DNA from: Nitrospira sp. | Lineage (GTDB): Bacteria > Nitrospirota > Nitrospiria > Nitrospirales > Nitrospiraceae | Direction of reading: 5' to 3' | Assembly (NCBI GenBank): GCA_005116965.1 | Contig: SWDG01000027.1 | Coordinates: forward strand, 631,273-680,598 | Length of the DNA: 49,326 bases | Shown: one piece after another, positions 1 to 49,326 of the stretch | Layout of the letters: each line of letters starts with the position of its first letter | How positions within the stretch are numbered: position 1 is the first letter of the stretch | The notes under the pieces: model-generated | What the model was told of the DNA's origin: nothing | Database searches by the model: none | What the model saw: the letters and a program-made list of their open reading frames with translations, nothing else | Program-made: the position numbers and the translations under genes

Positions 1-1
1 A

Positions 2-172
2 AGTAAAGATGAAGGATCGATGGCCACACTCGATGGACAGGTCGGCGTCTCCATCACACAAGGAGATACCGCTGTCATTCAAACTTCAGACTATCGGACC
101 CAATTGATCAGATTTCCGGAAAGTCACTACTACGAAGTGTTGCGGGAAAAACTAAAATGGGGGCATGCGTGA
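2..172 (+). CDS. nadK: NAD kinase, C-terminal end (partial at window edge)
   Basis: Only the last 56 codons are inside the window; the reading frame is open to the left edge and ends at TGA 170-172. The visible peptide includes DGQVGVSI and ends in YYEVLREKLKWGHA. This matches the conserved C-terminus of bacterial NAD kinase (usual form YYEVLRTKLKWGE). The enzyme phosphorylates NAD to NADP in the cytosol. The gene converges on the ferredoxin-NADP reductase-like gene that follows, which also concerns the NADP pool. The family call rests on a short but distinctive tail; the catalytic GGDGT region lies outside the window. Confidence 0.8.
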   Translation, partial: SKDEGSMATLDGQVGVSITQGDTAVIQTSDYRTQLIRFPESHYYEVLREKLKWGHA

Positions 173-193
173 AGATGAAGCCTGCCAAACACT

Positions 194-1546
194 TCATACT
201 CTCCCCTGCTCAATATATTTGAGCATCTCTTGATTGGCTGAAAACTTGAACTCCCCGATACAACCGGACTTCTCGACGAATGAGTGTTCTGCCATATCCA
301 ACGCCCGCAACCCATTCACGTCGACCGGGCGACTCTGACGTTGCCGCAAGCGCGCGTGCAAGCGATCCAGAACCATGTTGACGTCTCCCTCTCCCGCCTT
401 GGTTGCAAGGTACCGTTCAACCACCTCCGCACACCAATCTCCGTCGCGCTTTGCGACGCCGACGAGGCCCTCGCTGGCTTTTCGAGCCCAACCGGCCAAA
501 AATACGCCGTCCATCACCTTACCTGCAGATTCATCGTAGGCCTGGAAGAGCGCATCATCAGGATCATTACCAGTCTTGTTGGGGTTGGTGGTAAACATGC
601 CATTCTTATAGGGTAGACCAACCGCCTCATCTACCTTGTCGCCGACCGCAAAGACAACTGAATCACAAGGAAACTCGTAATACGCCTTCAAGCCCGCTGC
701 GACCGTATCTTCACCCTTCGGATCAAGTCTGTTGTCTTCCATTTCAAGTCCACGAACCCGATTCTGTCCATCAACCAGGATACGTTTCGGGGACGCAAGG
801 AAACGGAACCCCATCTTCGTCTCGGACACCGTCGACTCACATTTTGAAAATTCGTCGGTGAATGTCTTCAAGACCTCATCGGGATTCTGGCCAACCTTGG
901 CAAGGCGGTCCTTGATGCGCTCAAACTCAGCTTTGATCCCCTCGAGGTCCATGTTGGCACAAATGCTGCGAATTTCTTTTGGATTGTACTTACGTTCCAC
1001 GGGGCCCCGTCTTACGATGGCCGTGACCCTCGCAACTTTCTTGTAGCGGATCAACCAGTGGGCAATATCCACCATGACATCTCCCGCCCCGATCACAGCG
1101 ACGTGTTGTCCCATTTCAAATGGACGGTCGCCGAAGCCCGGTAAACGATTGAAGTGATAGACCACATCTTTTGCGTGAAACACGCCCTGCGCCGAGTCCC
1201 CCTCGACACCAATGGCCTTGGTCCCCTGCGCACCGATCGTGAAAACCACCGCGCTCGCACCCAGCTCGCGCACATCTTCGACCGTGAGGTCCTTTCCAGT
1301 CCCAATAGAGATATTCCCAAAATAATGGACGTTCTTCTGCTGAAGAAGTTCCCAGTACTGTTTCTTGAGCCCGCCACGGAGTTTCAGCTTAGAGGGAAAA
1401 ATCCCGTATTCAGCCAATCCACCGAATTTGATATCCCGATTGAGAATAATGATTTCGTGGCCGGCTTTCGAGAGCGTGCTGGCAACAGCCATCCCAGCCG
1501 GTCCTGCTCCTGCCACAACAATCACATGCGTCTGTGTCCTGCTCAT
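194..1546 (-). CDS. FAD-dependent ferredoxin/adrenodoxin-NADP reductase-like protein
   Basis: A 450-residue flavoprotein. The N-terminal FAD Rossmann motif GAGPAGMAVA lies near residues 13-22. A second dinucleotide motif, GAGDVMVDIAHWL near residue 150, has the GxGDVxxD form of adrenodoxin reductase/FprA rather than GxGxxG. IVRRGPVERKYNPKEI and the late GWARKASEGLVGVAKRDG block also match the FprA family. Such enzymes move electrons between reduced ferredoxin and NADP(H). In an organism fixing CO2 by the reductive TCA cycle this would link the two pools, which is inference. It is convergent with nadK and divergent from the glycosyltransferase. It has no glutamate-synthase Fe-S domain, so it is not a complete GltD. 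The exact electron partner cannot be read from sequence. Confidence 0.75.
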   Translation of the reverse strand: MSRTQTHVIVVAGAGPAGMAVASTLSKAGHEIIILNRDIKFGGLAEYGIFPSKLKLRGGLKKQYWELLQQKNVHYFGNISIGTGKDLTVEDVRELGASAVVFTIGAQGTKAIGVEGDSAQGVFHAKDVVYHFNRLPGFGDRPFEMGQHVAVIGAGDVMVDIAHWLIRYKKVARVTAIVRRGPVERKYNPKEIRSICANMDLEGIKAEFERIKDRLAKVGQNPDEVLKTFTDEFSKCESTVSETKMGFRFLASPKRILVDGQNRVRGLEMEDNRLDPKGEDTVAAGLKAYYEFPCDSVVFAVGDKVDEAVGLPYKNGMFTTNPNKTGNDPDDALFQAYDESAGKVMDGVFLAGWARKASEGLVGVAKRDGDWCAEVVERYLATKAGEGDVNMVLDRLHARLRQRQSRPVDVNGLRALDMAEHSFVEKSGCIGEFKFSANQEMLKYIEQGRV

Positions 1547-1858
1547 GCAGTGTTCCTTCAGAGGTTAAGTGATAGAAAAGCCTGCAATATCAATGGATCG
1601 CGGACTGTAGCATAGCCGTTCCCGCACTGTCAAAACGCGCAACCAGCGTACCGCGTATACCGACCTAATCTCTACTTGCGCACCTCTCTGCTGTCAACTA
1701 GAATACCGCCGATTTCAACAAGGAGAGTACTCTGTCGTTCCACCACTTCCTGTTTAGCGTCACGGATCTTACACCCACTATTTCTCACATCCTTCGTGTG
1801 CAGACAGGTCAACCTTCGCTATGCCATGCCCTAGGCGAACAATTCATAGAACAACGCC
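1547..1858. other. Divergent intergenic region, no gene seen
   Basis: This 312-bp spacer separates two divergently transcribed genes and must hold both promoters. No convincing -35/-10 pair, hairpin or small ORF with a ribosome binding site stood out. An AGGAGAG stretch near 1720 is not followed by a start codon at usable distance. Confidence 0.5.
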
Positions 1859-2845
1859 ATGTCCGGTAGCCCATCAATCGCTCCACCGTTCACTGACACT
1901 CACGCGCCATCCATACGCTTCCGTCACATCAGCAAGAATGGCAGCGTAACGCCTCTCCAGGAGCTGGGCATGGATGAAGCCTACGCTGTACCGAGCTTTG
2001 ACCTCGCTGAAGAGCTGATCGCCCGTGGCGCTGACAGCGCACGGATTGCCATTCATTCTACTGAAAACCGATCTCTAGGGTATTCCCAAGTAGGAGAAGG
2101 TAAACCGCTCATCCCCGCTTCACCATTCGATTTCAAACAATCGATTCTCATTGTCCTCCCAACGTACAATGAGCTCGCCAATCTTGAGGCGCTTGTTCGG
2201 GCGATCAGCCAATATCTTGTCGCCGATATCTTGATCGTGGATGATAACTCCCCGGACGGGACCGGAGAGTTAGCCGACCAGCTCAGTTGTCGGTATGAGC
2301 ATGTACACGTCCTGCACCGGCCACACAAAGAAGGACTTGGACCAGCCTATCTCGCGGGGTTCACGTGGGCGCTGCAGCGAGAGTACAGTCTCATCCTCGA
2401 AATGGATTGTGACTTCAGCCACGCGCCCTGGGATCTGCCTCGTTTGGTACACCGAAGCCACACTGCCGACCTGGTGATCGGGAGTCGCTACGTGCCTGGC
2501 GGCGGGACCGAGAACTGGAACGCCCGCCGTCGTTTCGTCTCTCGCTGCGGAAATACCTACGTCAGCCTCTTCCTGGGCTCGACCATCCACGACTGGACAG
2601 GAGGATTCCGCTGCTATCGTCGTGAGCTCTTGGCACGGATGAACCTCGCCACCGTCCGAGCAAAAGGGTACATCTTCCAAGTGGAGCTCGCCTGGCGGGC
2701 CGTGCAGCTGGGTGCGGATGTGGATGAACTACCTATCCGCTTTTGCGATCGCATTGAAGGCCAAAGCAAGCTCGGCTGGCAGTCCATCGCTGAAGCGCTG
2801 ATGGAAGTACCCCAAATGTATCTTTTGGGTCTAGACAGTCGATAA
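1859..2845 (+). CDS. GT2 glycosyltransferase, polyprenol monophosphomannose synthase-like
   Basis: The GT-A domain starts near residue 95 with ILIVLPTYNE, continues with ILIVDDNSPDGT and the DCDFSH metal-binding segment, then GSRYVPGG and DWTGGFRCYRR. These are the signatures of the DPM1-like branch, which transfers mannose from GDP-mannose to a polyprenyl phosphate at the inner face of the membrane. There are no C-terminal membrane segments, so it resembles the short soluble form. Residues 1-92 are an N-terminal extension not expected in the family. ATG 1859 has no Shine-Dalgarno, whereas an in-frame ATG at 1970 has AGGAG six bases upstream. The real protein may therefore be 291 residues. 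The lipid and sugar specificity are inferred from family only. Confidence 0.8.
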   Translation: MSGSPSIAPPFTDTHAPSIRFRHISKNGSVTPLQELGMDEAYAVPSFDLAEELIARGADSARIAIHSTENRSLGYSQVGEGKPLIPASPFDFKQSILIVLPTYNELANLEALVRAISQYLVADILIVDDNSPDGTGELADQLSCRYEHVHVLHRPHKEGLGPAYLAGFTWALQREYSLILEMDCDFSHAPWDLPRLVHRSHTADLVIGSRYVPGGGTENWNARRRFVSRCGNTYVSLFLGSTIHDWTGGFRCYRRELLARMNLATVRAKGYIFQVELAWRAVQLGADVDELPIRFCDRIEGQSKLGWQSIAEALMEVPQMYLLGLDSR

Positions 2846-2925
2846 GATGTTTTGCTTCATTGTTGGAGTTTGCCGGCAAACTCTACGTACATCAAATCAA
2901 CCGTGAGCGATGCCGCCCGCAGTCG

Positions 2926-3666
2926 CTAACACAGAGACTCATGATTCAAGCACGATCGAATGAGAGAAACCTCTGGATCGGGTGGATTGAGCTTGGTCAG
3001 ATCGATGATGAGTTCGTCCTTGGCATTAGCTAAAATCCCATCCAGCAGACTACTCTTCATCGGAACAACGGCCTCAGCAGGCTGAAACCTTAAATCAAAG
3101 CCTTTCGCGGCGGTCGGTCGCATCGGATAACGCCGATCATAGATCATCCCATAGGCCGGGATGCCGTAAATAATTCTCCAATTTCCTAGAATAATGTGCA
3201 GTTCCGTCCCATGAACGTAGAACCCACCTGTCGTGATAATTCGCCGGGCGAAGGTCTGCGGCTGGCTCAAATAAAAGGTCACTCGTTCGTTGGCTTTCGC
3301 CTCAGCCAGCGCCTCCGATAGACGCACAGACAAGAGAGTCAACTCCTCCTCCGTGAAGGCGGGAACCAAAGGAGACTCCCCTCGCATCCACCGCTGCAGC
3401 GCAATCCAATGCTCCTGCACCTTCAAGCCCGACAAAATCGTCCGCAATTTATCCGGTTCGATTGTAAATGGATGGGTATGGTGACTCGGTGGCCATTCCG
3501 CGAGTACTTCCGAGTCCTCTTCCAACCGCACAAAATTGACCGGATCCTCGTAAATAATTCGCGCTGGCACATGCGGAGCGGCACAACCGACCGACAAGCT
3601 GGAGTACAGAGCGAGGAGTCCGGTCATGATCCAGCCTGTCCGATTATGAGTCTCCTTACAGCTCAC
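2926..3666 (-). CDS. Putative lipoprotein of unknown function
   Basis: A 246-residue protein. Its N-terminus has a hydrophobic stretch (near residues 14-27) ending in LSVGCAAP, a lipobox-like site that would put a lipidated Cys at about residue 28. The mature part has no domain I recognise; there is a mixed alpha/beta stretch with LHIILGNWRIIYGIP and MIYDRRYP. It is the last gene of a minus-strand run behind cyclophilin (17-bp gap), so it is probably cotranscribed and exported. I cannot assign a function. Confidence 0.6.
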   Translation of the reverse strand: MSCKETHNRTGWIMTGLLALYSSLSVGCAAPHVPARIIYEDPVNFVRLEEDSEVLAEWPPSHHTHPFTIEPDKLRTILSGLKVQEHWIALQRWMRGESPLVPAFTEEELTLLSVRLSEALAEAKANERVTFYLSQPQTFARRIITTGGFYVHGTELHIILGNWRIIYGIPAYGMIYDRRYPMRPTAAKGFDLRFQPAEAVVPMKSSLLDGILANAKDELIIDLTKLNPPDPEVSLIRSCLNHESLC

Positions 3667-3683
3667 ATTTCACTCCTTCCCTG

Positions 3684-4196
3684 TTACCCCTCGCTGATCG
3701 TGACGCTCATCTCGGCTCGCTCCAGCGGATTGTCTCGCCCGTCACGCTTCATCGTGACAATCTTATCGGCTACTTCCATTCCGCTGACCACCTCCCCAAA
3801 GGCCGTGTATTGCCAATCCAGAAAATTGGCATCTGCGACACAAATAAAGAACTGTGACCCAGCGCTATCCGGATCGTTCGCACGGGCCATCGAGACAATA
3901 CCTCGCTTGTGTGGCGTACTGTTAAACTCCGCCTTTACTTTATGACCAGGTCCACCCATTCCGTGGGATGACCGGTCAGAATTCTTACTGTTGGGATCCC
4001 CTCCCTGAATCATGAACCCGGGAATGACACGGTGAAACGTCGTCCCATTATACAACCCATCCTTGGACAGCTTCACAAAGTTAGTGACGTGACCGGGCGC
4101 CAGATCCGAGAAAAACCTGAGTACGATTTCCCCCATGGGTTGCCCTTTGCTTGTCACGGCTATTGTTGCCCGTGTTTTCTCGCCTATCTCAGCCAT
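3684..4196 (-). CDS. Cyclophilin-type peptidyl-prolyl cis-trans isomerase
   Basis: A 170-residue single-domain cyclophilin. Visible signatures are FVKLSKDGLYNGTTFHRVIPGFMIQGGD with the catalytic Arg of FHRVIPGF, then AGSQFFICV and FGEVVSGMEV. It catalyses isomerisation of peptide bonds before proline and helps protein folding. No signal peptide precedes the domain, so it is expected in the cytosol. The start ATG at 4196 is supported by an AAAGGA ribosome binding site eight bases upstream. It sits in a minus-strand series with tatC and export-related genes, but cyclophilins are general chaperones and no specific client is implied. Confidence 0.93.
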   Translation of the reverse strand: MAEIGEKTRATIAVTSKGQPMGEIVLRFFSDLAPGHVTNFVKLSKDGLYNGTTFHRVIPGFMIQGGDPNSKNSDRSSHGMGGPGHKVKAEFNSTPHKRGIVSMARANDPDSAGSQFFICVADANFLDWQYTAFGEVVSGMEVADKIVTMKRDGRDNPLERAEMSVTISEG

Positions 4197-4216
4197 TACA
4201 TTCGTCCTTTCTAAAT

Positions 4217-5296
4217 TTAGCGAAAAAGAAATGGCGGGGGCGCGATTCCCACCTCCAGCCCCTGATTGACGGCTATCCAGGAGGCGCCATCGTCGCTACG
4301 AAACACCCCGGAACTCGTCCCCGCGTACAGACCTTTATCACCCGATCCGATCAACACTTGCACCGCAAGGCTCGTCAGGCCCTTATTGAGGGGAATCCAT
4401 TGCTTGCCCTTATCCACGGTCTTGAAAATACCGTTGCCGGTTGCCACGACGACTCCGTCGTCACTGAATACAACACCCCGGATAGAGTCGTTAGGCAGTG
4501 CCCGGCTGATTGAACGCCACGTCAGTCCGCTGTCGGCACTACGAAACACCCCGCCGTCAAACGTGCCGGCCAAAATATTTTGATCCTGATCGATGACAAG
4601 AACACGAATGAAATTTTCGATCATTCCTTCATGGTCCTTCAATCCATGCCGCATGCGTACCCAGCCCGTAGAGCCAGGGCTAAACCGAAAGAGACCTTGA
4701 CCGGAAGTCCCTGCGAATAAAGTTCCATCGGCAGAGCGAGCGAGTGCATGGACCAGAATATCGTCTAACCCCGACGTCACAGGCGTCCAACGATCCTCGG
4801 AGCCATGCAGGCGATACACGCCATCTCCGGTACCGGCAAACAGTTCGTGGTCCACCACCAATAGGGCCTTGACCTCAAGCCGCTTGAGCCCCACATTGAC
4901 CGGCTGCCAGCTGTTCCCTTTGTCTCGTGAGCGAAACACTCCACCACGAAACGTACCGGCATAGACGGCTCCGTCTTTCGCGGAGGCCAAACTCAAGATA
5001 AACGGATCAGTGATGCCACCCCCCACTGGAGCCCACGTCGCGCCTTGATCTACGGTTCGAAAAATCCCATGCCCGAAGGATCCGGCATAGAGAACTCCAT
5101 TGCTCCCCATCACAAGAGCCTGCACGCTGGCTGCAGATTGTTCAGATGGCCCCGAGGCCGTCGAAGTCTCTGCAACCCTCAGCGGATCGGAAGCCTGGAG
5201 ACTTTCACCGCCGCCCAGGCAGAGAAAAGCACCCCACATGACGATCACAGAGGCAATCGTGCGTATGCACTGAACCTTTACAGTCCGATGCCTCAT
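4217..5296 (-). CDS. Secreted seven-bladed beta-propeller (Asp-box/BNR repeat) protein
   Basis: A 359-residue protein with a hydrophobic export signal at residues 11-30. It then carries seven repeats of the Asp-box/BNR type spaced about 40-45 residues apart: GIFRTVDQGATW, GVFRSRDKGNSW, VYRLHGSEDRW, LFRFSPGSTGW, GVFRSADSGLTW, GIFKTVDKGKQW and GVFRSDDGASW. Seven repeats fit one closed propeller, as in Ycf48-like assembly factors or sialidase folds. No sialidase catalytic residues (Arg triad, Tyr/Glu pair) are evident, so a binding or assembly role is more likely than hydrolysis. Its start overlaps the tatC stop by 4 bp, indicating translational coupling. Coupling to tatC may mean it travels through, or helps, the export pathway; this is inference. 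Confidence 0.75.
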   Translation of the reverse strand: MRHRTVKVQCIRTIASVIVMWGAFLCLGGGESLQASDPLRVAETSTASGPSEQSAASVQALVMGSNGVLYAGSFGHGIFRTVDQGATWAPVGGGITDPFILSLASAKDGAVYAGTFRGGVFRSRDKGNSWQPVNVGLKRLEVKALLVVDHELFAGTGDGVYRLHGSEDRWTPVTSGLDDILVHALARSADGTLFAGTSGQGLFRFSPGSTGWVRMRHGLKDHEGMIENFIRVLVIDQDQNILAGTFDGGVFRSADSGLTWRSISRALPNDSIRGVVFSDDGVVVATGNGIFKTVDKGKQWIPLNKGLTSLAVQVLIGSGDKGLYAGTSSGVFRSDDGASWIAVNQGLEVGIAPPPFLFR

Positions 5297-6069
5297 CGTA
5301 GCCTCGTTCCAGCGGTATTCATCGGCAGGTCCGGATCAAGCGGCAAATCGATTCCTCCTGAGTCCGGTTTTCGCCCGAAAATTCGAGCGCCGAGAATCCC
5401 GATCTCATACAGCGCCATCAGGGGAACCGCCATCAAAAGCATGGTAAAGAGCGTGGCATCAGGAGTCACGATGGCGGAGACAATGAGACACAACAAAATG
5501 GCATGTTTGCGGTAACGAACGAACGTGTCCGCCGATACCACTCCAGTCATCGCCACGAGACTCATGACTAAGGGTAGCTCAAACGCACAGCCGAAAATGA
5601 GCAAAAATTTCACGTTAAAATCAATATAGGTGCCAACGCTCAGCTGCGGGGTGATATCACGATCGAGTCCGAAACTCACGAATAGATCGATCACGAGCGG
5701 CAAAATCACGACATTGCAGAAGACCAGCCCTACCGCGAACAGCCCCCCAGCCACCATGAATAGCGGGATGGCCCAACGCTGTTCTTTCTGCAACAGGGCG
5801 GGCTCAATAAACTTCCAACACTGATAAAAAATGACCGGCAAACTGAGAATGAGGGCTGCCAACAACGACACCTTGATCGAAGCGAACAGCGCCTCCGTTG
5901 GGCCATAAAACGCCAGTTGGTTTGAAAAGGGTCGGTTGAGCCACGCCACCATTTCGGCGGAAAAAGAGAAGGTCAGCACCAACGCACCCAAGACCGTCGC
6001 ACCAATGATGATCAGTCGTCTCTTGACGCCTTGGATGTGGGAGGCGAGCGGATGAATGGCCTGTTCCAT
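5293..6069 (-). CDS. tatC: Twin-arginine translocase subunit TatC
   Basis: A 258-residue integral membrane protein with six hydrophobic segments. N-terminal HIQGVKRRLI corresponds to the conserved cytosolic HLxELRxRL region. The FYGPTEALFASIKVSLLAAL stretch is the family's strongly conserved periplasmic-loop/TM2 region, and ELPLVMSLVA fits the TM4 FELP motif. TatC recognises twin-arginine signal peptides and, with TatA/B, exports folded proteins such as Fe-S and molybdenum enzymes. No tatA or tatB gene lies next to it in the window. It follows the DUF465 gene by 45 bp and overlaps the propeller gene by 4 bp. Confidence 0.93.
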   Translation of the reverse strand: MEQAIHPLASHIQGVKRRLIIIGATVLGALVLTFSFSAEMVAWLNRPFSNQLAFYGPTEALFASIKVSLLAALILSLPVIFYQCWKFIEPALLQKEQRWAIPLFMVAGGLFAVGLVFCNVVILPLVIDLFVSFGLDRDITPQLSVGTYIDFNVKFLLIFGCAFELPLVMSLVAMTGVVSADTFVRYRKHAILLCLIVSAIVTPDATLFTMLLMAVPLMALYEIGILGARIFGRKPDSGGIDLPLDPDLPMNTAGTRLR

Positions 6070-6114
6070 ATCGACAGATTCAGCCGCCTACAGAATCGGT
6101 GGCCGATCAACCTA

Positions 6115-6354
6115 CTACCGCGCCGGTTCGAGCCTGTGCTCACGGTGGAGACGAATCAGTTCTGCAAGCTTGTCTTTCTTCACCAATTTTTCCTTTTGCA
6201 TCCGCTTTTTCTCGATTTCTTCCGACGGGGTCAAGACATGGCGCTTCTGCAGCTCGTTCAGTTCAAGGTCCAGGCGATGGTGGGACGCTTCGAGTTCCCG
6301 AAATTCGGTGTTGGAGTGGCGAAGTTGTTCAACAATCGCATCTTCCGTCAACAT
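6115..6354 (-). CDS. Small DUF465-type coiled-coil protein
   Basis: A 79-residue charged helical protein with ELEASHHRLDLELNELQKRH, then EEIEKKRMQKEKLVKKDKLAELI. The pattern and size match the DUF465/YdcH family of short antiparallel helical hairpins, whose function is not established. The start has a near-perfect ribosome binding site, AGGAGGT, six bases before ATG 6354, implying high translation. It lies between rimI (48 bp upstream) and tatC. Confidence 0.75.
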   Translation of the reverse strand: MLTEDAIVEQLRHSNTEFRELEASHHRLDLELNELQKRHVLTPSEEIEKKRMQKEKLVKKDKLAELIRLHREHRLEPAR

Positions 6355-6402
6355 AACGACACCTCCTGGTTAAATTGACTCTATTGAAGCTGATCCACCT
6401 CC

Positions 6403-6933
6403 CTAAGGTAAAACCTTTGCCAGCTGCTGGCCATTCGATATCACGAGCGGATGCATTTCCATCAGCACGGCATCTTCAATGGGATTCGTGTAGTACCGAG
6501 GGCGATGACCCATCTGGACAAAACCTAGACGAGCATAGAGAGAACACGCTGGATCGTTCGAGGCTCTGACTTCGAGGACGGCTCGAGTAGCCGCTTGTTC
6601 TAATCCCAGACGAAGGGCTTCAGTGACAAGCGCTTTTCCAACCCCTCTTCTCCGCATCGACTCTCGTACCGCCACATTCATCAATCGCAGCTCTTCAAAG
6701 ACAATCCAGAAGCAATGGTACCCGATAATCGTGGGTTCGGCCTGTAGTATCGACTCCTCTCGCCGCCTCGCGACAAGAAAATGTGCGAATTGATTATTCG
6801 TTAACTCAGCCTCGAGCATTTTGCGCGTCCAAGGGGATGAGAAGCAAGCCTCCTCCAAAGCAAGGATGTCCGGTAACATATCCGGTGTCGCTGGAAAAAT
6901 CTGGAATTCAGACATCACCATGTAGCGGCTCAC
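6403..6933 (-). CDS. rimI: Ribosomal-protein-alanine N-acetyltransferase RimI (GNAT)
   Basis: A 176-residue GNAT acetyltransferase. It shows the early LALEEACFSSPWTRKML segment typical of RimI, the acetyl-CoA loop RRRGVGKALV and the C-terminal LEVRASNDPACSLYARLGF block with the family's Asn and Tyr. RimI acetylates the N-terminal alanine of ribosomal protein S18. The gene begins at GTG 6933, overlapping the tsaB stop by 4 bp; ATG codons at 6921 and 6915 are alternative starts. The tsaB-rimI pairing is widespread in bacteria and supports the call. Confidence 0.9.
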   Translation of the reverse strand: MSRYMVMSEFQIFPATPDMLPDILALEEACFSSPWTRKMLEAELTNNQFAHFLVARRREESILQAEPTIIGYHCFWIVFEELRLMNVAVRESMRRRGVGKALVTEALRLGLEQAATRAVLEVRASNDPACSLYARLGFVQMGHRPRYYTNPIEDAVLMEMHPLVISNGQQLAKVLP

Positions 6934-7721
6934 ATGTCCTGCCGGTCCGACCGCCGACGCCCACGAGCCAACCGCGAGGCAACTTTGGTTTCAACCCGCT
7001 GCCGGCGCCTCGCAACAGATGACACACCGCCGGACCGTTCGTATTGGATTTCTGCTTCGGTCCGCTGGACATACAGCGGCATCACCAGATCTCCGGCAAT
7101 TTCGCCGCATCGAAGTTGTTCCAGCCCGATACGCGCGACGTGAATAGCCGACGGTTTGAAGACGTCCTGTGGTCCCACCGTCACGGTGACCAACGCAGGC
7201 AATGCCGCTCGAATCTCCGATTCCATCGACGACCAGCCGGCCCCGAATACCAACGTAGGTTCGGTGAGACTCTGCGCGAGGGCTCCTGGGGGGCCAACCT
7301 GTTCGCTGACAACACGATCGAATCGCCCATCCCCTGTCCAACGAAAAATCGCCCAGTACACTTCCCCACGACGACTGACCAGCATTGGACAGACGGGAAC
7401 GGTTCCCGCTTCAACATTCCTCGCCATGGCTTCCAGTGTCGGGACCAGCATGAGAGGAAGACCCGTGGCTCCTCGAAGTCCTAGGCACGTGGCAATACCC
7501 ACTCGGATACCGGTAAACGAGCCTGGCCCGATCGAACAGGCAAGACCACTCAGATCGCCAAGCCGCAATCCAGATTGAGAGAACAATCGATCGATAGTGG
7601 GCAAAAGGAGAGAGCCCTGCGCACCACCGGCCTCTTGCTCATGCATCGCGACAATGCGGTCGTCTTCAAGAATCGCAACACTCTGCCACGTCGTGGCTGT
7701 TTCAACCGCAAGGATTTTCAT
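6930..7721 (-). CDS. tsaB: tRNA threonylcarbamoyladenosine biosynthesis protein TsaB
   Basis: A 263-residue ASKHA-fold protein. MKILAVETATTWQSVAI at the start and SIGPGSFTGIRVGIATCLGL near residues 63-82 are the TsaB/YeaZ signatures. TsaB works with TsaD and TsaE to place the threonylcarbamoyl group on A37 of ANN-decoding tRNAs. The C-terminal 40 residues are rich in Arg and extend past the usual end of the family; they may be disordered. It is coupled to rimI by a 4-bp overlap and lies 6 bp from the lipoprotein gene upstream. Confidence 0.93.
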   Translation of the reverse strand: MKILAVETATTWQSVAILEDDRIVAMHEQEAGGAQGSLLLPTIDRLFSQSGLRLGDLSGLACSIGPGSFTGIRVGIATCLGLRGATGLPLMLVPTLEAMARNVEAGTVPVCPMLVSRRGEVYWAIFRWTGDGRFDRVVSEQVGPPGALAQSLTEPTLVFGAGWSSMESEIRAALPALVTVTVGPQDVFKPSAIHVARIGLEQLRCGEIAGDLVMPLYVQRTEAEIQYERSGGVSSVARRRQRVETKVASRLARGRRRSDRQDM

Positions 7722-7727
7722 CGACGA

Positions 7728-8615
7728 TTATGAGATCTGACCTAAGTCTTCCGCCCGTATCGCGTGATTGTGATGCATCTCATGGAAGATGACTTGCACG
7801 GAGCCTTGTCCGCGACCATCTTCGAGAGAAATCTTGAACGGGCGAAAGAGCCGAACATCCTGATCGCCCATGGCCTGTGCTGGAATACTTTTCAACTCCT
7901 CGAGCGGCCTAAAATCGTCATACTGAATCGTCGCCTCGACCTCCCCGCTCGACCCAAGCCACTCTTCCTGTACCACAAGCAATCGGCGGTCAAACCAGAG
8001 CCGGTGGATCGGCGAACGCGATGGGCTCGTTCCCCCGATTGCTGGCGCATAGACGTCGAGACGATATCGACCTCGGTCTTCCACGACCTTAACCATTTCA
8101 TCCCTGGCAATAGCGTTCGTCCCCAACACGCCACCGACCGCCCAGACACTCAGCTGAGAGAATCGAGCCAATTTTCCTGCATCTTTCATCTCGGACTGGT
8201 GACCAGTATAGGTCTTTCCCTCCAGAGGCAAGCGGAGTCTGTACAGATCATCCGCTTGAGCAAAGTCGAACAGCTCGCCTCCAAGAGAAGTAAACCCTCT
8301 CAGCCGCAACGCATTCGGACGGCGGTAGTAGACCGTACCCTCTATTCGTGATGCAATGGGGATGAGTCCACCCCGCACTTTCACGCTGAACAATCCCTTT
8401 AGGGATTGGATGGCCGCTTCACGATGGCGCAAAAGAGCCGTCAATTCCTGCGCCGTCACCTGCCTGAGCGGTGTTTCTTCTTTTGGTGCAATGAAAGTAC
8501 AACCAGCCAACATGAAGATCGCGATGCTCACGCCAATAAAGTGCGCGAGCCTTGTTTTTCTACTATTCTCTCCTCTACAGGGAAGCAGAGGCGGATAAGG
8601 CTCTCCTGCGCGCAT
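7728..8615 (-). CDS. Outer-membrane lipoprotein, LolB/DUF4292-like
   Basis: A lipoprotein whose lipobox MLAGC ends a hydrophobic run. The mature domain starts with LRQVTAQELTALLRHREAAIQSLKGLFSVKV and continues through a beta-rich region (GTVYYRRPNALRLRGFTSLG, VEATIQYDDFRPLEE). This order is typical of LolA/LolB-like and DUF4292 proteins that bind lipid or lipoprotein in an unclosed beta barrel. The reading frame is open up to 8726, but that would add 37 residues and give a very long signal. ATG 8615 is the more plausible start, without a strong ribosome binding site to prove it. The gene sits between the radA remnant and tsaB. Confidence 0.6.
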   Translation of the reverse strand: MRAGEPYPPLLPCRGENSRKTRLAHFIGVSIAIFMLAGCTFIAPKEETPLRQVTAQELTALLRHREAAIQSLKGLFSVKVRGGLIPIASRIEGTVYYRRPNALRLRGFTSLGGELFDFAQADDLYRLRLPLEGKTYTGHQSEMKDAGKLARFSQLSVWAVGGVLGTNAIARDEMVKVVEDRGRYRLDVYAPAIGGTSPSRSPIHRLWFDRRLLVVQEEWLGSSGEVEATIQYDDFRPLEELKSIPAQAMGDQDVRLFRPFKISLEDGRGQGSVQVIFHEMHHNHAIRAEDLGQIS

Positions 8616-8709
8616 GCGAAGAGCACCGCCCATTACGATCATCATTCGATGAATTTTGTGTGCGCGTTGCACGAGCAGCAAGTCTTGTCTGCCACTTGCT
8701 TCCCTCTCT

Positions 8710-9430
8710 CTAAGCCAACACCACATCCAATGCCTCTCGCACTTCTTGAATACCGATCAGCTCCATGCCGTCGATGGGATCGAGCTTCGCTAGATTTCGT
8801 TCAGGCAGAATGCACCGTTTGAACCCCATCTTCGCGGCCTCACGAATACGCAGTTCAGCCTGACTGACGGCACGTACCTCTCCACCCAAACCGACCTCCC
8901 CCAACAGTAACGTCCCCGGCTCGACAGGCCTTTCCCGTAAACTCGATGTGACAGCGGCTACGATCCCCAAGTCAATCGCCGGTTCATCGACATGCATCCC
9001 TCCCACGATATTCACATACACATCCTGTCCGGAAAGATGCACTCCTAGCCGTTTTTCCATGACCGCAAGCAGCAGCGATACTCGATTGACCTCCACCCCG
9101 TTCGCCATTCGCTTGGGCATAGCATAGGTGGTTGAGGAAACCAACGCTTGCAGTTCAACCAGTATTGGCCTCGTCCCTTCGAGGCTCGACACCACCACCG
9201 ATCCGGTACTCCGTTGAGGACGTTCCGCCAGAAACAATTCCGATGGATTATTCACCTCTTCGAGCCCGACATCCTTCATTTCAAAGACCCCGATTTCATT
9301 GGTCGATCCAAAACGATTCTTGACGGCGCGGAGAATCCGGTAGCTGTGCCCCTTATCTCCTTCAAAGTACGAGCCACCGTGGCGCCTGATGTCCACAGGT
9401 TTGGCAAGAAAAGACACTCTTGGATTTCAA
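8710..9430 (-). pseudogene. radA: radA, internal deletion and frameshift (about 235 residues of C-terminus left)
   Basis: The C-terminal part is clear RadA/Sms: YFEGDKGHSYRILRAVKNRF, STNEIGVFEM, then the Lon-like domain ending LPERNLAKLDPIDGM. The N-terminal start of RadA is also present just upstream in another frame. From TTG 9430, preceded by GAGG seven bases upstream, it reads LKSKSVFSCQTCGHQAPRWL, the first half of the zinc finger. The two pieces meet near 9367-9373, and the sequence between them (about 240 residues: second zinc-finger half, Walker A, KNRFG-preceding ATPase core) is missing. The join is out of frame. An ORF beginning at GTG 9417 reads the zinc-finger DNA in the wrong frame for 16 codons and then becomes RadA. 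No ATPase can be made. Assembly error is the main alternative. Confidence 0.85.
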
Positions 9431-9560
9431 AAATGGCCTCGTGGAGAAGGACGATAACCGACGCCTATCTTAATGGATGCAGGGAGGGAATAAAAGCTGG
9501 GAGTAGATACTGGAACAAATGTGAGATGACCGAAGATCACCCATCTCAAAAACTTTGACC

Positions 9561-9590
9561 TTGACGAGCCTTTACGATTTACCCTACTGT
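9561..9590 (+). promoter_or_regulatory. Possible sigma-70 promoter for the Rrf2 gene
   Basis: TTGACG (9561-9566) is followed after 18 bases by TACTGT (9585-9590), about 30 bp before the Rrf2 ATG. A second TTGACC lies directly upstream at 9555. Rrf2 regulators often repress their own promoter, so an operator may overlap it, but no clear dyad was seen. Confidence 0.4.
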
Positions 9591-9619
9591 AATTATTGTT
9601 GATAAACTAACTCTAGATT

Positions 9620-10054
9620 ATGAAACTCTCCAAAAAAAGTGAATACGGCCTCCGGGCGTTGGTGGAGCTCACGCTCGCTCACGAAAAGACAACGCTGCAG
9701 CGCCGCGATATTGCCGATCGCCAGCACATCCCCCTTGAATTCTTGGAGCAGATTCTCCTCACGCTCAAACGAGCTGGACTCGTCTCCAGCCGACGTGGGG
9801 TAAACGGAGGATATGACCTGATTAAACAGCCGAACGAGATCACCCTCGGTCAAGTCATACGCATACTCGATGGTCCGCTGGCGCCAATCGGCTGCGTCAG
9901 CAAGACAGCGTACCAAAAATGCAGCGATTGTCCCTATGCGAATAAGACGCGTTGTCCCGTACAGCAAGTAATGGGCACAGTCCGCGATGCGATTGCTGGG
10001 ATCCTCGATCATTATTCGCTTGCCGACTTTGCCGCCGGCCATCCTAAAGGCTAA
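9620..10054 (+). CDS. Rrf2-family transcriptional regulator with an Fe-S-type cysteine set
   Basis: A 144-residue winged-helix regulator: MKLSKKSEYGLRALVEL at the start, the recognition region ADRQHIPLEFLEQIL and the wing GLVSSRRGVNGGYDL are typical of Rrf2/IscR. A cysteine cluster near residues 94-113 (GCVSKTAYQKCSDCPYANKT then RC) has spacing C-x8-C-x2-C-x7-C. This suggests a bound Fe-S cluster that senses redox state, NO or cluster supply. It lies 6 bp before a TauE-type exporter, so it probably controls that gene and itself. Whether the ligand is an Fe-S cluster or a sulfur metabolite (CymR-like members lack the cluster) is not decided by sequence. Confidence 0.85.
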   Translation: MKLSKKSEYGLRALVELTLAHEKTTLQRRDIADRQHIPLEFLEQILLTLKRAGLVSSRRGVNGGYDLIKQPNEITLGQVIRILDGPLAPIGCVSKTAYQKCSDCPYANKTRCPVQQVMGTVRDAIAGILDHYSLADFAAGHPKG

Positions 10055-10060
10055 GCACTC

Positions 10061-10909
10061 ATGGACGTAGTCGTTCTTGTCCTCATTACATTTGTCGCTG
10101 CCACAGCGAACGGCGCGTTGGGGTACGGCTTCTCCTCGATCACGGTTCCTGTCGCCCTCTTATTTTTTACCAATCGCATTTTGAACCCGGCCCTCGTGCT
10201 CATCGAACTCGTCATCAACGCGTATGTTCTCTTCATCAATCGGAAGAGCATCCCCAATGTCTTCTGGCGCGTCGCCCCAATTCTTGGCGGTCTGGCGGTC
10301 GGAGTGGGTATTGGCAGCTATCTACTCTTTTTGGTGCAGCCAGCCTGGATTAAATTCGTCACCTATCTTTTTCTGCTGCCCTTGATTCTTCTCCAGGCAG
10401 CGGGTATCCGGAAACCAATTCGCGCTGAAAAAGCTATAGGCGTGCCATTTGGGGTGGGGCTCGGTACCCTCTATTCCCTTACGACAATTTCCGGCCCCCC
10501 CTTGGCTCTCCTCTTTAACAATCAAGGCTATCCAAAACAAGACTTCCGTGCAGCATTGGGGATCATTCGCCTAACGGAGTCTTCACTCACGGCCATCGCT
10601 TACGGGTTTATCGGTTTCTACAGCGCCGGTAGCATGGAAATTATTCCCTATATCGTTCCCAGCGTCATTATTGGAATTCCTCTCGGTACATATCTGATCC
10701 GCTTGATGGACCCTGAGACATTCCGGCGCATTTGCATGGCGTTCGACGGGCTGATAGTAGGATTCGGTCTGTCTCGAGTGTTAGTTGAGTTAAACCTTGC
10801 GTCCACTCTAACAACCTACTGCATCTTGTCGATCGTAGTCCTGATAAACGGCTATCTGCTGTTTCGATTTTTCCGAGATCGCCCAGATCCCCGACAGATC
10901 CCTTCTTAA
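10061..10909 (+). CDS. TauE/SafE-family anion exporter
   Basis: A 282-residue membrane protein with about eight hydrophobic segments in two similar halves. GALGYGFSSITVPVALLFF near residue 20 and GTLYSLTTISGPPLALLF near residue 143 are the paired TauE/SafE (DUF81) motifs. The family exports sulfite, sulfoacetate or related organic anions across the inner membrane. Only 6 bp separate it from the Rrf2 regulator, so the pair is almost certainly one operon. Given that regulator, sulfite detoxification is a reasonable guess, but substrate cannot be told from sequence. Confidence 0.85.
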   Translation: MDVVVLVLITFVAATANGALGYGFSSITVPVALLFFTNRILNPALVLIELVINAYVLFINRKSIPNVFWRVAPILGGLAVGVGIGSYLLFLVQPAWIKFVTYLFLLPLILLQAAGIRKPIRAEKAIGVPFGVGLGTLYSLTTISGPPLALLFNNQGYPKQDFRAALGIIRLTESSLTAIAYGFIGFYSAGSMEIIPYIVPSVIIGIPLGTYLIRLMDPETFRRICMAFDGLIVGFGLSRVLVELNLASTLTTYCILSIVVLINGYLLFRFFRDRPDPRQIPS

Positions 10910-11166
10910 TATCTCCCGTTAGTCTTTTGTCACAGTAGTCGGTGACTGGAAACACCTACCTAGCTATGACTGTTGTAGGTACTTGAAGGTTGAACCATTC
11001 ACACCTAGCATTTTCTATTGTTCGAAAAAATATATAACCATTTGATTAGTAATACGTTGCCTGAGAATTATCACGGGCACAACAGTTGCTAGCTGTGCAG
11101 GACATTGTCCCTAGTTGACCGAAGCCAGTTCGCCACATTGCACTTCATAAGTGAGGAATATTTCAT

Positions 11167-11781
11167 ATGCTAAGACCGAAACCTTCGATCATTCCGGTTC
11201 TCAGGAATCTCACTATCGCATTGGTCTCCTTGTTAGCTTTGAGCACCATCGTCCTCCCACTTGTCGGGTGTAGCGACAGCGGACAGGGTGGACCGAGCAT
11301 TTCCTCCCTCTCTACACCGACGGACAATCAACCGAATGAGAACACAGAGGCAGACACTACCTCTACCGAGACCGCTGCAAATGAACAGGACGATCCGACG
11401 ATTTCTGAAGCACCCACAGAAATCGAACCCTTCCCGAGTGAGGTTGCAGAGGCAGATCCTGAATCTCTTGTGGCAGGCCTTGAGGGAGAAGGCACGCCCT
11501 TCAGTTCAACCGAGGCCACCGCGCGGTTGACCTGGGCTGTAAACCCTGATCCCACAGTAACCGGTTACCGTGTCTATTACGGGAAGGAATCTTCCGGAGA
11601 ACCAGGCTCATGCTCCTATGAGACGAGTCAATCAGTTGAGGCTCCACCAGCTACTATTAGTGGACTTGAACCTAATACGCCCTATTTCTTTGCCATCAGT
11701 GCCTTTGGAGGCGAAGAAGGCGAAGCAGAAAGTCCCTGCTCAAATGAGGTCCTCATGATCTCATCCCCAGCCCAAGGCTAA
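11167..11781 (+). CDS. Lipoprotein with a C-terminal fibronectin type III domain
   Basis: A 204-residue protein with a signal peptide ending in the lipobox PLVGC (Cys 35). Residues 36-115 are acidic and rich in Ser, Thr, Glu and Pro, a flexible linker. Residues 118-198 form an FN3 domain: ATARLTWAVNPDPTVTGYRVYYG, then ISGLEPNTPYFFAISAF. The domain is of the kind used for carbohydrate or protein contacts on cell surfaces. It is preceded by an AT-rich 257-bp spacer with probable promoter activity and followed by a strong hairpin, so it is likely a single-gene unit. A role in attachment is a guess only. Confidence 0.75.
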   Translation: MLRPKPSIIPVLRNLTIALVSLLALSTIVLPLVGCSDSGQGGPSISSLSTPTDNQPNENTEADTTSTETAANEQDDPTISEAPTEIEPFPSEVAEADPESLVAGLEGEGTPFSSTEATARLTWAVNPDPTVTGYRVYYGKESSGEPGSCSYETSQSVEAPPATISGLEPNTPYFFAISAFGGEEGEAESPCSNEVLMISSPAQG

Positions 11782-11812
11782 ACACACCGTTCACTGAGTC
11801 ATCACTGTTTCA

Positions 11813-11842
11813 GCGCTCCCCTGGATCTTGCCAGGGGAGCGC
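11813..11842 (+). terminator. Strong hairpin, probable terminator of the FN3 lipoprotein gene
   Basis: A perfect 12-bp inverted repeat, GCGCTCCCCTGG and its complement CCAGGGGAGCGC, is separated by a 6-base loop. It lies 32 bp after the lipoprotein stop. The tract that follows (ATCTCTTCATT) is only moderately T-rich. Confidence 0.75.
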
Positions 11843-11957
11843 ATCTCTTCATTGACCTCTACTCGCTGATTTGTTAGCCTCACGCCCTAGCAACTTCTGC
11901 AGAAGTGTACAACCAACACCTACGCGCGTTGTGATCTCTATCCTGAAAGGATCTTCC

Positions 11958-13823
11958 ATGGCCGGTTTAGCTGCTTCGCCTGAATTACTCAACGCCTTAC
12001 ACAACAAGGCAACCCAACTCCGCATCAACAGTGTGCGGGCCACCAGTGAGGCTGGCAGCGGCCACCCTTCGAGCTGTGCTTCAGCTGCCGATATCGTGGC
12101 CGCCTTGTTTTTCTCCGTCATGCGCTACGATCCTCAAAATCCGAAAGCACTCAACAGCGATCGCTTCATCCTCTCAAAAGGACATGCGGCTCCACTCCTC
12201 TATGCCGCGTGGGCTGAAGCCGGGCTCTTTCCGACAAGCGATCTCTTAAAGTTACGCACCTTAACGTCTGACCTCGAAGGACATCCCACGCCCCGATTGC
12301 CATTTGTTGATATGGCCACCGGCTCACTGGGGCAAGGACTTTCGGTTGGGGTCGGCATTGCATTGAATGCCAAATTCGTCGACAAGCTGGATCACCGCAC
12401 CTATGTGCTGATGGGAGACGGGGAATCGGTCGAAGGCTCGGTGTGGGAAGCAGCCGAGGTCGGACGGCAGCACGGGCTAGATAATCTCTGCGCCATTGTC
12501 GATATCAACCGGCTCGGCCAGAGCGATCCCACGATGCTGCAACACGATATGGACGCCTACCGTTCCCGCTGGGCCGGATTCGGTTGGCATGCGATGGTCG
12601 TCAATGGTCATGATCTCTCAGCGCTCCTGAGGGCCTTCGATGAGGCCGCTCGCACCAAAGGACGGCCCACCGTGTTACTCGCCCAAACATTTAAGGGCAA
12701 GGGTATTTCGGTCATGGAAGACCGAGCAGACTGGCACGGTAAACCGCTGAAGAAAGGCGAGGAGACCCAGAAGGCGATCGACGAGCTCACCAAACAATTG
12801 AGCCCGAACGGTGCCGCCGTTCAGATCCACACACCTTCCGCTCCAAGCGCCGCTCCCGTCACCATCGGCACGATCCCGCCACCGCCTTACAAGATCGGCG
12901 ATGCCGTCGCCACACGCGAGGCCTTTGGTGCGGCACTGGAAGCCTTAGGATCGGTCAACCCCTTAGTCGTTGCGCTAGATGCTGACGTCAAAAACTCGAC
13001 CTATACGGACAAGTTCGGCAAGAAATTCCCCAATCGGTTTTTCGAGAATTTCATTGCAGAACAGAACATGGTCGGAGCCGCTGCCGGTCTGGCTGCGTGC
13101 GGCAAGATCCCTTTTGCCGCCACCTTTGCTTGCTTTTTCAGCCGTGCGTACGATTTCATTCGCATGGCCGCCATCAGCGGCTCAAATATCAAACTCGTCG
13201 GCACACACGTCGGCGTGAGCATCGGTGAAGACGGCCCGTCACAAATGGGACTTGAAGACATCGCGATGATGGCTGTGCAACCGAACGTGACCGTGCTCTA
13301 TCCCTCGGATGGCAACTCGACCTATCGCTTACTCGAAGCCGCAGCGCAGCACAAAGGGATGGTCTATCTCCGTGCGGGAAGACCGAAGACCCCGGTGATT
13401 TATGGGCAGGATGAACCATTCCACATCGGCGGCAGCAAAATCATCCGGGAGAGCACATCAGATGTCCTCACCATTGTGGCCGCAGGCGTCACGCTGTTTG
13501 AAGCGCTGAAAGCCCATGATCAACTGAAAGCAGCTGGGATCGCCGTCCGTGTAATCGATCTCTATAGTATCGCGCCCATCGACCGGACGACCTTGGTGGA
13601 GAGTGGACGCGCAACTCAACGCCGAATCCTGACGGTCGAAGATCACTATGCCCATGGAGGCCTTGGTGATGCGGTCCTCAGCGCGGTGAGCACCGAAGGC
13701 ATCGCCGTCCACAAACTCGCCGTGCGAGAGATCCCCCACAGCGGAAAACCCGAAGAGCTCGTGGATCACTATGGAATTGGCGTGCGATCCATTATCGAGG
13801 CAGCGAAGCAGATCATCAAGTAA
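11958..13823 (+). CDS. tkt: Transketolase (both halves in one chain)
   Basis: A 621-residue transketolase of the short type. N-terminal half: SEAGSGHPSSC and the thiamine-diphosphate motif GDGESVEGSVWEAAE ending in VDINRLGQSD. C-terminal half: catalytic Glu region ENFIAEQNMVGAAAG, and HVGVSIGEDGPSQMGLED. The enzyme transfers two-carbon units between sugar phosphates in the non-oxidative pentose phosphate pathway. The frame is open from 11871, but ATG 11958 has AAAGGA six bases upstream and gives the normal N-terminus. The neighbouring pathway genes are not here, so it stands alone between two lipid/haem-type accessory genes. Confidence 0.95.
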   Translation: MAGLAASPELLNALHNKATQLRINSVRATSEAGSGHPSSCASAADIVAALFFSVMRYDPQNPKALNSDRFILSKGHAAPLLYAAWAEAGLFPTSDLLKLRTLTSDLEGHPTPRLPFVDMATGSLGQGLSVGVGIALNAKFVDKLDHRTYVLMGDGESVEGSVWEAAEVGRQHGLDNLCAIVDINRLGQSDPTMLQHDMDAYRSRWAGFGWHAMVVNGHDLSALLRAFDEAARTKGRPTVLLAQTFKGKGISVMEDRADWHGKPLKKGEETQKAIDELTKQLSPNGAAVQIHTPSAPSAAPVTIGTIPPPPYKIGDAVATREAFGAALEALGSVNPLVVALDADVKNSTYTDKFGKKFPNRFFENFIAEQNMVGAAAGLAACGKIPFAATFACFFSRAYDFIRMAAISGSNIKLVGTHVGVSIGEDGPSQMGLEDIAMMAVQPNVTVLYPSDGNSTYRLLEAAAQHKGMVYLRAGRPKTPVIYGQDEPFHIGGSKIIRESTSDVLTIVAAGVTLFEALKAHDQLKAAGIAVRVIDLYSIAPIDRTTLVESGRATQRRILTVEDHYAHGGLGDAVLSAVSTEGIAVHKLAVREIPHSGKPEELVDHYGIGVRSIIEAAKQIIK

Positions 13824-13825
13824 CC

Positions 13826-14146
13826 GGTCTTCCAGAACGAGCGACCAAGATTGATCGCGGCGAGCTCAATACGGACATCAACTGCGCCAGTTACCACGGC
13901 AAGGACGGCAAGCCGGTTAAGAAGGGTGCACGCGACCTCCGAGACCCGAAGAATACGACGCGGTACTCGGACAGCTATTGGTTCTGGCGTGTATCGGAAG
14001 GGGTCCCGAAGACGACGATGAAGGCCTGGTAGGGACTGTTGTCAGAACAGCAGATTTAGCAGGTCATCGCCTATCAGCACATTGTACTCGCACGACGGGA
14101 AGCCATCCGAGCATTCGGACTACAAGCCTTAATCATCCAATTCTGA
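13826..14146 (+). pseudogene. Degraded c-type cytochrome
   Basis: In one frame this spacer reads as the remains of a mono-haem cytochrome c. It has NCASYHGKDGKP, a haem-binding CxxCH whose second Cys codon is now TAC (13892-13894). Next come DPKNTTRYSDSYWFWRVSEG and TTMKAW, then TAG (14030), GLLSEQQI, TAG (14057) and QVIAYQHIV. The flanking text matches the usual end of such cytochromes, where the first stop replaces Lys or Trp and the second Trp. There is no start codon or signal peptide, so it is also truncated at the 5' end. At least three disabling changes make it a relic. Confidence 0.75.
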
Positions 14147-14179
14147 TCCGACAGGGCAAACAACAATCCCCTGGATCTA

Positions 14180-14500
14180 TCAAGATGGATTCGGTGCGAC
14201 AAAGACCAGTACGCTAAGCCGCCCGCTTGTATGATTCTTCACACCGTGCTCTTCTCCAGCTGAAGCCATCGTGCCCTGCCCCGCTTCGAGTACTCGCTGC
14301 TCGGTGCCGACCTGAAACGTCCCTTGCCCCTCGAGCACGATATACACCTTATCCTGATGGCCATGGACATGCCCCTTTTGCTCCTGGCCAGGCTCTAAGC
14401 CATAGATGTCACAGAAAAACCGCTCCGTTTGAAACAGGTTATTCTTCTTCATCTTGTCACTGCTGAACTGTTGATAGTCGGCGAGTGTAATCACCTTCAT
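14180..14500 (-). CDS. Small single-domain cupin protein
   Basis: A 106-residue protein from ATG 14500, which has GGAG seven bases or so upstream; the open frame extends 8 codons further. The cupin core is evident: GHVHGHQDKVYIVLEGQGTF with two His and downstream residues for a metal site, and the second cupin motif GTMASAGEEHGVKNH. Cupins of this size bind a divalent metal and act as small isomerases, dioxygenases or sugar-binding regulators. It lies 36 bp before the next minus-strand gene upstream's end, so it may share a transcript with the coiled-coil gene. Substrate is unknown. Confidence 0.75.
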   Translation of the reverse strand: MKVITLADYQQFSSDKMKKNNLFQTERFFCDIYGLEPGQEQKGHVHGHQDKVYIVLEGQGTFQVGTEQRVLEAGQGTMASAGEEHGVKNHTSGRLSVLVFVAPNPS

Positions 14501-14535
14501 CCTCAAGACTCCATGCCTGAACACGTGAATGCTAT

Positions 14536-14976
14536 TTATGGGAGATGGGACAGCAGTTTCTGATATGACTGCTTGAGTTCGTTCAGAGCCGTCGTCATCC
14601 CCTCCTGCACGTCATGCCATTTGGCATCCGTAGCGCCCTTCAATTCGTCCAACCGCTCTTTGGCACCATCTTTCTTCTTCTCGAGCTCATGCAGTGACTT
14701 CTGTAGTTCCGCTCGTGTCGTTTCAGACGCTTTTGTCACCTTCCCACGCAGCTCGACAATTTGCCGTTGAAGCGCCGCCAACTCGTCATGCGCTTTCCGC
14801 TCAATCGCCTCCTTTTGCTGAACGGTATACTCCTTGGTCGCCTCGATCGTCTCGCGGGCCTCTTTGACGATCTTCTCGGTCCCGGCATTTGGCTCAGCGG
14901 CAGCGTCCTGTGGGACGACCAATCCGGCCATTGCCACCCATAGCACCCCCATCATGAATGAATATTGATACATCAT
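14536..14976 (-). CDS. Periplasmic coiled-coil protein of unknown function
   Basis: A 146-residue protein with an export signal (hydrophobic residues 6-22, probable cleavage after DAAA). It is followed almost entirely by charged helix rich in Glu, Lys and Ala, for example LAALQRQIVELRGKV and LHELEKKKDGAKERLDEL. The heptad pattern predicts one long coiled coil reaching nearly to the C-terminus. It resembles envelope-stress or stalk-like helical proteins, but I do not recognise a family. It shares the strand with the cupin and is divergent from the HDOD gene. Confidence 0.6.
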   Translation of the reverse strand: MMYQYSFMMGVLWVAMAGLVVPQDAAAEPNAGTEKIVKEARETIEATKEYTVQQKEAIERKAHDELAALQRQIVELRGKVTKASETTRAELQKSLHELEKKKDGAKERLDELKGATDAKWHDVQEGMTTALNELKQSYQKLLSHLP

Positions 14977-15101
14977 CCCCTCTCGAAATAGACAAATGTA
15001 TGGTCGGCAACCATTTCCAAGTCACAGCCACTCAACTTTCCTCTGGAAGCAACCGACAAAGGACGGTCATGAGTAGATAGTCCTCATTGAGGAGCCCCTC
15101 T

Positions 15102-15965
15102 ATGCCTTCTGACACCGAACCGGCCGCGAGTCAACTTGAGCAACTCGAACAGGCCTTGGTTCAGAAAATTAAAACCGGCGACGTCGAACTTCCCTTGCTC
15201 CCGCAAGCCGCCAGCCAGGTGATGGCGCTGGCGTCGGATCCGTCTGCCGATGCGGCCAAGCTCTCAGCATTGATTCATCAAGACCAAGCGCTCGCCGCGC
15301 ACGTTCTCCGGATTGCTAACTCGCCGGCCTATATGCCCCGCAGTCCGGTCGTCTCGCTCCAGCACGCTGTAGCCATGTTGGGCATTACCTTGCTGTCCGA
15401 AATTGCCTTTACCGCATCCCTGAAAACCGGTGCCTTCAAAGTACCAGGATACGAAGACGATGTAAAACAACTGTGGCGCCACTCCTTGGCAAGCGGAGCC
15501 TTCGCCAAGGAAGTCGCGCGCATGAGGCGAGTCAACGTCGAAAGTGCCTACCTCTGCGGTCTCCTGCACGCTATCGGAAAACCCGTCATCTTGCGGACCG
15601 CGACGACACTCGCGAATCAACAGCGCATCGCTCTTGAGAAACCCGTCCTGTCTGGCTGGATTGCCGGCTATCATGCCGAAGTGGGGGCCATGATCGCCGA
15701 TAAATGGGGCCTTCCTAAACAAGTCGCAGTGGCCATTCAGTACTACGGAGACTACGACCATGCGACAGAATTCCGGCAGGAGTGCCTCCTGACCTGTGTG
15801 GCCAATCGATTAGCCAGTCATCTGCTGACACCTGACGAAATGCCGGAGGACACCCTACGCGATCATTCCGTCTTCGCTGAATTAAACTTGTATCCCCAAG
15901 ACATCGATAAACTTCTGCTGACAAAAGATCAGGTGTTAACCATTGTGAATGCCATGAACCTATGA
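15102..15965 (+). CDS. HDOD-domain signalling protein
   Basis: A 287-residue protein from ATG 15102, chosen because GAGGAG lies seven bases upstream. The HDOD domain fills residues 25-220: LPLLPQAASQVMALASDPSA, LIHQDQALAAHVLRIANSPAY and VSLQHAVAMLGITLLSEIAF. HDOD domains are catalytically dead relatives of HD phosphohydrolases and act in signalling, often with chemotaxis or c-di-GMP proteins. Here the domain stands alone, without a receiver or GGDEF partner. It overlaps the next gene by 4 bp (ATGA), so the two are translated together. Confidence 0.85.
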   Translation: MPSDTEPAASQLEQLEQALVQKIKTGDVELPLLPQAASQVMALASDPSADAAKLSALIHQDQALAAHVLRIANSPAYMPRSPVVSLQHAVAMLGITLLSEIAFTASLKTGAFKVPGYEDDVKQLWRHSLASGAFAKEVARMRRVNVESAYLCGLLHAIGKPVILRTATTLANQQRIALEKPVLSGWIAGYHAEVGAMIADKWGLPKQVAVAIQYYGDYDHATEFRQECLLTCVANRLASHLLTPDEMPEDTLRDHSVFAELNLYPQDIDKLLLTKDQVLTIVNAMNL

Positions 15966-17377
15966 GTACACCAAGCACGTATGACATCATTGTGATCGGA
16001 GCAGGTCCCGCTGGACAGAAAGCGGCGGTCCAGGGCGCCAAGGCCGGTAAGCGGGTTGCCCTCATCGAACGGGAACGTGGGATTGGAGGCAGCTGCGTCT
16101 ATCGTGGAACCATTCCAAGCAAAACATTACGAGAAAGCGCCCTCCATCTCGATCGACTCAAGCGGGCCGGCGAAGCATTCCAATTCAACCTCAAACCAGG
16201 TACGCAGATTGCCACGCTCTTAAGCCGACTCGAACAGGTCGTTCAGGCGCATGATTCCTTCATGAGCCGGCAACTTCGACGCAACGGCATCTCCCTGCTG
16301 CATGGCCGTGCACACTTCGTCAATGAACATCTCATCGAAATGCAAACCGTCGATGGAGCGCGTCAACAACTCACGGCCAAGACCATCGTTGTCGCCACAG
16401 GATCACGCCCCAGGAATCCTAAAGAGATTCCCGTTGACCATGAGCATATCCTCGACAGCGACTCGCTCCTGTCCATGTTGTACCTACCGCAATCGCTGAC
16501 GGTCATCGGTGGTGGGGTCATCGGTTGCGAGTATGCATCCATCTTTGCCTTGCTCGGGGTTGAGGTCACTCTGATCGACCGTGCACCTTATCCGCTCCAG
16601 TTCATGGATCGAGAACTCGTTGAACAGTTCGTGCAAGGTCTTGAGCATCACGGCGGTCGCTACTTGGGTGGGTGCCAGATGACAGAAGTGCGGTGGGACA
16701 ATGTCGCACATGTAGTCACAACCTTGCAGGATGGCACCGTCATCAAGAGTGAGAAAATGCTTGTCGCCCTTGGGCGACAAGCCAACATTGAAGATTTAGC
16801 TCTCTCTGCAGCTGATATCACGGTGTCGGATAAAGGACTGATTCCCATCAATCAATATTGCCAGACCAACATCGATCACATTTACGCAATCGGCGATATG
16901 GCCAGCGGACCCGCGCTCGCATCCAAAGCCATGGAACAGGGTCGACGTGCGGTCCGTCACGCCCTAAACCTCCCGATCGGTGATGCGGCGTCAACGATTC
17001 CGCTTGGCATCTATACGATTCCTGAAATGGCCAGTATCGGTCTTGATGAGAAGAGTGCGCGTGAGCGATACAAAGACCCGCTGATCGGACGGGCAAAGTT
17101 TGAAGAAATCGCGCGTGCACAGATATCGGGAGCCGGCTATGGTCTCCTTAAGATGGTGGCCGATCCGGACGGCGAGCGGCTACTCGGAGTACAGGTTGTT
17201 GGGGATTCCGCCACGGAGCTGGTCCATCTGGGGCAATTGGCTCTTCAGGGCTCCGCAACAGTCGAATCTTTTATCGACAATATCTTTAACTTTCCAACCT
17301 ATGCCGAAGCCTACCGTATCGCTGCACTCGATATTCTAGGGCAAGTCGCAAAACGTCGAACGGAAAAAGCCGCGTAG
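15962..17377 (+). CDS. sthA: Soluble pyridine nucleotide transhydrogenase-like flavoprotein
   Basis: A 471-residue enzyme of the two-dinucleotide-binding flavoprotein family. FAD motif: IVIGAGPAGQKAAVQGAKAG. In place of the redox-active disulfide CxxxxC, the sequence reads GGSCVYRGTIPSKTLRESAL, with Thr instead of the second Cys, as in SthA and unlike lipoamide dehydrogenase. The NAD(P) motif is VIGGGVIGCEYASIFALLG, followed by YAIGDMASGPALASKAMEQG and the C-terminal dimerisation domain ending NFPTYAEAYRIAAL. SthA transfers hydride between NADPH and NAD+ and so balances the two pools. It is coupled to the HDOD gene, an odd partner. The missing Cys rules out a classical disulfide reductase. 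Confidence 0.85.
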   Translation: MSTPSTYDIIVIGAGPAGQKAAVQGAKAGKRVALIERERGIGGSCVYRGTIPSKTLRESALHLDRLKRAGEAFQFNLKPGTQIATLLSRLEQVVQAHDSFMSRQLRRNGISLLHGRAHFVNEHLIEMQTVDGARQQLTAKTIVVATGSRPRNPKEIPVDHEHILDSDSLLSMLYLPQSLTVIGGGVIGCEYASIFALLGVEVTLIDRAPYPLQFMDRELVEQFVQGLEHHGGRYLGGCQMTEVRWDNVAHVVTTLQDGTVIKSEKMLVALGRQANIEDLALSAADITVSDKGLIPINQYCQTNIDHIYAIGDMASGPALASKAMEQGRRAVRHALNLPIGDAASTIPLGIYTIPEMASIGLDEKSARERYKDPLIGRAKFEEIARAQISGAGYGLLKMVADPDGERLLGVQVVGDSATELVHLGQLALQGSATVESFIDNIFNFPTYAEAYRIAALDILGQVAKRRTEKAA

Positions 17378-17736
17378 TGGCGATCTAGCGTCACTGCCAG
17401 AAGAAGCATGAGCATCGCTGCCCAGATAGACAATGACAAATCGTTGTTAGCCAAACCGAACCCTCTGCCCTGCTGCCTGACACAACCTCACCCAGCTTTC
17501 TGAATCGGTGTCCTGAGCGAGAACCGCCTGCACCAACAGTCAGAGGACACTCACTCCGCATTCCTTCCCAGCTTCACAACTGCGGCTTCCTACGCAGGCG
17601 AGTGAACGCCTTCTCCGCTCCAACTATCTGGCAGCTCCATCTTCAGGCACAAAACCCCGCATAACGAGCATTGACGTCAAGATACCGACCTCATCTGCCG
17701 ATATCGTTTTGAATAGCTCTATTCACGGGGGTATCT
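17378..17736 (+). other. 359-bp spacer upstream of the TonB receptor, no gene recognised
   Basis: No ORF with a ribosome binding site was seen. The first 20 bases contain a weak dyad (AGTGGCG/CGTCACT) that could be a terminator for sthA. The rest is C-rich on the plus strand. I looked for a cobalamin or other riboswitch core before the receptor and found none. The receptor's promoter must lie here, perhaps around TTGACG at 17671. Confidence 0.45.
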
Positions 17737-19857
17737 ATGGAGACGTCCGACTGGAAGTCTGTCAATCGGGCATCTAGGACAGCCCGTCGCTTGGTTATGA
17801 CAATTGCCCTATTCACTGTTTGGGACTTGCCATCACCTAGGGTATCCCTCAGCGAAACGCCACCTCCAACCCAAACAGAAGCAACCTTAGACCTGCCCTC
17901 CGAATCTCCCTTGCCAAATGGCTCTTCTGCAAAACAGTCTGCTTCCGACACCTCCGTGACAGAAAATACCTTGTTCGATGAAATCCCCTCAGTCTATGGG
18001 GCAGCCAAGTACGACCAGAAGGTCCACGAGGCGCCGGCCGCCGTTACCATCATTACCGCTGAACAAATCAGAAAATACGGGTACCGAAACTTCGCCCAGA
18101 TTCTCGATAGCGTACCAGGCTTGTTTACCAGCAACGATCGCAATTATGGCTACCTAGGCATTCGAGGGTTCAACCGGCCAGGCGACTACACCTCTCGTGT
18201 TCTGCTGCTGATCGACAATCATCGAATGAACGATGCCATTTTTGATCAAGGTGGGGCCGGTACAGAAACGCCGATTGATGTCGACTTGATTGACCGCGTC
18301 GAGATCATCAAAGGCCCGGGCTCCTCCCTCTACGGCACCAATGCACTCTTCGGAGTCGTGAACGTGATTACCAAACGGGGGCGAGATCTCAAAGGCAGCG
18401 AGGTGTCAGGAGAAGCGTCGAGCTTCAACACCTATCGAGGCCGGCTCAGCTACGGCAACAAATTCTCGAACGGCCTAGAAATACTCCTATCCGGCTCGTA
18501 CTCCAACAGCGAGGGACACCGGGAGCTGTTTTATCCGGCGTTCACCTCCACGAATAACGGCATCACCAAATATGCCGACAGAGACAATCTGTATTACTAC
18601 ACCGGCAAACTCTCCTATGGTGACTTCACCCTCATGGGAGGCCACCAGTGGCGCAAGAAGAATGTCCCAACCGCAGCCTTTGGAACACTGTTCAACGATA
18701 ATCGCCAGCTGACGGTTGATGAACGCACCTATCTCGATCTGGTTTATCAACATGAGTTCGTCAACCAGCTCAATGTGAAGGCACGGCTCTATTTTGATCG
18801 GTATTACTATTATTCAGATCTCCCCTATGACTCCGGAATCAGCAGTCCGCCGTCTCTTCTCAATAAGGATGTGACCGAATCGGACTGGTGGGGGGCTGAA
18901 CTCACCGTCACCAAGCGATTGTTCGACCAACACAAGCTCACCGTCGGAACAGAGTATCGAGATCAATTTCGCCTCAACCAGAGCAACCGGGACATCGACC
19001 CTCCGACCACCTACCTCGACGATAAGCGGCGTTCCAGCTTCATCGCGGCCTATCTGCAAGACGAATGGGCGATCATGAACCATTTGGTGTTGGTCGCGGG
19101 AGTACGACATGACCAGTACAGTACGTTTGGAGGGACAACGAATCCCAGGATTGGACTGGTTTCCACCTGGGGCAAGACCACGGTGAAACTGCTATACGGA
19201 CAGGCGTTTCGGGCGCCGAATCCCTACGAGCAGTTCTACGTGACGGGAACGACCTTTAAGGCCAATTCGAACATCAAACCCGAGAAGATCAAGACCTACG
19301 AACTCGTGGTTGAACAGTACCTCGGCAATCATCTCCGCGCCCTCGGCAGTCTCTATCAATACAACATTTCCGGCTTAATCAGTCAGGCGACCGATCCCGC
19401 GGATGGCAAGCTTTTCTACGATAACGTGGATGACATCACCGCGCGTGGCGCGGAATTCACTATTGAAGGGAAATGGCCGACCGGTCTCGAGGGACGAGTC
19501 AGCTACGCCATTCAGACTACTCGGAATGATCAGATGGAACAAATGCTCACCAATTCCCCTCAGCACTTGGTGAAGACCAATCTCATTGTACCGGTGGTTG
19601 GAGACAAACTCTTCGCCGGATTCGAAGGCCGCTACACCAGCTCGCGCCTGACGCTCGCAGGAAACAACGCCAGCCCTTTCTACATCCTCAACCTGTCGTT
19701 GTTCAGCCAGCGCATCGTGAAGGGATGGGAACTGTCCGCCCACATCAACAATCTTGCGAATCAGAAATACGGCTATCCCGGGTCTGGCGAACACCGGCAG
19801 GATATCATTGACCAGGATGGCCGAACATTTTTCGTGAAGCTGAAGTATCGCTTCTAG
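17737..19857 (+). CDS. TonB-dependent outer-membrane receptor
   Basis: A 706-residue receptor. The N-terminus has a hydrophobic signal near residues 18-32 and a Pro/Ser/Thr-rich stretch. The plug domain follows (residues 100-225): APAAVTIITAEQIRKYGYRNFAQIL, GIRGFNRPGDYTSRVLLLID, and VEIIKGPGSSLYGTNALFGVVNVIT. The barrel ends with an aromatic C-terminus, FFVKLKYRF, as needed for outer-membrane assembly. Such receptors import siderophores, cobalamin, sugars or metal complexes using TonB energy. It is 11 bp from a periplasmic binding-protein gene that overlaps a hybrid kinase, so the three probably form one operon. The ligand is unknown. Confidence 0.9.
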   Translation: METSDWKSVNRASRTARRLVMTIALFTVWDLPSPRVSLSETPPPTQTEATLDLPSESPLPNGSSAKQSASDTSVTENTLFDEIPSVYGAAKYDQKVHEAPAAVTIITAEQIRKYGYRNFAQILDSVPGLFTSNDRNYGYLGIRGFNRPGDYTSRVLLLIDNHRMNDAIFDQGGAGTETPIDVDLIDRVEIIKGPGSSLYGTNALFGVVNVITKRGRDLKGSEVSGEASSFNTYRGRLSYGNKFSNGLEILLSGSYSNSEGHRELFYPAFTSTNNGITKYADRDNLYYYTGKLSYGDFTLMGGHQWRKKNVPTAAFGTLFNDNRQLTVDERTYLDLVYQHEFVNQLNVKARLYFDRYYYYSDLPYDSGISSPPSLLNKDVTESDWWGAELTVTKRLFDQHKLTVGTEYRDQFRLNQSNRDIDPPTTYLDDKRRSSFIAAYLQDEWAIMNHLVLVAGVRHDQYSTFGGTTNPRIGLVSTWGKTTVKLLYGQAFRAPNPYEQFYVTGTTFKANSNIKPEKIKTYELVVEQYLGNHLRALGSLYQYNISGLISQATDPADGKLFYDNVDDITARGAEFTIEGKWPTGLEGRVSYAIQTTRNDQMEQMLTNSPQHLVKTNLIVPVVGDKLFAGFEGRYTSSRLTLAGNNASPFYILNLSLFSQRIVKGWELSAHINNLANQKYGYPGSGEHRQDIIDQDGRTFFVKLKYRF

Positions 19858-19868
19858 AGACCCACTCG

Positions 19869-20825
19869 ATGATGGCTATTCTCATTCGCTTCATGACCGG
19901 TATCGTCCAGGCCCTCGCGCTCGCAACAGTCCTGCCGATCCTAGTCTCAGAATCCGTCTTCGCCGAATCCACCCGCATCGTGGTGTTGAGCGGTCAGGAG
20001 CTGAAGCCTTATCAAGACATGCTGACGGGATTTCAACAGTCGCTGGTCAAACAGGGGATTACAGTCAATATCGAGATCCATCCCGTGCAGGGGAACCCAA
20101 CGAAAACGCAAGACGTGCTCGAGAATGTGAAGCGCAATGGCGCCAAATTGGTCGTCACCTTGGGAAACCAGGCGACACAGGCGACAGTGCGAGAAATCAC
20201 CCACCTCCCTATCCTGGCGACCATGATCATCACCGCGGACGACATCCGGTCTTCTCCGAATACGACCGCCGTGCTGCTGGATTTCCCCCTCGAGACACAA
20301 CTCGAGTGGATGAAACGTATCGTGCCCAGTGCCGGCAGCGTGGGAGTCCTCTTCAATCCGAAGGAAAACCAGATAAAGGTAGGCGCGGCATCCAAGGCAG
20401 CGAAGGGGGCTGGGCTGACGCTCATCCCAAGATCCGTTGAGACTCCTCGTGCCCTTCCAGACGCCTTAGACGACATCACCCGCACCGTCGATGTTCTGTG
20501 GGGTATTCCAGATTCGTTGGTGATGACACCTCAGACGGCGGAGCCGATCCTACTAAGCACGCTCAAAAACAAGATTCCGCTTGTCGGCCTGTCAGCCTCG
20601 TGGGTAAAAGCCGGGGCGCTCTACGCACTCGATCGCGATTATGTCGACATCGGCCTTCAGGCCGGAGAACTGGCTGGGAAACTCCTCAATGGAACCAGTG
20701 CGAACTCGATTCCCCACGCGTACCCACGCAAAGTGGCCTATGTGTTGAACCTGAAAACGGCGAACCTGATCAACCTGGACTTGTCTCAGGACCTGATCCG
20801 GGGAGCCTTGCAGGTATTTCAATGA
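19869..20825 (+). CDS. Periplasmic ABC-type substrate-binding protein (PF04392-like)
   Basis: A 318-residue protein with an N-terminal signal ending SESVFA, then a two-lobed type 1 binding fold: RIVVLSGQELKPYQDMLTGF, LVVTLGNQATQA, LPILATMIITADDI, VGVLFNPKEN, and VLWGIPDSLVM. These features match the ABC_sub_bind (COG2984) family. No permease or ATPase gene is near. Its stop overlaps the start of the histidine kinase by 4 bp. A sensory role, presenting a ligand to the kinase's periplasmic domain, is therefore more likely than transport; this is inference from context. Confidence 0.8.
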   Translation: MMAILIRFMTGIVQALALATVLPILVSESVFAESTRIVVLSGQELKPYQDMLTGFQQSLVKQGITVNIEIHPVQGNPTKTQDVLENVKRNGAKLVVTLGNQATQATVREITHLPILATMIITADDIRSSPNTTAVLLDFPLETQLEWMKRIVPSAGSVGVLFNPKENQIKVGAASKAAKGAGLTLIPRSVETPRALPDALDDITRTVDVLWGIPDSLVMTPQTAEPILLSTLKNKIPLVGLSASWVKAGALYALDRDYVDIGLQAGELAGKLLNGTSANSIPHAYPRKVAYVLNLKTANLINLDLSQDLIRGALQVFQ

Positions 20826-23704
20826 GGGCCAGGCATATGAAACTCAACATGGGATTACGGAGCATACTGAATCTCCTCACCATCGGTCTGGTGGTGCTGA
20901 CAGTGGGCATTGCCGGGTTCTTGATTCAGCGAGAAATTACCACCCGTCTTCAAGACCTGGTCAATCGAGGACTCACCATCGCCGCCATGGTAGCCCAGAG
21001 CAGCGAGTATGCGGTCTACACTGAAAACCAAGAGGCCCTTCGGCGGAATGTTGCCGGCCTCCGTGCGACACCAGAGATCGTCTATGTGGCCATCTTGAAC
21101 AAGACACAACAGGTCATCTTAGAGCAGACCTTTGCGGCATCGGCATCCGTTCCAACAGCACTATGGGAGGATGCGTGGCTCTCCACTGAACCTCGGCACG
21201 AAGAAGTGCGCACCGTGAGCGGGGACCGTTACATCAACATTGTGGCGCCGGTAGTGAGCCGAATAACTTCGTCGTCAGATCCTCTATTTCTCGAATCAGC
21301 CGATGTCTCCTCGACATCATCCGTTATCGGATACGTACGAATTGTCCAGAGCCAGCAGGAGCTTCGTAAAAGCCTCCAGCACTTTGTCGTGATGACGGGG
21401 CTGGTGGTCTGTCTGGTGCTGTCGGTGGGCCTCCTCCTTGCCTTGGTTCTTACGCGAACGATTACCAGACCGCTCCTGTCGTTAGTGAAAGCGACCGGTC
21501 GCATCGCAGAAGGCCAGTTCGAAGTCGATGTCCCTGCTGGAGGGGTCTATGAAGTAGACATTTTAGCCACCTCCTTTCGCCGAATGACGACCAAGCTCCA
21601 CACGTCGCAGGAGCAAGTCTTCGACTATCAACGGGGCCTAGAAGCGAAGGTAACCGAGCGAACCCAGGAGCTGGAAACGGCCACGCAGGAGGCTCGTCGT
21701 TTGGCGGAGGACGCTCAAGCTGCCAACAGAGCCAAGTCCCAATTTCTCGCGAATATGAGCCATGAAATCCGCACCCCGATGAATGGCGTGCTCGGCATGA
21801 CGGAACTCCTCTTAACGACACAGATGACCGACCGTCAACGGCACATGGCTGAAACCGTTCAACGGTCCGGGACCGCACTCCTCGGTATCATCAATGACAT
21901 TCTGGACTTTTCCAAGATCGAGGCGGGCAAGCTGGAATTGGAGCGGATCGAGTTTGGCCTCCGGCAGACTCTTGAGGAAGCCGTGGAGCTCTTCGCCGAA
22001 CCAGCGGGCAAAAAGGGGATCGAGCTGACCTGTTTCTTGCCACACGAGATTCCAGATGCGGTCATCGGCGATCCCGTTCGGCTCAGACAAGTCGTATTGA
22101 ACCTCGTGGGGAATGCCATGAAGTTTACCGAACGCGGGGACGTGTCTGTACGCGTTCATTGCCTTTCGCAGGAAGCCGACCGGGTGACGTTGAAATACGA
22201 GGTACGGGATACCGGAATCGGGATTCCTGAAGCAGCGCAGAAGCGCCTCTTTGCGGCGTTTGCACAAGCGGACGGCTCGACCACGCGTCGGTTTGGCGGG
22301 ACAGGACTCGGCTTGGCCATCGTGAGACAGCTGGTTCACTTAATGGGGGGTGAGGTCGGCATCGAGAGCGTGCCCGGCCAAGGCTCCACGTTCTGGTTCA
22401 CCACGCAACTGGGGTACAACCCGAAGCAGCGCTCGAATGAAGCGGCGCCGAGTCAGTCGCTCGCAGGCACCAGAGTCCTGATTGTCGACGACAACGCGAC
22501 CAATCGCTTTATTCTCGAAGCACAGTTACAGGCCTGGGAGGCCGAGACCATCAGCGCGACCAGTGGGGCAATGGCCTTAAATCTCTTACAACAGGCCGTG
22601 ACTGAGGGAGCACCCGTCGATCTGGCGATCCTCGACATTCACATGCCTGACATGGACGGCATCGAGCTTTCCCGCGTGATGAAAGCCGACCCCGCACTCC
22701 GGACCATTCCACTATTGGCCCTCAGTTCGGTCGAACCGGACTCATCTCCCGGCCAGACGGCATCATCGAACTTTTTTGCCTGGCTCCGGAAACCGGCCCG
22801 ACAGTCGATGCTTCGGGATTGTCTCCTGCGGCAACGATATGCCTCGACCGAGGCCACGCCGATCACGGCATGCGCAACTCCAGCCCCCACAGTCAGCAAC
22901 AAGCGAGTCCTCCTTGTCGAGGACAACCCGGTCAACCGTGAAGTAGGGTTGGGAATGTTAGAGTTTCTCGGTTGTCACGTCGACCTGGCCGAGAATGGTC
23001 AGCAAGCTGTTGAGGCAGTATCGACACAGCTCTATGATCTTGTGTTCATGGACTGCCAGATGCCGATCCTGGACGGGTTCGCCGCAACGGCCGCCATTCG
23101 CCGGCATGAAGCCTCGGTCGGTACCGGTCACCATATTCCCATCATCGCCTTGACGGCCAATGCCATGGAAGGTGATCGGGACAAGTGCCTGGAGGCTGGG
23201 ATGGACGATTACCTTTCAAAGCCCTTTTCGCAAGAAGGCTTGCGAGCCGCTCTCCAACGTTGGATGGTGACGAAACCACTCGAACACCAGCCTGCACCTC
23301 AGGTGCTGTTGGGAAACAAGATCACCCATCATACTCCGTTAGGGATTCCGGTGATCGACGAGTCCATATGGAACAACCTGCTGGCCATGGAACGATCAGG
23401 ACGTCCGGGCGCTTTGCAGACAATTCTTTCTCTCTACCTCTCCGATTCCAGGCGGTTGATTGTGGAAATCCGCGAGGCCATCCAAAGTGGAGATGCGGCA
23501 AAGCTCAACGCTGGGGTCCATCAGTTGAAATCCGCCAGTGCACAAGTGGGGGCCCTCGCCGCCGCCCATCACGCTGGAGAAATTGAGCGGCTCGCGCGTG
23601 ACCAGCGGCTGGACCTCGCAACTGATCTCCTCAACCCCCTCGAACAAAGCGTCGAGACCGCCTGTAGGTTTTTCAAAGAAACGCTCCGCGCGAAAGCAGC
23701 CTGA
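20822..23704 (+). CDS. Hybrid sensor histidine kinase with two receivers and Hpt
   Basis: 960 residues from ATG 20822, which overlaps the upstream stop; ATG 20837 is an alternative. Order: TM1 (about 13-35), periplasmic region (36-187), TM2 (188-210), HAMP (211-262), coiled coil, and HisKA with phospho-acceptor His 314 in NMSHEIRTPMNG. Then HATPase (410-530; N box NLVGNAMKF, G box GTGLGLAI), REC1 (551-670, Asp 605), REC2 (695-815, Asp 744, Lys 800) and C-terminal Hpt with His 900 in HQLKSASAQ. A complete four-step phosphorelay sits in one chain, but no output regulator is encoded next to it. The target is therefore elsewhere. It is translationally coupled to the binding-protein gene. Confidence 0.92.
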   Translation: MRARHMKLNMGLRSILNLLTIGLVVLTVGIAGFLIQREITTRLQDLVNRGLTIAAMVAQSSEYAVYTENQEALRRNVAGLRATPEIVYVAILNKTQQVILEQTFAASASVPTALWEDAWLSTEPRHEEVRTVSGDRYINIVAPVVSRITSSSDPLFLESADVSSTSSVIGYVRIVQSQQELRKSLQHFVVMTGLVVCLVLSVGLLLALVLTRTITRPLLSLVKATGRIAEGQFEVDVPAGGVYEVDILATSFRRMTTKLHTSQEQVFDYQRGLEAKVTERTQELETATQEARRLAEDAQAANRAKSQFLANMSHEIRTPMNGVLGMTELLLTTQMTDRQRHMAETVQRSGTALLGIINDILDFSKIEAGKLELERIEFGLRQTLEEAVELFAEPAGKKGIELTCFLPHEIPDAVIGDPVRLRQVVLNLVGNAMKFTERGDVSVRVHCLSQEADRVTLKYEVRDTGIGIPEAAQKRLFAAFAQADGSTTRRFGGTGLGLAIVRQLVHLMGGEVGIESVPGQGSTFWFTTQLGYNPKQRSNEAAPSQSLAGTRVLIVDDNATNRFILEAQLQAWEAETISATSGAMALNLLQQAVTEGAPVDLAILDIHMPDMDGIELSRVMKADPALRTIPLLALSSVEPDSSPGQTASSNFFAWLRKPARQSMLRDCLLRQRYASTEATPITACATPAPTVSNKRVLLVEDNPVNREVGLGMLEFLGCHVDLAENGQQAVEAVSTQLYDLVFMDCQMPILDGFAATAAIRRHEASVGTGHHIPIIALTANAMEGDRDKCLEAGMDDYLSKPFSQEGLRAALQRWMVTKPLEHQPAPQVLLGNKITHHTPLGIPVIDESIWNNLLAMERSGRPGALQTILSLYLSDSRRLIVEIREAIQSGDAAKLNAGVHQLKSASAQVGALAAAHHAGEIERLARDQRLDLATDLLNPLEQSVETACRFFKETLRAKAA

Positions 23705-23714
23705 TTGCTTACCA

Positions 23715-23742
23715 GTGTGGGAATTTTGTTGTTCCCGCACAC
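23715..23742. terminator. Hairpin between convergent kinase and rtcB genes
   Basis: GTGTGGGAA and TTCCCGCACAC pair with one bulged base around an 8-base T-rich loop. It sits in the 58-bp gap between two convergent genes and could stop transcription from both sides. Confidence 0.55.
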
Positions 23743-23762
23743 GATCGTCATTCGGTGCGTTG

Positions 23763-25214
23763 CTAGCCCTTTATGTTCCCGATCGGTCGTAGTTCCGCCA
23801 CTTTCTTGGTGATGCCTGCTCGATCGACGGTCTCGACTACCTCGGATATGTCTTTGTATGCAAACCCTGCTTCCTCCGCCAAGCCAGACATCGAGACAGC
23901 CTTCACAAGGATGCCGCGCCGTTTCATCTCTTGCTGAAGCTGCTCGCCACGGATCGATTTCTTCGCCTGTGCGCGGGACATCGTACGCCCTGCCCCATGC
24001 ATCGTTGAGGCAAAGGTATCCTGCATCGCGCCATGCGTTCCGGCCAACAGATAGGACCCGGTTTCCATTGAGCCGCCACAAATGACCGGCTGACCAGTCG
24101 TCCGATACTGTGGCGGGAGCTCAGGACTCCCCGGCCCTAATGCTCTCGTTGATCCTTTCCGATGGACGACCAGATCGCCTTCCGGATATCGCTCGACTTT
24201 GGCGATGTTGTGCGCCACGTCATAGACCAGTTCCATCTCCATTTCCTCTGCAGATCGGCCCAATACAGCAGAAAAAGCTTCGCGAATCTGATGCGTAATC
24301 ACCTGGCGATTGGCGAAGGCGGTATTAGCCGCGCAGTTCATCGCGGAAAAATAGTCCTGGCCTTCGACTGATGCAAACGGGGCGCAGGCGAGTTGCTGGT
24401 CTTTCACGGAAATCCCATATCGCCGCATCGCTTTTTCAAATACTTTGAGATAGTCACTGGCGACCTGATGACCGAACCCGCGCGATCCGCAGTGGACCAT
24501 CACAACAATCTGGTCATGGCCGGTGATGCCCCAGGCTAAGGCCGTTTCTTGATCAAAAACACGATCGGTTGAAACCACCTGCACCTCAAGGTAGTGGTTC
24601 CCAGACCCCAATGTTCCGAGCTGATTCATCCCACGATTTCTCGCCTGATCGCTGACTGTTGACGGATCAACTCCCGCAATACATCCTCCTTCTTCAATGG
24701 CCTCAAGATCACGATGCCACCCAAACCCTCGCTCAATACACCATCGAGCCCCACGAGTCATCACCTCATCGAATGACGCATGATCCAAGCGCACAAACCC
24801 GCTTGCCCCAACTCCAGCCGGCACTCTCCGAAACAATTCCGTCATCAGCTGCTCCAGATACGGTTGCACATCCTCCCGGGTCAGATTCGTTCTGATAAGC
24901 CGCATACCGCAATTCACGTCATACCCCACACCGCCTGGCGAGATGATCCCCGTACGGACATCAAAGGCGGCAACGCCTCCAATGGGGAAACCGTAGCCCC
25001 AATGTCCATCCGGCATGCATAAGACATAGCGCCTGACTCCAGGAAGACAGGCCACATTCGTGACCTGCTCAAACACCCCAGCATCCATCGATCGGAGAAT
25101 CGTCGGTGTCGCATAAATCCGCGCGGGTACCAGCATGCCGGACTTCTCGGTCATGGGGATCTCCCACACTTCGTCGGTAATCCGATTGACCCGCATCTTG
25201 GTATTCAGCTTCAT
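23763..25214 (-). CDS. rtcB: RNA-splicing ligase RtcB
   Basis: A 483-residue RtcB. MPDGHWGYGFPIGGVAAFD, PGGVGYDVNCGMRLIRT (metal-binding Cys), GSGNHYLEVQVV, HCGSRGFGHQVASDYL and STMHGAGRTMSRAQAKK (the His guanylylated during catalysis) are all present. It joins 2',3'-cyclic phosphate or 3'-phosphate RNA ends to 5'-OH ends using GTP and manganese. The frame is open to 25448, but ATG 25214 overlaps the archease stop by 4 bp and gives the normal length. Coupling to archease, its activating partner, confirms the call. Likely role: RNA repair or tRNA ligation. Confidence 0.95.
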   Translation of the reverse strand: MKLNTKMRVNRITDEVWEIPMTEKSGMLVPARIYATPTILRSMDAGVFEQVTNVACLPGVRRYVLCMPDGHWGYGFPIGGVAAFDVRTGIISPGGVGYDVNCGMRLIRTNLTREDVQPYLEQLMTELFRRVPAGVGASGFVRLDHASFDEVMTRGARWCIERGFGWHRDLEAIEEGGCIAGVDPSTVSDQARNRGMNQLGTLGSGNHYLEVQVVSTDRVFDQETALAWGITGHDQIVVMVHCGSRGFGHQVASDYLKVFEKAMRRYGISVKDQQLACAPFASVEGQDYFSAMNCAANTAFANRQVITHQIREAFSAVLGRSAEEMEMELVYDVAHNIAKVERYPEGDLVVHRKGSTRALGPGSPELPPQYRTTGQPVICGGSMETGSYLLAGTHGAMQDTFASTMHGAGRTMSRAQAKKSIRGEQLQQEMKRRGILVKAVSMSGLAEEAGFAYKDISEVVETVDRAGITKKVAELRPIGNIKG

Positions 25215-25648
25215 ACGTCCAACACCACCCGCACTGTCCATCGGCCTCCATTTTGGCTCAGCTGATAGAGATGCTTGGTAATTCCCTTCACATCGGACCT
25301 CAATGTCTGAGCTGAGCCATTGACCGGCTCTCCGTACAGTACCCCCGTCAGTTTCCAGCAGCCGTGGTCCTGACACGTCAGCGTGAGTTCCGTCCGACTG
25401 AATACGACCCCGGCCGCATCCTTCCAGTACACGAGATCCGAGAGCCAATCGAACAACAGTTCAGCAGGATCCTCATCTGTTCGTTCAATCGTTTGCCGCC
25501 AAGTGGCCCCCACCGTTCCAGGGTCAGCCAAAGCTTCGATAACCGCGCATGTCGCCCCATGGAAAAGTTCTTGGAGTGAATTGCCGGAGGCGTCGAACGC
25601 CAGATCAGCGATGGCGATGTCGTCCAGAAAGTAAAATGAATGGGACAT
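25211..25648 (-). CDS. Archease, RtcB activation factor
   Basis: A 145-residue archease from ATG 25648 (GTG 25660 is an alternative). The start SHSFYFLDDIAIADLAFDASG has the conserved HTAD-like region in a divergent form. FDWLSDLVYWKDA carries the conserved acidic LxxLL-like segment, and VKGITKHLYQL the conserved K(A)xTxH motif. Archease binds RtcB and lets it perform many turnovers and use other nucleotides. Its stop overlaps the rtcB start, so the two are made in step. Confidence 0.88.
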   Translation of the reverse strand: MSHSFYFLDDIAIADLAFDASGNSLQELFHGATCAVIEALADPGTVGATWRQTIERTDEDPAELLFDWLSDLVYWKDAAGVVFSRTELTLTCQDHGCWKLTGVLYGEPVNGSAQTLRSDVKGITKHLYQLSQNGGRWTVRVVLDV

Positions 25649-25718
25649 CCCTATGACCACGCGGAGTGCTCACCCGACGGGAAGATGCGGAGATGTGGGG
25701 CCTGGTCCGGACCGCAGT

Positions 25719-26867
25719 CTATCCAAGCTCGAAGACTTTTTGAAAATTGGTGAGGTTCCTGCAGCCGTCCTTGGTGACGAGCACCATGTCTTCAATTCGG
25801 ACCGCCCCCAATCCTGGATAATACAGTCCTGGTTCAACCGTGACGACGTGGCCCTCTTGGAGGAGTGACCCAGTTCGACTGATCCGTGGCGCTTCGTGAA
25901 TATCGAGCCCCACTCCATGTCCGGTTCCGTGAAAATACCCCTGCATACGGCCATTCACCAAACCGGTCTTGTATCCAGCCTTTTCAAAACGCGCGCAGAT
26001 GCCCTGATGGATCTTCATACCGTCGACGCCGTCTTTGATCTTGTCGATGGCATCTTCCTGAGCATCCTTCACGGCGCCATACAGCCGTTTGAGTTCCTGG
26101 CTCACCTTCCCGCGGATCACCGTCCTCGACATGTCAGCAAAATAGCGGCTTGTCGCCGATCGAGGGAACACATCAAAGATAATACTACGATGAGCCGGCA
26201 ACGGTCCGCTTCCTTCATTGTGCGGATCACAGGCCTGCTCTCCCCCTGCCACGATGGTATGCTGGGCGATACAGTCCCGCTCCATGAGCTTTACATTGAC
26301 AAACTTTTTGATCCGTTCCGAGGTCACCACCTCGCCGTCGAGCCAGAGTTGCTCATCCTTGATCTCGGCCCGGCGTAACAGCGCGTGGGCTGCAGCCACG
26401 GCTTCTTCCGTCGCCCGCTGCGCGTCTTCGATATGACGCACTTCGTCCGCCGTCTTCATCACGCGCTGCTCATAAAACGGGTCCCGTTTGGGTTTGAGAC
26501 TGTATCCCCGCTCTTGTAATCGCGCGGCATGGATGACCGGAAAATTCGCCGGCACCGAAAGACGGCGGATCTTGGACTCTTTCAACACCACATGAACGAT
26601 ATCGACTGCCGTCGGATCTTTGATTCCCTGTTTCTTCGCCTTCTGTTCAATTTCTGAGTAGGACAAGACTCGATCCACTGAGGCTTGAGTCCTGGCACGA
26701 TCCATTTCCAGATCGCTCATGACCATCAACCGCTCACCTTTGATTTCCAGATAGATGAACGGGTCTGGCGCCATGAAGCGTGTGGCATAGTACAGATTCG
26801 AGTCCTGCTCGCTGGCGGCAATAAACAGTGTAGCGGCTTCTGGTTGAGACATAGTGGTGCGTTTCAT
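25719..26867 (-). CDS. Xaa-Pro peptidase, M24 family
   Basis: A 382-residue enzyme. An N-terminal creatinase-like domain (residues 1-140) precedes the pita-bread catalytic domain. The five metal ligands are visible in context: FDVFPRSATS, RYFADMSRTVI, GTGHGVGLDIHEAPRI, VTVEPGLY and AVRIEDMVLV. Such enzymes remove an N-terminal residue before proline, or cleave X-Pro dipeptides, in the cytosol. Start is uncertain between ATG 26867 and ATG 26852; neither has a good ribosome binding site. It lies 59 bp upstream (in transcription) of archease and may be in the same unit. Confidence 0.85.
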   Translation of the reverse strand: MKRTTMSQPEAATLFIAASEQDSNLYYATRFMAPDPFIYLEIKGERLMVMSDLEMDRARTQASVDRVLSYSEIEQKAKKQGIKDPTAVDIVHVVLKESKIRRLSVPANFPVIHAARLQERGYSLKPKRDPFYEQRVMKTADEVRHIEDAQRATEEAVAAAHALLRRAEIKDEQLWLDGEVVTSERIKKFVNVKLMERDCIAQHTIVAGGEQACDPHNEGSGPLPAHRSIIFDVFPRSATSRYFADMSRTVIRGKVSQELKRLYGAVKDAQEDAIDKIKDGVDGMKIHQGICARFEKAGYKTGLVNGRMQGYFHGTGHGVGLDIHEAPRISRTGSLLQEGHVVTVEPGLYYPGLGAVRIEDMVLVTKDGCRNLTNFQKVFELG

Positions 26868-26928
26868 GGATGAACTAGCGGAGCAGAGGCGCCGAGTGGG
26901 CCATTTGAGTTGATCGGAGTGCAGTTTT

Positions 26929-27052
26929 CAGGATGTTCAAAATGGTCGCCCAGCAAGGCCGCAGGGAATTTGAACGACGAGGCGTACTTGATCGGTACGT
27001 CGAGGAGTTCAAATGACTGAGAACGCAGCTGGCGAGAATTTTCAACATCCTG
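26929..27052. repeat. 124-bp imperfect palindromic repeat element
   Basis: The outer arms CAGGATGTTCAAAAT and ATTTTCAACATCCTG pair with one mismatch. Inside them TCGCC-AGC and ATTTGAAC recur in complementary order, and GCGTAC/GTACG sits at the centre. The whole can fold as one long interrupted hairpin. It lies between the M24 peptidase and the AsmA-like gene. It recalls a family of long palindromic intergenic repeats I associate with Nitrospira genomes, but that link is from memory. Confidence 0.75.
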
Positions 27053-27115
27053 AGCGGATGCTAGCATGGGGGCGAGGGTCGGTCAAGAATAGTAGTCGGT
27101 CAAGAATCACGGCTC

Positions 27116-30100
27116 TCACGGCACAGCGGGAGCCGTCGATGGAGTCATGTCTCTCGGTCGCACTCCAGACTCTTCATCCGGTGTCACCAAATCTATCGGC
27201 AGTGTCAGCGTGTTCGTGAGAACATCGACGGCCAGTTGGGCTAACCCCGAGAGGCCGGATGCAAAGGACTTGACCGGCAAATAGGTGACCTCGGGATCTT
27301 CCAGCGCTCCCTTTGCAGTGAACATCGCCGTGGCGATGCCCTTGCGGTCCCCCGCAACGATTCGGCCAAAGAGCGGAATCGTCTTAAGGAATTGTGAGTA
27401 TGACCCGAACGGACTCACGGCGACGGCCAGATCCAGCTGGTCTGTCGGCAAGTCATAATTCCCGGCCGCTGTAATTTTCAGAATGGGGCTGTCGATGATC
27501 AGATTTTCTGTCTGAAACATCCCATCTTGAATGGCCACGGTAGAAGAAATTCTGTTGTATGGCAGCCCCTCCTTTTCAAGATCGACCTTCCCTTGTAACA
27601 CAGCCGGGAGGTTCAACAGACTAATGATCTTCCAGACTGCCCGCTCATTCGTTTTCAGGATGCGACCATTTTCCAACAACAACTCGACTTTGCCGTTCAA
27701 TGAAGGATAGACCCCATGCGGGTTGCGCCCATGCCCGCGAAGAACGCCGCTGAAGCGAATCTCTCCCGATGCGCTATGGACCTGCGCTTTGGTCAGTCGC
27801 AACAGGTCTTCAAATTCTACTCCGGTAGCCCTGAATGACAGGTCAAAATCCGCCGGTGCGTTGGGGGGAAGTTGCACGACGAGCCGTCCGGCCACGTGTC
27901 CATGGGTGGACTCTCCGGAAAGACGATCGATATCAAGCATTCCGTCCTGAATATTGATTCGAGCGGCAAGCGAACCGACTTTTAGATGCTTGTATCGGCC
28001 ACGCGCCACGGCCACAGCCATAGTGACGTGGCTAGTCGCCGCCAACGTTTCGAGGAACTCCCGGATCGGAGTCCGTTCCCCCTTTGGAATCACCAGGCTC
28101 AAATCCAATTGGTTGGACTCGATCTTGCCGGTAACAATCGGCTTCGCCGCCCAATTTCGAACCGTGGCCTCTATGGCGACGTCACTCCCTTGAATCTTAA
28201 ACGACAGCTGTTTGAATTCGACCTCGTTGCGGGCAACCTTTACGCGGGCATAGAAATCTTGCAGATGCCCATCAATCCCTTTCACCAACATCAGCCCGTT
28301 CGTCAGCCCCATCCATCCGGTCACCCGCCAGGTCTTCCAATCCGGCTCCTTTCCTTTGACATCAAGCGAGACTTCGATATTGCCCGCTTCAAGCCCACCT
28401 TTGGCTAGCCATTCGGGAAGACTAGGTACCGATACCGTACCGGTCGCCACGGCCATATCGATCAGAAAGCCATTCCCGAACTGCATGGTTCCCTTAGCTG
28501 GAATGATCACCGATGGTAAAACCAGCGCGACGCGATGCAACTTGATGCTGCTAGCCTGAGGCATCACCCCTTCAAACTCCACAGTGGCGTGAGGGCCGAC
28601 GGGTTTCGCAATCGCCCCGAACGCGACTTTGGTCTCATCCAACACAACGGAGCCTTGGATATGCGGTCTCGCCGTCGAACCAGAGACTGCAATCGTTGAA
28701 CTGACCACCCCCTCGAATGCACTCCGTTCAATCACAGAGGAATGAAACAACCGAACCATCTGCGCCGCATCGCCGCGCGTACGAACAACAAAATCCTGAT
28801 ACTGGCTTTGGAGTCCTCCAGTTACGGTGCCGTGAACCTGCACAGCGGTTCCCCCAAGATGTCCGGTCACGTGATCGAACTGTGTGGCTCCATCAGCCAA
28901 GACAAATCTTCCCTGCATCCCGGTCACACGCTCCGGAACGTTCACATGGGTGAAACTACCTTGATGAACGGTGATCTCCCCACCAGCAAACGTGATCCCA
29001 CCGGGCTGATTCAACGGTCCCATGAGGCGAAATACAGATTGCGCCGTCCCTTCAGCGTCGCGGATACCGGCAAGCAACTGCGTGACTCGCTCCGCTTTCA
29101 CGGTCCTCGCCAGAAACTCAACGAGCCGCGCTGCCGCCATCTCTCCCGTAATCTCCAATTCCAGCCACGGGCCTGCGTCGAGAAACGACACCTCCGCCTT
29201 TCCACCCGTAATCTGCATCGCCCCATACATGCCAGTGACCTTCGCAATGCGAACACGCCCAGTCTCGACCACCACCACCGCCGCGAGGTCTTTCGCGGCG
29301 ATCCGATCATTACCGATCAAGCCGCGACCTTCGCTGACATGAAACTCTCCGATCGTCGAAAGTTGGGGACCCCTCGTGGCAGACCCGGTGAGCGTTGCAT
29401 CCACCACCTGCACCTTCCCGTCGATCTGGCGATCAGCTAGGAGGGCTGGGAGCTGCGCATGGATCCAGTCTGGGGGAATGGTTTTCAGGAGCTGCGGGAG
29501 GGAAACGAGAGAACTGCTGAATGTGACGGCAAACGTCGGCTGAGGAGTCAGTAGGCCGGCCAGATTGGCCTTTCCTCTCAGTGTGATGTTATTCAAATGC
29601 GCAGTCATGTCTGAGAGAACCATGTCATATCCAGACACACCCGGCATCACGCGAACGGTACTCTTGAGATTCAACGCCCCTTGAAGATGCTCAGAAACCG
29701 GCCGGGGGCCAAGAAAGTCAGCCGCGTCCCGGATGTTGAGATCCGCGGCGTCGATCTGTCCTTCAAACTGAAATCCTGTGGCCGATTCAGCGACCTCTTC
29801 ACCAGACAACGACACCGAGGGCTCTGCGCGTTTCATCACACCGTCCAGTGACACAGCCGATACGCCTGATTCTCCTTGATGAGCTGCTGACACATGGACT
29901 TCGGCGAAACCACGATCAGGCCGAACCAGCAACCTACACTCGACATGCTCCGCTTTGAGAGACCGAATGCCATCAGGTCTGGCGGCATCGATAACCGTGA
30001 CCGTTCCGTTGACGAGCGTCGCCTCTCTGATCATGAGTGTCCGCGCCATCATGTCCATCGTGTGCTGGTCGACATCCACGGGCCCGTTCAACTCATCGGA

Positions 30101-30475
30101 GATATTCCATCGACCGCGTTCGCTCCGCCGAAGCGTCAGCGTTGGCTCTTCGATCAACAATCGCTTGCCGACAACTTGTTTTTTGAGGAGTGGCAGGAGG
30201 CGTAAGACCAAATCAATACGCTTAGCCGTCAGGACGACCTGCTCTGATTGAGGATCATGAATTTTGACCTCGGTGAGTTCCACGCGAATACTCGGGAAGA
30301 TCACAAACTTGACGCGATGCACGTCGATCTTTCTACCCAGACTCTCCTCGAGCTGTTCCAAGACAAAATCTTTGAGATAGTCTTGGCCGGTCAGCTCCCT
30401 CGAAAATGAGAGAAACGCTACGGCCAACACCGCGAAAGCGAGTACAATCACAAGCGCAAGCCGAAGACGGAACAC
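27116..30475 (-). CDS. Large AsmA-like envelope protein
   Basis: An 1119-residue protein anchored by one N-terminal membrane helix (residues 5-24), with the rest predicted in the periplasm. The start EESLGRKIDVHRVKFVIFPSIRVELTEVKI and the long series of beta-strand repeats fit the AsmA/YhdP group of bridge-like lipid-transfer proteins. The late segment HSASGEIRFSGVLRGHG and the stretch FGSYSQFLKTIPLFGRIVAGDRKGIATAMF match the conserved AsmA-like C-terminal region. Such proteins form a groove that carries phospholipids between the inner and outer membranes. It is transcribed alone, divergent from pgm. Confidence 0.85.
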   Translation of the reverse strand: MFRLRLALVIVLAFAVLAVAFLSFSRELTGQDYLKDFVLEQLEESLGRKIDVHRVKFVIFPSIRVELTEVKIHDPQSEQVVLTAKRIDLVLRLLPLLKKQVVGKRLLIEEPTLTLRRSERGRWNISDELNGPVDVDQHTMDMMARTLMIREATLVNGTVTVIDAARPDGIRSLKAEHVECRLLVRPDRGFAEVHVSAAHQGESGVSAVSLDGVMKRAEPSVSLSGEEVAESATGFQFEGQIDAADLNIRDAADFLGPRPVSEHLQGALNLKSTVRVMPGVSGYDMVLSDMTAHLNNITLRGKANLAGLLTPQPTFAVTFSSSLVSLPQLLKTIPPDWIHAQLPALLADRQIDGKVQVVDATLTGSATRGPQLSTIGEFHVSEGRGLIGNDRIAAKDLAAVVVVETGRVRIAKVTGMYGAMQITGGKAEVSFLDAGPWLELEITGEMAAARLVEFLARTVKAERVTQLLAGIRDAEGTAQSVFRLMGPLNQPGGITFAGGEITVHQGSFTHVNVPERVTGMQGRFVLADGATQFDHVTGHLGGTAVQVHGTVTGGLQSQYQDFVVRTRGDAAQMVRLFHSSVIERSAFEGVVSSTIAVSGSTARPHIQGSVVLDETKVAFGAIAKPVGPHATVEFEGVMPQASSIKLHRVALVLPSVIIPAKGTMQFGNGFLIDMAVATGTVSVPSLPEWLAKGGLEAGNIEVSLDVKGKEPDWKTWRVTGWMGLTNGLMLVKGIDGHLQDFYARVKVARNEVEFKQLSFKIQGSDVAIEATVRNWAAKPIVTGKIESNQLDLSLVIPKGERTPIREFLETLAATSHVTMAVAVARGRYKHLKVGSLAARINIQDGMLDIDRLSGESTHGHVAGRLVVQLPPNAPADFDLSFRATGVEFEDLLRLTKAQVHSASGEIRFSGVLRGHGRNPHGVYPSLNGKVELLLENGRILKTNERAVWKIISLLNLPAVLQGKVDLEKEGLPYNRISSTVAIQDGMFQTENLIIDSPILKITAAGNYDLPTDQLDLAVAVSPFGSYSQFLKTIPLFGRIVAGDRKGIATAMFTAKGALEDPEVTYLPVKSFASGLSGLAQLAVDVLTNTLTLPIDLVTPDEESGVRPRDMTPSTAPAVP

Positions 30476-30712
30476 ACCACCCCCTTCAGATTACGGACAA
30501 GTCCTTATCGGTATCTTACCGGATCAATCATTCAAAATCCATGAAGTCAGCGTTCTATAAGGGATTTCTCCACTCAGATTTCATCGTTCCAGGACACCAT
30601 ACGTCCGATCGCCATCCAGACGTAAGACGGAAAAGATCATCCGAGGTAAACACCACTTTTTGAGACCGGACAAGAGTGAGGTCTGATTTTAGCTTACGTG
30701 GCCGTCCGACAG

Positions 30713-30742
30713 TTGACAGCGACCAGACATTAGAACTACACA
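30713..30742 (+). promoter_or_regulatory. Putative promoter of pgm, leaderless geometry
   Basis: TTGACA (30713-30718) is followed after 18 bases by TACACA (30737-30742). The pgm ATG is at 30749, six bases after the -10 element, so transcription would begin at or near the start codon. No Shine-Dalgarno precedes the ATG, in agreement. Confidence 0.45.
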
Positions 30743-30748
30743 TCTCCT

Positions 30749-32395
30749 ATGGCGATTCATTCCCATGCAGGACAACCAGCGCCGGCCTCAATTCTGGTGG
30801 ATGTGGGAAAACTCCTCTCTGCCTATTCGACCGAGACACCTGACCCATCTGTTCGGGAACAACGCGTGTCATTTGGTACATCAGGGCATCGTGGCTCTTC
30901 GTTCAAACGAAGCTTCAATGAACACCATATCGTGGCGATCACTCAGGCAGTGTGCGAATACCGGGCTGCGCAGCACACGACGGGGCCGCTGTATTTAGGG
31001 AAAGACACGCATGCACTGTCGGAGCCGGCATGTGCAACCGCCCTTGAAATCCTTTCGGCCAATGGTGTTGAGGTCATGATCGACAAGGACGAGGGCTTCA
31101 CACCGACCCCGGTCATCTCTCATGCCATCCTCACCTACAACCGAGGCCGAACCTCCGGTCTGGCCGATGGCATCATCATCACGCCATCGCACAATCCCCC
31201 GGAAGACGGTGGGATCAAGTACAACCCGCCGAACGGTGGCCCAGCCGATACACAGATCACGAAGTGGATCGAGGATCGAGCCAATGCCCTTCTAGCCGCC
31301 AACCTCCACGGAGTGACACGTCTTCCGATTGAACAGGCCCGACGGGCATCAACCACACATCAGCACGACTACATCAGGGCCTACGTGAACGATCTGAGCA
31401 ATGTGGTGGATATGGATACCATCAAAGCCTCGGGGCTCAAGCTTGGGATCGACCCGCTCGGCGGGTCCGGTGTCGCCTACTGGCAACCAATTATTGAGCG
31501 TTATGGGCTCAATGTTGAGATTGTGAATCCCGCCGTCGATCCAACCTTTCGATTTATGCCGCTGGATTGGGACGGCAAAATCCGCATGGACTGTTCGTCT
31601 CCCTATGCCATGGCGAACCTAATCGCCTTAAAAGATCGCTTCGACGTGGCATTCGGCAATGATGCCGACAATGATCGACACGGCATCGTCACTCGTTCAG
31701 GCTTGATGAATCCGAACCATTACCTGGCCGTCTCGATTGCCTACCTCTTTGCCAGTCGTCCCGGTTGGAAATCCTACGCCGGGATTGGCAAGACTTTAGT
31801 CAGCAGCAGCTTGATCGACCGAGTCGCGGCTAGACTGAAACAGAAACTGGTGGAAGTGCCGGTTGGCTTCAAGTGGTTCGTCAGCGGTCTACTCGATGGA
31901 TCGCTTGGCTTTGGCGGAGAGGAAAGCGCCGGCGCGTCGTTCTTACGACGTGATGGGACAGTCTGGTCAACTGATAAGGACGGCATTATCATGGACCTAC
32001 TGGCTGCCGAAATGATGGCCAAGACCGGCCTTGATCCATCCGAGTTGTACCGAGCCCTCACGAACGAACTGGGCGAGCCGGTGTATGAACGGATCGATGC
32101 GCCTGCCACGCCAGAGCAGAAAGCCATTCTGTCCAAGCTTTCTCCGGATCAAGTCAAGGCAACAGAGCTGGCTGGCGATCGAATCGTGGGGATGCTCACC
32201 AAGGCACCAGGCAACGGCGCGGCTATCGGTGGCTTGAAAGTCGTGACGGGAAACGGCTGGTTTGCCGCCAGACCGTCAGGAACAGAAGATGTGTACAAGC
32301 TCTATGCGGAGAGCTTTAAGGGACACACGCATCTGAAGCAGATACAAGAGGAAGCGCAGGCACTGATCACCAAGGCCCTGTCATCAGCCAAGTGA
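30749..32395 (+). CDS. pgm: Phosphoglucomutase (alpha-D-glucose-phosphate specific)
   Basis: A 548-residue enzyme. [19 protein letters not shown] near the N-terminus, the active serine in [16 protein letters not shown], the metal loop [13 protein letters not shown], the sugar-binding [11 protein letters not shown] and the phosphate-binding [15 protein letters not shown] are all in place and in order. Length and motifs match the bacterial alpha-phosphoglucomutase subfamily. It interconverts glucose 1-phosphate and glucose 6-phosphate, feeding glycogen or surface polysaccharide synthesis. It heads a plus-strand group with a tiny membrane protein (10-bp gap) and a methyltransferase. Confidence 0.95.
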
Positions 32396-32405
32396 GAAAC
32401 CAGCT

Positions 32406-32621
32406 ATGTTTGAGCTGGGGAATACTGCAGCCCTGATCTGGGGTATCATCTTCGGATCGATCGGTACCGGCTTTGCCATCTATGGCAAAAGACAAAAGGC
32501 CATTGTCCCGTTGTGCGTTGGAGTGGCCCTCTGCATCTTTCCCTACTTTATCGAGAACGTCTACATGCTCGTCTTTGTCGGAGTGGTGTTGATGGCGATT
32601 CCGTATTTTGTACGGGTATGA
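32406..32621 (+). CDS. Small two-to-three-helix membrane protein
   Basis: A 71-residue hydrophobic protein: AALIWGIIFGSIGTGFAIYG, a basic turn GKRQKA, then two closely spaced helices (IVPLCVGVALCIFPYF and MLVFVGVVLMAIPYF). It lies 10 bp after pgm and probably shares its transcript. Similar short proteins with an amphipathic GKRQ turn are common in environmental bacteria but have no known function. Confidence 0.65.
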   Translation: MFELGNTAALIWGIIFGSIGTGFAIYGKRQKAIVPLCVGVALCIFPYFIENVYMLVFVGVVLMAIPYFVRV

Positions 32622-32648
32622 GACCAAGCATGATTCCTCATTTCTAAC

Positions 32649-33464
32649 ATGAATATTTCGCCTCCTCCTCGCTGGCCTCTTCCAAAACATGATTATTGGT
32701 CCACACCGTTTGCGGAATCGTTACTTCAGCATCTAGACCTTCGCCCCAGTCTAAAAATCCTCGATGTCGCATCCGGCCACGGTATTCCGGCCTTCTATCT
32801 CGCTGAGCAGGTCGGCTCTTCCGGCGAAGTACTAGCCATCGATGTGAGCGCCGGTCAAATCGCTCGTGCGAGAGCCATTCAAGGTACGCAATTACCATGG
32901 CTCCGCTTCGAATGTATGGACATGCGCTCCCTTCCTCCTGATCTGCCGACCTTCGACCGCGTCACAGGCAATCTCTCCGTCATGTTCTTTCGCCCCAATC
33001 GGTTTGAAGCAGTGCAGGGGCTCGTCGAACGACTTAGTCCAAGAGGTCAACTCGTCCTGACCTTTCCATCCTATGGAACATTCGATTCACTGTGGCAGCT
33101 GGTGGATCAGGCGATGGTTCATCAGGGGTTGATCAAGGAACGAGAGCGATTCCAGGACTATCTGAAGGAACGTCCGTCAGCCCAGGATGGACGAAGATGG
33201 TTTGAGGAACTCGATCTTGAACGGGTCGAGGCTATCGAGTATCCGCTTGAAGTGGCGACTGGCCCTGGTCAAGAGTTTCTCTATCATCCTTTACTTCGTG
33301 GCGGCTTTCTCGAAGACGTATACGAATGTTTCGAGAATCAGTCCCTCGCCGACCGGTTCATGGCCGACATCGCTCAAGACATTACCCGATTCACGCCGCT
33401 GATCGCACAGCGTTGTGTGCTCTCAGGATGGAAACGGACAGCGATTGCTGATTGCGAGGGTTAA
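32649..33464 (+). CDS. Class I SAM-dependent methyltransferase
   Basis: A 271-residue protein. Motif I is ILDVASGHGIPAFYLAEQVG near residue 37, motif II VLAIDVSAGQI, with an acidic residue after the second strand and a motif III-like segment FDRVTGNLSVMFF. This is the methyltransferase-11/25 fold. The C-terminal 120 residues are helical and probably bind substrate. The substrate is not predictable. It ends the pgm group on the plus strand. Confidence 0.82.
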   Translation: MNISPPPRWPLPKHDYWSTPFAESLLQHLDLRPSLKILDVASGHGIPAFYLAEQVGSSGEVLAIDVSAGQIARARAIQGTQLPWLRFECMDMRSLPPDLPTFDRVTGNLSVMFFRPNRFEAVQGLVERLSPRGQLVLTFPSYGTFDSLWQLVDQAMVHQGLIKERERFQDYLKERPSAQDGRRWFEELDLERVEAIEYPLEVATGPGQEFLYHPLLRGGFLEDVYECFENQSLADRFMADIAQDITRFTPLIAQRCVLSGWKRTAIADCEG

Positions 33465-33481
33465 AGTTGACTCCTCCGGCA

Positions 33482-33518
33482 TTGACGAACAACTCCCTAT
33501 GGGTATACTTTCTATACC
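33482..33518 (+). promoter_or_regulatory. brnTA promoter with overlapping inverted repeat
   Basis: TTGACG (33482-33487), a 16-base spacer and TATACT (33504-33509) form a good sigma-70 promoter. The dyad GGTATA-CTTTC-TATACC (33502-33518) covers the -10 element and the presumed start point, three bases before the brnT ATG. This is the expected place for an autorepressor site. Confidence 0.6.
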
Positions 33519-33521
33519 AGG

Positions 33522-33806
33522 ATGGATTTTGAGTTCGATCAGGCAAAGAGCAAATCCAACCGTGGAAAACACGGAATTGATTTTATCGAGGCCCAACAAC
33601 TGTGGGAAGACGAAGACCGACTCGAAATCCCAGCACGAACAGAAGATGAACCCAGGTATGTGCTCATTGCAGCCCTCAAGCAAAAGCTCTGGTCGGCCTT
33701 TTTCACCTATCGAACGGAACACATTCGGTTGATTTCGGTCCGAAGATCCAGAGAAGAAGAAAGGGAGCTCTACCATGAAAGCCAAGCATCTCGAGAAGAT
33801 GTTTGA
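33522..33806 (+). CDS. brnT: BrnT-type toxin (RelE-fold ribonuclease)
   Basis: A 94-residue protein with the BrnT start FEFDQAKSKSNRGKHGIDF and the core LIAALKQKLWSAFFTYR, IRLISVRRSREEERELYH. The conserved Lys/His of KHGIDF and the Arg residues of the last strand fit the family's RNase site. BrnT toxins cleave RNA and are neutralised by BrnA, which also represses the operon. The gene starts only a few bases after the predicted transcription start. Its end overlaps brnA by 32 bp, so the two are coupled. Confidence 0.88.
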   Translation: MDFEFDQAKSKSNRGKHGIDFIEAQQLWEDEDRLEIPARTEDEPRYVLIAALKQKLWSAFFTYRTEHIRLISVRRSREEERELYHESQASREDV

Positions 33807-34011
33807 TGAGGGGAAAGACGTAACACCTCATCTTGACCTCTCCAGAGCGCGCCGTCCTGGGCATGAGCAGAGACGAGTGAACGTCGATTTTCCTAGCTGG
33901 ATCATCGACTCACTAGACGCTCAGGCAAGCCGACTTGGAGTCACGAGACAATCAGTAATCAAGCTGTGGATCGCCGAGCGACTGAAAGAGGAACAGAAAA
34001 AGGCAAGTTAA
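33775..34011 (+). CDS. brnA: BrnA-type antitoxin (ribbon-helix-helix)
   Basis: A 78-residue protein; ATG 33775 has GGAG seven bases upstream. The RHH DNA-binding part is RRVNVDFPSWIIDSLDAQASRLGVTRQSVIKLWIAERL (residues 34-71), preceded by a disordered, toxin-binding N-terminal half. This order is the reverse of classical CopG antitoxins in which the toxin-binding tail is at the C-terminus, and is typical of BrnA. It probably binds the dyad at 33502-33518. Confidence 0.85.
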   Translation: MKAKHLEKMFDEGKDVTPHLDLSRARRPGHEQRRVNVDFPSWIIDSLDAQASRLGVTRQSVIKLWIAERLKEEQKKAS

Positions 34012-34120
34012 GCAAACGCCCACGGACTTCCCGTCAAACCTTTCACCATTGATCTAAACCCGTTGACACCGTAACACCCCAACCATTCGAGAGCGAACCA
34101 CGGACATCAGCACTCCGACC

Positions 34121-34258
34121 AAACTGTAGGGTTGCAAAGACGCGACCGACCTTGAAATGTTAAAGTGGCGAGCTGCCGAGGAAGATCTGCCCTATCAAAG
34201 CCTGATCGCCAGAATCCTGCATCAATACGTCAGCTGCTCGACGCCACAGAACGAGTAA
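34121..34258 (+). pseudogene. C-terminal remnant of a CopG/RHH-type antitoxin
   Basis: The frame ending at TAA 34256-34258 reads ATDLEMLKWRAAEEDLPY followed by QSLIARILHQYVS. This is the usual C-terminal signature of a CopG-like antitoxin (DLExLKxKAAEEGLPYQTLI). There is no proper N-terminus and no partner toxin nearby, and ATG 34157 lies inside the conserved part. It is therefore a fragment left from another toxin-antitoxin module. The next 270 bp up to 34530 hold no recognisable gene. Confidence 0.65.
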
Positions 34259-34530
34259 CTAGTTCGCTTTGGGGACACGTATCTTCGGAGCCATATCGAC
34301 TCTCACAATGCACAGTACAAGATCAGACCCCACTGACTTCTGGGCGAGTATGGATTTCGCACGGTCACCTTGACCACCCCCCTTCCAGGAAGGCGGCGCT
34401 GGCATGGACACGACATCGGAGCCGCTTCGGAATTTCAGCGAAAACTTGGATTGACTGCTCTCTTGTGTCAAAAAATATGTACGCTCCTAACAAAGAATGA
34501 GACCTGGCTCCGCACACATGGAGGTTCGAG

Positions 34531-35526
34531 ATGATGTCTCGCAGAATTGCCTTAACTCTAGTCGGTCTTCTTTTGGCACCTTCCATACCAGTGGCAATAG
34601 CTGAAGAACTGATTCCCTTTGAGTTACGTGGACAATCAAAAGAAAAGCAGGTTCCACAAGGTTCCGGCGCTGGCACCTGCTCCTTTGGAGAACTGAAACT
34701 TCCCCAGGAATTTATGATTTATGCAGCGGGTTCTTACACTGGCCGTGAGATTCACTTCCAAATCGATCAGAGCGGGCACCAAGCAACACAAATAGATGTC
34801 GTGGCAAACTCTATATCAAGGCCGGTTGTCCTCTTATTGGGTGCATACGAGCCAACTATTTGGAATATTGGATGGTCCTCGGAAACGAAAATTCTCGCCG
34901 TATTAGCGAGTGGATATCACCGTCAGGTAGTCGCAGGGCTACCCAAGAATGTACCGCTCCTCATCAGCTCATATGACAATAAAGGTCCATGCGGATATTT
35001 CTATGTGTCAGAGGAAACCCTGGGCAGCCTGAATCCCATATCGAGGCGTTTATTTGGACGGTCCGTCGACCAAGTATTTCTCGCGAAATCTGGACAAGCC
35101 ATTGTAGGTAATCCGTTGGGCAAGGATATCAAGCTGGTCACCTCACCAGAAACACCTCCAGAAAGCTTTCTGGACGAGAGTGCGCCCTTGGCAGGATCTC
35201 TCGGTTTAGAAGATGCTGTCACGCGAGGCCTTCTCCGAAGAGCAACCAGCGCAGATGCGGAAGCGTGGGTGAATGCGCTAAGTGAGGCAAACCCAACGCC
35301 AGACATACCACCTATTGCAAGTAAGGGTACTCCGCGCCCCAGACAACCGTCACTGCATAACGCGTTTGTTGTACTCAAGGAGTTCGTGTATCCCGCTGGG
35401 CTCTATGGGGGGAATCTTGCAACATTCTATGTGCCTAAGGGCGTCCCAATGCCAATGGGAGATCCAGGGCACTCAAGTGTCTATGATTTTAAAACCTTGC
35501 GATGCAAGGGTGCTATCTGCAGGTAA
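34531..35526 (+). CDS. Secreted protein of unknown function, possibly frameshifted at its end
   Basis: A 331-residue protein with a signal peptide (residues 5-24, cleavage likely after VAIA). ATG 34531 has GGAGG six bases upstream. I recognise no domain. It contains a Cys pair region (GAGTCSFGELKLP near residue 50) and a Pro-rich section (NPTPDIPPIASKGTPRPRQP). Its codon use is more AT-rich than its neighbours, which suggests acquisition. Just past the stop, another frame (35523-35672) reads VSYNDHWIFASFFGYEYTNG and more, convincing coding sequence. One added G in the AGG before the stop would join the two. The true gene may be about 380 residues, running into the lipA 3' end. Confidence 0.6.
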   Translation: MMSRRIALTLVGLLLAPSIPVAIAEELIPFELRGQSKEKQVPQGSGAGTCSFGELKLPQEFMIYAAGSYTGREIHFQIDQSGHQATQIDVVANSISRPVVLLLGAYEPTIWNIGWSSETKILAVLASGYHRQVVAGLPKNVPLLISSYDNKGPCGYFYVSEETLGSLNPISRRLFGRSVDQVFLAKSGQAIVGNPLGKDIKLVTSPETPPESFLDESAPLAGSLGLEDAVTRGLLRRATSADAEAWVNALSEANPTPDIPPIASKGTPRPRQPSLHNAFVVLKEFVYPAGLYGGNLATFYVPKGVPMPMGDPGHSSVYDFKTLRCKGAICR

Positions 35527-35615
35527 GTTACAATGACCACTGGATCTTTGCCAGCTTCTTTGGCTATGAGTATACTAACGGAAATGTTTTCCAGGTAGAT
35601 GAAGCTCGGCCACAA

Positions 35616-36530
35616 CTATGCGCCAGCTACCTGTTGCTCAGCATGGTAGGAACTGCGAACCAACGGGCCTGACTCGACGTGAGTGAAGCCCATCGCAAGC
35701 CCTTCTTCTTTCAGCAGCGCAAATTCAGAGGGATCGTAGAACCGGGCGACGGGCAGATGCTCTCTGGTTGGTTGGAGATACTGACCAATGGTGATGATGT
35801 CGCAATCCACGGCTCGAAGATCGCGCATGACCTCACGCGCTTCGTCGAGCGTCTCCCCTATCCCTAGGATCAATCCAGACTTCGTCTTCATCCCATGCTG
35901 CTTCGCCCTCGCAAGCAGATCGATCGACCGCTGATATTTTCCCTGCGGGCGGATCGATGGGAAGAGCCGCCGGACAGTTTCGATATTGTGGTTGAGGATC
36001 TCCGGCTTCTCCGCACAGACGGTTGCCAGCGCTTCCTCGTGACCTTCGAAATCTGGGATCAACACTTCAATCGTACAGGTTGGGTTCAGCCGTCTGGTCT
36101 GTCTGATCGTGTCAGCAAAGACTGATGCTCCGCCATCAGGCAACTCATCGCGATTCACAGAAGTGATGACCGCATGTCGTAAGCCCAACGCCCGGATTGC
36201 TTCTGCAACTCGACCTGGCTCCTCATGATCGACCGACTGCGGCCTTCCGGTCTCGACAGAACAATAGTGACATCGCCTCGTACAGATATCGCCCAGGATC
36301 AGGAACGTCGCAGTGCGGGCATTCCAACATTCCCATCGATTCGGACAACGAGCCTCTTCACAGATCGTGTGGAGCTGAAGCCGCTCCATCGTCTGTTTGA
36401 TATCAAGATAGTCTGATCCTGTCTTCGCATTGACCTTAAACCAGGATGGGAGCCGAGGTCGGTCTATGCTTGATGGGTGCTGGGTGCTGGGTGCTGAAGA
36501 CTGGAGTTGGTCCAATGGGACAAAACTCAT
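35616..36530 (-). CDS. lipA: Lipoyl synthase
   Basis: A 304-residue radical-SAM enzyme. It has the auxiliary cluster motif CEEARCPNRWEC (C-x4-C-x5-C) and the SAM cluster motif CTRRCHYCSVETG (C-x3-C-x2-C). LipA inserts two sulfur atoms into octanoyl groups on lipoyl-dependent enzymes. ATG 36530 overlaps the upstream stop by 4 bp, so translation is coupled; the frame is open 12 codons further. Codons 12-18 contain three perfect copies of a 7-bp unit (36475-36495). It is the last gene of a minus-strand operon with apbC and a Rieske protein, consistent with Fe-S needs. Confidence 0.95.
   Translation of the reverse strand: MSFVPLDQLQSSAPSTQHPSSIDRPRLPSWFKVNAKTGSDYLDIKQTMERLQLHTICEEARCPNRWECWNARTATFLILGDICTRRCHYCSVETGRPQSVDHEEPGRVAEAIRALGLRHAVITSVNRDELPDGGASVFADTIRQTRRLNPTCTIEVLIPDFEGHEEALATVCAEKPEILNHNIETVRRLFPSIRPQGKYQRSIDLLARAKQHGMKTKSGLILGIGETLDEAREVMRDLRAVDCDIITIGQYLQPTREHLPVARFYDPSEFALLKEEGLAMGFTHVESGPLVRSSYHAEQQVAGA
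36475..36495 (-). repeat. 3 x 7-bp tandem repeat inside the lipA N-terminus
   Basis: Three perfect copies of AGCACCC (minus strand) lie in coding codons just after the lipA start. The unit is not a multiple of three, so gain or loss of one copy would shift the frame. Confidence 0.8.
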
Positions 36531-36904
36531 GATCGCTCTCCATCCCCAGAGCGTGGCCTGAACCAATTCTTCATTTTATCAAAGAATCCAGACTGCTCAG
36601 GCTCAGCTTGTGGGGGATCCGAATATTCCACCCACAGTTCTTGTGAACCCAGATAGATCCCGTCGCGAAAACTCCTTTGAGTTTTGAGCTGCCGGTAACC
36701 CTGAATATGCAAAGTCTGAATCAAGATGGTGAGTGCGTCATCCTGGGTCGGATGAATCTCCGTCGTGACGCGGACGGTCTCATACCGTAACACAGCTCGA
36801 TAGCCTTCTCCTGCACGTTCAAACTCAACCGGCCTGCTAAACCCCCGTTCCCGGTTATCCAACCCAGCGAGCTGATGCTTATCGAGCCCTTCTCCATCCA
36901 TCAT
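36527..36904 (-). CDS. Small protein of unknown function in the lipA operon
   Basis: A 125-residue soluble protein without signal peptide or membrane segment. The middle part, VRVTTEIHPTQDDALTILIQTLHIQGYRQLK, alternates strand and helix like a small alpha/beta fold. The C-terminus FFDKMKNWFRPRSGDG is basic. I do not recognise the family. It overlaps lipA by 4 bp and lies 3 bp from the next gene upstream, so it belongs to the operon. Confidence 0.65.
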   Translation of the reverse strand: MMDGEGLDKHQLAGLDNRERGFSRPVEFERAGEGYRAVLRYETVRVTTEIHPTQDDALTILIQTLHIQGYRQLKTQRSFRDGIYLGSQELWVEYSDPPQAEPEQSGFFDKMKNWFRPRSGDGERS

Positions 36905-36907
36905 TAT

Positions 36908-37273
36908 TCATGCTAAGGCTCGGTACACGGCAACCAAGTCACTCAACGCAATGGTCTTGTTCTTGAGTATGGCCCGTTCCGCTTGAATCATTTCTCGATT
37001 CTTGGGATCGGCCGCACCAGATGTGAGACAGGAGGCGCCGAGCGCCAGAATTCGGTCACACTCGTCGGCGAGCTTTCTCTTCACGACAGGATTCACCGAC
37101 ACAATCTCCATGAGCTGGCGTCGTGTGTCATCGAGGTGCCCTTGAAGTTCGGAATCCGGGTAGCTCTTCCGCGCTGCTTCATCGAAACAACGATCGAGGT
37201 ACTGAGTCAGAAATACGTAGAGACGCACGAGCGCGGCCGCGATATCTGTTTGATCGTTCGTAGAGACAGGCAT
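36908..37273 (-). CDS. Helical protein of unknown function in the lipA operon
   Basis: A 121-residue all-helical protein: LVRLYVFLTQYLDRCFDEAARKS, VVKRKLADECDRILALGASCL and IQAERAILKNKTIALSDLVAVYRAL. It has no signal peptide. The size and helix pattern are like FliS or hemerythrin-type bundles, but no diagnostic residues are present, so no function is given. It lies 47 bp after the Rieske gene and 3 bp before the next ORF. Confidence 0.6.
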   Translation of the reverse strand: MPVSTNDQTDIAAALVRLYVFLTQYLDRCFDEAARKSYPDSELQGHLDDTRRQLMEIVSVNPVVKRKLADECDRILALGASCLTSGAADPKNREMIQAERAILKNKTIALSDLVAVYRALA

Positions 37274-37320
37274 ACGTTTTCCCTCCGTCTGAGGTACCGG
37301 CAGATAGCTAGAGGATGACG

Positions 37321-37632
37321 TCAGACATCCAGTAATACCTTCACATCGTTGCCTTCGATTTTCACTTGATACGCGTCCACCTTCGAGGATGGGTTATTCA
37401 TGCACGAGCCGGTCGTCACATCGAACCGCCATCCATGCCACGGACAGGTGACGATGTTGCCTTCCAACTCTCCCTCGCCCAATGGCCCCTCCCGATGGCA
37501 ACAGGTGTTGTTGATCGCATGGATCGTCCCATCCACATTGAATACCGCCAGCGTCTTCCCATTGGCTTCTGCCACAATCCCATGCCCGGGTTTTATATCT
37601 GTTGCCGCTGCCACACGCACGAACTCCGCCAT
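37321..37632 (-). CDS. Small Rieske-type [2Fe-2S] ferredoxin
   Basis: A 103-residue single Rieske domain. The cluster ligands are in TCCHREGPLGEG (C-x-H) and VTCPWHGWRFD (C-x2-H). MAEFVRVAAATDIKPG at the start and the NirD-like length mark it as a soluble ferredoxin of the NirD/dioxygenase type. The frame is open far upstream to 37950, but that part overlaps apbC and lacks family similarity; ATG 37632 gives the normal protein. It probably passes electrons within the apbC-lipA operon; its partner is unknown. Confidence 0.88.
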   Translation of the reverse strand: MAEFVRVAAATDIKPGHGIVAEANGKTLAVFNVDGTIHAINNTCCHREGPLGEGELEGNIVTCPWHGWRFDVTTGSCMNNPSSKVDAYQVKIEGNDVKVLLDV

Positions 37633-37657
37633 GCCTTCCCTCCAAATATGAGACCGC

Positions 37658-38539
37658 TCAATTGGTACTGAACGGCTGCTTGATCTTCTTAAGCAAACTA
37701 TCAACTGACAGGCCAGTTTTCTCAGTGCCACTGAGTGCTCCCATAATCTTCTTGGCAATATCCCGAAACGCCTCAGCCTGAGGGGATGCCGGATCGGCCA
37801 CGACGATGGGATGGCCGGTATCGCCCCCATCTCGAATAGCCGGATCAATCGGGATCCGGCCAAGAAATGGCAGATCAAGCTTGGCTGCTGCCCGCTCGCC
37901 TCCACCATAGGAGAAAATCTCCGTCCGCTCACCACAGTGGCCACACACAAAGTGGCTCATATTCTCGATAATGCCCAGAAGCGGAACATTCACTTTTTGA
38001 AACATCGCCATGCCTTTACGAACGTCGTAGAGCGCAACTTCTTGAGGCGTGGTCACGGTAATCGCCCCAGCCAACGGAACCATTTGTGACAAGGAGAGCT
38101 GCACATCACCAGTGCCTGGCGGCAGATCAATCAGCAGATAGTCCAACTCACCCCAGAGCACATCTCGGAAAAAGGCTTGCAGGTATTGATGGACCATCGG
38201 GCCACGCCAGACAAGCGCGGTCTCTTCCGGCACGAGGAACGCCATGGAAATTAATTTTACCCCGTAGCTCTCAACAGGAATGATTTTGCCGTCCTTCTGT
38301 TCAGGGCCGGTGGTACACCCCATCATCATGGGGATATTAGGACCGTAGAGATCCGCGTCCAAGAGACCGACCTTCGCACCGGCCAGCGCCAAGGCGCAAG
38401 CCAGGTTCGATGACACGGTGGACTTACCGACTCCTCCCTTACCGCTGCTGATCGCAACGACATGTTTGACGCCAGGAATCAAATTATCTTTTCCCTGGGA
38501 TTGCTGCGTCCCATGGGCATGTTCATCAGCCATAGCCAT
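37658..38539 (-). CDS. apbC: Mrp/ApbC-family Fe-S cluster carrier ATPase
   Basis: A 293-residue P-loop protein. Deviant Walker A SSGKGGVGKSTVSSNLACAL, DADLYGPNIPMMMG, LIDLPPGTGDVQLSLSQ and the cluster-binding NMSHFVCGHCGERTEIF with a CxxC motif are typical of ApbC/Nbp35. It holds a [4Fe-4S] cluster at a dimer interface and hands it to target enzymes. The N-terminal DUF59 domain of many Mrp proteins is absent. Its position ahead of a Rieske protein and lipA suggests those proteins as clients. Confidence 0.92.
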   Translation of the reverse strand: MAMADEHAHGTQQSQGKDNLIPGVKHVVAISSGKGGVGKSTVSSNLACALALAGAKVGLLDADLYGPNIPMMMGCTTGPEQKDGKIIPVESYGVKLISMAFLVPEETALVWRGPMVHQYLQAFFRDVLWGELDYLLIDLPPGTGDVQLSLSQMVPLAGAITVTTPQEVALYDVRKGMAMFQKVNVPLLGIIENMSHFVCGHCGERTEIFSYGGGERAAAKLDLPFLGRIPIDPAIRDGGDTGHPIVVADPASPQAEAFRDIAKKIMGALSGTEKTGLSVDSLLKKIKQPFSTN

Positions 38540-38764
38540 AGCGAGTCTCCAGTTCAGGTATGTTGGAACCGCATCGTTCAGTAATGACGCCCCTCATCGA
38601 AGCGCCATCACGCCTGATCTCATCATAAGGGATGCACCACGTGAAATGAAATGGGCCGGTCGGGCTATCGCTCATGCGCCGACTGGGGCAGCCAAGTACG
38701 ATGACCGCTGGTCGTCTGGGATGTATACTGAAACCACACAGAGTCATTCATTTCAGGACAATCG

Positions 38765-40450
38765 ATGACCACCTCACCTTCTCTTGAGCCTACCATCCTC
38801 CGCATTGGAGAACAGCTTGCGCAGCTGTCGGCAGGCCTTTCGCCCTCCATCTTTGATAGCCGCTGGTGGTCCCATTCGGCCGTCAATCTGGCAATGAAAG
38901 ATGCATCGTTTAAGACCCGGTTGTTCCACTTTATCGATGTCCTTCCGGTCATTCAGGACGACGAACGAGTGGTCTCGCTTGCCGAAGAATACTTCGGCCG
39001 TGAGAGCAGCAAGTTGTTCGGCCTTCAATGGGGATTGAAGGCCCTGGCCTCAACAAGCGTAGGTGCCCGCCTCACCGGTAAGTCGATCAGGAAACAGATC
39101 GAACAGATGGCCAAAACGTTCATAGCCGGTGCCTCAGTTGAAGAGGCGGTTCCAGCCTTGTCGCAGTTATGGACAAACGGTCGAGCCTGGTCTGTCGATC
39201 TGTTGGGCGAGGCCACCATTAGCGAACAGGAAGCCGATCGCTATCGTGACCAGTGTCTGAACGCCTTAGTCGAGCTGGGACACGCCACGAAGACCTGGTC
39301 GTCCAATCACTTGCTCGAACGAGACCACCTGGGGTCCATCCCGCGCGTGCAGCTCTCGCTCAAAATTTCGGCTCTCTCCTCTCGGCTGGACCCGATCGAT
39401 CCCGATGGAAGCTACGAGTCAGTCGCCGCACGTCTCCGTCCGCTGGTGGATCTTGCGCAGTCGCTGCCAGCCGGATTGATTTTCGATATGGAGCAGGCGG
39501 AGACCAAAGACCTGATCCTGCATATCTTCAAGCAACTCTTCGCAGAGCCGGCCTATCGATCCTATCCCTATGCCGGACTCGCGCTGCAAGCCTATCACCG
39601 AGAAACCGAACGCGATGTACAGAATCTAGTAGCCTGGACGCGAACACGTCAGGCACCAATCACGATCCGACTGGTCAAAGGAGCGTACTGGGATTCGGAC
39701 ACTGTCCGGTATCGGCAATCAGGCTGGCCGCTTCCGCTGTTTAGCCATAAGGCGGAGACCGACATTCAGTACGAACGCTTGATTCCCGTGCTGTTTGAAC
39801 AGGCCGATCTCATCCGCCCCGCATTCGGCACGCACAATCTTCGCACGTTAGCTGCCATCGAAGCCCATGCGGAAGCACGGGGTCTGGCCTCTGACGCGCG
39901 CGAGTATCAAATGATCTTCGGCATGGCGGAGCCGTTCCAGCAGGCCATGGTCAAATTGGGCCGTCGTGTCCGCCTGTACAGTCCTGTGGGTCGGCTGCTC
40001 CCCGGTATGGCCTATCTGGTGCGGCGACTCTTGGAAAATACGTCGAACGAATCGTTTCTTCAGAAAGAATATCTCCAGTCCCAACCATTGGCCCAGCTCC
40101 TGGCTCCTCCGACAGCGCCGGCCCAGATCCAACACACAACAACGAATGGCGAGAAAAGTTTTAGCAACGAACCGCACAGCGATTTTTCACAGGCGGCGGT
40201 GCGGAAGGCCATGCAGGCAAGTATTGGATCGGTTCAATCTCAATTGGGCCGAGAATGGCACGGTCAAACACCAGGTATCAGACTAACCGGCCCATGGCTG
40301 GAATCCCATAATCCTTGTAAGCCAACTGAAGTCGTGGCCCGGGTGCAGAGCGCAGCGGTATCCGATCTGGACCCCATCAATGGAAACAGTGGCAGCGAAA
40401 AGCTCCGTAAGCACGATCTGAAATTCTGCGTCAGGCAGCGTTGGAGATGA
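38765..40450 (+). CDS. putA: Proline dehydrogenase half of a broken PutA-like bifunctional enzyme
   Basis: A 561-residue ORF. Residues 1-450 are a complete FAD-dependent proline dehydrogenase: IFDMEQAETKDLILHIF, LQAYHRETERDVQNLVAW, IRLVKGAYWDSDTVRYRQ, FGTHNLRTLAAIEAHAEA and the final RRLLENTSNESFLQ. Residues about 465-540 begin the P5C dehydrogenase (FSNEPHSDFSQAAVRKAM to VVARVQSAAVSDLD). After Asp near 40372 the similarity leaves this frame and the last 25 residues are nonsense. The proline dehydrogenase active site is intact, so this half may still oxidise proline to P5C. Confidence 0.85.
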   Translation: MTTSPSLEPTILRIGEQLAQLSAGLSPSIFDSRWWSHSAVNLAMKDASFKTRLFHFIDVLPVIQDDERVVSLAEEYFGRESSKLFGLQWGLKALASTSVGARLTGKSIRKQIEQMAKTFIAGASVEEAVPALSQLWTNGRAWSVDLLGEATISEQEADRYRDQCLNALVELGHATKTWSSNHLLERDHLGSIPRVQLSLKISALSSRLDPIDPDGSYESVAARLRPLVDLAQSLPAGLIFDMEQAETKDLILHIFKQLFAEPAYRSYPYAGLALQAYHRETERDVQNLVAWTRTRQAPITIRLVKGAYWDSDTVRYRQSGWPLPLFSHKAETDIQYERLIPVLFEQADLIRPAFGTHNLRTLAAIEAHAEARGLASDAREYQMIFGMAEPFQQAMVKLGRRVRLYSPVGRLLPGMAYLVRRLLENTSNESFLQKEYLQSQPLAQLLAPPTAPAQIQHTTTNGEKSFSNEPHSDFSQAAVRKAMQASIGSVQSQLGREWHGQTPGIRLTGPWLESHNPCKPTEVVARVQSAAVSDLDPINGNSGSEKLRKHDLKFCVRQRWR

Positions 40451-41694
40451 GCCGCCGTCGCTACGAACTTGCGGCCTGGGAGATCTTCGAAGTCGGCAAG
40501 CCTTGGCGGGATGCCGACGCGGATGTCGCAGAAGCGATCGACTTCCTTCGCTACTATGCAGACGAGATGGACCGTCTGGCCAGACCAGTACGATTAGGCA
40601 ACCGTCCGGGAGAGCTCAACCAGCGCACCTATGCGCCGCGCGGTGTGACCGTCGTCATTGCACCATGGAACTTTCCACTCGCCATCCCCGCCGGAATGGT
40701 GTCTGCGGCACTTGTGACCGGCAATCCAGTTCTGTTCAAACCATCGGACCGCTCGCCCGGTTTAGGAACTCTGCTCACTGACATCTTCATCGGGGCCGGT
40801 GTACCGGCTGGATGCTTGACCTGCCTCCCAGGTGGGCCGGAAGTCGGCCAAGCACTCATCGCACATTCCCAAGTCGCAACGATCGTGTTTACTGGATCGA
40901 AGACCGTGGGACTCCACATCTTGGCCGAGGCAGCACGCGTGGGCCCAGGACAGCCAATGGTCAAGCGGGTGATTGCTGAGATGGGCGGGAAGAATGCCAT
41001 GATCATCGATGAAACGGCGGATCTCGACGAAGCGATTGCCGGCGTCGTCGCATCGTTCTCCGGTTACGCGGGGCAGAAATGCTCGGCTTGCTCCCGAGTC
41101 ATCGTCCATCGCACCATCTACGACTCTTTTGTTTCCCGCCTGCGTGAGGCCGTGCTGAGTTTGGACATCGGTCATCCCTCGAGACCCGGTACCAGAGTGG
41201 GGCCTGTGATCGACGCACGAGCCCAAGCGACCATCCAACGCTACATTTCACTTGGTCTCGAAGAAGGCCAGCTCCTCGTGCAACGAACCGTGGATCAGCC
41301 CGGATATTTTGTCGGGCCAACGGTGTTTGTCGATATCCAACCCCATCACCGTGTAGCCCAGGAGGAAATCTTTGGACCAGTGTTGTCGGTCATGAAGGCT
41401 GATAGTTTTGCCGATGCGATCCGCTTGGCCAACGAAACCGAGTATGCGTTGACCGGAGGGGTCTATGCCAGGAGTCCGGCCAATCTTGCAATGGCCCGCG
41501 AGCACTTCGATGTAGGAAATCTGTACGTAAACCGACCGATCACCGGTGCCCTTGTCTCTCGTCAACCATTCGGTGGGCACCGCTTCTCAGGGGTAGGCGC
41601 AAAAACCGGGGGGGAAGACTACCTTGCTCAGTTCATGATCACCCGCGTGATCAGCGAAAATACTCTCCGTCGGGGATTCGAATCAATTCAGTGA
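40447..41694 (+). CDS. putA: P5C dehydrogenase (ALDH) half of the broken PutA-like enzyme
   Basis: A 415-residue aldehyde dehydrogenase lacking its first 80-100 residues. Present are APWNFPLAIPAGMVSAALVTGN, FTGSKTVGLHI, the catalytic Glu in VIAEMGGKNAMII and the catalytic Cys in YAGQKCSACSRVIV, and the C-terminal PFGGHRFSGVGAKTGG. In-frame family sequence (ARSEILRQAALEMSRRR) starts upstream at about 40411, preceded by TAA at 40408. ATG 40447 is the best remaining start, with only a poor ribosome binding site. A P5C dehydrogenase without its N-terminal strands is unlikely to fold well. Confidence 0.75.
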   Translation: MSRRRYELAAWEIFEVGKPWRDADADVAEAIDFLRYYADEMDRLARPVRLGNRPGELNQRTYAPRGVTVVIAPWNFPLAIPAGMVSAALVTGNPVLFKPSDRSPGLGTLLTDIFIGAGVPAGCLTCLPGGPEVGQALIAHSQVATIVFTGSKTVGLHILAEAARVGPGQPMVKRVIAEMGGKNAMIIDETADLDEAIAGVVASFSGYAGQKCSACSRVIVHRTIYDSFVSRLREAVLSLDIGHPSRPGTRVGPVIDARAQATIQRYISLGLEEGQLLVQRTVDQPGYFVGPTVFVDIQPHHRVAQEEIFGPVLSVMKADSFADAIRLANETEYALTGGVYARSPANLAMAREHFDVGNLYVNRPITGALVSRQPFGGHRFSGVGAKTGGEDYLAQFMITRVISENTLRRGFESIQ

Positions 41695-42462
41695 GGCCTT
41701 CAGAGGCTTGATGTCGTGTTCTTCAAGTTCTTCCGTGATTTCCGTCACGACGCCTCGGTCCTCCTTGACCGCAGATAATTCTTGACGCTCCACATACTTC
41801 ACCAATCCGATCCCTTTGGCAAACCAGGCCGTCATCACATCGATACCGGAAACGGTCCGACGGCTCCCGGACAAGTGGATCTTCATGTTCATCCGCGCTT
41901 CCACCTTCACCGCATCCGGAAAGGTCCCTGCCGGAACCGTGACGGTTTCGCGGCCCATCACCTTACTCCATCCCTGCGTATCGACCTTTTCATCTGTTCC
42001 GTCTCGATCCATATCTGTCCCGAAGTCGATGCCCGTACGATCAAACTGTTGGAACGACGACGGGACTGTTAAGGGAAATCGGAAAATCTGGTAGGGAGTG
42101 ATCTGTTTCTCTAAGGGCGTTCCAGGTTCAGACCCGTAATACACAATCCCGACCCGATCCCGTCGATAGTAACTGTCCGACGGACCATGATTCCCAGGAT
42201 TCGTGTCATGGAACACAGTCACAGTGACGCCTTTGATGGCCTTGGTTTCCGTGACAGTCGAGACATTCGTAAAAAACTTCAGTTCGATCGTCTGGAGCGG
42301 CCCTTCGTTGATGTGGCCACGATAGGTCCAGCGACTTCCAATCGTATCAGGGAAATACTCGTCCGACTGTGTCACCGTGAGAGGCTCTTCCGCCCCGCAC
42401 ACCCCAGACCAGGCCACTAGACCCAACAGTAGGCAGGCTCCCACACTCAAGACCGATCGCAT
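41683..42462 (-). CDS. Secreted protein of unknown function
   Basis: A 259-residue protein from ATG 42462, which has GGAG five bases upstream (the frame is open to 42480). The signal peptide covers residues 1-24 (ending GVCGAEE). The mature part is beta-rich: YFPDTIGSRWTYRGHI, TVTVFHDTNPG, VTVPAGTFPDAVKVEARM and WFAKGIGLVKYVERQE. This layout, with VPAGTF and a final GxGLVKY, is a pattern often seen in secreted proteins of unknown role in environmental bacteria. Its 3' end overlaps the P5CDH gene by 12 bp in convergent orientation. Confidence 0.65.
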   Translation of the reverse strand: MRSVLSVGACLLLGLVAWSGVCGAEEPLTVTQSDEYFPDTIGSRWTYRGHINEGPLQTIELKFFTNVSTVTETKAIKGVTVTVFHDTNPGNHGPSDSYYRRDRVGIVYYGSEPGTPLEKQITPYQIFRFPLTVPSSFQQFDRTGIDFGTDMDRDGTDEKVDTQGWSKVMGRETVTVPAGTFPDAVKVEARMNMKIHLSGSRRTVSGIDVMTAWFAKGIGLVKYVERQELSAVKEDRGVVTEITEELEEHDIKPLKASLN

Positions 42463-42480
42463 AGTCACTCCAGGTTTCAC

Positions 42481-42834
42481 GATTTCATGTCACTGCAGAT
42501 GCGTGATTTTCACGGTACCATAGGGATCACAACAGCGGCAAGCCGATCAGGGGCAATGGGACGGACGATGCGACAGTCCGCCACACATCTGCCACCCTCA
42601 TTGAACAGATCTGAGACATTTGGAAACAGCAGAAACCCGGTAGGTCACACGGCATTCGTGGAGTCGACGATCAATTCAGTAATCAGCAAACACTTCGTGA
42701 AGCAATACCAGATGCAGTGGACACCGGAGAAGCGCAGGTCCTTCTTCAGATTCAAAGCCAGGCACTCAATGGCGCCGAAGAAACCATGGCCCCCATTGAC
42801 CGTCCTCCTACGTTCACCGGAATCAGAAGGTTCA
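42481..42834. other. 354-bp spacer, no gene accepted
   Basis: An open plus-strand frame crosses this spacer into vapC but has no ribosome binding site and runs antisense to vapC, so I do not accept it. A different plus-strand frame (about 42615-42830) reads TLREAIPDAVDTGEAQVLLQ, which looks like protein, but it has stops on the upstream side and no start. It may be the eroded end of a lost gene. Confidence 0.4.
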
Positions 42835-43233
42835 TCATCCCTTCACTGCTGCCTCAATATCTGTTCGTGAAAAATCATGGCCCTTGAACAGTAGGGCCGC
42901 ATCCATGGCCTTTGCCAATGCGTAGGAGAAGCAGTCCCCGAAGTTCAGATTCGCCGCATGTCTGCCTTTGCCAAATTTTCTAAAAGCTCCCCGCGCGATG
43001 TTCGCCTGCTCGACATCCACCGGCACGATCTCTATTCCTGCTTTCAGGACAAACAAATCAAAATCCCTCAATCCGTCATGTCCCATTCTGCCTTCCATCA
43101 CCATGGAAACCTCGACGAAACTGACTGCCGACATCAGACACCGTTTCGCTTCTTCAATGACCTCATTGAACGTCCGCCGTTCCGCCTCATCCCGCAAAAT
43201 TGCCACCACGGCAGACGTATCAATCACAATCAC
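42835..43233 (-). CDS. vapC: VapC toxin, PIN-domain ribonuclease
   Basis: A 132-residue PIN domain. Acidic metal-binding residues are visible in MIVIDTSAVVAIL (Asp 5), in FVEVSMVMEGR (Glu), in NFGDCFSYALAKA (Asp) and in the late GHDFSRTD. VapC toxins cut tRNA or rRNA using Mg2+. It starts at GTG 43233, overlapping the vapB stop by 4 bp, so antitoxin and toxin are translated in step with antitoxin first. Confidence 0.9.
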   Translation of the reverse strand: MIVIDTSAVVAILRDEAERRTFNEVIEEAKRCLMSAVSFVEVSMVMEGRMGHDGLRDFDLFVLKAGIEIVPVDVEQANIARGAFRKFGKGRHAANLNFGDCFSYALAKAMDAALLFKGHDFSRTDIEAAVKG

Positions 43234-43484
43234 GCGGGCATCCCGTTTTCATCGTACCCGAGAATTTCGTCGTCGGTACGCCTATCGTGCAAAGGCAGGG
43301 AGGCGCAGTGTCGCGCAATCTCATCCAGCTCATCGGCCAGCCGCTTCCGCCTGCGCCGTCGCTTCAACTGGTCAAGACGTTCCTTCAACGCCGTGGTCAC
43401 GGCCTCGGTCTTGGTTTCCCCGGTCAGCGCCACGATGGCCTGAGCCAGCTTTTCCGTTTCCGTATTTCGAATGTTCAGAGCCAT
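43230..43484 (-). CDS. vapB: VapB antitoxin, Rv0623/PSK family
   Basis: An 84-residue protein; ATG 43484 fits the usual start MALNIRNTETEKLAQAIV. The short conserved RHH-like region ETKTEAVTTALKERLDQL is followed by a strongly basic helix KRRRRRKRL and an acidic C-terminal tail that would block VapC. The predicted promoter lies about 40 bp upstream (43522-43550). Confidence 0.87.
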   Translation of the reverse strand: MALNIRNTETEKLAQAIVALTGETKTEAVTTALKERLDQLKRRRRRKRLADELDEIARHCASLPLHDRRTDDEILGYDENGMPA

Positions 43485-43521
43485 ACGTTCACCATTACTA
43501 CACATTTAACAACACAGCTAC

Positions 43522-43550
43522 ACTATAGGCCAAAACAATTTGATACACAA
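43522..43550 (-). promoter_or_regulatory. Strong sigma-70 promoter for vapBC
   Basis: On the minus strand TTGTGT (43550-43545), a 17-base spacer and TATAGT (43527-43522) form a near-consensus promoter. The vapB ATG is 38 bp further. No clear dyad was found next to it. Confidence 0.6.
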
Positions 43551-43607
43551 GGCATTCTTAGCACGATACTCCGACAATCAGGCGCGTGTGGTACGGGAAC
43601 CACAGTA

Positions 43608-43781
43608 TTAGAAAGACGCCGGTGCTGGTAGCTGAATGAGGCCCGCCCACGACTCGATCCGATCTCCCAACACAAACCGATGAGAACGGGGAAATTTTCC
43701 CACATGATTGATGAGCCAAAGCAGCACATCGTAGGCCTTCGTGACGGCGGTTGGGAGGGTTCCTGTGGCTTCGTCGGTCAT
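43608..43781 (-). pseudogene. avd: Truncated avd, accessory gene of a diversity-generating retroelement
   Basis: A 57-codon ORF from ATG 43781, preceded by GGAGG five bases upstream, to TAA 43608. Residues 13-43 include TKAYDVLLWLINHVGKFPRS followed by HRFVLGDRIE. This is the N-terminal helix-turn region of Avd/four-helix-bundle proteins that assist DGR reverse transcriptases. After RIE (near 43653) similarity stops and the frame ends 14 codons later, so about half of the expected 110-130 residues are gone. It directly follows a gene with a DGR-type variable region, the normal place for avd. Fold: helices 1-2 only, hence probably inactive. Confidence 0.75.
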
Positions 43782-43869
43782 GCTGACCTCCGATGAGGAT
43801 TCGATGCTTCACCGCAAGAAACAAGAAACGAAGACTCAGAGAAAAGGAAACAGGGTCAAAGCAAAAAGG

Positions 43870-45771
43870 TTAGTTCGGACGGTCCTGGGCACATCGGAAC
43901 CCAATATTGCCGTTCCAATACGTCGGTGAGTTCCTGAGCCGGAGTGCAGATCGCACGGAGGCCGGTACATTGTCCCAGGACCCACCACGGAGCACACGAT
44001 ACTGGCCGCTCGAGGGCCCTTTCGGATTCCGCGCGGGACTTGCACTGTAATAGTTCTCGTCATACCAGTCCGCCGTCCACTCCCTCACGTTCCCGCTGAT
44101 GTCATACAGTCCCCAAGGATTGGTCTCATAGGACCCAACCGGTGCTGTGCGCACCGCGCCGTCGTTATAGCCCGACATAATCACGCTCAACAGATGCTTG
44201 GCTGACTCGTCGGCGATATTTTCAACCAGCCTGGTCCCTGGATTCCCCTGCCCCCACCAGTATGGCGTCGTGGTGCCCGCGCGTGTGGCATATTCAAACT
44301 CCGCCTCCGTGGGAAGCCGCTTCCCCGCCCATCGACAATAGGCCTGCGCATCACCCCATGATACCGACACGACAGGATGGTCCGCCCGACCAGAATCAAA
44401 GACGGTTGCGCCTGCTTCCGGCTTCTGCCAATTGGCCCCCTTGGTTTCTTCCCAGCCTTTGCCCTCCACGAAGGCCCACGCGCTGCCTTCCTGCTCTGCC
44501 GTCGTCCGGTGGCTGGTTTGCTGCACGAACTGCTGGAATAGCCTGTTTGTCACCTCGTACTTGTCCAAGTAGAACGCGTCCAGCTGAACCCTGTGCTGAG
44601 GGAGTTCTCCTTTGAACCATCCTTCGCAAGTCTGCTGGTCTTTCTTGTACTCTTTGACGCAGGTTTGGATTGCACGGTCCACGTCGTCCTTCGTACTGCC
44701 CATCTGGAAATTCCCAGCGGGTATCAGCACCATCGGCGCACCGTCTTTGCCGGTGATAGTCTTTTCCACCTCGGCTACAGGTCGAGGTTTGGTTACCACG
44801 GCCTCCCCAGTGTTCGTGGCCTTCTTCACAGTTCGTTTCTCTTGAGTTGTCGCCGCAGATGGTTGTGTGATCGGTGCTGGCGCAGGAGGCGGTGTGCTCA
44901 CCTCAGGCCGAGTAGTCGGCGGATGTACGGTTGATTGGTATGGCACCACCGCTCTTGGCTCAGGCGAAGGGCTTTGCGAAAAGATCAGAAAATAGACCAG
45001 CGCTCCGATTGCCGCAAGGATGCCAAGCCCAATGGAGAGGTATGGGAAAGACTCGGTGGACGGAGCCGGACCTGTCGCTTCACTCGGACGGTCCTCGCTG
45101 GACCGCACCGATTCCTGATCGTCTCCCGAAACGTCCACCACCTCCGTGGACGAGGCAGATTCCACGGAAGAGTCCTGGCCAACGTCGCCGGCCATAGTGG
45201 AAGACGGTTTTCGTTTTGATTTTGGTTTTGGCTTCGGTTTCTGTCGCTCAGGTTCCGGGTCCACCTCGGTGGCGCTCTTCGATAGCGACTCTTCGGCTTC
45301 CGGCGTCGGGCTGGTTGGCGCAGGTAGCGGCGCCAGGGTCTGGATCACGGGAGATGGTTGAACCGCAACGCTCGACGGAACACCGATGACCCCGGCTAGA
45401 TCCTCGAGAAATTGATCAAAACCCGCATGCTCTTGGCCCGGTTGCCAATCCATCAAGTGCGCGGCTTGCAGATGTTCGAACTCCAGCGGAATCTCGACTT
45501 CGTCAAGCAGCATCACGGGGAATAAGATGTTTCGCCGCAAGCCGCTCCGCGATTCATTCTTGACCCAGGTGCTTTTGACCGAGGTGTTAGTCCACACCAC
45601 CACTACGGACCTCGCTGTTTTCAGCGCCTCGTGAATGACCTCGTCAAACGACTTGCCTGCGGGGATACGCCGATCCCACCAGACCGACCACCCCTTCCCT
45701 TCCAACGCGCGCGCCAGAGCCTGGACGCGGCCCTTATCCTCACTGGCGTAACTGATGAAGATGTCACTCAT
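43870..45771 (-). CDS. TIR-transmembrane-FGE protein with DGR-type variable C-terminus
   Basis: A 633-residue protein. Residues 1-130 are a TIR domain (DIFISYASEDKGRVQALARA, WDRRIPAGKSFDEVIHEAL, SVKSTWVKNE with Glu 73 at the NADase position). Residues 131-243 form a Pro/Ser/Lys-rich linker with KPKPKPKSKRKP, 246-265 a membrane helix, and 266-340 a second Pro-rich linker. Residues 341-628 are a formylglycine-generating-enzyme/C-type lectin fold (MVLIPAGNFQMGS, KRLPTEAEFEYATRAG, GLYDISGNVREWTADW, RVLRGGSWD, NIGFRC). The FGE fold is used here for binding rather than sulfatase activation, since no sulfatase is near. The predicted form is an intracellular TIR enzyme coupled through the membrane to a variable sensor. 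Confidence 0.85.
   Translation of the reverse strand: MSDIFISYASEDKGRVQALARALEGKGWSVWWDRRIPAGKSFDEVIHEALKTARSVVVVWTNTSVKSTWVKNESRSGLRRNILFPVMLLDEVEIPLEFEHLQAAHLMDWQPGQEHAGFDQFLEDLAGVIGVPSSVAVQPSPVIQTLAPLPAPTSPTPEAEESLSKSATEVDPEPERQKPKPKPKSKRKPSSTMAGDVGQDSSVESASSTEVVDVSGDDQESVRSSEDRPSEATGPAPSTESFPYLSIGLGILAAIGALVYFLIFSQSPSPEPRAVVPYQSTVHPPTTRPEVSTPPPAPAPITQPSAATTQEKRTVKKATNTGEAVVTKPRPVAEVEKTITGKDGAPMVLIPAGNFQMGSTKDDVDRAIQTCVKEYKKDQQTCEGWFKGELPQHRVQLDAFYLDKYEVTNRLFQQFVQQTSHRTTAEQEGSAWAFVEGKGWEETKGANWQKPEAGATVFDSGRADHPVVSVSWGDAQAYCRWAGKRLPTEAEFEYATRAGTTTPYWWGQGNPGTRLVENIADESAKHLLSVIMSGYNDGAVRTAPVGSYETNPWGLYDISGNVREWTADWYDENYYSASPARNPKGPSSGQYRVLRGGSWDNVPASVRSALRLRNSPTYWNGNIGFRCAQDRPN
43891..43998 (-). 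other. Putative DGR variable region (VR) in the FGE domain
   Basis: Codons 592-627 cover RVLRGGSW to NIGFRC, the exact segment that DGRs mutate in FGE-type targets. The fixed frame residues (RVLRGGSW, VRSA, NIGFR) are kept. The positions between are enriched in NNC codons: GAC 600, GCC 604, TCC 605, CTC 610, CTC 612, AAC 614, AAC 620, GGC 621. That is what adenine-directed mutation of AAC codons produces. No template repeat was found in the window. Confidence 0.65.
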
Positions 45772-45849
45772 GCGGTTGGCCTAATCTCGAATCCCGGCAT
45801 TGCTCCCATCTGCAGGCCATGGCATCCCGTCATATCTCTCGACTGCTCT

Positions 45850-45878
45850 GTTCATGGTTCGACAAGCTCACCACGAAC
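45850..45878. repeat. 29-bp REP-like inverted repeat
   Basis: GTTCATGGT and ACCACGAAC pair with one mismatch around TCGACAAGCTC. This short palindrome is of a type scattered in many environmental genomes. It lies in the 306-bp gap upstream of both the TIR-FGE gene and mazEF; nothing else was recognised in that gap except the mazEF operator. Confidence 0.6.
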
Positions 45879-46039
45879 GTATTTCGTTGGAGACCACAAC
45901 TAAGAATCAAGGTTCACCTGTGGCCGAGGAGTCTAGCGTACGTAGTTCAACCTGTCTAGACGCTGGATATGGTGCAGATGGCACTCTGTGACCTATCATC
46001 ATTCTTCCAAAACATGACGTGCAGATCAAAGCGATTTGG

Positions 46040-46057
46040 GTTATATTTAGATATAAC
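46040..46057 (+). promoter_or_regulatory. Palindromic operator/promoter element of mazEF
   Basis: The perfect dyad GTTATATTTAGATATAAC (7-bp arms, 4-base centre) lies 20 bp before the mazE start and contains TATATT, a possible -10 element. MazE-MazF complexes usually bind such AT-rich dyads. GAGAGG five bases before the ATG is the mazE ribosome binding site. Confidence 0.6.
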
Positions 46058-46077
46058 TCCGACTCAGAGAGGCACGT

Positions 46078-46341
46078 ATGCACACAACCAGTCTACGCAA
46101 AGTCGGTGGCTCGATTATGTTGACCGTGCCACCCGCCTTCCTCGATCAACTCCACCTGCAAGCTGGTGCGACGGTCGGCCTCGTGATCGATAACGGTCGC
46201 CTCGTCGTCGAACCTGCTGCACGGCCGCGTTACACAATGGCCGAACTGCTGGCCGAAGCAGAAGCGGCGGGCGTGTATCCACTGCCGGCGGAAGAACGCG
46301 AATGGATCGATGCACCGGCTGTCGGAAAAGAGCTGATCTGA
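46078..46341 (+). CDS. mazE: MazE-type antitoxin (AbrB/SpoVT fold)
   Basis: An 87-residue protein. The N-terminal swapped-hairpin DNA-binding domain reads TTSLRKVGGSIMLTVPPAFLDQL followed by GATVGLVIDNGRLVVEP. The C-terminal part TMAELLAEAEAAGVYPLPAEEREW is acidic and would wrap the toxin. It resembles the ChpB-linked antitoxin ChpS. Its stop overlaps the mazF start by one base. Confidence 0.88.
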   Translation: MHTTSLRKVGGSIMLTVPPAFLDQLHLQAGATVGLVIDNGRLVVEPAARPRYTMAELLAEAEAAGVYPLPAEEREWIDAPAVGKELI

Positions 46342-46667
46342 TGAAACGCGGCGATATTTATATGGTTGATCTTGAGCCAACAACAGGACATGAGCAGCGC
46401 GGCCAACGGCCAGTGCTGATCGTAACCCCTGAGGCATTCAATCGCCTCACAGCCTGTCCGGTGGTTGTGCCCATTACCCGTGGTGGTGACTTTGCTCGAC
46501 GAGTCGGCTTTGCGGTTCCCCTTAGCGGCATCAAGACAACAGGTATCGTACGCTGCGACCAACCACGTGCGCTGGATCTCGCCACACGCGGCGGACACAA
46601 GGTGGATACCTTGCCGGCATCGATCATGGACGAAGTGCTGGCAAAGGTTGCGACGCTCTTTGCGTAA
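46341..46667 (+). CDS. mazF: MazF/ChpB-type toxin, mRNA interferase
   Basis: A 108-residue toxin from ATG 46341. MKRGDIYMVDLEPTTGHEQR, RPVLIVTPEAFN, PVVVPITRGGDFARRVGFAV and TTGIVRCDQPRALDL match the ChpB subgroup of the CcdB/MazF fold. It cuts mRNA at short sequence motifs. Coupled to mazE by TGATG. A 14-bp perfect palindrome GAGCATGCATGCTC (46677-46690) follows the stop and may mark the transcript end, though it has no T-tract. Confidence 0.9.
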   Translation: MKRGDIYMVDLEPTTGHEQRGQRPVLIVTPEAFNRLTACPVVVPITRGGDFARRVGFAVPLSGIKTTGIVRCDQPRALDLATRGGHKVDTLPASIMDEVLAKVATLFA

Positions 46668-46733
46668 GTGCCGCATGAGCATGCATGCTCCATCGCTTGC
46701 CTTCAGTCAACACTCCTCGCATAATTCGTCACC

Positions 46734-48838
<2,105 letters not shown>

Positions 48839-48843
48839 ATCAG

Positions 48844-49326
48844 TTACCGCCTGGAGTGCTCCAACGCCTTTTGTTTGACAATACGAAAGTGGGCTTCCAG
48901 TTCCTGCCGCATGGCGATCGCCACCAACCAATCCGGCACCATAGATTCGATTTCAATCACGAGTTCGAATGCCGCACGCGTCTGATTCCCCGCTCCAGCT
49001 GGCTCGAGCATCCACGCCCGATGATAACGTTTGAAGTCCCCACCCTTCAGATCGGTCACCAAGCCGCCGTTCGGCACGCTCCTCGATTCCGTCACCAACC
49101 GGTGTTCTCCTGGCATCAGAGGATGCTCGATACGAAGATCGATCGTGGCCACCCCTTCACGGATAGTCAACTCGGCGACCCGCATCCGAACTTCAAAGAG
49201 ATCCGGCCAATGGGAGTAATCCGCCAACAAAGCTTGTATCACTTCCGGCTTGGCTGGAAAAAGCGGATGGGCCGTCGCACGGATTCCACCACCAGGTTCT
49301 ACCTTCACCTCTAATCCGTCTGTATC
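48844..49326 (-). CDS. SRPBCC/START-like lipid-binding protein (partial at window edge)
   Basis: The frame has no stop up to the window edge, and codons upstream of GTG 49308 still look coding, so the N-terminus (perhaps a signal peptide) is outside. The visible 160 residues show the SRPBCC layout: FPAKPEVIQALLADYSHWPDLFEVRMRV, the beta sheet ending HRAWMLEPAG, and the long C-terminal helix MRQELEAHFRIVKQKAL. These proteins bind hydrophobic ligands. It is 5 bp from thiE and probably cotranscribed. Confidence 0.75.
   Translation of the reverse strand, partial: DTDGLEVKVEPGGGIRATAHPLFPAKPEVIQALLADYSHWPDLFEVRMRVAELTIREGVATIDLRIEHPLMPGEHRLVTESRSVPNGGLVTDLKGGDFKRYHRAWMLEPAGAGNQTRAAFELVIEIESMVPDWLVAIAMRQELEAHFRIVKQKALEHSRR

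Follow-up and report, generated by a model that had tools for sequence, protein, structure and literature searches.

A TIR-FGE target gene followed by a truncated avd in Nitrospira: probable relic of a decayed DGR

In DGRs of the BPP-1 type, an FGE/CLec target gene with a variable repeat (VR) at its 3' end is accompanied by avd and RT, and the VR and TR differ specifically at adenines. According to the portion of the BPP-1 work compared here, at most 35 bp after the VR are required in the target (PMC3240598). Targets that have lost such partners are described in portions of three other reports: several Treponema denticola isolates have VR genes without RT or TR (PMC4891356); cyanobacterial remote variable proteins, e.g. 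all3226, keep remnant TR-VR homology with no nearby RT, and the authors suggest that the diversification parts were removed (PMC7517822); and Thiohalocapsa PB-PSB1 has duplicated DGR loci whose redundant components are degraded beside MITE-like short repeats (PMC10907252). Orphan targets and degraded DGRs are thus already known. Relative to this partial set of literature, we add a well-resolved case and a graded series across Nitrospira.

We analysed a 49,326-nt stretch (the window) of contig C12 of a Nitrospira genome of 3.73 Mb; the features of the locus are collected in Table 1. The locus resembles a BPP-1-type DGR in its 3' VR within a CLec/FGE target, in the Avd homologue behind it and in its adenine-specific VR/TR differences (with a TR taken from a relative), and the complete form exists in relatives. 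It is unlike BPP-1 in that avd stops short after codon 44, RT and TR are absent, and the Nitrospira order is target-avd-RT-TR. As in T. denticola, the target has outlived the DGR core, and as with all3226, a VR gene with TR homology stands without a nearby RT. In contrast, the Treponema report describes no avd stubs in the portion compared, whereas in Nitrospira a stub shows where the break lies, and a relative has this site complete; all3226 belongs to a different lineage, and the corresponding portion of that report mentions no avd fragment, whereas the window has an avd stub. Some incomplete loci of PB-PSB1 are described, in the portion compared, as diversified in trans, whereas the assembly of the window's genome contains no matching TR.

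Table 1. Features of the locus (positions within the window).
Feature	Position	Strand	Evidence or remark
DUF3108-like gene	41683..42480	minus	Syntenic anchor; the intact avd-RT-TR of G054 adjoins it
PIN-domain toxin gene, VapC-like	42835..43233	minus	Pfam E=6.3e-20
Antitoxin gene, PSK_trans_fac/VapB-like	43230..43505	minus	Pfam E=1.4e-27; directly follows the avd remnant
57-codon ORF	43608..43781	minus	44 codons from the avd 5' end, then 13 unrelated ones
Break point, end of avd homology	43649..43650	none	Next 149 nt unlike any DGR body tested
Genuine avd remnant, codons 1-44 (nt 1-132)	43650..43781	minus	Identity to intact G016 avd
Spacer, target stop codon to avd start, with GGAGG ribosome-binding site	43782..43869	minus	Aligned with G016
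Conserved pyrimidine-rich tract directly 3' of the VR, spanning the stop codon; possible target-site element	43837..43881	minus	
DGR target gene, 633 aa	43870..45771	minus	Pfam: TIR_2 (residues 4-121, E=1.8e-22) and FGE-sulfatase/CLec (residues 346-628, E=2.5e-66)
VR, 111 nt, 3' end of the target gene	43882..43992	minus	Adenine-site mismatches to the G016 TR

The preliminary description had read a 57-codon ORF behind the VR-bearing gene as an avd fragment with a good ribosome-binding site. The ORF does lie behind that gene and on the same minus strand; its ATG is at 43781, its stop codon ends at 43608, its translation is MTDEATGTLPTAVTKAYDVLLWLINHVGKFPRSHRFVLGDRIESWAGLIQLPAPASF, and GGAGG followed by a 5-nt spacing precedes the ATG. 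An HMM search against Avd profiles, the check suggested in that description, matched residues 13-44 to the Avd-specific NCBIfam profile NF033474 (E=7.8e-7, profile positions 4-35 of 104), with a score of 29.4 bits against a cut-off of 80, as low as expected of a fragment. Pfam bAvd gave only E=0.099. A 42-position profile of the Avd N-terminus, built from Nitrospira Avds with the window's own fragment among them, matched the stub at E=2.2e-27 in a search of the window's genome and had no second match there at E<=0.001. Over codons 1-44, the stub is identical to the intact avd of the relative G016 at 41/44 residues and 115/132 nt. Judged by sequence, codons 1-44 encode the N-terminus of a true Avd, and the reading as an avd fragment was borne out.

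Beyond nt 132, identity to the G016 avd drops sharply to chance level (0/13 residues, 12/42 nt). Hence, we assign 43781-43650 to avd, and the last 13 codons of the ORF are read-through into unrelated DNA. The break proposed earlier is real, but it falls at 43650/43649, just after RIES, and not near 43653 after RIE. With 44 codons kept of an Avd of ~117 residues, the ORF does not encode a complete four-helix Avd (~104 profile positions). Over the 149 nt past the break we found no similarity to the avd, RT and TR sequences tested, which rules out a displaced piece of any of these. Using phmmer to look for a closely related solved structure, we obtained only chance-like matches for the Nitrospira Avd.

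Complete Nitrospira DGRs have the order target(VR)-avd-RT-TR, contrary to the order target-VR-avd-TR-RT that had been supposed, and they come in two types. In type A, Avd contains TKAYDVLLWLINHVGKFPRSHRF and the TR contains NNEPDNVRSANRNRNTPTNRNDNIGFRCAQD; in type B, the corresponding sequences are VPQAVQSCHELLLWLIPQLDKFPRSRRF and NNKPENLRASNRNRNNADNRNNNIGFRLAQS. The RTs of the two types are ~50% identical. The DGR remains in the window are of type A. We compared the VR with the TR of G016, because searches of the window's genome had yielded none. Thirteen of 14 mismatches fell at TR adenines (binomial p=1.4e-6), and 77 of the 78 non-adenine positions were identical, leaving one non-adenine mismatch. 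G016's own VR differs from its own TR at 12 positions, all of them adenines. From the 13/14 pattern it follows that the VR was written by a type-A DGR: the window's target was diversified by adenine-specific mutation. Upstream of the TIR-FGE gene, at 45848-45885, lies a REP-like repeat of a kind common beside DGR breakpoints in the genus.

The preliminary description had offered, as an alternative to deletion, an RT acting from another locus, and had proposed a genome-wide search for a DGR RT. Such an RT is indeed present (C6:824233-825078, IGNLTSQ motif), but it is the only one, it is of type B, and it is not cognate to the type-A remains. There is no DGR RT at the window's locus and no type-A RT in the assembled genome, and querying the assembly with the VR and TR returned the VR itself and short FGE matches, with no type-A TR. 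The site that holds the type-A DGR in G016 lacks it in the window's genome. A type-A DGR elsewhere is thus ruled out for the assembly, G016's DGR site included, and the proposal of a distant RT found no support. Three gaps of 100 N interrupt the type-B DGR on C6 (L047, 7896-7995, 9134-9233 and 10077-10176); one is within the target gene, one separates this gene from the RT, and one sits at the RT's 3' end, the expected sites of VR, avd and TR. Given the N gaps in the assembly, these three among them, a type-A TR or RT could still be hidden.

To compare the same site in relatives, we anchored it on the adjacent DUF3108-like gene. In G054 (C10), a complete avd, RT and TR stand directly before this gene; because this contig starts immediately ahead of avd, any target gene would fall outside it. 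In G017, an FGE VR and an avd stub ending at ~nt 111 are followed by the DUF3108 gene, without the toxin-antitoxin pair. The TIR-FGE target of G031 is followed by a REP-like repeat and then a VapBC-like pair, G060 shows just the spacer and a VapBC-like pair, and G055 retains remains of target and spacer; the VapB-like antitoxin gene of G031 and G060 is at the same site as that of the window by synteny. In other genomes the site is empty, with the flanks close together (G016, G078, G013, G064, G065, G066, G006, G033, G035 and G009). These differing remains indicate that the site does hold DGR genes, as the preliminary description had expected of related genomes, and that the losses differ between lineages. 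Together with the full avd-RT-TR of G054, the different truncations in other relatives support its suggestion that a deletion removed the remainder of avd, TR and RT. Between the window and G017, the target and avd remnant are 77% identical and the flanks 92.5%; since the remnant diverges more than the flanks, the same-site copies are perhaps not orthologous in any simple sense. The site is empty in all three of the closest relatives (G016, G078 and G013), which requires several losses or repeated arrival.

Avd stubs are found behind targets in many of 79 genomes, and most of the stub-bearing genomes have no DGR RT. The tails behind targets are graded in length: none, spacer only, and about 30, 45, 111, 120-141, 156-161 and 186-210 nt of avd. 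The graded tails of type-A targets, found with a TR query, rule out a fixed end point or a conserved mini-avd near codons 40-47. Among stubs sharing one truncation, synonymous:nonsynonymous codon changes were 13:6, 6:5 and 8:9, versus 229:41 among intact avds, and one such stub carries an internal stop. On these relaxed counts we rejected selection on the stub at the protein level, and with the graded lengths they point to a decaying relic and not a conserved mini-gene. The window's stub differs from the G016 avd by 2, 1 and 13 substitutions at codon positions 1, 2 and 3; from this pattern of a working gene we take the truncation to be recent on the scale of the divergence from G016.

We hold it probable, at roughly 85%, that the locus is a decayed DGR relic in which the TIR-FGE target is frozen and a stub of avd remains. 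A type-A DGR, comprising the TIR-FGE target with its VR, avd, RT and TR, would have lost the 3' part of avd, the RT and the TR, leaving the 5' third of avd. While intact, the DGR rewrote the VR from its TR by adenine-specific mutation, as the VR/TR pattern shows; after the loss, the last version of the VR would stay fixed, because neither a matching TR nor a matching RT is present in the assembly. As the same-site comparison suggests, the deletion would have occurred where the DGR stood, at the VapBC-like pair or beside it. Although start codon and ribosome-binding site are retained, the greater part of the four-helix Avd is missing from the stub, which should therefore not work with any RT; most likely the stub has no function of its own and is drifting to decay.

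We favour deletion in place over arrival in truncated form, a reading that overlaps with that of a decayed relic and was scored separately. In this alternative, which we consider unlikely, target and stub would have come as a relocated cassette, e.g. through recombination between short dispersed repeats. Relocation also happens in this genus: in G006 (C29; L050, 6483-10080), an orphan TIR-FGE target with an avd stub forms an insertion of ~3.6 kb in a site that is continuous in G016, G015 and the window's genome (G000), with one end at the avd break and the REP-like GGCTCAGCRCGARCGGAT repeat at both boundaries. That cassette is an insertion at a neighbouring site, which rules out simple in-place deletion of the G016 DGR. 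REP-like repeats also adjoin several other avd breaks in the genus, and the empty site in close relatives fits an arrival. Against this stand the complete avd-RT-TR that G054 carries at this position, the stub of another length in G017, and the window's own avd break, which no REP-like repeat adjoins.

That a DGR at another locus of this genome still diversifies the target in trans is very unlikely. The C6 RT, the single non-adenine mismatch of the VR and the intact 45-nt tract behind it would all suit such action, but that RT is of the other type, VR and TR queries found no type-A TR in the assembly, and the type-B TRs of relatives encode other fixed residues and could not have written the window's VR. 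Least probable of all is that selection keeps the avd 5' stub, be it for a short peptide or for a DNA element that accessory targets require. In favour of this, stubs recur after target genes in many genomes, frequently with an end close to codons 40-47, and most have an open frame; the gradation from no avd to 186-210 nt, the relaxed coding constraint, the internal stop and the short requirement of BPP-1, no more than 35 bp past the VR in the portion of that work compared (PMC3240598), argue against it.

The locus is a clear instance of a target that has survived the retroelement by which it was diversified, at a site that is complete in one relative, variously cut in others and empty in many. 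The genus-wide series bears on how often DGRs are lost, on whether a TIR-FGE sensor is kept once its binding face is frozen, and on which DNA after the VR is retained. Two further observations concern orphan loci. G055, a nearly complete genome without a type-A or type-B DGR RT, has three orphan type-B targets or stubs (L054, L055 and L056), and two of its stubs, at different loci, share one junction from avd to a REP-like tail. Outside Nitrospira, partial Avd-like stretches occur behind FGE genes in a Prado141 MAG (L204, 1144-1239) and a KSB1 MAG (L189, 1680-1928), with no RT match within either locus.

The tract after the VR is the most open by-product of the analysis. In nine type-A targets, mean pairwise identity is 90% over ~45 nt, versus 62% in the following 45 nt. 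The tract sits where BPP-1 needs its hairpin, according to the portion of that work compared (PMC3240598), whereas the Nitrospira tract is hairpin-free: type-A spacers contain no stem of at least 5 bp after the VR, which rules out a BPP-1-like hairpin. We tentatively raise the possibility, itself doubtful, that the tract is a target-recognition site of a new kind, which would allow dispersed targets to be rewritten in trans or, once a DGR has come back, captured again. It is conserved in type-A targets of several Nitrospira, is recognisable in type B, and is kept even in orphan targets stripped of everything further downstream.

Follow-up and report, generated by a model that had tools for sequence, protein, structure and literature searches.

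The gene at 43870-45771 on the minus strand of the 49,326-nucleotide stretch analysed here (the window, which belongs to contig C12 of a 3.73 Mb, 27-contig Nitrospira genome) ends in a segment that resembles the variable region (VR) of a diversity-generating retroelement (DGR). This raises the question of whether a DGR shaped the segment and whether one still does. The predicted product has 633 amino acids and joins a TIR domain to an FGE domain (Pfam TIR_2, 1.8e-22, and FGE-sulfatase, 2.5e-66), and the gene has its closest named relatives in Nitrospira. The TIR domain, detected with Pfam, occupies residues 4-121 (45409-45762, minus strand) and contains the motif STWVKNE at residues 67-73, whose Glu73 is presumably similar to the NADase glutamate of TIR enzymes. 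A charged linker separates this domain from a putative single transmembrane helix recognized from the sequence (residues 244-264; 44980-45042, minus strand). The FGE-sulfatase or C-type-lectin-like domain spans residues 346-628 (43888-44736, minus strand), as delimited by Pfam and by alignment to solved FGEs, and the VR lies at the 3' end of this C-type-lectin/FGE-type gene. The fold assignment is based on Pfam and on sequence matches to solved structures, among them the Treponema denticola DGR variable protein 2y3c. Outside the VR, the TIR and FGE domains are under purifying selection, with a dN/dS of about 0.13-0.14 relative to a second Nitrospira genome, G031. Upstream of the gene, at 46078-46667, there are two small plus-strand ORFs of 87 and 121 amino acids that, judged by eye alone, look like a MazE/MazF-type toxin-antitoxin pair.

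Alignment to solved FGEs showed that the FGE active-site cysteines are absent from the window protein, and this absence speaks against an active formylglycine-generating enzyme of the SUMF1 kind. Because the cysteines are missing and the domain matches 2y3c, a binding role is, from its sequence, more likely than formylglycine synthesis. The FGE domain may provide a C-type-lectin scaffold on which residues of the VR touch a ligand, which might be an antigen of a phage or of a cell surface. Binding would then switch on the TIR domain, probably through NAD+ breakdown, for defence or cell death; we infer both the ligand binding, from homology to known DGR proteins, and the immune function. The TIR domain matches models from Thoeris and other defence systems with modest scores, and a role as sensors of conflict systems has been suggested for DGR targets bearing TIR and C-type-lectin (CLec) domains (PMC10907252; PMC7159879).

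The original prediction placed a DGR-type variable segment at 43891-43998 on the strength of NNC codons set in an invariant frame. Codons 592-627 indeed read RVLRGGSW...VRSA...NIGFRC, and all eight NNC codons were found (GAC600, GCC604, TCC605, CTC610, CTC612, AAC614, AAC620 and GGC621). Taken alone, such codons are ordinary: they make up 11 of the 36 in the segment, about the median of 36-codon stretches of the same gene, and the pattern therefore becomes evidence only once a template is available. A DNA search of 79 genomes of the same genus detected template-like sequences in several. One is the template repeat (TR) of the lineage-1 DGR of Nitrospira sp. RSF5 (G016), and the VR-TR pair considered here is thus a cross-genome one, with the TR taken from the genome of another species. 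The window region matched by this TR is 43882-43992 (minus strand), slightly shifted from the predicted interval. Over its 111 nucleotides there are 14 differences, 13 of them at TR adenines and the other a C to T change. In the 99-nucleotide core, 12 of 30 adenine sites are changed versus one of 69 non-adenine sites (hypergeometric p=1e-6), and the reverse test, which asks if the adenines of the window are the changed sites, was null. The RSF5 TR and the RSF5 VR differ in the core at 11 of 30 adenine and 0 of 69 non-adenine sites. At the eight NNC codons of the window the TR has AAC, GAC, AAC, AAC, AAC, AAC, AAC and GAC, and three further variable codons are not of the NNC form (GTA602, TCA615 and TAT618, for GAA, ACA and AAT in the TR). 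The NNC pattern, unremarkable on its own, is significant against this template.

The distribution of the changes over codon positions bears on their origin. TR adenines in the core are changed at 6 of 13 first, 6 of 12 second and none of 5 third positions, and the 29 non-adenine third positions of the VR are all identical to the TR; just upstream, in the flanking part of the gene, third-position identity between the window and RSF5 is 65-69%. In the comparison of the two genes, the VR has a dS of 0.10 and a dN/dS of 2.3, and the FGE domain before the VR a dS of 0.74 and a dN/dS of 0.12. Among 20 related Nitrospira VRs, a set that contains related copies and represents fewer than 20 independent events, mean entropy is 1.62 bits at TR-adenine columns versus 0.45 at non-adenine columns. 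Third codon positions considered separately give 1.67 versus 0.77. Since the adenine-column bias extends to third positions, selection on the protein sequence alone would not produce this pattern. Ordinary divergence of an FGE/C-type-lectin loop under selection, with no DGR and a coincidental NNC pattern, could draw on the variable loop that all these FGE-fold proteins have at the same place, on the NNC content, which is not elevated, and on a mild adenine bias also present in paralogues without a matching TR (p about 0.003-0.03). However, the window VR is much more strongly biased, with one mismatch at 69 non-adenine sites against 22-32 in the paralogues, its third positions have been homogenised to the template, and a remnant of a DGR gene adjoins the target. 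We regard loop divergence as an extremely improbable explanation.

This remnant comprises the first 44 codons of avd (43650-43781, minus strand), directly downstream of the TIR-FGE gene; the original prediction overlooked it. It was identified with tblastn and the NCBIfam model DivGenRetAVD and is 93% identical to the Avd of RSF5. The model match (7.8e-07, positions 4-35 of 104) is under the curated cut-off, as expected of a fragment, and the open frame runs on outside the family to 43608. An intact avd is absent at the window locus. Homology to the RSF5 cassette stops at 43650 and that to the flank in G031 starts at 43628, which places the breakpoint at 43628-43650. Beyond it the remaining avd, the reverse transcriptase (RT) and the TR are absent, and the sequence below 43628 is host flank common to relatives. 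This flank contains two small minus-strand ORFs of 91 and 132 amino acids (42835-43505), VapB/VapC-like by eye only and with no significant NCBIfam family, and is conserved in G031 and in another genome, G060. G031 is syntenic with the window across most of 36.5-49.3 kb and has an orthologous TIR-FGE gene next to the same flank, without avd. In G060 the flank lies beside a mere scrap of the target-gene 3' end, on a contig that stops 217 bp past the junction. Relatives thus join the same flank to the end of the target gene, which counts against a chimeric assembly at the break.

No DGR-type RT, recognized by the motif (I/V/L)GxxxSQ (PMC3521204), was found beside the window gene. When the window's own genome was searched with an 'X-or-A' template pattern allowing up to 3 mismatches, the VR itself was the sole match. 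As this pattern is strict for a diverged TR, the assembly was also searched at the DNA level, with a TR-like sequence as well as the RSF5 cassette as queries. Neither query revealed a TR, and the cassette, from avd to TR, matched just the avd stub, the VR and, weakly, an RT on contig C6. This RT (C6:824133-825175, L026; motif IGNLTSQ) is the sole DGR-type RT found in the genome. It belongs to lineage 2, being 96% identical to the RT of genome G013, and sits between two 100-N gaps, the first of which cuts the preceding FGE gene. The TR of its lineage, also missing from the assembly, probably sits in a gap.

A VR that is still diversified in trans, as the remote target of an RT and a TR located at another site of the genome, would find its RT here, between gaps that could hide a TR, and activity in trans has been described in Thiohalocapsa (PMC10907252). 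The template of the resident lineage argues otherwise: the G013 TR mismatches the window VR at 22 of 70 non-adenine sites and fits the FGE gene at C7:169890-170531 (L017) of the same genome, where 18 of 29 adenine and 4 of 70 non-adenine sites differ. By its sequence, the latter gene carries a lineage-2 VR and is a second DGR target of this genome. Neither a TR nor an RT of lineage 1 was found in the assembly. Diversification in trans is therefore very unlikely, and the C6 RT was rejected as its driver for its wrong TR lineage. That no lineage-1 TR turned up is good evidence, though not conclusive, as the assembly is interrupted by 100-N gaps and two of these flank the C6 RT. FGE paralogues of the same genome mismatch the lineage-1 TR at 21-32 of 69 non-adenine sites. 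Three of them (L023, L015 and L009) have a weak bias versus any TR tested, with 22-35 non-adenine mismatches, a background that variability of the loop would produce by itself.

Complete lineage-1 cassettes are present in two other Nitrospira genomes. In RSF5 (SWDO01000004, contig C30) the target gene, avd (119 amino acids), RT (348 amino acids) and TR lie on one strand. In Nitrospira 4_1_May_SF_Bin59 (G058:C135, JAOUHJ010000047) there are a VR, avd, RT and TR plus a TIR part. Both RTs are of the DGR type, with the motif IGNQTSQ. In the RSF5 target (L059:8901-10574), a protease-like N-terminus takes the place of the TIR part of the window gene, an exchange of the N-terminal module ahead of an FGE domain common to both. 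Near the 3' end of the VR at G058:C135:16857-16974 (L106), the reading frame is shifted by an apparent insertion of one base, which is either real or an assembly error.

Sequences matching the TR or VR occur in 25 genomes, ten of which, the window's own included, also have an RT match to this DGR lineage. In the other 15, Pfam RVT_1 finds nothing in five, and the RTs of the remaining ten are ruled out as DGR RTs by an SP-type motif where it is readable; among these ten, one RT fragment gave no motif and the match in G032 is weak and below the cut-off. Several of the genomes that lack the RT are near-complete and most are metagenome assemblies, from which some RTs may be missing. Two genomes contain avd stubs behind target genes, of 46 codons in G006:C29 (L125:9246-9383) and 52 codons in G052:C242 (L119:9878-10033). 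The breaks cluster at avd codons 44-52, and the sequence after the break is different in each stub genome. A different arrangement was found in G077:C19 at about 25788 (L058:10789). Here the target gene continues up to the VR, which is at template-like sequence, and is followed by the 3' tail of a TR, with 83-85% identity over about 285 nucleotides, while avd and RT are absent. This is an apparent VR-TR recombinant, and removal of avd and RT is as expected from such recombination. In G017, a TR-like sequence of lineage 3 (C2:917213-917319, L113) has its likely VR on another contig (C5:236139; 16 of 30 adenine and 4 of 69 non-adenine sites differ), and no DGR-type RT was found there by RT profile and motif search. 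Nitrospira TIR-FGE targets thus appear to have gone through several apparently independent losses of the DGR machinery.

We conclude that the segment is, very probably, the VR of a DGR target whose cassette was broken inside avd, the gene now being most likely one fixed variant. In DGRs, adenine positions are randomised when the RT copies the TR, and mutagenic homing writes the cDNA over the VR; the TR-VR pattern expected of this process is what was observed here. A lineage-1 DGR (with target gene, avd, RT and TR in this order) would have acted in this way on the TIR-FGE gene of an ancestor, with its cDNA written over the 3' end of the gene. The cassette would have been broken inside avd at a later time, and for this step we infer a deletion in place. 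Against this explanation, the matching TR belongs to another species, with none found in the own assembly, whose gaps make this absence less than proof, and the N-terminus of the RSF5 target is protease-like, not TIR, although the cassette of G058:C135 does have a TIR part. In a variant of it, the target gene and the start of avd arrived or were copied as a unit and never had an RT and TR of their own at this site. Stubs of similar length behind targets in three genomes (44, 46 and 52 codons) and an inserted segment in G006 whose right edge is the avd break are consistent with such an arrival. However, different sequences follow the breaks, an observation that independent deletions would explain just as well, and G031 has the syntenic gene without avd, so that this variant is possible but rather unlikely.

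The window gene is apparently an orphaned target of a DGR, with a VR that is frozen unless one of the assembly gaps contains a TR, and present diversification of this VR is unlikely. The original prediction left open whether the diversification was past or present. DGR action is borne out by the near-exact TR in a related genome, the adjacent avd stub and the complete cassettes around related genes, and 'past' is better supported than 'present'. The original prediction also held that a genome without a template repeat, together with changes spread evenly over all codon positions, would speak against a DGR. The assembly yielded no template, but the changes concentrate at adenines and at particular positions instead of being spread evenly; the missing template reflects the loss of the cassette at this site, not the absence of a DGR. 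A more general idea, which we consider unlikely, is that in Nitrospira the genes for TIR-FGE sensors lose the DGR machinery again and again and thereby fix a hypervariable sensor at a selected specificity. Such losses might proceed through VR-TR recombination or through breaks confined to a short section of avd, and, if true, would represent a bacterial analogue of receptor fixation after a diversification phase.

A binding region made by a DGR, binding being predicted here, can outlive its mutator, and the data suggest that different breaks removed the machinery several times within one genus. Nitrospira that have or lack it offer a natural comparison of whether a useful specificity is fixed once found or the mutator is simply lost. 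DGRs in the phylum Nitrospirae were counted already in 2012 (PMC3521204), and a limited literature search found no prior description of TIR-FGE DGR targets in Nitrospira. The cassettes most like the window locus are those of RSF5 and 4_1_May_SF_Bin59, which have its target FGE domain (82% identity in RSF5), its avd start and, in RSF5, a TR that matches all but one of the 69 non-adenine core sites of the window VR; unlike the window, they have kept the full avd, RT and TR. In Treponema denticola, according to the available part of the report (PMC4891356), targets are likewise kept in isolates without RT and TR and are read as remnants, and 19 of 21 changes in the SP32 VR fall at adenines of the TR of another strain type. 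Phylum and target are different, however, and TIR fusions and avd stubs are not mentioned in that part. Thiohalocapsa PB-PSB1 (PMC10907252) resembles the window in its CLec/FGE targets linked to TIR, STAND or peptidase domains and in its incomplete loci, and has trans-acting loci as well; it differs in that most loci diversify in read data and in its other target architectures. Cyanobacterial DGR variable proteins also carry C-terminal CLec VRs on varied N-terminal domains, and remote paralogues are common among them, but unlike the window gene these remote targets were each attributed to a DGR of their own genome (PMC7517822). Orphan DGR targets were thus known before, from Treponema denticola and Thiohalocapsa. 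New here are the TIR-FGE target family in Nitrospira, the several apparently independent losses of its machinery and the apparent VR-TR recombinant in a relative; less expected among these are the recurrent losses and the recombinant of G077.
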